Assembly (NCBI GenBank): GCA_030141605.1
Contig: JAQGDQ010000015.1
Coordinates: 124,001-188,000, forward strand
Direction: 5' to 3'
DNA from: Tubiluchus corallicola
Taxonomy: Eukaryota > Priapulida > Priapulimorpha > Priapulimorphida > Tubiluchidae
Length of the DNA: 64,000 nt
Shown here: positions 1 to 64,000 of the stretch, piece by piece
Layout of the letters: each line of letters starts with the position of its first letter
How positions within the stretch are numbered: the stretch's first letter is position 1
Notes under the pieces: model-generated
The model's database searches: none
Told to the model about the DNA's origin: nothing
Seen by the model: the letters and a program-made list of their open reading frames with translations, nothing else
Program-made: the position numbers and the translations under genes

Positions 1-1569
1 TGGCAGCAGCAGGTACTGGTTAATTTGGAAACCCATGGTGTATAATTGAAAAACTTGGTTACATTTCAAGCTTAAGGATTCGACATGAAAGTGAGCTGAT
101 AAAACAGGCCTGTGGGAAGGAGAAGCCCTGTGACATAATGGTGAAGCAAAACTCCTTACAGCGCACATTTTTTTACAAAAATAGAGCTGTAAGCCTGTGT
201 CACAGACATAGTGGTATTACTGCCATGCAGAATAGTTTTGACGTTCGCGCAGACATTCAGACAGACGCACAGTGTTTTTTCTTTGAAAAAAGTCAGTAGC
301 AAAGAAGCAGTATATTTGTATTGGGTCCTAAAGGCGTGCAGCTATGCAAAATAGTTTTGGCTTGAAATTTAAGACAGTGGCTTTACTTTAGTACTGAACT
401 TAGAGGAGAAGGGGTAGATTAAAGAAATGTGAGTCGTAGTGCGAAAATATTTTAACTAATGAGAATAAACTTCGAGGAAGGTTACTGTTAAGGTGAGTTT
501 CTGGACTTAACATGTAGGTGGCAACACCTATGTGAACGTACCTGTAATTTTATCTGTGAAGTTGTAAACTAGGTTGAGCCTCACTAAACACGCTTACAGA
601 AGCCTCAGTAAACATTTAAGTAATGTTTAGATAAATTTTCGAGTAATTACTTGTAGCTTATCTACCTGATTTGCTGTAAACCAGTATGACGTTCCAAGGA
701 TGTATTAAGTTGTTATAGCCGCACAATGTGAGTAATATTTACGTTTATTGTCTTAAATTATAATAATTAGATCATTATACATTTGTAAGCAGTGAAAGCA
801 GTCAAATTTACTATTTTCATTTTTTTATATATAGAAATAAAGATTTCTGAGAACACCATATGCTATGGAGGAAAGTCTTTTGTGTTCCGGTCACATTTAT
901 TTATCAAGGCTATATTGGAGATAATTCAACGTCAGCCATACCCACCTGAGGTTTCAAGCCATCGAGCCGCCCAAGTTGATCAAGGTCAGGAAGCCTACAG
1001 CACAGATGTATAACTGCATGCCGGAAGTAGGACAGGAAATGCGTCTACGCTTCTCAGGCCTGTATTATGTGAATTGCCTATTGACAAGACTTTTAAGAAC
1101 TGTATCTGTATGGTGAACTGACCTGAAATACTAACCTACTGCATAAAATTATTGCGTTAATTTTGCGCATAAAGTTATTAAGCCATTAAGACTTGTAAGA
1201 TTCGCTTAGGCTGTTTAGTACTGAAGTATTGAGGGTTTAATAGTTTAATAATAGGGTTTAATTAAAGTTTTGAAATATTCAGAGTTTACCAATTAAGATT
1301 AATTTTATTTTCGACTTGGTATTATTTCCACATGTTAGTATAGAGAATAACGTGAATTTCTACACTGTCAGATAATGCTTTGATTTGTTGTACAGTTTAC
1401 CCGATTGCCTAATTACTAGTAGTGCAGCAGTGCATTATAGTGCATAAAGAATTAGACCATACGTTATCGTTGCTATTTGACTACATGGATTTTTATGCAT
1501 AGTTCACTAGTTTATCTACTTAGCTACCTGTATTATTTTACTGAATTGTACTTTGCTGTATTTTGAACC
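1..1569. other. Non-coding flank upstream of the gag remnant
   Basis: No gene is supported here. The stretch is AT-rich and the only open frame (792-1013) resembles no known family. It should contain the leader and 5' LTR of the gag element that starts at 1570. However, no sequence here matches the possible LTR start just after the gag (about 3780), so no LTR pair can be drawn. Confidence 0.4.
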
Positions 1570-3758
1570 ATGTCTGATTTAGGTAAGAAAACTGTCCCTG
1601 AGATACAGCGAATGCTTAAGGACAAGTGTTTACCTGTTAGCGGGCGGAAGCAGGAATTAATTGATAGGCTGTTGCAAAGCGAAGGCGCAGCTTCCAGCTC
1701 AACTGAAGATGAAACGCAGCTTACACCTGCCGCTATACCTTATAGTGGGGACAAAGAGGAAAGCTTAGGCGAGCTAAGAAGCCTCAGAACGCACAAAAGT
1801 CACAAGTCTCCTCATTCACGTAGTTCAAAATCAACCACTGCTTCGGCAACAGCACAAAGAATGTCAGCTGAAGCGAAAAAGGCTGCTCTTATGATTAAGC
1901 AACAAGCACTTGCAGAGAAGACAAAATTGCAGTTACATGAAATGCAGCTCGAACAAGAAAAGCAAAAGTTAGTTTTGCAAAAAGAACAGTTGAAGATAGC
2001 TACTGAAATTAAGCAAGCAGACGCTGAGGCAACTGTCTTTGCTCAGTTTGAAGCCGGTAGTCCAGGTCTTTCCGGGGTCGTTTTCTTTGTTGACAAAAGG
2101 GAGCAAACAAGAGACTGGGTAGCAAATTACTGCCAAGATAATAACACTAATTATGAGGAATCAATTGAAGTATATATATCGTTGGCCACTAATGACGTTT
2201 ATGCCAAAAGTGCCCTTGTTTTAGCACATTCTTTGAAGGCCACTGGGACCAAACACCCATTGGTTATCATAGTAACGAATGAAGTTTCCTCATTAATGAT
2301 ATCACAACTTGACACTGTTTATGACAAAGTTGAGCTTGTTGAAAGATGGGAGAACCAAAACATAGATACGCAGCTTCTTCGTGAGCGACCCGAACTACGC
2401 TGCACTTATACAAAGCTTCACTGCTGGTGTCAGGTGCCATATGCCAAGGGCATATTTCTTGATGCAGACACATTAGTTTTGCAGAATATTGACGAATTAT
2501 TCTTGTATAAAGAATTTTCTGCTGTCACCGATGTTGGTTGGCCACACATTTAATAGCGGTGTGTTTATATTTGAACCAAGCATGGAAACTTACGCCGAGT
2601 TATTATCGTTTGCAAACACTCAAGCAAGTTTTGAAAGACGTCTATAACATGACGTCTGCAAAGTCCTGTACTTACTACTCTACGCTGGAGATGTATCGAG
2701 ATCAAGTAAAGATAGTTCATTTTATTGGTCAAGATAAACCGTGGTACTATAAGTTCGATATTCAGACTGAGGAGGTTTCTACTCCATTGTGCCATAATGT
2801 ACAACATGATAGGCAATTTATCAAAATGTGGTGGAAATTTTACACAAATAAAGTGGAACTTGCCTTGGCTCCTCAGACACGCGCAAGAGATTTGAATGTT
2901 CAAGCAACACATTTTAGGTCCACCTTCAATGTGCCTTCGGAGAGCGACTCGTTTCTTTCTTATGCTCATAACAGATGGCAAGAAAGGTCTTATAGTCCTA
3001 AGGAGCAACCAGGAAGCAGTTCCTTTCAGGCACCTTTACGTGCCACGCAACCTGAAATCAAAGGGAGTCCTATGCCAGCAGTACAACCCCCTTACCAGTT
3101 TTATGGTTTTCCATTGCCTGGTATCGAGATAGAGAAATTCGATGGCAGCCCGTTGCAGTATTGTCGCTTCATTAAACAGTTTGATACAACGGTTAAGAAT
3201 TACACAACTGACAACATTGCCAGATTAACACTCCTTCAGTTTTGCAGTGACAAAATAAAACGTTATATTGACGTGACTATGGACCCAGTTGTTGGTTACA
3301 CAAAAGCAAAGCGTATGCTAAAGGAGCGGTTTGGAAATGAATTTAATATCACTCAAGCATGGATCAAACAGATTTCGGATTTCAAACCCATCAAGGCTGC
3401 GGAATATCAGACATTACAGGAATATGCAGACTTGTTGCGCACTTGTTGTGAAACTCTGTCAAGTTTAAGTTATTTGTCAGAGATTAATGCTCAAGAAAAT
3501 CTCGTACAAATCGTTGACAAATTGCCCATTGGTATTCATTCTCACTGGAGGAAAGAGGTTCATAATATTAAATCTTCTGGGAGAATTCCAGACATCTTTG
3601 ATGTTGTTACTTTCATAGAAAGACAGGCACAGATTGAAAATGAGCCCACGTTTCATAGGAAACCATCCGAGAGGAAGGACACCTATAAGCCTAAACCAAA
3701 GTCTAATTCTGCAAACATTTTTGCTAGTTCTGGAACATTTGCTAGCGATATGGTCTAA
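1570..3758 (+). pseudogene. BEL/Pao-like retrotransposon gag remnant with SAP domain, interrupted by a glycogenin fragment
   Basis: The reading frame opens with MSDLGKKTVPEIQRMLKDK, a SAP-type helix-turn-helix (about residues 5-38). A Ser-rich linker and a Lys/Glu/Gln-rich coiled coil (about residues 95-160) follow. The distal part, in another frame from about 3100, reads LPGIEIEKFDGSPLQYCRF and runs through a domain like DUF1759, the gag domain of BEL/Pao elements, which packages element RNA. Between the two lies a host-derived glycogenin segment (2167-2865). The N-terminal part is in the frame of 1570, and the distal part is in the frame of 2538-3758, so no single protein can be made. The gag stops before any zinc knuckle, and no protease, reverse transcriptase or integrase follows. 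It is therefore a dead, gag-only fragment. A domesticated gag gene is the alternative, but the frame breaks argue against it. Confidence 0.75.
2167..2865 (+). pseudogene. Intronless glycogenin (GT8) fragment embedded in the gag
   Basis: Glycogenin is the self-glucosylating GT8 protein that primes glycogen synthesis. The segment starts near EVYISLATNDVYAKSALVL, matching the glycogenin N-terminus. It includes TKLHCWCQVPYAKGIFLDAD with the Mn-binding D-x-D at codons 298-300 of the upstream frame. In the next frame come FNSGVFIFEPSMETYAELL and, further on, VHFIGQDKPWYYKFD and MWWKFYT, all glycogenin landmarks. The copy carries no introns, so it derives from spliced RNA. It is broken: the frame shifts once near 2548. 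A second break near 2640 coincides with loss of the stretch that normally holds the conserved D-Q-G loop. It has no start or end of its own; gag sequence runs directly into and out of it. Confidence 0.85.
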
Positions 3759-6700
3759 CAACTTTAAAGGGAGAGAAGCCTGTCCTGGTCGCGCACTGTT
3801 AACACTAATTTTACGTATCATTTATTGCAGTCAGAAAACTTGCATTAGCTTAAATCATAGTGGGCATTGATTGACTTGCTCTTACCTGTGACTTGTATTA
3901 ATTATGCTGTGACAAAATAACGAATTGTATAAAATGTGGCCACACTAATAATACAATTTATTAATAAATGTGCTATAGCTGAAACTGGCAGGTTCAATTC
4001 AATAAATTTAAAATAGTTTTCTGAATAATTCCCATCTATTTAAAAATAATAGTCTGGTAATAATGTCTGGTAATATGGTAATACAAGAGTTGAAGTATGA
4101 CAATGTTATCTGTGACAACAATTAACCTCAGAATATTGATCTTTTATTTTCTCCCAACTAAAGCTGCTGAGAGTTTTTGCAGTATAATGCGGCAATTAAT
4201 ATGAAAATATAAAGTTAAGAACAATTTAAGGGATTTATTTAGGGATGGGAGTAAGATACCGTAATGTCGTTCCATTTCCCCACACTGCTTAATATATATT
4301 TTCATTCTCCGTCGTTTATTTGCTTGTAAAATATATATATGTGAAATAAAGTAATATACATTTTCATTTTCCATTGTTTACTTTCTTGCTTGGGTACAAT
4401 AGGTATATTACGTGATGATTTTTAGTTAGTAATTTTCAATCTGTTTTATCAATAAATTTTGTGTGTTGTAAATATGTAATATAGTACTATGTGCACTGAA
4501 TTAAAAAAAAATTAAATTAATTAATTAAGTGATGTAAAATGTATTTTCGTTCTCTATTGTTTTGCATATTTTTATATAGGCCTACTTTATTTTTCATCGT
4601 TGTCTTTAATACATTTCAGCAGTAGCCAACTTTCGTTAATTCCACACTTGTAGAATTTTTGCATGCTTTGTTTTCATTAAAGTGTTGTGTACAGTATTAT
4701 TTGAATTTTGGCATTTTCTTGTAGTTACAAGGGGCCTATTGAGTTAGTACAAATGAAGTAGTACGCATCTTTATAATGATAAAAACTGTGACTACTTCAC
4801 CAAATTTGGTTCAATCCTCGCACTCTATCTTTACGGATGTCATCATTTTCAGAAAATAAACAACTTTGTAAGTACGCTGACACTATTTCACTCTTCTATT
4901 TCTGCACCATTATATAAATAAGCTACCATTCTTACTTAATCCTTTCTTAAATTTGGGAACTCATAAGCCCAGGTCATGCGGGAAAATATGTAAGGCCCTA
5001 TTTCAAGATTAGTTTTTATTTTAAACATAGTTTATTGCCTGAAAACAGACAGCTTCACACAACAGACAGATTCTCCCCACAATGTCCCTGCATAATTACC
5101 ACAATTAACCTGCAATTAAATAAAATAAAATTACAAAAATATAATGATTTTTGTAATCTGTATTATAATGCGTAGTTGAGAATACTGTAGATGAAAAAAA
5201 AACACGCGTATAGCAAGTAATCTTCAGGCATCCTTTTGTGTTGGATTAGTGGAATGTCCGTGTTCCCGGCGCGCAACAACGTCGTCTGAAACAGCAACAT
5301 TCATTGAGACCCATTTTCTATTTTCTCTTGTTCACAGCATCATTCATTCGCCTTGCTTTTTCCATCAGCGATCGCTTTGCTCCTATGCACTACCACCATC
5401 ATCATCATTATCTTTCTGTCTCTTTCTCCCTCCCTCCATCCTGTCTTTTTCTGCCTCCTTCCCTGCTCAGAGTTTTCTCGATAAAATTATAGTGTACGTA
5501 ACCATTCCTGTAAAATTTTAGATCAGGCCAAAATCATCATCCGGCTCATTCCGATCCCAAGTCCAATTGAGCTGCTCAAGGTTCGCTGGTTTTGTCACAG
5601 TTTTTCAATGACACATTTTCAATTAATTAGCCGTTAGGGGAAGTGTACGTTTGGTGCCCTCTTAATGCATACCTTTATGCACGTTAGTTAAAACGGCTTC
5701 CAAAAAGCACTTTTTACAGCACTCTACTATAATATGCACATCACTGACAACTACAAAGAGAATACTAGGTAGCAGCACCGGCTTATATGACTAATTAAGG
5801 AACTACAACAAGTTTCAGAAAGATGTCAGCACAATGTAATTCTGGTGCAATAAAGTGGTTACCGGAAATCACTGGGAAACTTGGCTTCTTTATTCCGCTT
5901 CTATACATTACCGCTTTCTGTCTCTCTTTCTGCTCTATCCTTCTGTTTCTCTTGCTTTCTCTCCCCCTCTCTCTTTATGTTAAGACAACTATAATATTTT
6001 TTATAATTATATAACTTCTAATGATTAAGGTTATTTTCGTTATTAAATAAACAACCACTTCATGATGGATGATAAATGTAGTAACGTATAATTATGGTTA
6101 GTTTTTGTTATAGTTACTTATGCATTAAAGATAGCCAAATGATACATGAGAATCTCCGATAGTAATAAATGTTATTTATTATTAATTATAAGCTGATGTA
6201 CTGACAGCAGCATTATTAACTGCCAGATGCAATGAGATTGCTCGCTTGAGCGTAATTGTGACTTTTAAATGCCAATAATGTCTTAAAGAAATTAAAGTTT
6301 GATTGATAATTTTTGGAAGCTGATAATAAACATCTTATACATTTTTCCCAAAGTAAGTATTTATTTCTTATAAATATCTTTAAAGAGATTAAATCATTGA
6401 GCAAAAAGCACTAAAGAAAAGTTGCTTTTACTAAGTAGGTAAGAAAAAAGAACTTTTATGGGAGAGTTTTAAATATAATAACATCGCCTTTTAGAGAAGA
6501 CCTAAAATATCAATGATGAGTTTAACTATAAAAAGTTTAATTTAACTTTATAATTACAAAATTATGAAGAATTTTAATAAAGAGTAGCTGGTGCTTGAAA
6601 GTGCTTGCAAAACTTAAAATAAAATAATTATTATAATGATGATTGCAGCTGTGCTTCTAAATCATCAACGCTATTGAAGGCATCTTTCGACTTCAGCACT

Positions 6701-7084
6701 AGCAGCTATGCTTTTCCATCACACAGAAACACAAGTACAAAAAAGCCGAATGTTACGAAATGATGATCGTTTATCAGCGATGGTTTCCGAAATGCAGGTG
6801 TATTATTCTTATAAAAACAAATTTTGGTGTATACTACTGATTTCTTTCTTCTTGCGATAATGCTAGGCCTTAACCTTAGCTCCAGCGGACTGTTGCTTTT
6901 TGCCACATATTAATTAGCGAAAAAAAAACAATTACCTGTGAGCTCACGTTTTCTGTGTTTTGCTGAGAAGAAAAGCAGCACAAACCTTAGTTAATAACTA
7001 GATTTGTGATTGTTCACCTGTCAAAAAATTAGAAATTTCGATTTTACTAAAGCGAAATGCATTTGGCGTAAAACATATGGGTCT
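3759..7084. other. Non-coding, AT-rich stretch without a recognisable gene
   Basis: No coding region is supported. A purine-rich AAAGGGAGAGAAG run at about 3768-3780, followed by TGTCC, could be the polypurine tract and LTR edge of the gag element, but no matching 5' LTR is visible. Around 5390-5470 and 5915-5975 there are pyrimidine-rich tracts. The open frames here are low-complexity or unrecognised. Confidence 0.4.
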
Positions 7085-7790
7085 ATCGCTCCGTCTCCGC
7101 GGTAACGTAGGCACGCTCAGCAGCATTCGGTGCAACAGCTCACGTTGGGCAACAACTGTCCAAGCTAAACTAAATTAAACCAGACAACATGACAGTCACA
7201 ACTAATGTCTAATCAGCAGATAAACTGATTGCACTTTTTCATAAACACAAATTTAAAGAGCAGCAGCTATTTTTACACGAAATTAGCACTTCCAGTAGCA
7301 AAAAATGACTTTTCAATTTAAACAATGTACTACATTTCAAAAATTTCAAAGCACTACAAAATACAGAGACATGAGTATAATAAAGAAACTAAAACAGTTA
7401 GCCTTGCTTTACAATAAATGAGCAACAAAAATATCAAGTCTCTCTTGCCTTTGAACATACGAACATCATGCCTGCTATGTATTTTTCTATATTAACTAAT
7501 CATGTGCTCTTCTGCAAAATTTATTCAGTTTTTGTATTTTTCCGTTTGTCAGGCTACGGAAATTCTCATTTGTCAGACTGCTCCATTCCATAGACGACCC
7601 TTATATTGAATGCTCGTGTCACATAAGTCCCAATGGCATTCTTAACCATGATTATAACCAGAAAAATAGTATAAAATTAGCTAATATTACATTGATGTAC
7701 AATATAAGTTTTGACCACATTTGAATTAATTTTGACTGTAAAGATTTCTTTTAGGTTTATAAAAACTGGCCAGAAAAGAAAACAATTTGT
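7085..7790 (+). repeat. Left arm of a diverged inverted repeat
   Basis: Read on the plus strand, this segment matches the reverse complement of about 13530-14720 over several blocks. Shared runs include AACATGACA..ACTAATGTCTAATC, AGATAAACTGATTG, CATGTGCTCTTCTGCAAAATTTA, CCATGATTATAACCAGAAAAA, ACATTTGAATTAATTT and GGTTTATAAAAACTGGCCAG. Similarity is perhaps 70-80% by eye. No coding content was seen. It may be one end of a large transposon or one of two oppositely oriented copies of an unnamed repeat. Confidence 0.75.
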
Positions 7791-8969
7791 TTTGTCCTTA
7801 TTTTAAGTTAATCAGATAGTTGTTTTTGTCTAGCTTGCAACGCTATAAATTACATTAAACTGCGTATTTTCTTGATTGCAAAATGGTTTAACCAGCAATT
7901 CATAGACGTAAGCGGGTGTGCATTTCTTCCTATAAATGAAACTACACTATGTATATTTCCACTAATTCATTTGCAATTTCAATTGACAAGAATAAAATCT
8001 AGAACTAGGCCAATATTTCTCCTGCTAACTAATGAAAAGTTGGGCATTTTTCATAACAGCATTATACGCCGCTGTAGCTAAATATCCCGAATGTACCTGC
8101 GTTTATTAAGCTCTGCAGGAGTGCGAAATAACTTGCGCACTGATTGGGCAGTCAACGAAAATGATTGACATTATGTTAGACGTCAATTCCTAGATAATCA
8201 AGCATAGTTAATTTAACGGAGGCCACATTACGCCCTTCAGAGCCTTGACTAGTGTTAAATCACAAGTTCTGATTTCACTGAAATTTTGAAGCACAACCGT
8301 AGTTCCATACACGATGTTAACTATTTAAAAAAACATTTTTATTTGAAAAACAAAAGCTGCTACATTAAACAATCTCCTATCATCAAACCGAAATCTTACC
8401 ACAGTTTTTGACAGAGTCAAAAATGTTCACTAGTTATTAATTATTTTTTAATCAAATTCGGCTGTAAGAAAAGAAATGTGAAAGTCGGCCAAGATTCGAA
8501 CCTTAAAAAGGATTTTAAATTACACGACAGATAAGTTAACCGTTAGATCACGTTTTGATAATATAATCAACTAATACAGTGAAATTGTCCAAAGTAATGA
8601 TTCTGAGAAGCAAAATAGTGACTACACTGGAGCCTGGAGGGATTGAAATCACGTGACAGCACGAAATCGCTCCTGCGCGTAGTTTCACAGAAATGCCTTT
8701 CGTGTTATTCGGTGTATAGTGTCGGTCCACTTAGGACTGCATTCTTTATTTTTATGGATTTCTTTCTTTGTATTTTTTAAATAATTTTCAAGCATCTGAA
8801 TTAACTGAATTAAGTCGTTGAATTACGTTTTCCTCCAACTGCAGTGTTTACGGAATTGTAGAAATGCGGTTAAGGTTGCCCACAAGTTTGTTGCTCTCCA
8901 AATGGAAAATACTTAGTGAAGTACATCGTGTAATCGATATTGTTTCTGTCAAAAACTAAAAAACACAAT
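7791..8969. other. Upstream region of the fuseless-like gene
   Basis: No coding region is supported between the repeat arm and the first ATG of the gene. It should contain the promoter and 5' UTR, but no TATA box or initiator can be assigned with confidence. A degenerate tRNA-like segment lies at 8486-8560 on the minus strand. Confidence 0.4.
8486..8560 (-). repeat. Degenerate tRNA-like segment (possible SINE head)
   Basis: On the minus strand, GATCTAACGGTTAAC resembles an RNA polymerase III A box, and GGTTCGAATCTTGG about 40 bases later resembles a B box and T arm. The T stem pairs poorly and no acceptor stem can be closed. It is better read as a tRNA pseudogene or SINE head than a working tRNA. 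Confidence 0.3.
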
Positions 8970-11900
8970 ATGGAAGGGCTAGAAAACCTATTTTTGCTAG
9001 TGGATGCTTTGCTGATGACATTTATTTTTGCACCGTTGGTTGTGTTTTACTGGCGTGGTACTTGGCAACTCATGGACATCTACCTAGCACCGGATCATTT
9101 AGGTCTTAGTGCATTATCATCATCCATCATCGGTTTTGGTGGCACATTGATCATCCACTTGTTCCAACATCCCCTCCATGATTTCCTCCAAGAACGCAGC
9201 TCAGTTACGTATCTTTTTCTCACCAGGTTGTACACCTACGTGTATTCCTTCATTAACGTGAATCAGTGGAGGGGTGTATGGGTGGGATTAGATCATATAA
9301 CAGGAGTGAATCTCTTCAGCTCAGGAGGTACGGCATTGATTGGTTTTGCCGGATTGTGTTTGCTGAGGAGCAGTAGGTGCGCGATTGCTCCACCCATCAT
9401 TTTGGGCCATGATATCAACCCTGAATATGTACTGATTACAACAAGATTTGGAGTAAAGGTGTGTTAAAACTTGTTATTTGTTCTGTTTTACTTATGTATC
9501 ACCAAAATATAAATGATTAAAATTTAAATTCGACATAAGGAATGTATACTATGTATAGCAGCCACTAGGCTTGTTTCCAACTTTTATCAAAAGACATCTT
9601 TCCTGTGGAATATTTAACTAATAAACATTAACCAATTATCTTGGTTATATAAAATATTTAAGCAACTATCCCATGGAACAACTAGTTAATAAACAACAAG
9701 CAATTGTCTTGGTTATATAAAATATTTATCATGCGCCTCAGGGTTGATATAATTCAGAGTTTTACGGAATTTTTTTCAATATTTCACGCCGACTAAACGA
9801 AGAAATAACGTTGAGCGTGACATTTCTATATCTTTTGATAATATTACTTCATTTCGATAATATTTGTTTTTTCTCCCATCTACCAGCGGTGATAACAATT
9901 ACGTATTTCCCCTTTTTCTTAAAAAAGTTAAAAATAGTACTGTATATGTAAATATCTTCATAAAAATAGTGTTAAATTTTGCGTACAATTCCATTAAACA
10001 TACCTTAGTGAAAACCTAAAAGATAGTAGGAATAAACTTGCGCATTTAAGTTTGCCAGGTGTCCGCGGCAAGTCGAAGTTTTTCTACTTGTTGTCCACGA
10101 AGTTAATTTAACTCTCTATTTTGCACATTTTGCAGATTGTACTTTAAGAGGCCTTTTCTCTACTCCATTTTAAAAAACGATTTTCTTGAATTTTTTCTTG
10201 GTTTCTAATGGCTACATTTTATTGGTATTTGCGTTTAGAAAGTTTGTTTTCGATTACCTGGGTCAAATTTCGAAAAGGAATTAGATTGAAATTAGCCCAA
10301 GGGAAGAGACAATAATTACAAAATTTTACAAAATAACTGACGCGGGCATGTAAAAAGATTAAAGTTCAAAGTGAGGACAGAATGCTGTACAAGCTGCACC
10401 ACGGAAACCTTTTATTTCTTGAGTTGCCGAATTTTGAAAGGGAATAAGTTTGAATTTAGCACAAGTGAGGCGACAGCAGTAACAAAATTTCACAAAAATA
10501 ACTGACGCGGGTAAGTAAAATCATTAAAGTTCAAAATAAGGCCAAAAGGCTCTCCACTGCGTAAACTTTTTATTCCTGGAGGAAGAAGGAGGCATCAACT
10601 TCCTGTTTAGATTTATTAATAAAATAACTGCTACTGATTGATGCGTTTACACTTTCCATACATTCATCACAGCTCAACTGAATTTTGATTAGAATCTCTG
10701 CAAATAATTTGTTTTGTTTAAGACCTTAATAAGCAAAAACATTGGAACGACAATTACAAAACTAGAAATACATACATTACAAAATGATTTTGGAAAACTA
10801 GAAAAAACGTTTAAACACAGCTTGTTCCGTTCCATTGTTTCGTGCGAAGTAGGTTGCAAGTTTTTTGCATTTTCCTAAAAACAATATTATGAAAAAAATG
10901 AAAACATTAACAAGTGACAAAGCAGCATGTATCTATCATCGGAACTGTCAACGAAATAAATTTTCAATTAGTTTATTGGGCTGTCTCATATACATACCGT
11001 ACTATACTAAAGTTTTTAGTATCCCGCCAGCAGGTTATAAATTATTATAATATAATCTAATAAATTATATGACCTATTAAGAAGTTACCCGAGCTTTCAC
11101 AAACAGAAATTTACGTTTGATTACGTGCAGGTTAGCTTGACGTGATAAGACGAGATGGACATACCTTTAGCTTAGTTATCTGCAAATCTATTGTAGCTGT
11201 TATGAATTTGAAACTGTGAGCGCTGAGACTGTTTCCAGCAACTGCGTGCCCGTTTGGACCAATAGGTGACTGTCTAGTAACATTTTCAAAGGGCTGATGG
11301 TTGATGAGAGTTACACACACTGTAATGGCGCTCCTATTAGCATTCAGAATAGATTGATGAGATGGGATCACGGGAGTCTTAGTTTTCAAATAAAATTACT
11401 GAATACTGACGTTTCAGCATCATGTTTCACTGTTTTCAAGGCAACTGTATGAACTTTATTAGCGACAGTAGTTTTCGCTATCATATATTCTGGTTTTTCG
11501 TTTATACCAGGATATTTCTTGCCATGGGCTACTAATTTATAAAAAAAACCAGTTAGACAAATTTATCACCTTCTAATTGGCATTCAGTTGCTGGGAGTGA
11601 CACTAAAATTTACGTTTACTTTTCAGCTTTATTATCTCGTTAAAGCTGCCTAACACTCGGTTTTGGAGTAGTTTTGGAGTAACTACTAGATAGGACTAAT
11701 TCCCAGTTTCCATACTATAAGTTAAATTAACAAAACCAGCAATCATAAGTTTCTGTTTTCTAATCGTCAGTCAATCGTCAAGGTTTTAACAGGAACTATA
11801 AACACTGTTTATATTTTTATAAAATTTAAACAAGCTGACATAAACTCATAATGATGTTACGATGTTTGATGGCTGGATTAAGGCACCTATCGTTTCGTCT

Positions 11901-13740
11901 ATAAATCCATAAATATCTTTTCAAGTTCTCCTTCGATCCAATGTTGATGTGTTGTTGAAGAACTTCAATTTACCTCTCATACGCAGAAACTAACTTATAC
12001 TAAAATAATGGAATAAGGGATATTGTTACGACCAAATTGGTAAAATTTAGTCTACAATCACGTATCAACATATATAGGAGAATTTTAGTAGAAATATGCG
12101 TACTAGTTTGAGAAACTGTGCTACTTAATTTTAGTAGCTTCACAGAATCACAGTGGGCTCCAATTTGCGAATGAGGATCTGATGCTCCGGCGATATGCAG
12201 TTTTGCACCAAAATTTAATGCAGTACTAGAAGTACTAGAAGAAATGCCTACCAAATTTAAGCTAGCCGTATATACAAACGCAAGCAGCACAATGACAAGG
12301 ATGGGATGTCCTTGAATTTATATGCAAAGTTTCTCATTCAGCGTTATCCAAAATGTCTACAAAACGTACAATCTGGTTAAAGTAACTTTATTTGGTTTTG
12401 TTCCTTACCAATAACAGAAAAGCGGAGTTCTACTACACCGACGTGTTTTTACTAAACGCAAAATAAGCACTAAAATTTGTTCTGAAAATGCGTTTTAATG
12501 CCCTTCAGGCTAAATTAAGGGTTTATTTCTAGAATACCATAGTATTCACAGAATACCATAGAATTCATAGATGGTATATATGTTATAGTATTCATATATG
12601 ATGGTATTAATAGTACCATACTAAGTACATCTAAACTAAGAGCAATTCTAAAGCATTATTTCCCATTATAAAGGAATGATCATTTATTGTGTTCTGGCTT
12701 GATAACATCTTTAGTATGCAACCGGCGAAAATCATCCCATTCAGGCAACTAGCTGTTTCTAGAGAAGCTAAATGCAGTTCCTAAAGCCTTCCCTCTGGCT
12801 TCTTTTTTGCAATTCTCTGTCATAAAATTCTTTTCCTGAAAGCTACAACCCAGTAGATACCTCGTATCACTAACATATTATAAGTTAAACAATATTCTAT
12901 TTCTCAGGATATATAAGCATATTTATTTTTCGTCTTCCTACTACAGCTTCTTTCCATTGGTGGCTTTGTTTGGGGCAAATGATGTCAAGCATAACCCAAT
13001 CAGCGTGCAAGGTGTTTCACACTCTTGCAGAGTTTAATTAACACCGGTTGTTTCGGGACATTCACTTGCAGCTGCGTATTGCCTGGCATTTAGTACTGTT
13101 ATGAAAAAATGCTTAATTTTTCACTAGTTAGCGGGAGAAACACTGGCCTGGTTCTATATTTTATTATTGTCGATTGAAATTGCAAGCGGATATAATAAAT
13201 TATAGTCCAGTTTCGTTTATTATAGGAAGAAATCCACAACGCGTAAGTCTATGAGTTGCCGATTAAATCGTTTTGCTATCAATAAAACACGCAGTATAGT
13301 TTGGTTTATGACTTTGCAAGTTACATAAAAACACCTATTTGATTAACTTATCAGCCACGTGCACCTCTAAGCAGGTTTGCGCAAGTTGTAAACAATAACT
13401 TAGTCGGCCTTGATCAGCAATAGTTGAGGCCTAGCCGTAGAGTTGAACTCATCCACGGGAATCCGTTACAGCACTCATCATTATGAGTAAGCGAGCACAC
13501 AGGTAGAAACCCCATATTTAGGCAAAATGTTTTTCTTTTCTGGCCAGTTTTTATAAACCTCAAAGAGATCTTCACGCACCAAATTAATTCAAATGTAGTC
13601 AAATTTATATTATATATTATTATTATATTATTATTATTATAATTCTTTATTTTTAAAAACTATGTACAGAATACATTCCCTCTATTTGTAGGGGTATGTT
13701 TGAAATTTCTAAAAGTATTTACAACCTATTAAACATATTC

Positions 13741-13772
<32 letters not shown>

Positions 13773-16050
13773 GAATCCAACGCATGAGACACATTGAACG
13801 ACAACGATCATATACAATAGACATAGTTACAAATTATAATCCAACAGTACATACATACATAATAAACGATAACGAACGTATTTTAATACTTAGTAACAAA
13901 AATTTACACACTTTATACACAATGAAAAACAGGGAGTATAATTATAATAAACATAATTACCAATTCTAATGTAAATTCACATAATCATAAATAAAAACAA
14001 AACAGCATATAGAAAACACGTCGAGAGTTGTAAAATTTCATCACCAACAGACTGTTTATATACGGGCGAAGGACGATAGGAATTCATCCGAGATAAGATT
14101 TGCAAAAGCATTTATAGCATTATTATCCCGGCTAGAGAAAACATAGTCCGAATCTAACGTAGGCAGAGTGCTAATAAAATCATTTCTTTTGGCTTGGTTT
14201 ACTAATGTACATTCAAATAAATGATGTAATCATATATTATATAGCAATGTAATATTAGTTAATTTTGCGCTATTTTTTCTGGTTATAATCATGGTTTATC
14301 TTTGGAATTTATGTAACTCGGGCAGTCGATATAAGGGTTGTCTATGGAATGGAACAATCAAATTTATTCCATTTCAGTAGCCCAACAATCAGAAAAATAC
14401 GAAAACTGGATTAAATTTTGCAGACGAGCACATGATCAGTTAAACACAGAAAAAATATATTGCAAGCATGATATGTACGTATGTTCATAGGCAAGTGGGA
14501 CTTAATTGAAAGGTCATTTTTCGGTTACTTGTTTTAATTTCTGCTGTGTAAAAATAACTGTTACTCTGTGTGTATGAAAAAGCACAATCAGTTTATCTGC
14601 GGATTAGACATTAGTTGTCATGTTGTTTACTAAAGACAGTTGTTATCCAGCGTAAACTGCTGTTCCGAATGCCGCGCTTCCGTCCCAGCTGAGGCAGAGC
14701 GACAGACCAATGTGCTTGACGACAATTTAGGTCAGGACTGTGGAAGGATGGCTGAGCCCCGGGGACAATGATGTCGCCGGGCTCCGCTTCATGAAAAATT
14801 GCTAGTGTTTTCCAAGATCTTAGAGCAGCATAATTGCACACCTCAAGCACTAAGAAGAAACAAATATAGCACGTACTAGAAATAATCATCAAAATATAAG
14901 AAAATAAGAAAATATCGTTACCAACATGACATCAGGTCTAATCCGAGTGATATCTATGAACTTTCGTACCAGAAAATAATTTAATAACTGGAGTACGCGG
15001 AATTCCAATCTACGTAATACAAGAAGCGCCCCCATTGTTAGTGTACCTAAACATGCATGTGAATGGTATAAAACATTTTAAACACAAAAATTTAATACTT
15101 TAAATTCATAAACAAATACACATGTAATGCAAATTATGCATTGGTGCCTTTGAATCCTGAAATCCGCACAAGATCCTTTCGTTCTCTTCGGGCGCACGGG
15201 TCTTTTTCACTCTGTCAGACCCACCCCTATTCATAACGAGTAATCATTTGCGTAATGCCAGCATTTTTGTTACAATTACACAGTGGCCAAATGTCGTGTC
15301 CTAAAAGATTTTGTCATTAAATCGGAGTAATTTTTTCATGACCCACATTTGTTATCATTAATTTATTCTTTTTTTTAGAAAAGTCATATCTACGATTTCT
15401 TCTTGGATTGCTTTCTAACAGTGATCGTCATACAAGCGTTAATAGTATTTATATGGAGAGGAACGTGGGAGCTAATGGATCTGTATTTGGCTCCTGATTC
15501 GGACCTCGTCACCAGCTGGGTGTCCTGGGGAATGGGCACTGGTTTAGTGCTCCTGTGTTCTGCTTTGCAACCTCTTTGCGCAGCTTTCTCCAGACATCTA
15601 GAAGGCCGCACGCTAGCAAAGATTATATTCGAGGACGCGTTCTTTGCCATGGCGAACTTCGCCACTATAAATTTATGGCGCGGTGTGTGGTACCTTTGCA
15701 ATTATTACATTCTACCCGAGGAAGACATGTACGCAACGAGTAATGGACTGACTCACGCAGTAGGTGCAAGTCTTTTAATGTTATTTGTGAACCAGAACAG
15801 CATTCTTGTTCGTGGAATTGTGCTGGATGGTGGATTACCCGATGGTTCTGGTTGTTGGTTTCAAATTCAATTTTTGAAGGTGGTTTTGGACGCTATGCCT
15901 TGCAGTAGAGAATCTAGACCTGAAATTTCTTGCGATGGTAAAGAAGTGAAAACATATCGGTCTAAAAAAATTGCAAATACGGTGGCAGTTGATGGCGACT
16001 TAGCAGTAACAGGAACTACTGCTGTAGATGTTATAAATACAGATTTTTAG
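8970..16050 (+). CDS. fusl: Fuseless-like multipass membrane protein (two exons)
   Basis: Exon 1 is 8970-9458 (donor AAG|GTGTGT) and exon 2 is 15379-16050 (acceptor TTTTTTTAG|AAAAGT). Both borders are phase 0, giving a protein of about 386 residues. It resembles the Drosophila Fuseless family, membrane proteins linked to presynaptic calcium-channel function. The protein is an internal duplication. Each half starts with a hydrophobic helix ending in WRGTW-x-LMD-x-YLAPD (exon 1 FYWRGTWQLMDIYLAPD, exon 2 FIWRGTWELMDLYLAPD), and each has a later WRGVW motif. About eight membrane segments are predicted by eye, four per half. The ATG at 8970 is the first in frame; there is none earlier in the open frame. 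After the last membrane segment the exon 2 tail (about 60 residues) is polar and unrecognised. The intron is 5.9 kb and holds repeats and a LINE. Family assignment is from motif memory; synaptic function is inferred. Confidence 0.85.
9605..9740. repeat. Tandem duplication of about 68 bp
   Basis: Two diverged copies (about 9605-9672 and 9673-9740) share CAATTRTCTTGGTTATATAA and AATATTTA at a spacing of 68 bases. They lie just inside the fuseless intron. No function is visible. Confidence 0.7.
10255..10590. repeat. Diverged tandem repeat, unit about 170 bp
   Basis: Two copies share the ordered blocks TTTYGAAARGGAATWAGWTTGAA, AACTGACGCGGG and ATTAAAGTTCAAA, followed by CTTTTTATT. The first begins near 10258 and the second near 10426. 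They are non-coding and lie in the fuseless intron. Confidence 0.7.
13530..14720 (-). repeat. Right arm of the diverged inverted repeat, split by a LINE
   Basis: The reverse complement of 14233-14720 plus 13530-13616 aligns in order with 7085-7790. The two parts are separated by a LINE fragment (13617-14232) that is absent from the left arm. Removing it restores collinearity across the ACATTG..ACATTTGAATTAATTT junction. The arms lie about 5.7 kb apart and enclose exon 1 of the fuseless-like gene. Confidence 0.72.
13617..14232 (-). mobile_element. 5'-truncated LINE with 11-bp target-site duplication
   Basis: TATATTATATA flanks both sides (13606-13616 and 14233-14243). On the minus strand the insert ends in an (AAT)n tail. 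Before the tail lies CAAATAGAGGGAAT, which also occurs in the 3' UTR of the LINE ending at 25528. A minus-strand frame at about 14040-14225 reads HHLFECTLVNQAKRNDF and ends in a stop. It matches the C-terminal finger region of that LINE (PEHIVFNCPLIKDELRMKL), so the two belong to one family. Only the last 60 or so codons survive. An AT dinucleotide run (13741-13767) lies inside the 3' UTR. Confidence 0.75.
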
Positions 16051-17378
16051 CGACAGCACTATATAAAACCCATATATAGTTACCAGTCGTATATAGTTTT
16101 TTATACATTTATAGTTGTATAGTTTTTTTACCAGCAGTTTTGACTGCCTTTTATACTGCCATCTTACAAAAACAACAACTAAAAGTTCAAGTGCCTCACC
16201 GTTAAGCGACGAAATGGTCAGTAATTGCATAGCCAGGTTTGATTTTGAAAGAAGAGAGATTCTATGTCGATCAAGTGTACAAGTATTTGCTACAAAGTTA
16301 TTTTACAGAATTCTTGTGATTTTTACGTTTAATTTCGTCTTATGAAACAAGCAATTCATAAGTTCGTATTTACATGACTTTGTGCCAAACCTTGGTCTTC
16401 TACAGTGTCCATACTATAGACTTATAGTTTATGTACACGTCTTTGTCCATCTCATTATGATTAATGTGCCATCCACACGTCAATAACAGAGAAGTAACGT
16501 CTGCTAGATGTGGTGGCCATAAGGCTATTGAAAATTGTCACGTTAGATTATATTTACTTTATTATGGCAAATTGAGATTGTTTAAACAGTCGCTGATACA
16601 CGTTAAGCAAACGGAACGAATAAGGTATCGCAACAATACTAGAAGCACGAAAGCTAGAAGCTAGAAGGACAAAATCCACGAAAAAATAACACATTTATTA
16701 TAGATAATAGTTTCGAATATGCCCAAATAGGAATCATTTAGTTATTTTATTGAATGCAAGACAAGATTCACGACTGAATTAATGATAAAAACAGCACACA
16801 GTTGCTCTCTTCATTATGTCGAGGTTTTTTTTTTAATTCAAACAAGTAAAAAACTCGATTTGTCATGTGCATGTAAGAATTAAGCAGTCTTGTCTTATAG
16901 TTTTTTGTTTGTAAATATGCACTATTAGCGCCTCATTGCAAACTTGTATAATAATTCTAAAGCGGCGACAGTATTGGTTTGCCTTTGTTACACCATTAGC
17001 TTTGGCGTTAGCTAATTCATTAAGCATTTGATTAGCCAACTGGTCACTTTTCCCATCTAAATGGAATTTGTACTTGTCCGCATCTTCATTAGTTGCGCGT
17101 TTCTTCCTAACTTATAAACTTACGTACTGTTACGTAAGCTTTTGACAAGTTACAGGACATTTATTTTCACAACTAAACGATTATGTTTTTAAGCCACTTC
17201 AAAGCGCAACGGTAATTTTTCAAGAATTTAATGCGCCATAATGCCATTCTCCTTTTCTGTCTGTTATTGTCGCCGTGCTGTGTATCGCTGCAATCCCCGT
17301 TGTTGTTATTGTCGCTTTCGACCTCTCTCTCTCCGTTTTTCTCTCCCCCGTCTCTCTCTCTCTCTCTTTCTCTTTCTT

Positions 17379-17415
<37 letters not shown>

Positions 17416-20320
17416 CGTGCGCGCTCTCTCTCTAAGTGTATTATACGTTTTACTGTTTGGCTACATTTTTTGATCGATTTTCTTTCATTTATTTAATAAA
17501 TTGTAAATATTCGCTGTAGATGCCTTTCTTGATCTTTCAACCTACACATTTTAATCACCAAAATTTCAATTTTTTGCCTTAATTTTGGGCAATCTGGAAT
17601 GTCTTTTGTAAGTTTACAATTTCTGCATAGAATTTCTTTGGTAAACTCTTTTACCTGACTGTTAAAAGCGTTAAAAAATGGCGCATGGGATAATCTTATG
17701 TATATTTCTGAACATAACCGCAGATACATGCAGGATAATGATTAAACTAGCGGTATTCTTCTGCAAGGTTACTGTAAAGTACTCACTGGTCACTACTTCT
17801 TGACAGGCGAGGTTTAAGTGATTATTATGAACAAAAACATTGCAAAAAATTCTATTTTTTCTATTCTAAGTCAAGGCAATTGAAAACTACGTGGTCAATT
17901 AGGAAAACATTGATTGTGCATCGCATACTTGACGAAACGTTAGGATTGTTCGTAAGTGATTACTGTTGTAGTTGGTGCAAAACAGGAGGAGCAGAATTTG
18001 ATAATAAATTTATTTATTTTTATTTTGTTTTGCATGTCGCTTTCTAGTAAAAAGCTTAGGCCTCAATTTGGTGATGCACTAAATATCACACTAAAAGCGT
18101 TCTACAGTTTGTTTTCACATTACTAGTTCGTAGATTCCCGGAAGACCACATACGAAAAAAAGCATCCGTGGAATATTTGGATAACATCTGTGCTATCATG
18201 CTAAACGCATTAATTGCAAAACGTCAAATTTGTTAGTCCTATCTATAGGGAAAAACATGATTTGTTGCTTTATTTCACGAATTTTACATGCTTTACATAA
18301 TTTTCAGTTTTGCGAAACAACTATTATTTGAAAAAAATCGAAAATCAACGGTAAGCAGCCTGTCGAACCCAAACTCTCTTAACTCAATGCATGAATTGCA
18401 AAAATTATTTCACCTCTTGTGCAAGAAATAAATTACAGTACTTTAATAATTAACTGGTAATTAATATCAAAGTTAGCAATCAGTTTTTTATTCGAAAATC
18501 AGATATCCATAATGGTTTTCAAGTCCGATTGAAAACTGAGCCTTATGCTGCGATCTGTTAAAGCAAATATTGCAAGCGCAACGCGTTATCTCACTATAGG
18601 ATTTAAGAAAACTCTTTTTTTACTACAAGATTTCCAATAGTATTCTCTGGTGGAAAAATCTGTACTTATTAAATTTTATCAAAAGTTGATTGAAGAAGGT
18701 CGACTTAGCTGGGACTTGAATTAGGGACTTTCAGGTAATAGACTGTACAGTAGAACCCTTACGTATACCAACTAAAACAAAAAATAGCTTGCACTCATTG
18801 ATGACTTTAGTCGTTTTATTGCACTTGCAAAAGATTTTCCGTTTGGATTAAAGGCAGAACTCTATGTGCGTATAATCACAATGCGTGGTGCGTGCCGACC
18901 CTTTCTGAGTGTCCGTGAACGCTATGAACGCTGTGAACGCAGCTCATGGTTTTTGGTTGCTGCTCGTGAAAACTGGAAGTAATAATGTTTGAAAGCCATG
19001 CTTCTGGTCGAAATTTTAACGCGATAATTGCAGCGTGGTATTAGCTTATCGTTGTGCTATTAGACAGGAAGAAAGCACAGGTTTTGGGTGCACAACATTT
19101 TGCTTGGGAGAGAACAGTATAACCACTTAGTGAACAAACTGCAACCAGGTACGTAACACATAGTTTTAGACTTCTTCCAACTCTCAGAAACTCAAATGGA
19201 AGAAACGTTATTCTGCGTATGTCCTGAAGTGACCAAAACTCACCTGACCAGAAAACCAATCAGCGAAAACGGTCACCGGAAGCTCGAAACTTGCTTCATC
19301 TCCTAGGTAACGACGGCTTCCTGTCTGAGTATTGCTACGTGCTGCGTATTCGGACGATAGCGTTACGTTCGAGAGAATACTTACCACACATCACGAATTG
19401 CGCAATACGTACTCATGGAAATTCTTCCACGTGCTTAAATGCAAACTGATGTACGCACACTACGCACTACGGATCATGCATTGCACGCACATGGAATCCT
19501 ACCTTAAGTCACTTTAATTAAATTACGAGGAAAGCATAATAATGACCTCAGCTCTTGATACGATCTGGCTGAAACAACGTATACTACTTTAATACATGTA
19601 GTTGCCTGTAATTATTATTTTTACAAAACAAATAGGTTGCCCTTTAAAATAAAAATAAATGATACATGCATCTTTTATACTGAAAACGGACTATGATCTT
19701 GTTTGATTACAACGTGCCCCGAACTAAAAGCTTTAGTAATGTGAAATAATTTTCAGACCCATTATTTGAATACGTATGAAACGGTTATGTTTCTTGCATG
19801 ACTATTGATCAGGAGCAGTAGGTCTGTACATTGATCTCATTTACTTTGTCAATACCCAGTTGGCCTATAAAAAGTAATAAATAGTAAGTTGAAAAATATG
19901 CCATTAAGCTCGTTGTTCATTTTCTGCTTGAAGCCTTGCATAAGCTGAGCTGAGTACATGGCACATGGTGTACTGACAAGTAGGACGCTTTAGCAATAAT
20001 TGCGTTTGTTGTAATAGAAGGAACGTCTAATCGGTTAAACAATTAAGTCAACAAACAGAAAAGATGATAATGCATGTTAAAAGCAATACCGCTTTAATAA
20101 GCCTAGTGGCCGCTATCTTTTTCATTGAAATTGCTGCTCTACTGACATGTCAACGCTGTCAAGATTAGCAAATTTGCAGTCTATCATAATTATAGGTCTT
20201 AAGGCCTAAGTTCACTACAGAATTAGTGAATTAAACAGAAGCATTATTCACGAGGTCTAAATAATAATAATAATATATATAGGCAGTTGTATGTACGTGC
20301 ATAATATACATTTACATATA
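16051..20320. other. Intergenic stretch; no gene recognised
   Basis: This contains the 3' UTR of the fuseless-like gene and otherwise no supported coding region. A CT-rich microsatellite occupies 17321-17433. Around 18857-19500, runs of CGTAGTGCGTA/GTGCGTA type occur at both ends in roughly inverted orientation and may be a decayed inverted-repeat transposon. Long open frames at 17231-17496 are artefacts of the CT repeat. Confidence 0.45.
17321..17433. repeat. CT-rich microsatellite
   Basis: An interrupted (CT)n tract with CCCC and TTTC breaks. It generates spurious Ser/Leu-rich open frames on the plus strand and Arg/Glu-rich ones on the minus strand. Confidence 0.95.
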
Positions 20321-20336
20321 GGTATATATACAGCAT

Positions 20337-21127
20337 ATGAATCAATCAATAGTCATCCTGTCAGACAGCCAGGCGGCTATTAAAGCTACTGAAAACAATA
20401 CAGTAAAATCTATCTCGGTTTTACGTTGTGTTGAAAACTTGAACATACTTGGAAAAAGAAACCGAGTCTTGGTTACATGGATTCCTGAACACGAAGGAGT
20501 ACATGGTAACGAAGAGGCGGACAAGCTTGCTAAAAAGGGATCTGAGCTCTCTCCGGAGGGACCAGAACCCTATCTGCCCGTCCCTTATGCTAGCTGTGTC
20601 TATGCGATTAAGGGATGGAGTCTAAAACGATGGGAAACGTCGTGGAATAATCGTGAGGACTGCAAGAGAACAAAGGAACATGTGGGCTGGGCCTCGGCCC
20701 GAGTCTGCAATAGGCTCCTGAGTCTCAGTAGAACTCAACTCAACATGGTTATACAGGTCCTAACCGGACACTGTAATCTCCAAAAACATAAAAAAACCAC
20801 TTGTCGAGCACAATCCGCGATTTGCCCGAAATGTGGTCAGGAAGACGAAACACCGGACCATCACGTGGGACGATGCACCGCCTACCAGGGTGCTCGTATC
20901 AAATGTCTGGGAAATAAAAATACAACACTTAGAGCAGTTGTAGAGAACTTAAACCTGAAAAAACTAGCGGCGTATCTGAAGCAAGCTGGAAGGCTTGCCG
21001 AGTACGACCAATAGACGTATAGCAGTGAATAATTGCAATGGGCCTGTCGAAGGCCTCAGCAATGTGTCGGGGGGTGGGATTTTTCCATCCTATACAATCT
21101 CCCCGACACCACTGCCCCCCTAATCTA
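20337..21127 (+). mobile_element. 5'-truncated LINE: RNase H domain plus C-terminal zinc finger, with 13-bp target-site duplication
   Basis: An open frame at 20337-21014 (225 residues) holds the distal half of a non-LTR retrotransposon RNase H. SIVILSDSQAAIKA carries one catalytic Asp, and WIPEHEGVHGNEEADKLAKK carries the conserved His and the last Asp. The first catalytic residues are lost to truncation. A tail typical of I/R1/Jockey-like elements follows, with CPKCGQEDETPDHHVGRC as a CCHC-type finger. The frame is open and ends at a natural stop, so the insertion looks fairly young. ATATATACAGCAT occurs immediately before (20324-20336) and after (21128-21140) the insert, a 13-bp target duplication. 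The 3' UTR contains a GTCGGGG..CCCCGAC stem (about 21066-21108). The ATG at 20337 is created at the insertion junction and is not a true start. Confidence 0.85.
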
Positions 21128-21140
21128 ATATATACAGCAT

Positions 21141-21945
21141 TTGTATTTAACTAAAAATAATAGGGTTAATTAAGATGTGATTTTTAAAGCCCAAACTTTA
21201 AAAATCAGGCAAAAAACCAGACTGTAAAGTAAATTAGTTCGAGGAACTAGTTCCTTCTTCAGGAAATTGGAACTGGACCTACATCCTTTTGTCACAGAGG
21301 AAGTACTAACTAAAACAAGTTAATCTCCGAGTACTGCCAAGAACTAGTTTCCGTTCTGAAAAGCTAGAGGAACTAGAAACTTAAATTAGTTCCTTTTGTC
21401 ACAGGAACTTGGAACTGAATTTGTGCCTGGGACTGAAGAACTTTTATAACCTTGGCAAAAAATTCTACTTCGGCACTTTTTGTGCAGTGACTCTTAAAAT
21501 GTTAGCAATGACAGAATAATTTTCAAATTATAGGTCAATGTACATTGTTACTGTACGACAATGTTTGCAGAATGTTTAGTTACATGTCGACGTTAATTTA
21601 TATAAATTGATTTAAATGTATTACCATCAAAGTTAGAAAAATCGTTAAAATACACTTTATAATTGTAATTTAACACTAATAATCAAATAATCATTTTGCT
21701 GAACGAGCAATCTAAATTTTCAAAAATCAAATATGTCAAAACCAAAAAAAAGTAAAACGAATCAATACGTTAACTTTACATGTATGTGTGAGTAAACTAG
21801 GACATCTCTTGGGCACATTCCTGTTCTGTTTTTATTTCACGTAATACTATAAGTTATTATTGTGCATGCCAATCAATAACGCAAGCTAGTGGCAGTGTTT
21901 TGAACAAACTACCCTTGTCTCTCTTTACTCTTCTTCCGTATTTAG
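21141..21945. other. Non-coding stretch with GGAACT-rich repeats
   Basis: No gene is seen. At 21235-21450 several GGAACTAGTTCC, GAACTAG and GGAACTTGGAACT motifs recur in both orientations. This suggests a small palindromic repeat element. The rest is AT-rich. Confidence 0.4.
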
Positions 21946-22090
21946 CACGCCCGGTTTAGACACTGTTGGATGTTCTTAGATGCAGTCGGACTGGTGCTGG
22001 AGGACGTCGGATATGACGTTTACACAATTCGACTTCTATCCGCTTTTGTTAATCGACAAAGTCGGAAAAGATCATCCGACAACTTGCTTT
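21946..22090 (+). repeat. Possible left terminus of an inverted-repeat transposon
   Basis: GCCCGGTTTAGACACTGTTGGATG here resembles the reverse complement of the right-hand sequence ending near 26000 (GCCCGATTTACACGATCTGAC). Further inside, GTCGGATATGACGTTTACAC aligns with GTCGGATGAATTGTTTACAC. Identity is only moderate, roughly 65-70% by eye. These could be two ends of one 4-kb element or two separate copies of a short repeat. Confidence 0.4.
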
Positions 22091-22377
22091 TACCCAGGAA
22101 TCAAGTATTGAACAATTTAAACATTAATATATCCCAATTTATACTATTGGAATGTTGCATTTGTTACACTTGCTTGACGAAGACATCCAAATGCCACAAT
22201 TTATTACAATCATCCTTCAGCGAAGGCATAATATAACATAATATAATTTTGCCGTAGTTCCATGCTCTGGTATGTATGTGAACTTGTGGTTATAATTATT
22301 TTACTTATTTAGAAAATAAACAGTATGAAGAAATAAAATATAATTGTTGTGTTTATTGCTAAATGTTGTAACACCGT

Positions 22378-22436
22378 TCTCTCTTTCTCTCTCTCTCCCC
22401 ATTCCTCACTCTGTCTCTCTCTCCCCTCTCTTCACA

Positions 22437-22518
<82 letters not shown>

Positions 22519-22525
22519 TCTCTCT
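22378..22525. repeat. (CT)n microsatellite
   Basis: A long, nearly pure CT tract from 22440 to 22525 is preceded by a less regular part. It runs directly into LINE ORF1 sequence at about 22530, so the microsatellite may have expanded at a deletion point inside the element. Confidence 0.95.
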
Positions 22526-22544
22526 CGAGACGAGTGCACTTCAG

Positions 22545-23290
22545 AACAGTTAAAGTGTGCAAACTGTGGCGAATCGCACTCGGCATGGGACAGAAGTTTT
22601 GCACTTTACGTAAATGAAGACAAACAAGTAAGTAATTCTGCATAAAATTGCAAATTTGCAAGACGTCAACGTAAAAGACTCGATTACTATCTGTCAAATC
22701 AATTTAAACAACATGTCAGATAGACCGAGGTTAGCTTTAGACAATCACGCAAACATTATGTCTTTTGATGTAGTGGCAGTACAGGAAACGAAAATTACTA
22801 AATATTTACAACCCAGATTAAGAAATCACAAAGGTTACTTCAAAGAAGGCGTGCGCAATTACTCTGTAGCGTTGTATGTAAAAGAAAATGTTGCTAGTAA
22901 CATGTTGTACTTATCGGACGCAAGCGATTCAGATTTAGATGTTGTATGGGTTATCTTAAACACGCCTCATAGTAAAATGTTAATGGGATCTGTATATATA
23001 AAGCCAAATTCACCTGAATAAATGAGAAAATTGTTATTAATGTACAGGAAAGGAGCTTTTTTCGCTAGTAAGCACGGTATATATATATATATATATATAT
23101 AGTATTGCGGCTATAGGCGATCTGTAAACGCCCGTAATATTCTGTGGGATAGGATTGATAATGAACATGGCATACAACTTCACAACTTCTTAAATCAAAG
23201 CAATAGTGAGCACGTCAGTATTACGCCAAACGAACCCTCGAGTGTTCGAAATATAAGTGCTCGAAATATAAAGAGGCTTTATCCATGAGA
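22545..23290 (+). mobile_element. LINE fragment: end of ORF1 and endonuclease start of ORF2
   Basis: At 22548-22643 the frame reads LKCANCGESHSAWDRSFALY and stops: the last zinc knuckle of a LINE ORF1 (gag-like). Thirteen bases on, a frame at 22656-23021 starts with MQDVNVKDSITICQINLNN and continues VVAVQETKI, an AP-type endonuclease N-terminus with its catalytic Glu. After a (TA)n run (23081-23101), a further endonuclease piece reads GYRRSVNARNILWDRIDNEHG in another frame. Reverse transcriptase is absent. It is a decayed copy with at least one stop and a frame change. Confidence 0.7.
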
Positions 23291-23299
23291 GACTCTAAT

Positions 23300-25450
23300 A
23301 AAACTCCTTCCAACAACATTCAATAATATTCACAACGTAAACAGTGACGGAAACACTAATAACAATCCTACAAACAAAAAGTTTTTCTCGTTCTGTCATT
23401 CCAACGTATGAAGCCTCCTAGCAAACAACGAATCCTTTAAGTTGGACGAGTTGCAGTTAGTCATTAACACCAACAATTATGATGTCATTGTTCTGATAGA
23501 AACATGGCTAGATCAGTCCATAGCAAACGATGAATTTCGTCTTTCCGGTTTCCAAGATCCAGTCAGAAAAGATCGGGACAGAAATGGTGGTGGAGTAGCA
23601 TTTTATGCGGCCAATCACATACATTTTAAAACAGAATGTTGCCACAGAATCTGTTTGAATTAATGTGGGTAGAGATCAGTTTAAAGGTTAACACACTCTA
23701 TATGTGCATTTGTTATAGGTCCCTATCCCAGGATGCAGCAGGTGAAGACCGATTTACTGCAGCACTAGATGAATCTTACACTAACCTACTAAACTCTCAA
23801 CCTAAGTCCCCGTATAGCATTGTATTTGTTCGCGACTTTAACGCCACATGTAAAGCCTGGGACCAGGCAGAGCTAAATGAAAATCCAATGGGCTCTAAAT
23901 TAAATCATTTCGTTGTACGAAATCAATTGTTCCAGTTAATTACCGATCCCACTCGAGTAACTCTGTGCTGGATTTGATTATCACAGACTCAAATAGATTA
24001 TTTACTAACTACGGTGTGCTTCCACAAATCTTTACATGCGATCATGACCCCATTTTTGGGAAAATTCGTGTCAAAATTCCAGTACGTCATGCTTTCAAAA
24101 GAAAGGTCTATAATTATAATTTAGCAGATTGGCCAGCATTAAATCAACAAATCTATCAGAAATTTTAATTACGAACCCTCATTCAGTTATGCAACTGGTT
24201 CTAGTACAATTGACGTTATATGAGCTACGCAAAGTTTTTCTGCCCAACTTTATCAGCAATATGTAGAGAAAGATACGGAGCTCTTTCCGGGAGCACCCCA
24301 AATGGGCCACTTTGTCATGCGTCATGCTTTCAAAAGAAAGGTCTATAATTATAATTTAGCAGATTGGCCAGCATTAAATCAACAAATCTATCAGAAATTT
24401 TAATTACGAACCCTCATTCAGTTATGCAACTGGTTCTAGTACAATTGACGTTATATGAGCTACGCAAAGTTTTTCTGCCCAACTTTATCAGCAATATGTA
24501 GAGAAAGATACGGAGCTCTTTCCGGGAGCACCCCAAATGGGCCACTTTGTTGTTAAAAGCAAAATTAAATGTAAAGTATGGGAAAATGATAAAGTAATTG
24601 GTCGTGTGTACGATTTTAAGACTAGTGATTGGTACAGATGGTCAGGTGTTCTGGAACGTAAAGTAAGAGAACAATTTCATGAACTAGCTCAATTTACTTA
24701 GGCCAACGATGTTCAAAGTGCTTGGGTACAGCTTCAAAAGCTCATAGCAAATGCTAACGAAGAAGCACTAAATAAGAAAACGATAACAAAATTTAGCAAA
24801 CCTTTCTGGTCCAGTCAATTAGCAAAGTTATATAATAAAGATGAGACTTTGCAGGAAAAATTACCTACAGATGTCCAATTGCGAAAACAAGCAAACGGTC
24901 GGATAGAAATTGATATGTGTAAATGCAATGCAAACAGCCAAACGCCAGAGCATATAGTTTTTAACTGTCCTCTAATAAAAGACGAACTCAGAATGAAACT
25001 TGAAACTGCACTTCCATCTAGGCAGCTTAAGGATATATACAGAATAAGAAGTAGAAATGCTATTGATGCACTTGCAGAATTTGTTAAAAATGCTAAAGAG
25101 GAAAATATAGCCGAAAAAACGTGGAGTTTATTTTTAAAAATATGAAGTCCGGTTACTGCCATTTATTATAATTAGATTGCTTCCCGTCAATGAAAATGTA
25201 AAAGTAAGAGTTATTTACAAAATTAGGTAAATATAAATTTAAATGTAAATCTAGCTATGTTGCTTATAGTTGTTGATGTGTTTTTTTATATAACTATTTT
25301 ACTGTTATCACAGTCATCAGTGATATTAAAAGGGATAATTGTAATTATTTTCAAACTTATTATAAAAGTGTTCATACTTGACCCTGCAAATAGAGGGAAT
25401 TTATGTATATTATGTATGTATTTATGTTAATATATATAATAAAATAAAGT

Positions 25451-25528
<78 letters not shown>
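23300..25528 (+). mobile_element. Decayed LINE lacking its reverse transcriptase, ending in (TAA)n
   Basis: Three overlapping frames give an AP endonuclease: NTNNYDVIVLIETWLDQSIA at 23466-23525, FVRDFNATCKAWDQAELNEN at 23825-23884 in a second frame, and LDLIITDSNRLFTN...TCDHDP from 23965. The last two are the D-x-N and S-D-H equivalents. The frames then jump to the C-terminal end of ORF2 (24849-25142) with MCKCNANSQTPEHIVFNCPL, a CCHC-type finger, ending at a stop. The central reverse transcriptase (about 500 codons in the family) is missing. A 231-bp tandem duplication (24085-24550) interrupts the middle. The 3' UTR includes AAATAGAGGGAA and ends in (TAA)n, as in the copy at 13617-14232. Confidence 0.75.
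24085..24550. repeat. Tandem duplication of 231 bp inside the LINE
   Basis: Copies at 24085-24315 and 24320-24550 look identical by eye and are separated by CATG. The near-perfect match means the duplication is recent or is an assembly artefact, whereas the host LINE is clearly old. Confidence 0.9.
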
Positions 25529-25540
25529 CTCTCTCTTTCT

Positions 25541-25573
<33 letters not shown>
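25452..25573. repeat. Compound microsatellite (TAA)n then (CT)n
   Basis: Pure TAA repeats at 25452-25528 form the LINE 3' tail. They are followed directly by a CT/C-rich tract to 25573. Confidence 0.95.
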
Positions 25574-25844
25574 TTACGAGGAGTACGTCCCCATACGCTA
25601 TGCTACACATAAATAGTTTAATTTATGCATAACATATTATATTTACTGTAAATAAATTGTTTACGTAATAATGAACAGCTGTAATTCGCCTTATTTACGC
25701 TATTTGATATCACTTTTTACTTTTGTGATAGTATGCAGGGTGTCACGTGAACGTAAGAAGTGTTACTATTGGATGTTAGAAAACGAAAGACTGTCGGCTG
25801 AAAAGTTGAAGGAACTCCTGATTTTCACTTGACGTCATCTTAAA

Positions 25845-26000
25845 AGTCGATCGACAAGTTCGGATGTTACATTTTCCCGTTCGCACGACGTCCGACAAAA
25901 CCATCCGATTTTGTCGGACGACTTTGTCTGATAGTGTAAACAATTCATCCGACTTCACCCGAGACAATCCGATTTTGTCAGATCGTGTAAATCGGGCATC
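25845..26000 (-). repeat. Possible right terminus of an inverted-repeat transposon
   Basis: The segment is rich in TCCGA/TCGGA motifs (CATCCGATTTTGTCGGACGA, CAATCCGATTTTGTCAGATC). It ends in GATCGTGTAAATCGGGC, which mirrors the sequence at 21946. It is also internally palindromic, as in some MITEs. Confidence 0.45.
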
Positions 26001-26289
26001 ATAAAGCTACTTTTATCATTATTCCCTGTTAGGCGTATAACAAAGAAGTGCAAATGCAGTCCAATTTCCTTTCAGCCTTTCTCTCACATGTATAAAATAG
26101 AAAAATTGCAGAGATATTGTACTACAAACCAAAGTGCAATATGTCACATTATACATATCATGAAACTTAACTATGGCAAAAGAAAGTGACTTGATGTTTC
26201 AGGTCTCTTATCATATCACAAAGTTATCAATCAATAAAGAAATTTCTCCTTCATTAACCCCTGTGTTGCAATTTTACTCGTCGTTGGTA

Positions 26290-26397
26290 GTCTAGGTAAC
26301 GATTAATTATTGAGCAGGTGTAACATGCAGACAGTATTTCCGGCTCTTCAATTTTCTGCAAAGGTAGAAGCAGACCAACAAACGACATGGTATCTAG
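26290..26397 (+). other. Candidate non-coding first exon of the FHL gene
   Basis: A consensus donor CTAG|GTAAGTATAG ends at 26397, 210 bases before the FHL start codon. An acceptor between the two (for example ACTTTTTACCAAAG at about 26592) is weak. The assignment rests only on position and the strong donor. Confidence 0.3.
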
Positions 26398-26607
26398 GTA
26401 AGTATAGATTTTTTTACTTGTCATTGTCAGCAAATATTTCTCTTGGTGACATGCTTATTTACATTTTGCCTGCTCGTGTGCTGCACAACGTTATGCCAGT
26501 CAAGCCTGATTTATGTTTTCTTATTATTTGTGAGCCATACAGTCAGATTAATTAACACATAGTTAGCAAGTGAACTTACTTTTTACCAAAGTCGTCAAGT
26601 TAAAACA

Positions 26608-29600
26608 ATGTCGAAAACGAAAGTAAAAAGGGATAAATTAGGTCACTGGGACATAACGCCGGATTTATTACAAGCTGAGCTAGGATTCAAGATAATCAAG
26701 AATAAAGATGGCTTGCTGTATTGCAGAAAGTGTCGTGTGCCATTTCTTTCAAGTGAAATGATGGTGAATATTCACGGGAAGACGTACTGTGTTGAATGTG
26801 CACAAAGTACGAAGCGTTGCTCGGAGTGCCACACAAAAATCACAGACCGAGAAAAGGTATTCTAGTCACTTTAAGTCCTTTTGCGTAGTGTGGTATTTAA
26901 TCGATTTAAATGATTAGATTTTAAATTGATTTAAAAATAGAAAGAAATAAAGAATGTTGAGATCCTCATCAACACAAATTATATTGCCTATATAAGGTTT
27001 GATATTTTGGACGAATGGTCGTGAATCATTGTAGATCACTTCCAGTTGTACTAAGCGTTGACTAATAATTGATATCAAATGTTATTTATGTACTCTTTGT
27101 AAAAGCTCTGAGGTTGTGTGGTAATGCAAACTGCAGCAGGTCTGAAAGGATGATTTACTCCTTTTAGCTATATATTTGATTATCTGTTTAAAGGGTCGGT
27201 ACTACATAAGACATGGGACAATACTAAATGGTCACATTACGCTCTTAAATGGCCCAACTGTTAAAAGTCCAACTAGTCCAATCATAAGAAACTAAAAGCC
27301 CAAGTGTCGAGAAGTACGCCGGTACGGCGCTTCTCGAATAAAATAGTTTTTTCATGTTTTTATGGATCTGCCACTGCAAACCTGTTTCATAGTATACATT
27401 TAACTCCATACAAAGGTTAAAGTTTGTAATTTGCACATAAGCTTCTTTCTCAGAAGGTATGTATAATTGTAGTCTTGCCAAAATTTTCCGGATTGTGGAT
27501 TTAACAAGAAAGCTAGTTCGAGTTCGAATCTCGGGTCACATTCAAATTACTAAATTTGCTGCCGCCTGCTTCGGGTTCAATTTTTGTTATGACATATCTT
27601 TATTTGAACAAAAATGCAACACCTCATAATCAATGTGACACGATTAATTTTACCAAAGCATGCACCTTTATTACTCGATCGAAAGGCCTTAATTTTCTGC
27701 GTACAGGTGTATACTACGATATCTAGAAATGTGTAAACGAATCCGTGGACCGTGAAACCATTAACGATGATCGAGAAAACAAGTAAACGATGAAGCCTAC
27801 ATTCTCTAGGCGGCTTCCTCAGGCTGAGTCAGCTTCGATTTTTTCAAAAATTTTAACAAGTTGTAAAAGTCGTAATGTTCTTATTTTTTTCAAAAATCTT
27901 AGGTTGTATCTTACGACGGCAAGTACTTTCACGACGACTGCATGTTTTGCATGGCTTGCGGAAACTCATTGGAGGGAATGGGATTTAAGACACGAGACAA
28001 AAGGCACTTTTGCAAAGAATGTTTCGTAGAGACGTGTCCGAAGTGTAAACGAGTTTTGAGAAACGGTACTTATTCATGATTGATTGAATTGACCTTATTT
28101 AATATTAATTTTTACTACAATTCACAGCACACTCTAAAAGCAATAACAAAGTTATAACACTTTTTAACGTTGCGCAGTAATTGAAAAAAAATTAAATACT
28201 AAATAAAAGTAGAAAGTTGATAATTAAGGTTGCATGGAAAAACACAATTATGCAATTTCAGAAACAAGAACAGGCCTATAGAGAAACACAGACGGTCTGT
28301 GAAAAAAATTAAAAAAGAAAATCTATGACAGTTTTGTGCTGCGGCTAGAGCAGAAGCAATATCAAAGATCCGCTTGCTTCCAATGTGTTCCGGGTGATGA
28401 TAAGCTATATGAATCTAATGATAGCGGCAGAAATTTAAAACACAGTATGTAGATTGTAGGGCGAATGTCACAAAAACTTTTGTCACCAAACTTTCCACAT
28501 TTCTTTTACAGAATCACTAAGGGGGAGGAGGTCCTTGAAACAGCAACAATAAGAATCATTTTGTGTCCCTCAGTGCTACTGTGAAATCTTGTGATTTTTT
28601 TGCAACCGCGTCGTTGTGACTAGCGTTTTTTCACTGTATTTCTGTATTTTTTTTTGAGTAAATGTGGTTATATTACAAAACCCCCCTCCCAGATTAGTGT
28701 TCATTGATCGTTTGCGATTTTTCACCTGAACTTAATCCTCAGAAGTGGCCTGAAATGTCACCCATCTTTTATTTTCTGTATACATGTATTGACGTTTTTT
28801 ATTAATTTTGTTCTGTAGATTTAGAGAACGAGGTTGAAGTATGTATTCTACCTTCAATCGTAGTTAGTGAGTGAGTGAGTGATTAAATACTTTTATTGCG
28901 GAACAAAGTCCATAGTACAATACAGATCATAATTAACAATCAAACACATAGTGCGCATGAGTGTGTGTGTGAAAGAGAGAGTGAGTGAGTGAGTGAGTGA
29001 GTAAGTAAGTAAATAAGTAAGTCAATAAGTAAATAAATAACTGAGTGAGTGAGTGAGTGAGTGGGTGAGCGAGTGAGTGAGTGAGTGAGTACGTATGTAA
29101 ATGAGTAAGTAGTTAAATAAGTAAGTAACCAAGAAAGTATGTAGGTAAGTAACGAAAAATTGTACTTATTTTTTGAAACTTCTAAGTTACACACTGTGTT
29201 AGTCATTTAAGGTTTGCTATATTAGCTGCATCTTTGCAGGCCAGAAAAAAGCGGAGTATAATGGCGAGAAGTACCACGAAGAGTGTTTCATATGTTCTCA
29301 GTGCAACAGAACTATTGGTACTTCGTCGTTTTTCACGAATGTGAATGGGGTTATCTGCTTACGATGTCATGCGGACAAGTTTGCGGAGACGTGTGCTATT
29401 TGCGAAACGGTAACGTTAAAATTAATTGTGAAGTGGCGCTTACCAGACATCTGGTATGCGTTATGCCTTATCTACCTGCGGAATATGTGCGTATAAAAAA
29501 TCTATAGGAAATAGCTGCAGAAAAAAGTAACGCACAACGCAAGTTTGATAAACAGGTGCATTGAAAACAATATAAACCGATTTTAGCTATTCCGCATCCG

Positions 29601-32600
29601 CAAAACGCATACGCATTCCGCATTCTGGTAAACGCCAATAAAGACAACGTTCACATTTATCTAGCAGCCGTGTTGGCATCGCGGTTATCTAATTTATCTA
29701 AGGCAGACTCTATCCATGCGTATAAAAATTATGATGCTATGTTAACAAATATGTAGCGACCAAAACTGATGTATAATTGGAGACATGATGTAACCGGAAA
29801 GCCTGATACAATTTGGCCTATAGGCCTAGTGCATAAGCCATGTAGCTATAGGCCCACCATGCAATAACGCATTGCATAAAATATGATTTATGCTCTGTCA
29901 ACTTGTAAAATACGTCATAACACCTTCACCTACAATAAGTCTAACGCATATTATGTTCTGTCCAGCATACCTGGCAGGACTTGCAAAAAATTGACCAGGC
30001 TGTTGCAGTAACTCTAGCAGTAACGAGTCCGCTTTCCGCCGGGGAACTCGTGAGTTCGATGCAGCGGCCGGGCCATACCAAAGACTATAAAAATGGTTTC
30101 GTGCTGTTGCCCAGCCTAGCGCGTGGTATTTAGGGTAAAAGTGTGGTAATAATAGCCTCTGTTATGTAGTTGTAGTTTGTTATTTACAGTCGGCGACATT
30201 AGCTCTTTGAGCTAAATGTTCACCCAAAAGCCGACTTTAAATGAAGATTATTGTTATTATTATTATTGTTGTTGTTGTTGCTGTTGTTGTTATTATTAAT
30301 ATTATTATTGATTCAGAATTCAGCATTTCCAAATGTTAGATCGCTCACACTAAAGCGACTCTAATTATTTTTATTGATTAATTTTGAGCCTAAAATTTCT
30401 ATAATTAATTATTATAATCTTAATGTCAAGTTAATTTAATAGTATAATACATATAAACCTAAAATTAGATTTCTCAGTGGGCTAGAACATGATTTGGGCT
30501 TTATGTTTTAAATAGTTATTTTTTAGAAAAAAGGCATTTTCTGCTCGCATTCAAGCGGACGATTTAGAGGACGGGGCAGTTAGTTTAGTGATTTGAAAAA
30601 AATAAAAAAGAGTATTGTGTGTTCTTGTGACATTTCATTTGTTCTAGTTTGGTAGTACATGTGTAGGTAGCAGTACTACACCATAATTATATTTGAACAA
30701 CTTAAATATGGAAGTGTTAGCAAACAGTAGAGGAAAGTGCCCTAAAGTGCATCTCTTAAACTATATAATAAGCTATGGAGCTTTTTTAAACTACTTGGCT
30801 TCACAAATATTTAATCAAAGAACATCATTTGGTGAACCAGGCTTACAGTTGTTTGTTTACTACAATTTCAGGATAACGAAGTTTATTTTAATCTTAAAAC
30901 CTCATGTAACTTTGAGCAAAACTAGGCCATTTGGAGAGTACGGTTCCGACAAAATACATCCTATGTTCGCAAAACGCCCCTATTGATTTGCCAGAAGACT
31001 TTCTAATTTCCAAAATATTCTAACTAACTGCCACATGCCCACTACAATAAGTAAAATGTTCTTATAAAGCCCTACAATAAAGTAAAAATTGAATGTAGCA
31101 TATAAGCAGAGCAATGCCACAATTCATAATCTATAAAACAACTTTAAAAAATATCTTTTTGGCAGACTAAGCGTTACGAAGCAGCAGAGTAACGAATCAA
31201 CACGGTGAATTAGAAATTAATTATTATATTTGTTGAAAATTATTAAAGCGCCACTATTTTATTATCTCGATTCATCCCTGCATTTGTTTGTTCATTCTTA
31301 CGTTCATTTTGGGCAGTTTTATAGTTCGTTTATGTGCTCTTTTCTACTCTTTACTGTATTTTATAACTCCATTATTAAGTTCGTTTGTGTAGGTTAATTT
31401 ATTCATTGCTTAGTTTGTCATCAGTACTTTGCAATTTTTAGATATAGACTTACCTATAGTTAGGCAAAACATTTAGAATTTTCAGTGTTTAATGTCATTC
31501 TCATCTCTGATCAATTCTGTTGTACGTGTAGCATACCGTAGCAATTTTCGTTGTTAAATTTATATTTGTTGTTGTTTATTTTCATTCTGTAGCCTCTTTT
31601 AAGTCGCTTTTTCACAAGTTGTACGCCTGTCATACTGTAAAATTTTTTAGCATACTGTTTGTTGTCAGTGTGCAGGTCCACTATCGTTAACTTCCGTAAC
31701 ACGCCACAAACAATGCAAGAAAGATTACGTCGATGTCTTTACGCACCACAAGCAGTTGTTGAAATTCTTCCAATATATAATGAGCGTTTTAAGTCCAGGG
31801 TGGATTCCGGCTTGCAGAAAAGTGTGTGCTTGGCCGATAGGCCCTGCCGTTGAGTGCAGTTTTTGACAGCGTTTTTTTATACAAAGACGCTCAAATAATA
31901 ATAACGACGGAACATAAATAATTATATTGCCCATTAACCAAACGGGGTCGACCTCTAGCCAGATCCTTGCAAATAAAATATGTCTAGCAGGAGTGTAGAG
32001 ACGTTATAGTGGTGAAACATGCTTGAGTAATAATTACATAGACATATATTGTCTGGAAAAATTAGAAACAGTCAGATCAGTTTTTCCAAGCCAAAAAACT
32101 CGAAATCTGCTGCTAAAAAATCCTCCCTGCTAGGTAGATAATATCAGCTGAACCTTCAAATTAATAAAAACGCTCTCTGTCCCAAGGTAATTAGCTTCCC
32201 ATTTTTTAATTAAAGATTTTATGCCGTTACAAGAGATTTCTAAATGCTACTACAGTATTGCATTAATGTTTGTCAAGGTTGCACATACTGTATTTGGCAG
32301 AGCTCTTACTGTTATTCATAGTTTATCTGGGGTAATTAACTTATGTTATTTAAACCCTTATTGCTTACATAAGCCTTTTAGACTGATCATTTATGATGTC
32401 TAGTATGATCTTAGACGTATGATCATTTCCCTTGTACCACATTTTCGCTGTAACAAATTTTCCTACTACCAATTAAACTTTTCCAGTGCATAACTTTTCT
32501 AGCACCAAACCTATTGGTGCTAGAAAAGTTACCATTCTAGCAGCAGGTGCTATTCTGTACAATTTTTACGTTGTGCCACATTTACTTGTACCAAAAATGC

Positions 32601-34353
32601 TTGACAAAACTACGCCAGGTCTAATCTATTAAAGTTTAACAATACCACTCTTTCCCTGTAGCCAATTTTCCCAGTGCTAAAACTTCGCTTTGTGCGAAAA
32701 TTCCTAGCAGCAAATAGAGCTTATTCGTCGTCCTCTTGGTATTAAACAATGGCTGGTACCCTCCACCTGTTGATGCCACAGACTCGTATACCGCCCACAA
32801 TGCATCATCCATCAATCTAGAGTTGTATTTGCTATTTTTGCAGTATATTTACATGGAAAAAAATCGACACACGCAGAAGCGGCTTTGACAAACCGCTGGA
32901 TTTCTTTTGAAAGATCTGTTGCTTTCACTTGTTGGTGCTGAGTATTGTTGTTACCAGTGCTGGGATTCATCGATCTCATCTTTTCTAGTGCAGTGGAAAG
33001 TAGTCTATAGAGATATAGAGCTTATTCTTAAACCCTCGAAAGAAGTGTAATGCATGTACTCCACTAAAATTACCAGGTCAACTTGTCAAAACAGAAAAAA
33101 TGAGAAACAGTTACAGTGGCGACTCATGTATAGGTACTGTAGCACCCCGTTTTCACTCATTATTATCGATAATAATGCAGTTTGGCACAAATAAACGCAG
33201 TTTGCAATTAATTATGTTTGTTTAACGAGTACCAGTTAATTAAAGCAGAAATAAATAAAACTGAAATTTGAAACTATTTTAGCCAGTCGAGTGGGAGGGA
33301 ATAGCATTCGAGGGGAGACTCTTCCATGACGAATGCTTCACGTGTAACCGCTGCGGGATAAACTTGGCTGACAAACGGTTTTCTCCACGTGATGGGAAGC
33401 CATATTGCAGAGATTGCTTCCAGAAAAAGTTTGTACGACATTGCGCTTCTTGCAAGGAGCCACTGGTTGGTACGTACCTCATTATTATCAAAAGGAAACG
33501 TCCGCGTTGTAATATAGCACTATTTTTATAGGAATCTGTTTACCTTTGTGGTTATAGGCCTCAGACATGTTTGCTGTGAATCAAGTTGTCAATTAAGATA
33601 AGTGGTTGTCGCAAGGTAACTTTATCTTGTTTAACTGTGCAGCCAATTACTAACCCGAATAGGAGCGATATTGTCTAAAAGCACGCTATAAGTATAAACA
33701 ATCATAGACTTTTTGTTCTCTCACATTACAGAAAACACACGCATACGCATATACAAGCAATGACGTATTTCGATTTGAGTTCTGGTTTTAGGTCATTTTG
33801 ATAAAAATGCTGCTCCTTAAGTAGAAACCTCAAGATTTCATTTCTCAAATGGGCGACACGTACATTACCCATTTCTAGTGTTTAATCCATAAGAAGTGGT
33901 ATGTGTCAGCACAATCACGACATTCAAAATCGTCACATGTCACTGTCATTCATTCACAATAAGCAATTTCATGTCCAAATAAAGTGAGTGGCATACCATT
34001 CAATGAAATGTCAGTAATGTAATGATACTTAAAACTGGAACTGCCTTAAAATTTTTATCCTCGCCACACATTTCATTTACCATGATGTCCAGCAAACAAG
34101 ACACACAAAACTGTTGTTGTTTGTGAATGGATAGAGCAAAAATAATTTAACATCCTTGACAATGTGCACTTCACAGACGCCCATAGCTACATTATTTTTT
34201 ACAGGAATGAGAGCCAGAAAATATGTCACATTCGAGGATAGGGCTTGGCATAAACAATGCTTCCGTTGTTCCCGCTGCAAGCGCTTGCTGGGAGAGAAGG
34301 GATTCCATAAACAAAATAGAAGAATTGTCTGTTATGAATGTGCCATCTCCTAA
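26608..34353 (+). CDS. FHL: Four-and-a-half LIM domain protein (FHL family), five coding exons
   Basis: FHL proteins are zinc-binding scaffolds of muscle, cytoskeleton and nucleus. Exons: 26608-26856, 27903-28065, 29240-29409, 33283-33469 and 34205-34353. All have GT-AG borders and matching phases (0, 1, 0, 1), giving 305 residues. The layout is the FHL signature: a lone C-terminal LIM finger first (C39, C42, C61, C64), then four full LIM domains. These start at C71 (CSEC), about C131 (CPKC), about C190 (CAIC) and about C248 (CASC). Each has the usual C-x2-C, H-x2-C, C-x2-C and C-x2-C/D pattern, e.g. YFHDDCMFCMACGNSLEG, YHEECFICSQC, LFHDECFTCNRC and AWHKQCFRCSRC. Introns 1 to 4 fall at the same place in each LIM, between the two halves of its first finger. 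The 38-residue N-terminus before the first Cys is longer than in vertebrate FHL2. The ATG is in a good context (AACAATGT). Confidence 0.93.
28864..29130. repeat. GTGA/GTAA tetranucleotide repeat
   Basis: Runs of GTGA, with interspersed GTAA and AAGT units, lie in intron 2 of the FHL gene, shortly before its third exon. The minus-strand open frame across it (Leu/Thr/Ser-His rich) is a repeat artefact. Confidence 0.9.
29995..30312 (+). mobile_element. tRNA-derived SINE with a core resembling the MetaSINE domain
   Basis: A tRNA-like head (about 29995-30072) carries a B-box-like GAGTTCGATGC at 30052-30062. It is followed by ACCAAAGACTATAAAAATGG (30077-30096) and GTGCTGTTGCCCAGCCTAGCGC. This order resembles the conserved central domain reported for MetaSINEs of many animals. 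The 3' part holds a stem-loop TTAGCTC-TTT-GAGCTAA (30200-30216), probably borrowed from a partner LINE. A (TTA/TTG)n tail runs from 30247 to 30312. It is inserted in intron 3 of the FHL gene. Family naming is from memory of the core sequence. Confidence 0.65.
32440..32720. repeat. Short degenerate palindromic repeats including a perfect 18-bp hairpin
   Basis: TAACTTTTCTAGCACCAA (32491-32508) and its exact reverse complement (32514-32531) are separated by five bases. Around it, related pieces recur at irregular spacing: ATTTTCCTACTACCAA, CTTTTCCAGTGCATAA and ATTTTCCCAGTGCTAAAAC. The block lies in intron 3 of the FHL gene and has no coding capacity. Confidence 0.7.
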
Positions 34354-37300
34354 AGTTGGATTTTTTCTTATCAACGACTAATGTAAAAAGGCTAAATTTT
34401 GATTTATAATAATGTCAGTTTAAACGTTTGGCAAAATTTGATTATTTCAGCCACCAATAGTATCACCAGGGTCACTGTTTAGTATTTTAATGAATGTTGT
34501 GTCACAGGTTACAGGTTGAATTTTGCAGTATAATAGCTTGCTGAAGGAAACCACTAAGTTCGTATAAATTTACAACACCTTTTTGCTCTTAACTAACTCA
34601 CTACAACCACAGAACTGCTTCAGAATTGACCGATGGCCCATTATTCGTTTTCCTGCCTTCTTTCAAGTTTTGCATATTAAGTTCTTAGTTATTCTGATAT
34701 TTTCACAATACCAAATACATTAGAAGAACAAAGTTTTATCTAATTATTGTCCTATATTTCGTGTAAGAATGCAAAATTAATTTCCAAACAAAACTATGTG
34801 GAATAACAAACAAAGAAATAATTGCAGTATAATTTGATAATGTAATACAGTGGAAATACAATTTTCTAACAGAACTGTTTTACCAAAACATTACAAAACA
34901 CACTAATACAGTCCTTTGATATATAATAAGACACTGTCAAACAAGTATATTACATCATATTAAGTGTATTTGATACCAATGTATTTTCTAACAGCTTCAC
35001 ACACAATTCATGCTCTACTCGCTTCAGGTGCAATCAACAAGACAGCCCTTGTAAGCTTCCAACGACCATATTTCACAAAAATTGAGTTCTTGAAAACTTA
35101 ATTAATGTAAATATAACACAAAAGGTATTAGCTTTTACTATAAATAATCAATAGATCTATCATTCAGAAATTTTAATGCCAACAGAAATAAAATAACCTT
35201 AAGCTTACTGAAAACGTCATGGATTAATTTAACACCTGCACTCTTCAATAATCATAAATCTTAATTTCTGATTATAGATAATTCCTAGTAACAATCAATC
35301 ATAAATCTTGAATTCTGATAAAACTTCAAATAGGGCTTCAGTTTCTGCTGAATATGGCAAGAACAATGCTGAAATATTCAAATTTATGATTATTTGTTTC
35401 AAGCGGCAAGTTTTCAGTGGCTAAGCTGGTAGTTTTTTACATAAAATCAAATAGCAGTTACACACTTGCAAAAGTGTTCAAAGTTGATGGATAATGTGTG
35501 AATGCAATGAATTTTGGAAGAAGCAAAACCAGTGAAAATGTATCTAGCACAGAAGAGGCCTACTACCCAACATGAGATTTCAAAATTTTCCACAGTTTCA
35601 CACATTCTTCCTCAAGTCACACCAACATGGAGCAACAGTGGACATACAACAGATCACAAAAAGGAATCGAGTTTGAATAGCCTACTGTGTAGTACACCAA
35701 CACTATAAATTTCTTGCCAAACAAACCACACAGCAACTAAGCGGGTTAATGCACTAACAATAAAGAAAGGAATTAGCAGTGTTACCATAAAGTTATGCCT
35801 ATACATCAACTGATAGCACCTGATTGACCTGATTTATGGTGAGTATTGAGTGACAAATGTTTCTCACTTAACACATTTTCAGTTTCTCCATGGTATAATA
35901 AAGCAAAGTTACAATTTCTACTTGTTTACTGTAAAAACCGTGCTTGTTTTCAATTATGAATACATCTACATATTCACTCAACTCGAATCTAGTTAACTTG
36001 TCACTAACTGGTATTTCCACTCAACTCAACCATTTCTTTGAACTCCAGATTAAATGAAGCACATCGCTGCATAATGATTGTGCATGTAGAATTATAATTT
36101 GTAAAATATTAGCACTACTAGTCCTCCTTATATATCATTTCAAGTACGAGAGCACAAATAACATTAAAATTGAGTTCTGGTATTTTCAAGAAAACTAAAA
36201 TGAGCTAAAAATATCTTTGTTAAATAGGTAGTATTGGAACAATATGAAAATGTAACAGGCCCTGTCAACAAATCCTATAGTGTTTACTAGATTTACGGCT
36301 GTTAAATGACCACATATCAATGCGAACTATATCAGTTAAAGGGGGAATATCATGAAAATCAAGTTAAACTTATTTTATAGTTGCCTTCCCCGTGAACAAC
36401 TTGGCAAAAAAATTTTTAGCAGTATGGTGTCTAATTAAGAGTAATTGTCTTTTTTGTATCTCACGGGAAATGCCATGAATCTGCACTTGCGCCTCTCCCG
36501 GTGAAAAAATTGAACTAGCGCAGCTCTGAAAATGACGTAGCACAGTGTACCCACAGCTCGGTGTAATACTGTCGTATACAACCGGGCTAAAAATAAAGCT
36601 GTTATTACTACATTACCATATTTGACAGCTGATAGAAACATATGTCGTTGTGCTCATTCACGTTTTCATCAAATTCTGCAAAAGCGATATATTTTACTAC
36701 CGTCGAAAGTTATCGGTCCACTATAGTATATTCTAATAGATGTGTAAACAATCATTCTGCAAAAGTAGGCCTACAGCATATTGTGAAAATTCTTGTGGCA
36801 TTAATTGAAAACATCGTCAGCAATACAAGCTGCAAAAGTGTGGGCCTTGGTAACAAAAGTTCTTTTCTTGTAAAACAAGTCCGATAAAGTAACTTCATTC
36901 TGCTAGAAGAATTAATGAATTTGTAAACATAGAGAAACTCACTGAAGCATAATTATAATGCTAGTGTGACAATTTTTAGAGACAACTTCATTTTATCAGC
37001 CTTAACAAAAAAATATGTGAACCTCATAGACACAAAGACTATAACATCATATTAGCTGTAGATTTTAATGCAAAAAATCGCATTACGTAATGTAATTGTG
37101 ATATTTTTATTGAAATGGATACAAAGCTCGAGATGACTAAACTGCATCGATAAACTAAACTTCTGCACATGAGCTTAAAATGAAACAAATTAAAAAAACA
37201 CTACCAAGAACTGCATCTGACTAAATCTGCCTGAAGTCTAAGCACAATATTTTTAACACTAGAGTTTATCATCTTCTAAACTCACGTTTCAAAGCAAACA

Positions 37301-38928
37301 GCCAAGAAATTATCACACACAGATCAAGTCGTGGCAGTTCGTAGGCGGAAACCCAGCTTTTTTAGATTGTGCTTTAATTTCTTCAATAATTTTCTGTTGC
37401 TAATTGGAAACTAAGTAAAAGTTTTTATATTTGGCTTCGCATTCCTACACTTTCAGTCGAACGGCCTGTCTAATTTCTGTATCCTAGTGTAACACATTCC
37501 ACGGCTGTTTTTCAATAAGAACAGTCAAGATGACCGAAACCAAGCAAATCACGCATTCAATCCACAGTAAACTAATCTTTAGCGATACCGTCACAAGGTA
37601 TAAACTACGTAAAAGTGCTGTATGTGTAAACAAACATTCAAACAGTGTTGTGTACAGTGCATACAGCGTAAGCATTCTCCCCTTGTGACTTATGCCAAGT
37701 TTCATCTGTAATATGGCAATTTTCAACACCAGAGGCACAGGTGCAGGTCCATGCTTAATGGCGGCCTAGTCAAATGTTTGTTTTGTATATAATTTTATCC
37801 GAACTTTTGCCAAGGATTCTTAAACATGAAATTTTCATGAAGAATGAGGTATGTATTTGTATTCGCCACATAATCGTGAGTTATTCAAGCTCAACTTAAT
37901 TTTGGTGATATTCGCCCTTTAATGTGAAATCACCTTTGAAAAAGCTCGACATTATTTAGATGAAAAGGACACACGAAAGTTAAACTAAGGTCATCTACTG
38001 GTACATACATTACACAAGTTATAACCTGTACAACTTAAAAATACTGTAACCGTGACGTATGATCACAAGTACTTTTATGTAAGTAATATAGTTTGAGTAC
38101 ATGCACATTAAATACGAATACTGTATTTACACTAATAAACATTCCACAGCTTCCATTTATGATACATATTGGCGCAAGAACGCTACGTTTGTAATTTCAT
38201 TTAATTATATAACCATTGCAAAATTTTAAGCACATTCTTGATAATAGTAGATTTGACGATCTATTTCTGTTGCAGATATTCGAAATTTGATGTAAGAAAA
38301 AACACACTCAATACTACAATAATTTAAGAACATAACAAATAATTAGAAAATGCAATAAGCCAAGAAAAGAAATCACTGAGAACTTGAACAAATTCATATA
38401 TGAAGATTAAGTAAATTGACTTAAAAAGCTTCTGTTAGCTAATTAGGAAGTTAATTCTTAATTATCAATTAAGGCTGACTGCATGATGGTGCAGCGAGAA
38501 AATATGCAAGTACAGAACTTCGAGGCGTTCGAGCATTCATTATGAACTAGTTTGCTATTAAAACCTATAAATTAACTATACAAGACAATGTTGGGAAGTG
38601 CAAACATTTGTCTTGTTTATACAGGAGATGACAAGTATTTCAGGTGGCCATATGACCAATATCTCTGGCTGTTTCCAAGTGACATTGCTGATGAACCAGG
38701 TGGAATAGGAGAATAATTTTAGTATCATTATTACTGTAGTAGAAGCACCCAGAAAATTTCATACATTCTAGCCTCATACAATTCTACAATTAAATACAGC
38801 ATTTAAAGGTTTACATTTGAATGACATGCCGAAACAATAAGACAAATAATAATTCAGAATCTAAGATTCAAGGGGTCCAATTTTAATCTGCTTTTGAAGT
38901 GATGCATCACACAACATGCATTAAAGAG

Positions 38929-38953
38929 AGAGAGACAGAGGGATGGAAAGAAC

Positions 38954-38991
<38 letters not shown>
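38929..38991. repeat. (GA)n microsatellite
   Basis: A GAGA tract with one GGAAAGAACGG interruption. Confidence 0.95.
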
Positions 38992-38996
<5 letters not shown>

Positions 38997-39286
38997 GAAA
39001 TGTCCATAATAATTTTGATATTTGCAAGGCTACCACATTATTATGAGTAGTTAGACAACTTAATTCAAAATTTCTGATCAAATTTAGTTCTGTTATGAAA
39101 GAAGACTTGACATAATCAACGTTCTTAAGTACTTATCATACATTTCTAAAAATTACAATCATGTTTAAGTTATTGGTAATGCCGACAGACTTACCAAATG
39201 GAATAGCTATACGCTAAACTGGGTACCTTCAAACAGTTATCGCTCCACAAAATTTTTGTCACATGACAAATTTCAACAATTCTTAC

Positions 39287-39364
39287 TTGTACTGAACTTA
39301 GAAAGTCAATGCACGGTGTTTCAGCAAATCCATAACCCTGATCCAAGTAGTTTAATGCTTGTAT
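39287..39364 (-). other. Candidate internal exon of an unidentified minus-strand gene
   Basis: On the minus strand a 78-base segment is bounded by a strong acceptor (TTTTTTTCAG|ATAC) and donor (CAA|GTAAGAA). It is open in phase 0 as IQALNYLDQGYGFAETPCID plus six more residues. A possible next exon is 39195-39226 (VPSLAYSYSI). No family is recognised. It lies downstream of the ZRANB2 stop and polyadenylation signal, so it would belong to another transcript. Confidence 0.3.
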
Positions 39365-40161
39365 CTGAAAAAAATTGAAATATTAATAGCAAAAGTTTTT
39401 TCAATCCCTGACATATTAGTGCACCATATAAAATAATAGGCTAGCACATAAGTCCGTCAATGTAAATAAGATAAATATAAAAATGTTGTACATGTTTAGC
39501 ATTTTCACAATGTATGGGAAAGGTGTTGCATTCACGCTGCATTAGTAGCAATCTCATAATTGATAAAACTCCATTTAAAAAACAAAACAAGGATAAAGAT
39601 CTTCACATTAGAGCCTTATGTATGGTAATTAAAAAAACAATGGCAGAGTAAACAAGAACTTTGAGCAAAATGAAGCAAGGTATTAAAAGTGCTGTATAAA
39701 GCACAGTGCAAGTGCTAACATTAACAAGTTATTAAGTTACAGGTAATATGAAAACATTTGCAAAATATGATCTACAAAAGAAAGAGAAACAAATGAATGT
39801 ACAAATTTCATTGCATTTAGAGTTAAAGGAAGTTAGAAATTAAAATAATATGATTTTAACACGGATAAAAACAAACATACAAGTGCCCCAGCTAATTATG
39901 TCAAACGGCCATTTACAAAGTAGTGTGCAAGAAATTTGTAAAATAAATGATTTGATTTCTTTTAATAAAGTCCCAGAACGACACGTACCTTTTACTCAAA
40001 CCATGGCATGATTTTCTTGCAATATTAGTGAGCTTGACATGATAATTATTTAATTACTAAAAGATATTTTAAGCTGATTCAGTTTTATTTCCATATTTAT
40101 AAAAACATATTCTACAAAATGGGTGTTCTAATCCCGAGAATGTATCCCTCCTCCCTCCTGA

Positions 40162-43100
40162 CTACACAAGGTCAAACCTTAACCGTTCCCGTGTGCTGTC
40201 ATGTGACCGACTTCGCGACCTGTACGAACGACTTCGGCTGTCTGATCGACTTCGCGAACGCTTCCGTCTACGATTAGGTGATCTACAACACAAGCAACAA
40301 ATCATACCAAACCGTTAAAATACAACATAGAAAATTCACAAAGTAAGATAAATGTATTCAAGTATTAAATGCCTCAGTTTAGGAAAATGTTTCTCCTAGA
40401 CTCTCTACTGTTACCTGGACCTAGACCTTCCAAGATGGCGCTGACGTGAACCCGATCTTGACCTGCTTCTTGACCTTGAACTTGAGCTCGATGATGAACT
40501 GTAAAGCAAATGAAAAAAATTCAGCGAAAGGGGCAAATATCCCAAATTTAGACGTTCCTAACTCAAAAGCAAGTCTAAATCAACAGTAAATCAAATTACT
40601 GCTTGTGTGACAGGAAATTTTAGTTAACTAGTTATAATAATTATGTAACAAAGTAACTACCTTTATCTAAAACACTGTTGCATGAGTCTGCCAATTTAAT
40701 CCAAATAAAAAGTACCGTGCAACAAAAAAAATACAAGTGAAATAATGAATTAATCACTAATTCATACTCGCTGGTCGAAGAGTAGGAGGAAACTGAGCGT
40801 GACCATGATTTTTGTCTGTCTCTTTCATCACTTTTCTTCTTTACAGTTATATCATTATTGTCATCATCGTCATCTAATTTATACTTTGAAATATCTACGT
40901 TGTCATCCTAAAATAGCAAAATGTGCAACCATCAAGTCATCAACTCACAAAATAGCAACCAGCTTGAAAAAAGTGGACATATTTTTGCATTAGCTCGAAA
41001 AAGACATAAAACCAAAAAGATGGCAGGAATAAACCTTACGGGCACCTATTCACACCAAGGCCAGCGCCAGTATGACAACACTAAACACACACATGGATAA
41101 AGAAGGTAAATGGCTGTACTATTTCTGATAGCAGTTACTACTAGAGCACATATTTGTCTATTTTGCTGCAATGGCAATTTACTGTGTAAATGTTAACATG
41201 TAAAAGTAAAAACGAACAAATGAGGCCCCACTTTTTTAAACTGATTCTCAAGAAAATGAGAAAAGAGCCAGTTTTTTACAGCAGCTTTCATATTGAAGAT
41301 GTGATTCGAAACTCAAGTTATCTTTGCAAATTTTACATCAACATACTACAACACTTGAAAAAATATGCTGATATCTACTTTGTCACACTACAAGTAAACA
41401 AAGCACTTCAAGGTTTAATTAACATGCAATATTCCACAGACAGAGGGGGCAATATTTTTTTTAATAAAAATCCCGAGTCGTGAGGCTTTTATTATGACAG
41501 TGATCATTAACAATCAAATTTTTGCTACCTAATTCCAATTAATGAATGTCATACGGCTTAAATAAAACAAATATTATAAAAATATGTTACAAACTCTGTT
41601 TAATTGCAACCTTATAACCTGATAATTCTGAACAAAACATCTTACATCATCATCACTCTCCAACTTGTATTTGGACAAATCTCCATCTTCTTCGTCCTCC
41701 TCTTCTTCCTCATCAGGTTCTGACGGTTTGGCAATGATAGAGCGCTTTAGTATCTCTTCCTGAACTTCTGCCCGTTTTTGTTTTTTGATTCTCCCAAACT
41801 GCAAGAAAATTGATATTCAGGGTGTTGATGCCCTAACAACTTTTGTCGATCAGTTAAAATTTAAACAGTAAAATTTATATGTACGCCACATTCGAAGAAA
41901 ATTGAAATGGGAACACTAAACAAGTTCTACTGTCAGCAAAAGTAGCACAGATACATAAACAAAAATGTTAAAAGAAAAAAATTCTCAAATTAAACAAATT
42001 CAATTGTTACACTTATTCACTAAGTAATGTAATTTGTTAGTTAATTCCAATAACTTATGTTAATAATGTTTTAACTATGTCACACAAATTGGAAAAGTAA
42101 GAAGAGTCTCACCTAAATTTTGTAACAGATAATAACTGTTGAAATAGCTACATTTCATAGTCACCGCAGAAATTTAAATTTTTCGTTTTACATAGCACTA
42201 CTCAAAACCTGAGCTCTGCATACATTAAGATTACATGTAGAAATTGTAATGCAGATTTTTGAGCTGCATGTGAATTCACTCCTTTTGGACAAGTAACATG
42301 CATTAATATGGCATTATTATTTTTCTAATTAACAACTATTCGTTTTCAAATTTCTAATGCAATTACTGTACCTCATCATACATGTCTTCCTCGTCCGACT
42401 CGTGTCGATTATACTCAACATTTTCTCGTTCGTTAAATCCACCTCCTAAGCCGGTTCTCTCTTCAACCGGGCCAAACTTTGGAGCATTGCATACATTGCA
42501 ATCTTTTCTACGAGCCCAGTTCACATTGCCACACCTAAAAACATTTGTAAAATACTAAACTTCAAAAATTGATGCAATATGGGCAAAAACAGAACATTAA
42601 ACACACATGTTTGTACATATTCATTTAGATCACATGAAAAACAAGTAAATTAATAAGGCACGTAGAGTAAACACTAAAATGCTTTTACAATTATTACCAC
42701 AAGATGGTAGTTAAAGTTATGTGCTTTTGGTGGTTACACAATCATGTACTTTTTTTAACGAGAAACAGGCCATGAGCCCTGCTGGCAGCTTAAGCTTGAA
42801 TCTCTCTATTCACACAGAGTGAGGTATCAAGTGATTCCACATTGTTCAAAAAGTAGTAATACTATTTTAACTAAGCTTATTTTCACAAACCAGCTCTAAA
42901 GTACGCAGGCTTAATAAGAGGTAAAAATAACTAAATTCACCATCTGCTGCCTTAGCTAATTGCTAAGGTTACGAGTGATGCATTATGTCTGCTCTAAAAG
43001 ACCGACAACTAGCTAAAGTGTGTGTAGTAGGTTCCACAGATCTCTTGGACAATACTGTGTAGAGACAACAATGCCACTTCATTATACCACTACACTTTGT

Positions 43101-46100
43101 TGCATTTTCTTTCAAAATTTCCACATAGAAAATATGCCATACAAAGCAATTCACTGTTCTAAATAACTTTGCTTTGGTCTAAATGTTTAAAAATACTTTG
43201 AACATTGCCAATCGTCAGCACTAAAAAGACCACGACTTTTCTCTGCCATGGCTTTCCCGATCTCTATTCCAGCTTTCTTTAGTTTTGGTCCAGCAATTGG
43301 CTTCTCTGTAAGATTCAGAAGTAAGATTCAGACTAATTACAAACAACTACATGCCTGAAAATGTAAATAAAATTAAATCTCATGTATACAAATTTATACA
43401 TGTTACATTAAAAGGCAATAAATTAATGTATAGCACCAAATAAAATTCAACACTATTTTACAGAAGTTTCTTTTATTTTCACAATTAGTTTCTATGCTTA
43501 CAAACTTGTGCGGGACAAAGCAGTTTTAAATATTTAGTTATTGCAAAATAAATGAAGATAATGTCTTCAGCGCATGGTTACGTTACAAAGTGAATGCGAC
43601 CATTTTCAGTAGTGATTATGAATATGATTAAGACAATAATCACCTCAGAGCTCAAGAACATGCTGAAATAGGTGAAATTTTGTACATGTATTACATTTTT
43701 CTGTAAAATTAATGTAAAATTATACAGCTGTTATTAAACATTTATTTAAAATTAAAAAAAAATTAAAGTCATTAAAATCGAAATTAGTAGAAATTAAAAT
43801 CTAGTAACTATAATCCACATTTTTTATTATTGTGAATATAATTTAAACAGCAGTTGAACATGTGATTATCAATAACTGTAACTACTATGATTCTCTCAAA
43901 GTTCTGCAGACTGAAACACGGTCAACATATTAAAGAAAAAAATCAGAAATTCTGAAGGAGGGAAAGGAAAATAAAAAATACAAATAAAAGACAGACTAAA
44001 AAGCCACAGTTACGGCTCTGCCAATGAGGAAACAAATGTAACGTAAAGATAGACTTGAGTAGCATAATGTAAAAATATCAAACACAAGTATTGCCGGGAT
44101 TTCTTACAAAGGGCCATATTCCCAATGTAAACGTCATAACACAATACATAAATACCATTAAGTTACTTCAAACACCAATGATTTTCTGTTCTGTCTGTTT
44201 TAGAAAATGTTTCATTTAGAATTTAGTACATGTCAAACAATAAGGTTATGTATTTTACGTGAAAGATTTTAACCGAAATACATGCATTACTATCAACCAT
44301 TCCCTTAAAGCTTAAAGCAACATTAAAACGAACTCATTAACACATATGTAGCACAAATAGCCTTCTATTATTCAGAGTTACCTGCACCACATCTGTTGCA
44401 TGTTGATCTGCGAGCAAAATTGACATTACCACACCTGCAAAATAGAACTAAAAATTGAGCAAAATGGTAAAGAGAAATTCCTGATTAAAACTTGTTGCCT
44501 GGTTGACTCCACAGCTACCTTTATAAGCAGAAATTATTTGGAATATAGTTAATAGTTGATTTAACAACTTAGATACCAACTTAGTTTTATCTTACCAGTT
44601 CTGCTGTTTTGGCATAACTGTTTTGGCTTAGAATGTAGTAGCAAAATCTAACTTACAAATAACTGAAATCTGCAATCTTGATTCGGATGATATAGACTAG
44701 CAAAGATTAAGATTTTTTTGTATGGGCTAGAAAAAAATGGCTGAATGTACAGGGAGTGCATATCTAATAGACTTTTGCACTCAAATCAAAGATCTCTTGA
44801 AAGGTGAAAGGGTGTATTTGAAACTCAAAAGAACTGAGACCCGTGACATTCGTGCCTGGTAGATGTGGCAGATGTTACATGTTGCATAAAGAAGCATGAG
44901 AAAGTCCAAAGTTTTGACAGGGTTGACTTATAGCTAGTGTTACAAAAATAGCTTTCATACAGAAGCTGGCTCAGAGTCACACAGACAGTGCACTCAGCCA
45001 ATAGTTCAGAGAAATTTTGAATTAGACATACAGTCAAATTCTTTGTCTTTAATGTGAGTTTATGTCACGCTAATATTTAGACATATTTTCATTTACAATT
45101 TCCCATAATAAATAATACTGAAATTAAATAAAAAACAATATTTATAAGGAAACCTCTCAAACTGAAAGACAAAGTATCTTTTTGTACATTAAAAGAATAC
45201 GAAATCTGGTATTATTTCAATATACAATCAAACGTATGAACATCAATACACTAATAACTTGTCTGTTTAAAACTGATATATTTACACACAATAAATTGAT
45301 TATACATAGCCGGTTGAAAGAAAAATGCATGAGCTTAACAACCATGTTATCGAAAATAAACCAGAGAAAAAGTTTTATTGCAAAATTAACATAGAATTCA
45401 AGAATGAAATTACGTGCTGTTCATAAGGTTTGCATGCATCATAAACCATTAAATATATTATAAATTTTTCAATTATTTGCAATGAAAGACTATAGAAACT
45501 TTACAATACAATCACATATTTTCTGTTTAGAAACCTAACTCTACAAAAAGCTTTATCTAAAAAAGGACACTTTTCAGCAGTCTACAAAATGTTTTCTAAA
45601 CAGGAAATTATTATTTAACGTAAAAAGGTAAATCATGTGTAATCAGAAATGCATACAGTTTAAAAATCTTGCAATTAAAATTCAGTACTTTATCAGATTA
45701 ATTTCAACACTTTTCCAAACTGTGATGGAGAAAGGTGGCTTTTAAATGTTTCCTTACCCAATGAGATGAAGGCAGCCCTTTTTAATGGCATTTCAATATG
45801 GTTTTTCAGTGCAACTTTTTTATTTTGTTGGTACATATGATTCAACAGTTCTTTGATTAATCGAATAAAGAACCTTGGATTGGAAGCAGGTTTTGATGGC
45901 AGTTGCTTCGTATATTGATTCAACCAATAAGCAATACGCATGGCACTTGCTTGAATGTTAGCTCTTATAGCTAACAGTGAGTTAATCTGACTATCAACAT
46001 TAATAATGCTGCTTTTAAGGCATACTATGCTTTTCATTCGCTTTTTCAAAGCCACACCTGGATTTAAAACTGAATTGATGCAAGATACGTTGCCTCCTGT

Positions 46101-49100
46101 ATTTTTAGGCCCTTCACTGCCTTTCAAATGTATTTGCAGAGTAGTAGCATTTAGAGCAATACCGCAGTAAACAACGGGACCATTCTCTACGAAGGAAACC
46201 TTTCCAATGTACTTATGGTAATATGGAAAATTTGTTAGCAACTTGTCCAAGGCAATCATGCAGTTGTAATCTTCAAAACCACGTATCATCAATTCAAGAA
46301 AGTAGTGTGCATGAGAAAGTGACGATGTGACAAACAGATAGTCATCTACCTGCCGCATAAGCAACTCCTTTTCATTGTCTATCCAGCTGAAATACTCATT
46401 TTCCATTGCACCGTAATATATATCACAAAGAATGCTAGAAATGATTGATCCTTGACATATTCCATGAAGCTATGTGTAGTATTTGCCACTATGCTTAACA
46501 ATAACATTATCCAAGTGTTTAAAAATGATGTTTTGTAATTCTTCTTTACTAATTAAACGTACTCCATTTGTTAAGCTATAGATACCAGTCCTACCCCTTG
46601 ATTGCTCCTGGTCTACAATGTGAAAAATATCAAACCCAGTCAAACTGTCAGTTACGGTCTGTTTTACCTCCATATGTTCTCCATTTAAACTGAATCGCCT
46701 GTATTCCCAGATAAAGTATTGTTCAGACTGCAAAGTTTTCATCACTATACTATACAGCTTTCTTCTCAACATTGAATCAAAGCATTTAGCAATGTCTGTC
46801 TTCACAACATACAGACGTCTACTGTCTTGTCGCTGTGTGTAATTAGTGTAGAATTCTAGCCAATGCCGATGAATATCATCGAAACCTTGTACTGCAAACT
46901 TACACACCCATGGCTGTCTATTCATTTCATATGTGAGAACAACTTTGACACTTGACAAAAGTTTTGCGACTGGTAACTTATATGCATTACCAAGCTGATC
47001 ATTCGTATTCCAGTTAAAGATCGGACGCAAGGAACTCTTCTTAGGCAAAAATCTCAAATGAGCAACTCCAAGGGCATGCCCAGAAGACAGCAATGCCACA
47101 ACTTCTTCTTCAATAATGTTTCTTAAGTTACTGGAACAATAGTCAGTAACAGCAATCTTACTTATTTCTGTCCACCTTTGTGTTGTATAATAACGAACTT
47201 TGTGAGCCACAGAGCTACAGTCAGTAATGTAGAAACATGATTTCAGTGTAGAAACAACTACATTGTTGAAAAGCCACCAAACCACTCTGGCAATTATAGC
47301 TGCTTTTTCTTCATGCACATCTGCAATTGCATTTAGCCATTTGCAATGATTAACTCTGAATTTCAACATCATCTGTCCAAGTGTCATACTTTGGCCTTTA
47401 TGCATTCTAACAAATTTAGTTGCTGCACGAATAAATACTTTGTGATTATGCTTTGTGCCGAGCAATTTCAGGGGTACCACTTTCCGAATAATGCCGCAAA
47501 TAAACGATGAAACAAATTTGGAGTTCACATGTGCATTCAAAAGATTAATCAAATATGCATTTGACTTTGCTTCGTTCTCATTAGACTCACTGTAAGCAGT
47601 TGGCGTTGTACAAAAATGATTTTCACTGTATGTGTTCACTTCACGATCTGAAGTATGCACTACTATGTTTTCAGCTTCATTATTGTCGATGTTCATGATT
47701 AAATCTACTACATCATCTTTGGCTTTTTCTTCAGCTTTCTCCGGGAAAAGATAAATCTTTTGTTTGAAATAGTGGTTGCAAATACATGCCACATTGCATT
47801 TCCTACAGTTTTTCAACAACTGTGAAAAAAGTTCTATAACTGGTTCGGGTTTGCTTAACAAAAGCAGCTGTAAGTGACTGTCAATAACATGCTGAGGTAC
47901 AACTTTGGCTGTCTGTCTTAAATTTCTGAAGCCTTTGTTCAAATCCACACTGAAAATAGATTTCAAAAGACCAGCAACTGTTTTATCAGGTAGCTCACTA
48001 AACAGTAATGCACGACTTTTACCCACATATTGACCCGTATACATTATGGTGTTCTTTTTAATACTTAAAAAGGGACAGTAAGGTCTAGCAGGAAAAGAAT
48101 CTTGTTCCACAGTTTTAGCTTTTTCAACCTTGTGACAGTTCCATCTTTTGCCACTTCTTCTAGTTTTCTTTTTCACCAAATCAGTGACAGAAGCTGCTTT
48201 TTTCTCTTTTCTCGTATCACATTGTGACAGCACTTTATGTACAGAATTTTCTAAATACTTTCTAGCCCCTTTTCTGAAGATACATTTTCTAGTAGTCTGA
48301 AGACCCTGAATGGAATGCACATTGCCTTTTGCATATTTGGAAAGCTCTTCCTCTGCTTCTCTTCCAGACGTGGAACACTCAACCAAAGATCTTGACATAG
48401 ACATGACATTAACTGAATCGGATCTCCTCCCAAAACTTTTCCAATCAAGCCATTTATAATAAAATGAAGAACCAAAGACCTGTATGTAGCACGATGGTGG
48501 TACACAAATGAATATATCTGCGTACTCCAACAAATGCATCATTAATTGGTCACCTATTTTCTTATGTAATTTTTTCATTGTGGAAGATTTGGCATACGTT
48601 TCAGACATGTTTGTATTCTGATTACCGACATCACTGCCTTGAACAAGCAAGTTTTTCGTACATCGGCGACTGAGCAATCTAGTTATAACAGTGTGCACTA
48701 AATCATTCGTAGTCATTGTCTGTTGCAAACTTATGTTTGTTAAACTGGGAATTGTAGAAACTAAAACAAATAGATGACTTAATAGATCTTTCAGTTTACT
48801 GCAGGTCTTTCCATGGTAAAAATGCTGATCATCAAGTCTTGTGTCTAGATAATGCAAGTACGAAAGAAGTGGCTCAATTCTGTATTGTATAGTCATTGTG
48901 GCATTCTTCCAGTTAACTTTTGTAGTTTACTCTAGTCAGTAGCAGAGTGGAACAGCATTTGAGAAACTAAATTCAGAAAAAAATTAAGTCAATTGAACTT
49001 TTAACACTTTTTGGAAGAGAAAACAGTAGCAAAAAAGTCCCTACTCAGTATCCCATGTCTGAAAACATACTCCAGACAAAAAATATTATTTACCCCCAAA

Positions 49101-50772
49101 TGTTTTCTTACCGGTCCACTTTTAGATTCTTTCGTTGAACCTGTGGCTATGCAGCACTGCACAGCAAAGAACAACAGCTATATGGTAAGTATCAGCAAGT
49201 ATTGAAAATGTCAGACAAGGCCCGCCCATTGGACCGGTTCTATGCGGTATTTCAATGAATAATATTACAGACATAAAAAGTCACCCTGTTAGTATGTTAG
49301 GTCCATATTTACAGATAGGTATGCTGTTATACGTAGACATTGTATTATCTGCTAACAGTGCAAAAATGGTAACAAAGCTGTTGAGAATTTTAGAGAAACA
49401 GAAACGCAAAAAAATGTTGTCATTTAATTAAAAAACAAAGCATGTGACTAATATGACAAAAAAACAAAATACAAAAGAATTAGTACTGAATGTAAAGATT
49501 GGACAAATAAAAACGAATATAAATATCTGGGGGACTGGTTTAACACTAAAAATAATTGTCATCAGATATTTGAAAAAAGAAGCGGGAAAATGAAATTTAT
49601 AATATCTGAGATATTGGCTATTGGTAGTGAAACAAAAGTAAGTTCTTCTGTACCAGCAGTACGTTTAATTATATACAAAAAAAATGGTTGTTCCATCTAT
49701 AACAAATAATAGCAAAACCTGGACTAAGCTCACTCAAACAGAAGTAGATATGTTAGAGAGCATTCAGAGAGACATGTTATGAAAAATCTTGTGCCAAGAA
49801 ACAGAACGCATCCTGGAGAATGCTAGCTGAAATGCAGACATGGGCTATGATATGTAGAATAGAATGTAAAAAATAAATGTACTATCACTTATTATTATAC
49901 AATTTAATGAATTCAAATGATAAAGGTTGGCTAAGCAGGTTTTAAGAGTAAAAATAAGTAACAGTTTTAATAAATATTGGTATTCTGAAATTAAAGATAT
50001 TATGATTAAATACAAAAATGTCCCAAATGTAGTTGATATAAATTCAGTGAAAAAGTCTAAATGGAAGAAATAACTTACATAAAATGTGAAATTAATTTGT
50101 TTAGTAAAATGAGCTTAAAATTAGAACAGAGAACATGAAAAAATTAAGATTTCTAAAAAGCAACAGTTTTCAAAGGCAAGAATATATGTTAAAAATAAAA
50201 TGTTGTTTAAACGAGATAAGAGAAATTACAGCCATAAGGTTAAACATGATTGATTGATCTAAAAGTAAATTTTAAAAATTTGTATAAAGAAGACTTGAAA
50301 TTCTCATTCGTCATTCGTCATTTTCCAAATGATACTACAGAACACATGTTTGAACGTAAGTCAATATACGTTAATAAATGGGGATCATCTATGCAAGATA
50401 TTAGTGATATCCACTATTTATTATTATCCATTTAATATTAGTGATAAATTAAGTTCGATTGTATATCACAGAGCTCACGCAGCTAAAAGTGTAATGAAAG
50501 ACGAGTAAACAGTAGTAGTAATTGTAGGTAGGTGGAAAAGAAGAAATTTATGTGTACAAAATACGTGTTTTTGATCTTGCAAACAGGCACTTTTTATTGA
50601 TGTCAGTTTGCTCGCCGATTTGGTGAAGAGGATCGAGTATATCGTTACGTTACTGCACGTACGCCAGCCAGCTTATTGTTTTGTGGTACACTTACAATGG
50701 ATCAGTACAAATCCAATCTCCATCAGAACCTTTAAAGTTTGGCTTGAAAACTTCTGTAACTTTATCAGCCAT
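40162..50772 (-). CDS. ZRANB2: ZRANB2, zinc-finger Ran-binding-domain splicing factor (eight exons)
   Basis: ZRANB2 is a nuclear SR-like protein whose two RanBP2-type fingers bind single-stranded RNA at 5' splice sites. Exons on the minus strand: 50696-50772, 44382-44434, 43197-43305, 42372-42534, 41646-41798, 40768-40907, 40415-40498 and 40162-40282. All borders are GT-AG with matching phases, giving 299 residues. Finger 1 spans exons 1-2: GSDGDWICTDPLCGNVNFAR, then RSTCNRCG. Finger 2 spans exons 3-4: SADDWQCSKCGNVNWARRKD, then CNVCNAPK. A GGGFNERENVEY block, an acidic stretch (EEEEEDEED; DDDDDNND) and a C-terminal Arg/Ser domain follow. This is the vertebrate layout at slightly shorter length. 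Intron 1 is 6.3 kb and contains a complete TERT reading frame and a LINE remnant. The start is the ATG at 50772, which opens finger 1 at the expected distance. Confidence 0.93.
45693..48896 (-). CDS. TERT: Telomerase reverse transcriptase, intronless, with one in-frame TAG
   Basis: TERT adds telomeric DNA using its RNA template. A single frame of 1,068 codons is open except for TAG at codon 809 (46470-46472). Landmarks in order: TEN domain with NDLVHTVITRLL and PPSCYIQVFG (about residues 132-142); RNA-binding domain with KFVRMHKGQSMTLGQMMLKF and motif T (NVVVSTLKSCFYITD); motif 1 HLRFLPKKSSLRPIFNW; motif A LYVVKTDIAKCFDSM with Asp701; motif B' HGICQGSIISSILC; motif C RQVDDYLFV with Asp851 and Asp852; and a C-terminal extension ending FGKVLKLI. 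All three catalytic Asp residues are intact. The stop sits six codons before GICQGS, where human TERT has Gln (CAG to TAG would explain it). The gene lies wholly inside ZRANB2 intron 1, same strand. No poly-A tract or target duplication marks it as a recent retrocopy. Identity is very sure; whether it is functional is open. Confidence 0.9.
49215..50450 (+). mobile_element. Decayed LINE fragment (reverse transcriptase end to C-terminal finger)
   Basis: Degenerate frames read RQGPPIGPVLCGISMNN-like sequence, LLYVDIVLSANSAK (the catalytic pair degraded to V-D-I), EYKYLGDWFNTKNNCHQIF and SKTWTKLTQTEVDMLESIQR. Near 50320 comes RHFPNDTTEHMFERKS, a damaged zinc finger. Order and motifs match the better preserved copy at 54950-56330. 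It carries many stops and shifts. It lies between ZRANB2 exon 1 and TERT, opposite in strand to both. Confidence 0.65.
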
Positions 50773-50908
50773 TTTGTCGAGTAACGCTAACCAACGATCA
50801 CCAATCAATTATCGCGGCATCTATTATTCCAAAACATGTTTAACGATTAAGTTCATAGCATAGTTGCAAAACATTTGCTCATAGATTTATATTCATAACA
50901 GTTTATAG

Positions 50909-51261
50909 TAGGGGTGAGCATTCTCTACCAGAAAGCGAATTCGAATCGAACCGAACTTCAGTGTTTCGAACTCGAATTGACTTTGAAAGATTTTCGAAAC
51001 GTTTTCGAACCACCAGTAAAAAGCGGACACAGAAAGACCATGAATATTACTCGATTTTGTTCAGCAGTAAAACTATTAATAATTTGTTTAAAAATTGTCC
51101 AGAGAAATAGCAGTAAATTCTGCTAATTGCGTGATGTTTCAAACGTTTTAACGATAATGAACTTAGGTTGTTGAAGTGCTGAATTATTCGAATCTATAGT
51201 TTTAGGTTCAAATTGAATTTAAATGTTTAAATTCGATTCAAACGTTCAATGCTCATCCATA
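50909..51261. mobile_element. hAT-like MITE, 353 bp, with 8-bp target-site duplication
   Basis: The ends TAGGGGTGAGCATT and (as reverse complement) TATGGATGAGCATT match at about 12 of 14 positions. The flanks GTTTATAG (50901-50908) and GTTTATAA (51262-51269) match at seven of eight and fit the nTnnnnAn target of hAT elements. The inside is rich in TTCGAA/TCGAAC palindromes and has no transposase. It sits just upstream of ZRANB2. Confidence 0.75.
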
Positions 51262-51269
51262 GTTTATAA

Positions 51270-54149
51270 GCCACCTATCAATCTGATCAAATTCAAAAAT
51301 TCAGTGGGCTCACTTCATTCCAGGTGAAAGAACTCAATTCAATTACAAGATGCTAATTATTTTGGTGATTATAGTTAATCACAATACAACAGCATAAAAT
51401 AATACAGACTCGTTAAGCGAGGAAAGTTCAACGAAAAGACTAAAATTAATCCAAAGAATAAGATGCACTCTTAAGTTCTTCATGAAGCCCATTGTTACTA
51501 TTTACGAGCTGTGAGCGATTTTCCGAGTGCAAGAGTTCCCGAATGATATTAGTCACTGAAGATCTTTTGAATAGAAAACTATAATTTAACAGATTCAACA
51601 AAAAAATCAACATGTAGTTTGTGTTATGGGGTTACGTACATCAAGAAAATGCTGAGACATATATGACTGAAGTCTGTCAGTAAACTAGCTATAGTTCTTT
51701 TCATATGTTTCAATATCTGACTAAACGAATCCTTAAAAGTTGTAGTTTAGGTGTACTTATTGTCAAACATATGTTGTTTTCTTTGTTCAAATGCCAGATT
51801 ACAAAATTTAATTTCCCCAGCTTTACTCAACAAGAAATACAACAGCTGCAGCAACAAGAACAACATAACAACAAATGTATGTCCTGTCGAACATTTCATA
51901 GCCTACATGTTTTTCAGAGATGTGCTGACAGTGGAATAGCGAAGATCTGACCCAGATTTTTAGTGACTAAACTGCGGATTTTACTCGAAAATGTAGCATG
52001 GGCTTTTTGTTAATTTCCAATTTATTTACAATGAAATATGACCCAATTTCAATATTTTTTGTTTTGCGGCGTGGTGTATTGGATGTGTTATGATAGGGTG
52101 TACGGCACATACTTGCCTTCAAGTAGTATCGTCTGGTTGGCATGGTATCGTGTACATGCATGGTATGTGGTGTGGATTCTGGTTAATTAAGTGTTTGCAA
52201 GCACAATTATTTAAAAATGAGAAAGTGTATGTTAGCTTCTCATTTTTTGGCAATAAGACGACAATCATCATTCAAACTACGATTTTACATAGATATTGAA
52301 CACCCTATATTCAATAAACTGCAACGGAAAACAAATCTATTGTCAAATTAAATGAAAAATTACATATTTTCTAATCAGTAAAGCATACAATGTTGGCTAT
52401 GTATCTCAAAATGTATCAGTAACAGCGTTAACAATGAACACATACATTGGCAACGTAGTTGACAATGAACAAATACATTGGTAACGTAGTTGACAATGAA
52501 CATAATATTGGTAACACCAGTTACGGCATTAGTAAAAATAAAAGTTAATAAAACATTTACAAAATGCAGCATTTACTTCTTAAACGTCTATGTGTACAAT
52601 TTCAGTTAATTCTGAAAATCGCAATTATAACAAGGCCTGGATACTAATATTTACAATCAACCCTGCTACCACATAGCAATAATAGGGTTAATAGTAACAG
52701 AGCTGACAATTCAACAAAATTCACGTCTGGCAGACATTTGCTAATTTATGCTTAACTTCTGAAGCGGTTGCAGCTGACATAAGCTGGCGTAGTACCTTAT
52801 GTTGCTGACAAATTTTAGGTCCATATATAAAATGTTTGCTCTTATGATATAACGTAACAGCGAACATGTATAAGGAGATGCTGATTGTGTAGCAGACCAG
52901 TAACAGAATTGGCAAAAATTATATTATCAAAACATATATTCTGTATGAATGTCAGTTTCCGTTAACTAGTCTCCTAATACAACTTATATTTATGTTTCCA
53001 TAAAAGATTGATGCTCTATAGTTAATGTAGTGTATGATTAGTTAATGTCATGAGACATAAAACTGTACCCTACCCATAGAATGCCCCATTTCACAAATAC
53101 ATCCGGAAGTAGAACAAATTATTTTTGAAAGAAATCAAATAAAACAACGTGTGACACACACAAATTGGTCTAGAAGCACAGCTTGGCAGATCTATCTAAA
53201 ATTATGTATCTTAAACTACGTTTATAATGTGAATAACAATATGACAATTGACAAAATAAAAGTGAATAACTTGTGAGATCGAGTGCGAATGTGTCAAGGA
53301 AGACGTTATGACAAATATGAAGAACGAAAAGATGAAAATGTTAATTAATAAACTAAAACTGGATTGAGGGCAGAAACTACAAAATTAAGATCATCTGCTA
53401 ATCTATTTCATAGTTATACTTATACTTATCAGGAGATGTGATATTACAAACAACATTGTAATTTTATTGTATAAGCATTGTTGTCAATGTTAGGTGTGCA
53501 CGCACTCTACCAGTATGCTGATAACATGCAATAATTCTGGATCTCTATTATCTTACTAATTTGCCTTCAACATTTTTGCCTCATGTCTGTATGATATAAA
53601 TTAGCGATAAATATATAATGTTCTAGCATGTATTTATGCAGTAAGCATATAGGTACTCTTGTCATAGATTTATGATTCTTGTCAGTCTCGCACTCTACTC
53701 GTACATTGTGTGCAATGTGCATTGTAGACTTTTTTATTTCGTTTTATTTGTCGGAAAATAGCCTTCGGCTAATGTTATCTTTCAAGTATACCGGCTAATT
53801 TTTTTACTACTACTAGATGAGAGAAGCTGCTGAAATCATTTTTCCGTGCAATTTTGCCACAGGTGTCGACACTTTCTCTGTCATGGCGAAGGCACGTTTC
53901 AAGTATTTGAAATGAATTATATTTATGAGTAATGACAGACTAGTTAAAAAGGTAATATCTTTTGCAGTGTGTAGTAGAATAAGGTCTAAGTGGGTTAGCA
54001 GAACAACTTTTTAGCAGACAAATTTAATTTAGAAGTTTTTGGAAACATTTTGGTACTACGAGGACTTTCACAGGATGTGTTGAGGAAAATAAGACGTAAT
54101 TTTAGCGAAAAGGGTTGGAATCAGTTCATTTGAAAAAAGGTAGGGAAAG
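51270..54149. other. Intergenic stretch without a recognised gene
   Basis: No coding region is supported. It contains a short 31-bp tandem repeat (52432-52520). Around 53160-53420 a few LINE-like phrases are too degraded to delimit. ORFs in this stretch are short and featureless. Confidence 0.4.
52432..52520. repeat. Minisatellite, 31-bp unit, about 2.8 copies
   Basis: The unit ACAATGAACAMATACATTGG + YAACGTAGTTG is repeated with few differences. The last copy is truncated and carries a small deletion. Confidence 0.85.
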
Positions 54150-54945
54150 CGCGTACAACTATGGTAGGATAAACTTGAATCATGATCTACCGCTAATATG
54201 TATTTGAACATTAAACCACGATCAAAGCTGGATGAACGATATGTATAATGCCGAGTTGCTGGTGAGAGCAAGAATTGGTTCAATGGATATTAATGGAAAT
54301 CCATTATTTAGATGGGTGATAGCCAGGCTGCATAAGATTATGGATATCCATAAAATAAGACCAAAAATCCATAAAATAAAATTTGAAAAATTCCTAAAAT
54401 AAGAAATGCATAAAATAAAAAAATATTTTTTTGTGATTTTTTGTACAAAGTAACGAGTTGTAAGCATTGGCAACACTGAAAACGAACGTTAGAAGGAGAG
54501 AAAGAGAAAGAAAACAAACCAACAAAAGCGCATTTCCGGATTTGCTATTTTACATTGTTTTTTCTCATTGTCTTTTTGTTATCAAGATGGCGAAGTTTCA
54601 ACCAAATGAGCTGTAGTTTGGTCTAAAACCAAGTCCTGCGTGTTTAAAAACACGTTTCAAGCACTCCTGTTTTTACTTTTTAATTGATTTCCCCCTGGAC
54701 ATCTCGTTGCAGATATAGTCTATTTCTTATTTTATTGATATCCATAAAATAAAATTTCAAAAATCCATAAAATAAGCTATTTTATTTATTTTATACATAT
54801 CCATAATCTTATGCACCCTGGACTGATAGCTGAATGTGATAGAGTTTGTAAGTGTGGTTTGGACTTCGGAGAATCTACAGTACATTGTGAAAATGAAAGA
54901 AGTATGGCTATTTGGGAAGTAGTTTCAGATGAGGATCGTGTGATA
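54150..54945 (+). mobile_element. LINE C-terminal fragment, split by a MITE
   Basis: Before the MITE the frame reads AELLVRARIGSMDINGNPLF ending RWVIA. After it the frame resumes ECDRVCKCGLDFGESTVHCE, a CCHC finger of LINE type. Reading across after removing the MITE and one target copy restores a continuous frame. Only the last 100 or so codons of the element are visible. Upstream limits are uncertain. Confidence 0.65.
54323..54821. mobile_element. Inverted-repeat MITE of about 499 bp inserted in a LINE
   Basis: The termini CCAGGCTGCATAAGATTATG + GATAT and the reverse complement of ATATCCATAATCTTATGCAC + CCTGG differ at one of 25 positions. Subterminal CCATAAAATAA motifs recur on both sides. 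The flanks GGTGATAG and ACTGATAG share TGATAG, consistent with an aged 8-bp target duplication. No transposase is present. Confidence 0.85.
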
Positions 54946-54949
54946 TAAC

Positions 54950-56330
54950 TGTATATCACATTGTTATTCATGTTATAACACATGTGTATAACATGAATAA
55001 AGAAGCAAATGTAATAATTGAAAACCCCAGTAGGATTAACAGAAGATATCAAAATATTGGAATCAGTGAGACAAGGCGCTCCAATTGCCCATATAAGACC
55101 AAAATTATATTCAATTGCACTGAATGATGTGATAAGTAATAATTTCCCATTTACATGTATAAGCCCTAATTTGACTATTGTAATAATGTTATTTGTAGAT
55201 GATGTGATAGCTTTAGGGTCTAAACAAACAATAAAGAAAGCGATAGAAAACTTTAAAGTATTGGAAAACACAAGGAGTTAACATTTAGTCTGAAGAAAAC
55301 TAAATATACGAAAACAAAATTTACTAAGAAAAAGGATAATGAAGAAATAGAAGGCAAGTTACAAAATGGAATAATCTAGAGGGTAGACCAGTATAAATAT
55401 TTAGGTGAGTGGTTAAATGCAAAATGCAACTGTGAATTATTACTTGAAAAAAGAATGGCGAAGATAAAGTACATGATAAGAGAAATAATGAGAACCGGAA
55501 ATGAACAAAATGTAGGTAAAAAAGCAACGGACGTAAGATTGCTTATGTATGAAACTATGATAATCCCGTCAGTATTGAACAATTGTAAAACATGGACGAA
55601 TATTAAAAAAGATGAATGGGAGAGCTTGGAAAAAATACAAAAGGAAATGCTAAGAAGAATTCTCAATCAAAAAAAAACTAGCACTCCGTACTGGTGTATG
55701 TTAGCTGAAACAGGTTTGTGGCCTATGCAAAAACGGGTTGACTATAAAAAGGCTATGTTTTATTATTCGCTGATGAACTCAGATGTAAACAAATTAGCAA
55801 AACAAGTAGTACTTGAGCAAGAAAAATGGACATATAAAAATTGTTGGTATTCAGAAATATGTGAATTCATAGATAAATATCGAAAAAAGGACAAGATCAA
55901 GCAAATAAAAAATGGAGAAATTAAAAAATCAACATGGAAAAAAATAAAAAAGCTATAAATCAAAAAATATTACAGGAACATAAAGATAAAGTCGAGACAA
56001 AATTATGATTTCTCGATGGTGAGAAATATGAGAAACAACGATATATCAGTGAGTTTCCTTGCAGCTATAAGAAAATGGAAATTAAATTAAATGTGAAAGA
56101 ATTTAAATGCAATTACAAAGGAAACAAATGAGAAGATTTACTTTGCCCTAAGTGTAGGATTCAGGAAGATACAGCAGAACAGGCATTAAGTTGTGAGAAG
56201 TCGGAAAGAATAATAAATAAGTATAATGTAAGGATAAAGACTATAAAAACAACAGAAATAGAAACCCTTGAATGATTAGTAAGAGCATTTAGAGAAATGA
56301 TGGAATCAAGAGAAAACATATAGCAGTTAT
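54950..56330 (+). mobile_element. LINE fragment: reverse transcriptase motifs, thumb and C-terminal finger
   Basis: The frame at 55018-55281 holds RQGAPIAHIRPKLYSIALND (an RT palm motif) and IVIMLFVDDVIALGSK with the catalytic V-D-D. After a frame change, QYKYLGEWLNAKCNCELLLE is followed by an open frame at 55455-55958. That frame contains LEKIQKEMLRRILNQKKTST and MLAETGLWPMQKRVDYKKAM. Near 56140 comes LCPKCRIQEDTAEQALSCEK, a finger with Gln in place of His. This thumb-plus-finger style recalls LINE clades with a restriction-like endonuclease (R4/Dong/NeSL type), but no endonuclease was confirmed. At least three frame breaks make it inactive. Confidence 0.75.
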
Positions 56331-58120
56331 AACAAAATGTAATGAATGGGAAGGGTGGCACTTGTATGCAGAACTAGGAATGACCATATAATGATGTCAG
56401 AAGAAAGTAATCTGCTCTTGCACGCTTAATAGGTTGTGCTCACCTTGGAAAAGGTGAAATGGAGCCAGTGAACCACTGTGTGAGTTGGGTTCTGTTCCAA
56501 AATATTGATTGTGGAAAAAAGCTTCTTAGTGATACAATGAAAAAACGTTGTGAGATAGGAATCGTAAGCCTTCTCTAAGTTTGTGTTTTTTCTGCTGTGT
56601 AGCAGTTTTTACTGCTCACCTTGATCAAAAAAGTCTAGGTATTGAACTGATCAGAACTGAATTGTACTTGAAGGGAAGATCGATCAGCTGTCATGACAAT
56701 GCGTAGTTATGAAAAAATTGCTGTTTCACTGCTACGAACAATAAAATCGGAATAAGCACCAGTCTTTTAACAATTTTCAATGATTTTCTGGTGGGCATAG
56801 GATGAGCTAGTAAACAAACCGAATCTCGATTTTAGACACTATAGTTTCAGTATTAGACATTTCAACCTGCAGATGTCCAAAATATGGAGTCTCCACAAAA
56901 GTTTGGTTAGGTAGTCTGGACAAGGAGTGTTGTAGTGTGAGTAAACCTTTCTTGCATTTTTCGAACATGGAAATAAGTTCTTAGAGAAGGAGAATTGTTT
57001 TAAACCTTTAAATTATAATATGCTCATAATAAAAATTAATGTTTAAAATTATATCTCATAATAAAATTTTATGTTTAAAGTTATCTATGTGACAACCGTA
57101 TGTAACATAATAATCACAATTGCATCTATAGACTGGTATGCTTCCACATGTATTTATTTAAATAAGTTACAGTCTGGTGTGAGCTGTGCTGGTTGTAGTC
57201 TATACAGGCAGGAACTTAGTCAAGTTAGTGGCATTTTCTTCTACTATTCGCTTGACGATAACTTTGATCATACATTTACCGTTTCTAAATTCAATAGATG
57301 GTGAAAAATCATGAGATATTTTTCAAAATTGGAAGAAAGGGAAGTTGCGATTAAAATCGAGGGTGTGGGAATGTCTGCTCTATTACACTGGCTCAGGTTG
57401 TAATGACTAGTGGGCATTTGTATTCCTTTGCATTTATATGGAATATCAACCTATAATTTCAGGGTGTGTGACTTTATGTAATGACTTGCTCATGACTTGC
57501 TGAAATAAGTTAGTGCATGTAATTATCTGCCACGTAACCCAAATCCTGTTATCAGTGTTAAGTATCAGCTACACTTATTACAGAAGCCTTTTTGATCCTA
57601 CTGTTTGGAGTTCATTAAATTATTGCCTTTGCATTTATATGGAATATCAGCCTACAGTTTCAGGGTGTATGACTTTATGTAATACCTCATGACTTACTGA
57701 AATAAGTTAGTGTATGTAATTATCTATGTCATAAAGCTAAATGCTGTCATCAGTGTTAGGTATTAACTACACTTATTACCAGAAGCTGATTTGATCCTAC
57801 TGTTTGGAGTTCATTAAATTAGAATACTTAAAGATGTCTCTGAAACCATTTAAAATGAAAAACTTGTGGTTGGGCCAGAGCTGTGTGAAGTAGAATCAAG
57901 GCATTTAACTACACTTGCAGAAAAGTATTTCAAATGGCTATTATTACTATAAACTTTACATGATTCATGGTGCACAGCAAAGTAGAATCCAGTGCTTTAA
58001 ACTGTGGGGCTTAGTCAATGCAAATGTTTGCAGCAAGACCGGAACCTAGAGAGCCTGATTCAAGCAAGGCTACACCTCTGAAGTGAGCTGCTGAACAGGC
58101 ACAGGCACCTTAGACATAAA
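56331..58120. other. Non-coding stretch with a 200-bp tandem duplication
   Basis: No gene is recognised. The notable content is the duplication at 57421-57819. The open frame at 57071-57304 has no family features. Confidence 0.4.
57421..57819. repeat. Tandem duplication, unit about 200 bp
   Basis: Copies at 57421-57620 and 57621-57819 share long blocks: CCTTTGCATTTATATGGAAT, GACTTTATGTAAT, TGAAATAAGTTAGTG and GATCCTACTGTTTGGAGTTC. Similarity is about 85-90% by eye, with small indels. Confidence 0.9.
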
Positions 58121-58542
58121 GGGGCCATCCACATATAACGGTATCAAGTTTAGGGTAGGTAGGTGGCAGGAGACGTGATAACACTATTAAACACGAGGTA
58201 GGTAGGTGATTTATCATTATCTGACTTCACACTTTTTTCATGTATGCCAGCAGCAGGCAAAGAGGATGGATCTGCAGAATGGGTCTGTGAGAATGAGTTC
58301 ATTAAATTGGGGCTGCCATTGCCTCCATCGCTGATGCCAATAGAATCCGTTGATGGTTTTCCTTTAATTAACACAAGTAATGTTGCTGCCTGTCCTTGGG
58401 AGAAGGAAGAATAAAATGTACAAAAAGCTACATTGGTGTGATATCGATATCAGTATAAGGGGTAGGTATATGGTAACGTGATTATAATGCAAGGTAGGTA
58501 GGTCCTCGAAATTGGCTAAAAACTTGATATGTGGATGGCCCA
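58121..58542. mobile_element. Short inverted-repeat element carrying a non-transposase open frame
   Basis: The left end GGGGCCATCCACATATAACG + GTATCAAGTTT mirrors the right end (reverse complement GGGCCATCCACATATCAAGTTTT). GGTAGGTAGGT motifs lie inside both ends. No clear target duplication was found. The interior has a minus-strand open frame of about 74 codons (58150-58374), for example SDGGNGSPNLMNSFSQTHSA, that looks protein-like but unlike any transposase. Confidence 0.6.
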
Positions 58543-58708
58543 AACAGCCAGAGGCAGTCTAGAGCGCTTAGAATCCAGACGGTCATGAGCCATTCATTGA
58601 CCAGTTTCAGCGTAAATTAACTTCGGTTACAAAACGTATGTACGTGACCGCCTGACTATTCATCCTGCCAATTTTCCATAACTGAGAATTTCTTCAACCA
58701 GAGTGCAT

Positions 58709-58755
58709 GTAAGTACTAACTTGTAATATTTAAATTTCACTTTTTTTACTTTCAG
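58709..58755 (+). other. Predicted 47-base intron in the DPM1 5' UTR
   Basis: A consensus donor GCAT|GTAAGTACTAAC and a pyrimidine-rich acceptor TTTTTTTACTTTCAG|TTGG bound a 47-base interval, 127 bases before the DPM1 start. Its presence would mean the gene has its own spliced leader exon. Confidence 0.45.
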
Positions 58756-58867
58756 TTGGTCTGAATACCATTGAACCTCAGCATCACTGACATACACGAC
58801 AGTATTTCATATCGTGGATTTGCTTCAGACTAAAAACATATGTTCATTTATATGCGTAAGGAATTAA

Positions 58868-59605
<738 letters not shown>

Positions 59606-60190
59606 AACAGCAGTTCAATAACAAACTTTGGTAATGGCAGTTGGTAAAGAATTAAAACACTAGAATGGTGAATGACCCTCTTGAACAGTAGTATTCCTGC
59701 ACCATAAAATGTTGATTTCATGATTTATTGAAAGGTGTAAATTTTTGTTCAAGTACATTATGAAGAGTACAAATGTAGTCGAGGCCTAATATCAAGCGCT
59801 GTCTATTGAACATTTAAATACTTAACTTAGGCAAGGTTACTATATATCTTTTTGATTAATAGATAAATGTGACAGAAATATAATAAGAAATGGCTTCCTT
59901 TTGTTTATTAGCATTTCTGCTTCAACAACCATATTTAATTTCTCTTTTAACTGTGTTTAAATATCATTTCAAAATTGATTTGATTTGTAATTACGTAATA
60001 CAGTGTATAAAGAAGCTTATTAATTGCCAGTAATTGATAACTACTTGGAAAAATCTAAGATTGAAAGTTCAGAATTAGCAATACAGCAACAAACACTACA
60101 AGCAACCACCTCAACTGAGTCTTTCAGAATGCAGAAGTCCTCTCACAATATGTGCAACTGATATCATGCGGATGAGCAGGTCTGTGATTC
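59606..60190. other. Shared 3' region of two convergent genes
   Basis: This holds the 3' UTR of DPM1 from the left and of ECPAS from the right. It is AT-rich with no coding region. Exact polyadenylation sites were not assigned. Confidence 0.5.
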
Positions 60191-63100
60191 TCACTTTTGC
60201 AACTCGGGCGCATGTAGTTTCTTTCGTATTTCTGCCGCTCTGTGTTGTATTTCAGGCTGACTATCTGCTGACATGGCACTCAAAGACACGTCAATTTTCT
60301 TAATCAATTCTTCTGAGATAACAGTGTCTTTGCTACAGGAACTGGCTTTGTTGATCACTGTCTCTATGAGAGAAAGTGATTGCATTCTGATGTTGGAGTA
60401 CTTTGCTATGCCTAAAATGATAAAAGAAACACATGTAAATGACTTCCACCTTCAGAAAAACCTGTGCAGATAATCAAAACATCCTGTTCCTGTTCTCGGG
60501 GCACGTACAAGTGTTCCTTTCTCAGGGGGAATCGCATAGAATAAATGTGATCAATCACTTTAATTTATTAAGTGATTCGTCTTGTTTCTATTGCATTCCA
60601 AATATTAAATCCAGCATTGAATAGTGACATGGGAGGTATTTTAAAAGCAACTGTAAAGAACATACCTAAGCAACTGCATACAGGAGGGATTATCATTCCA
60701 AAAAGCTTTGAGACCATTTCAGAATTTGCTTGTATGTTTTTACTGTTTTCAGCGATTTGTAGTCTAAATAAACATATTGTAGTCATTATTAAGTGTATAC
60801 GAGTTGAAACAGTAATTATTAGCATTCAAAAAGAAAACTATAAGACCATTTTGAAACACAAATAACTTCCATTGCAATAAAAAAGCTGGTTCATTTTCAC
60901 ATATTTGATTTCTCTCTAAGTTTATTAAATCAGAATATACAGTCTAAAAAATTGATTTGATAAAATGATTACAAAAAGACCAATGCAAACCTGTCAACAA
61001 TTTTTCCTTGTGCCTTCAGAATCACCAGTTGAAGTTTCCACGTGTTAGTTGCCAGTTGCGAAGTCAACAATTCACATAAACTTTCCTGATATGTTTCTGA
61101 AATGAATAATTGCAAAACTTACAAGAATCTAGATAACCACAGAAACTGAATTGTTCAAGAAATCTTTCAGTCTATCAATAAAAATTTATAGTCAACATTT
61201 ACCAGAAGTTAAAACCTTACTCTGTGTTTGTGGATCAAATGGCCAAGCTTTCCCTAGTGCTTCATAGCTTACTTCCTGTAATCGTAACTTCAATAATTGA
61301 CTTTCACGCTTTTCTTCTTCATCGTCTGAATCAGTAGCCTCTTTCTGAAATAAGACGCTCGATTTACGAACAAGTAAAAAACTGTCACTTTAGAGTTTAG
61401 ACTAACAAAACAACAATGATTTACAAGTTCAGATGGTGCAATATAAAAAGTAATAAATACTTTTAATGATAAAAATTTGAATCAGCTGAATGTATTTTTG
61501 GGACCACTTCTTATATGCACAGCATCATTTTATGTCTGCTGCAACTGTGCTAATAGACAGTCATTTTTGACACTCTGCTTCATGCATCTCAACTAGGTAT
61601 TATTTTGATGGCCTGTAAAGTAGTCATTTCATGTTTCAATGTATTACTAAGTGTTCAGCTTAACGGTCTCTATCTGATGAATTTGGTCTGATTTTACACT
61701 CACTTTACCAGTTCTAAAGACCCAATATGCACACTGTTCACAAAGCATTAACTGCATATAAAAGCTATGAGTTTTTTTAATGTAAAAACAAACAATTCAT
61801 TTTTCAAACAATTTGAAGTATTTTAATTAAATGGTACAGCAAAAAAACTGAATAACATTTTATATTCAAATGCAACATACTTTTTGTAATAAAGGAAAGA
61901 TGATACCACTGAGGTCTGCAAATCTGTCCACTACAAGCTCTTCTAGAATGGTCCCTGTGCACCGAATTGCCACACATTTATATGTTAATTGTTCTCGCCT
62001 ACATTCTTTTAGCATTGCATCCTCAATAAGAGACACTGACAGTTCTGGTGCTCGTTCATCTTTTAAAATTTCCCTGCAATTATCACGACCAACAAATAGT
62101 ATCATCCGTTAGTTATTTTCAACTGTTTCCAGCCTCCCCAAAACCTGTTTATTCATGTTCCTATATGTCACACTATTACTTACACCAAAAAAGTTGATCT
62201 ATCCTAAATTAAAATTTCCTTGTCTGGATAAATACTAAGATAGATACAGATACGTTTTTCAAAGCTAATTACAATGCGAAATAAACAAAATTGCTTAGGC
62301 AAACTACAAAAACTCTATGAGGAGACAGTAACAGTTATGGAAGAATATGGTAGATTCGTCCCTAAAATTCAATTTATTTGATCTAAAAAAACAAAAGTAG
62401 TGTACTCCCTGTTTTGTGGTGTAATTGGGTACATGAGATCATACAGTTTAAAAAATATTTCTGGTAATCATTGGCATCACAAGAAAAATTACAAAAACCC
62501 CCGTCATCATAACTGATCATACTCTGATATTCTCCAGTGTCACATTCTAAACACTTTGAAGGTAAATAAAATCATTTATACTAAAACTTGTTTTGAAACT
62601 ATATTGCACAATGATAGCAAAACAACGGTTTATGATTCTGTTGAAAAGATAAATACAACTTGCATATTTATATGCTCAAAATTTGGAAATAAATAAAAAG
62701 GAAATTCTTATTTTGGATTTAACCAGTTGCACATATGTCAGTTGGTGAACAAGAACAATTTTTAAAGTTCCGCTTACTTGCAATTCGTACACAGTGCAGC
62801 CAGAGCTTCTAAAAGTGCCTCTTTGCCGTCCCATGTACGAGAAGTCAACCCGTCCAGCAGTGCATCCAACAGCTGCCTCAGGTGAACTGCACTTAAATTT
62901 TTACTCGACTTATTTGCTGAAAACAGAAAAAGTCTCATAACATCATTGGTATAATAGCTGAGCTTGAAAGCACAAATAACATCTGAAGACTAATACTATA
63001 CATGAAGAAAAAAAACTGCTGTTTTCACGACAGTTAGGGTGGTTCAGTAAAAGTGAACTACAAGACATGCACATGCCTAGGTCAATGATGTAATATACAT

Positions 63101-63328
63101 TGACCAAATAACATTAACTATTTAGCAATCAAAAAAGTGCAAAAACATTACCAATGGTTTCCATAGCAGTAGCAGCTTGAGCTTTTCTGTGCCATGAATT
63201 TGAGTTTAGACCAGCTTTTGTAATATCAATTAGTTCAGACAAATAGAGACGAATTCCTCCTTCCGTGCCAGGTGTGCATTCTGTCCACACGTCTTCAAAT
63301 ATGACTTTATCATTATTGCTTGGATCTT
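60191..63328 (-). CDS. ECPAS: ECM29/ECPAS proteasome adaptor, last seven exons (gene continues beyond the window)
   Basis: ECPAS (Ecm29) is a long HEAT-repeat protein that binds the 26S proteasome and links it to membranes and motors. Minus-strand exons: 63152-63328, 62778-62916, 61881-62073, 61221-61344, 60991-61096, 60666-60763 and 60191-60411 (with the stop). All have GT-AG borders and consistent phases. They encode about 285 C-terminal residues that align in order with my memory of the human C-terminus: TPGTEGGIRLYLSELIDITK, GLTSRTWDGKEALLEALAAL, VVDRFADLSGIIFPLLQK, EALGKAWPFDPQTQ, TNTWKLQLVILKAQG and SADSQPEIQHRAAEIRKKLH near the end. An acidic DSDDEEEKRE insert replaces a similar charged stretch. 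The 5' exons are outside the window; no compatible upstream exon was found up to 64000. Confidence 0.93.
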
Positions 63329-64000
63329 CTAAAAATAAAATGCTGCAAGTTAATTATTACATTTAGAAAGCATGAATTGTGTCTTCAAAATTATCACTTT
63401 TTACTTTTGGTGACGGGCATCAGAAATGTACTTTAGTCCTTATCCTCCAAGAATAAAATTGAGTCCTCAAAGCTTAGGATGCAAACAACAGCCAAAACTA
63501 ACATAAAGTGCTCACCAGCCAAAGAAATACTCTGAACAGGAAATTTATTAACATTAGTAAGGTTGCAAAATATTAAAATAGTAATGTTCTCATTCATGTC
63601 CAAATAAGCCTGGAAAACCTTGATCACTTACACTTATAGTCATGAATCAATTTTAATATCCTGATTAGAGGGCTAAACTTTTCCAAAAATCGTCAAAAGT
63701 AGCTTGCAAACCTGGTCTGGTTTTACTTTAGTTTCAAGTTCTCCATGAGAAATAAGCAATATCCACAAGAACTGCCTTGTTACAGGATCAAGACTGATCC
63801 AACTTATCTGTGAAAGTGTGCTTGCTCACAGTTAATTGTATTTCAATAGATAATGCAAAATAACTTCAAATTTCGCTGTTGATAAAAACAATATCTATAG
63901 CAGCGTCAATAACAAAACAACAATGATGGCAGTGGTGGAGGACAACGATGAAAAGTCTTGAAAACAACAACAGCTGCAATATATGAATACTTCTATACTA
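63329..64000. other. Intron of ECPAS reaching the window edge
   Basis: No exon with a phase matching the next exon was found. One open segment (63712-63807) has splice-like borders but the wrong phase. The region is otherwise AT-rich. Confidence 0.4.

What the first reader, a model, noticed from the sequence alone, without database searches (positions are those of the whole stretch)
45693..48896. Intronless full-length TERT nested in the first intron of ZRANB2, same strand
TERT genes of most animals have introns. Here TEN, RNA-binding, RT and C-terminal domains lie in one 3.2-kb block inside another gene's intron. Either the lineage lost all introns, or TERT was replaced by a reverse-transcribed copy, possibly as the only copy. 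Same-strand nesting means ZRANB2 pre-mRNA contains TERT, with possible effects on expression.
Basis: partly seen in the sequence, partly recalled or inferred. Interest (0 to 1): 0.8.

Follow-up and report, generated by a model that had tools for sequence, protein, structure and literature searches.

The report
Only telomerase gene, with premature stop
An arthropod genome assembly carries one telomerase protein gene, without introns and nested inside another gene, but its reading frame as assembled contains an internal stop codon in the catalytic core, so it needs resequencing before anything is concluded from it.

Summary
The block is a real telomerase reverse transcriptase (TERT) gene: 48896-45693, minus strand, with TEN, RNA-binding, RT and C-terminal matches and no introns. 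It lies in the 6,261-bp first intron of ZRANB2, on the same strand. It is the only TERT found in the 343.5-Mb assembly. The 258 codons behind it are otherwise intact, so the TAG is very recent, an error, a null allele, or recoded. A processed pseudogene is disfavoured: so intact a copy would have to be young, yet no poly(A) tract or convincing target-site duplication was found. Intronless TERT is already reported for aphids, Lepidoptera, Bombyx and Tribolium, so that part is not new. No long TTAGG or TTAGGG arrays were found, so telomerase use stays open. Verdict: a single-copy intronless TERT with an unexplained stop; modest interest until reads are checked.

The parts
45693..48896 (-). TERT coding block, ATG at 48896, TGA at 45695-45693, 1068 codons including both stops, no introns
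   Evidence: ORFs; Pfam; PDB matches
46470..46472 (-). in-frame TAG stop, codon 809, separated by two codons from the G of RT motif B' (GICQGS)
   Evidence: alignment to human and Tribolium TERT runs through it without a gap
46473..48896 (-). first open part, 808 codons: TEN/GQ region, linker, RNA-binding domain, RT part with motif A
45696..46469 (-). second open part, 258 codons: motif B', catalytic VDD (motif C), following RT motifs and C-terminal extension (motif names recalled)
44435..50695 (-). ZRANB2 intron 1 (6,261 bp), host intron of TERT
   Evidence: splice sites and joined CDS
50696..50772 (-). ZRANB2 exon 1 (ATG at 50772)
   Evidence: zinc finger match to ZNF265
44382..44434 (-). 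ZRANB2 exon 2 (rest of the first zinc finger)
40162..43305 (-). ZRANB2 exons 3-8 with their introns
49189..50040 (+). decayed LINE-like fragment in the same intron, antisense to TERT (label by eye; weak RVT_1 match below cut-off); neutral contrast
   Evidence: 6 stops in one aligned piece and one frame change between aligned pieces; RVT_1 E 0.0021, 18.2 bits against cut-off 29.6

Best explanation
This is the organism's own and probably only telomerase protein gene: an established intronless TERT in the first intron of ZRANB2, read in the same direction. Its product would be a normal TERT: a TEN/GQ region for primer handling, the RNA-binding domain for the telomerase RNA, RT motifs, and a C-terminal thumb, adding telomere repeats from an RNA template. 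It presumably has its own promoter and is transcribed separately from ZRANB2 (inferred). Shown here: domains, nesting, single copy in the assembly, and a frame intact except for one TAG. Inferred: that the TAG is a base error or a recent null allele in the sequenced animal(s), not a fixed feature, because everything behind it is still intact.
For: TEN_TERT, Telomerase_RBD and TERT_C pass Pfam's cut-offs. No gap at the TAG against human and Tribolium TERT. One match each for the N-terminal part and the C-terminal part, and one of three listed PF12009 matches over the cut-off. One stop and no frameshift in 1067 codons before the terminal TGA, while the LINE-like fragment in the same intron has 6 stops in one aligned piece and a frame change. 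Under neutrality the tail should show another disabling change beyond about 2-4% divergence, the whole CDS beyond about 0.5-0.9% (95% level, with assumed indel rates). ZRANB2 and DPM1 in the same window have intact frames.
Against: The TAG is in the assembly and no reads could be checked. The assembly seems to be from long reads (inferred: no N in the window), whose errors are mostly indels (recalled), and the neighbouring genes show no errors; a pure base error is therefore less likely. The planned error check on another gene family did not complete. TERT_C passes its cut-off only narrowly and RVT_1 does not. No long TTAGG or TTAGGG array was found, so telomerase use is not demonstrated.
Confidence: 0.55

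Rival explanations
1. The TAG is real and fixed: TERT has been lost very recently in this lineage and telomeres are kept by another route.
For: The TAG cuts off the catalytic VDD and thumb; only TERT copy found. No long TTAGG or TTAGGG arrays in 343.5 Mb: six-unit arrays match at 270 and 79 positions; the 100 TTAGG places listed (6 contigs) and all 79 TTAGGG places (13 contigs) lie inside contigs.
Against: No further disabling change in 1067 codons. 170 TTAGG positions were not listed. Telomeres may be unassembled or use another motif; the TCAGG request did not complete.
Confidence: 0.2
2. Young processed pseudogene; the intron-bearing parent gene is missing from the assembly.
For: Intronless, one stop, sits in another gene's intron; assembly completeness unknown.
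Against: Such intactness demands an age under roughly 1% divergence, but a young retrocopy should keep a poly(A) tail and target-site duplications (general knowledge). The 3' flank has no A-rich tract beyond shuffles (best 9 A in 12; 65% of shuffles reach it). The 15-nt direct repeat 45124-45138/49424-49438 at 93% flanks the gene but has no A-tract beside it (by eye). No second copy by three searches.
Confidence: 0.12
3. The UAG is recoded (translational readthrough or RNA editing), giving a truncated and a full-length TERT from one mRNA as a control point.
For: Intact tail behind the stop; the stop is followed by C, a 3' base that PMC5100048 tracks among readthrough candidates (passages read); sole copy found.
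Against: No stable RNA structure after the stop (z +1.45; 186 of 200 shuffles fold at least as well). Readthrough candidates usually have TGA (PMC5100048, passages). The truncated product would lack the catalytic VDD. No relatives to test conservation of the TAG.
Confidence: 0.07
4. The TAG is the end of a small intron that is spliced out.
For: TAG could serve as an acceptor; in-frame candidate donors exist upstream.
Against: Poor pyrimidine tract: 0.43 against 0.62-0.76 in the seven ZRANB2 acceptors; the best in-frame donors within 1500 nt fit only 4 of 7 consensus positions. It would delete sequence that aligns to human and Tribolium TERT up to the TAG.
Confidence: 0.03

Closest known systems
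Intronless TERT genes of aphids and Lepidoptera (PMC5405514), Bombyx and Tribolium (PMC10590340 citing Osanai 2006)
   Same: No introns in the coding sequence; arthropod TERT
   Different: Here a TEN/GQ match is kept, while PMC5405514 says arthropods lack the GQ motif and PMC13023368 (passage) says beetle TERT lacks TEN; PMC10590340 (passage) implies that Apis TERT has introns and a GQ motif. This gene is nested in ZRANB2 and has one in-frame TAG.
Human TERT (PDB 7qxa and others)
   Same: Best PDB match of both halves, E 1.3e-38 and 2e-30
   Different: Human gene has 15 introns (PMC5405514) and an open frame
Tribolium castaneum TERT (PDB 3du5)
   Same: Aligned through the TAG position and the catalytic VDD
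   Different: No TEN domain (PMC13023368); scores lower against this protein than human TERT does (52 against 118 bits) and is absent from the first-half list at E 0.001

Membership tests
Telomerase reverse transcriptase (TERT) | Telomerase RNA-binding domain | tested here: met
   PF12009, E 3.1e-28, 99 bits against cut-off 25
Telomerase reverse transcriptase (TERT) | RT motifs with catalytic aspartates (motif A D, motif C DD; motif names recalled) | tested here: met
   aligned to the human stretches around VKVDVTGAYD and LVDDF; RVT_1 itself below its cut-off, 18 against 29.6 bits
Telomerase reverse transcriptase (TERT) | C-terminal extension | tested here: met
   PF21399 27.7 bits against cut-off 27, marginal; human alignment runs on to residue 1044
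Telomerase reverse transcriptase (TERT) | TEN domain (not universal in arthropods) | tested here: met
   PF11474 32.3 bits against cut-off 25, over 52 residues only; structure model uninformative, pLDDT 38
Functional TERT gene | uninterrupted reading frame | tested here: not met
   in-frame TAG at codon 809
Functional TERT gene | expression and telomerase activity | not testable with these tools
   no reads or assays
Processed pseudogene | intact or intron-bearing parent elsewhere | tested here: not met
   only one copy found in the assembly; completeness not given
Processed pseudogene | poly(A) tail and target-site duplication | tested here: inconclusive
   no A-rich tract beyond shuffles in the 1,258-bp 3' flank; short AT-rich direct repeats only
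Nested gene in a host intron | host gene intact around it | tested here: met
   8 exons, GT-AG, 299 aa; best PDB matches are ZRANB2 fingers 1n0z and 2k1p; Zn_ribbon_RanBP in two stretches

The most novel reading that the evidence does not exclude
The sole TERT gene of this arthropod carries a fixed in-frame UAG inside the RT core that is recoded at a low rate (readthrough or editing), so that catalytic telomerase is made only when recoding is switched on, while the default product is a TEN plus RNA-binding fragment.
Probability: 0.06. Interest if true: 0.8.

Novelty: new member of a known kind. Interest (0 to 1): 0.35.

Why it matters
If the stop is real, a sole telomerase gene is either being lost now or is controlled by recoding; both would be valuable natural cases. 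If it is an error, this is one more intron-free arthropod TERT, with the added detail that it keeps a TEN-type region and lies inside ZRANB2.

Tried and rejected
A second TERT copy: none beyond chance. The two weak RNA-binding-family hits (E 1.08 and 7.33) contain stops; around the first, no TERT-like ORF was seen by eye; the second was not looked at further. Haplotig with the tail: none. Readthrough structure: none. Intron removal of the TAG: weak sites. Poly(A): no tract beyond shuffles. Telomere arrays: (TTAGG)6 gave 270 positions (control read backwards: 117); the 100 listed lie in 6 contigs, all interior; parts of L015, L016 and L018 were read and are degenerate pentamer satellites. (TTAGGG)6 gave 79 positions (control 0), all listed, in 13 contigs, none at a contig end, the nearest 0.9 kb from one. 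Relatives in viral contigs and genome contigs: none. Rfam and tRNA scans of the window: nothing (the tRNA scan used the bacterial setting). COX1: none in the assembly, so no mitochondrial placement. Structure of the first 165 residues: pLDDT 38, discarded. NCBIfam: no hit for the first half, weak RT hits far below cut-off for the second.

Full report
What is there. The six-frame listing shows two adjacent open stretches in one minus-strand frame, 48926-46470 and 46469-45693. They match TERT: TEN_TERT, Telomerase_RBD and TERT_C pass Pfam's cut-offs (TERT_C narrowly), RVT_1 does not. Human TERT is the best PDB match of both halves. Reading from the ATG at 48896, codon 809 of 1068 is TAG (46472-46470) and the frame ends with TGA at 45693.

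The stop. Searched with the stop read as X, the tail aligns to human and Tribolium TERT straight through the site with no gap; human has Q and Tribolium W there. Two codons (L, H) separate it from the G of motif B' (GICQGS; motif name recalled), so the catalytic VDD and the C-terminal extension lie behind it. There is no notable RNA structure after it (z +1.45). As a splice acceptor it is poor: pyrimidine fraction 0.43, against 0.62-0.76 for the seven ZRANB2 acceptors.

Age of the stop. The 258 codons behind it have no further stop before the terminal TGA and no frameshift. With 5.2% of single substitutions nonsense and assumed indel rates of 5-15% of substitutions, another disabling change would be expected at the 95% level beyond 1.9-3.8% neutral divergence of the tail; for the whole coding sequence the figure is 0.5-0.9%. 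In the same intron, a LINE-like fragment at 49.2-50.0 kb (label by eye; RVT_1 E 0.0021, below cut-off) shows 6 stops in one aligned piece and a frame change between aligned pieces. So the coding capacity was selected until very recently, or still is.

Nesting. ZRANB2 exon 1 lies at 50772-50696 and exons 2-8 within 44434-40162, all on the minus strand. Exons were placed by eye; joined at GT-AG sites they give an open frame of 299 residues. Its two zinc fingers match the solved fingers of ZNF265/ZRANB2 best (1n0z E 4.7e-14, 2k1p E 6.8e-11), and Pfam finds Zn_ribbon_RanBP in two stretches. Intron 1 is 50695-44435; TERT begins 1.8 kb behind exon 1 and ends about 1.26 kb before exon 2. ZRANB2 keeps seven introns, so intron loss is not general at this locus. 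A DPM1-like gene at 58868-59605 is also one intronless ORF; its next matches in the assembly are at most 41% identical.

Retrocopy marks. The 1,258 bp between TERT's TGA and exon 2 hold an AATAAA at 45379 and no A-rich tract: the best 12-mer has 9 A, which 65% of shuffles reach. Direct repeats around the gene are short and AT-rich.

Copy number. The assembly (343,548,820 bases, 2344 contigs) gives one match for the 807 residues before the stop (initial Met left out), three PF12009 matches of which one passes the cut-off and one match for the C-terminal 258 residues. No haplotig or intron-bearing copy was found. Completeness is not given, and some contigs may be bacterial (inference), so absence is not proof.

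Telomeres. Six-unit TTAGG arrays occur at 270 positions (backward control 117); the 100 listed lie in six contigs, all interior; 170 were not listed. TTAGGG gives 79 positions (control 0) in 13 contigs, none at an end. The whole counts leave little room for kilobase-long perfect TTAGG arrays and none for TTAGGG in the assembly, but telomeres may be unassembled or built of another motif.

Which animal. Fuseless and a gustatory-type receptor (7tm_7 E 1.7e-12) point to an arthropod (family distribution recalled). The best odorant-receptor family hit is weak (32.1 bits), which hints at a lineage without typical insect odorant receptors; this is inference. The species was not identified.

Comparison. 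PMC5405514 (sections 18 and 19 read, plus passages) reports no introns in aphid and lepidopteran TERT, one and three in two crustaceans, and says arthropods lack the GQ motif. PMC10590340 (passages) says Bombyx and Tribolium TERT lack introns. PMC13023368 (passage) says beetle TERT lacks TEN. PMC11976694 (passages) describes a termite TERT with exons numbered to 10. PMC8048687 (passages) reports a mirid bug without an identified telomere motif. So intron-free arthropod TERT is known; the retained TEN-type match is a mild surprise. One paper search for ZRANB2, telomerase reverse transcriptase and nested together found 0 papers; a broader one for nested genes, retrocopies and TERT listed 7, none with TERT nesting in its title or abstract start. 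No other search was made on the nesting.

Verdict. A single-copy intronless TERT nested in ZRANB2 is confirmed in this assembly; an in-frame TAG in its RT core was overlooked and is the main open question. Error or recent null allele is most likely (0.55), recent loss next (0.2), young pseudogene 0.12, recoding 0.07, splicing 0.03.

Noticed in passing
1567-3758 (+): Two overlapping ORFs look like a BEL/Pao-type gag (SAP domain in front, gag-like part behind; BEL/Pao label recalled) with a glycogenin-like Glyco_transf_8 stretch in between: possibly a host gene captured by a retrotransposon.
   Followed up: no
58868-59605 (+): A DPM1-like glycosyltransferase (Glycos_transf_2; DPM1 label recalled) is one intronless ORF; the other 15 matches listed in the assembly are at most 41% identical.
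   Followed up: partly
L048-L050 (contigs C981, C279, C1799): Intact 245-266-residue open frames of the same glycosyltransferase type at 41% identity may be bacterial, so the assembly may hold bacterial contigs (inference, not tested).
   Followed up: no
L031, L032 (contig C1672, 49,415 bp): TTAGGG arrays sit at mirror-image positions 1818-1913 and 47503-47598 in opposite orientation, as if the contig were a palindrome (fold-back read or real inverted repeat).
   Followed up: no
L015, L016, L018: Degenerate pentamer satellites (TTAGG, TTATG, GCTAT, GGCTA types) inside contigs, telomere-like in part.
   Followed up: partly
24085-24550: 235-bp tandem duplication, 2.0 copies at 100%: very recent duplication or assembly artefact.
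   Followed up: no
20322-21014 (+): RNase H domain ORF, probably of a non-LTR retrotransposon (by eye).
   Followed up: no
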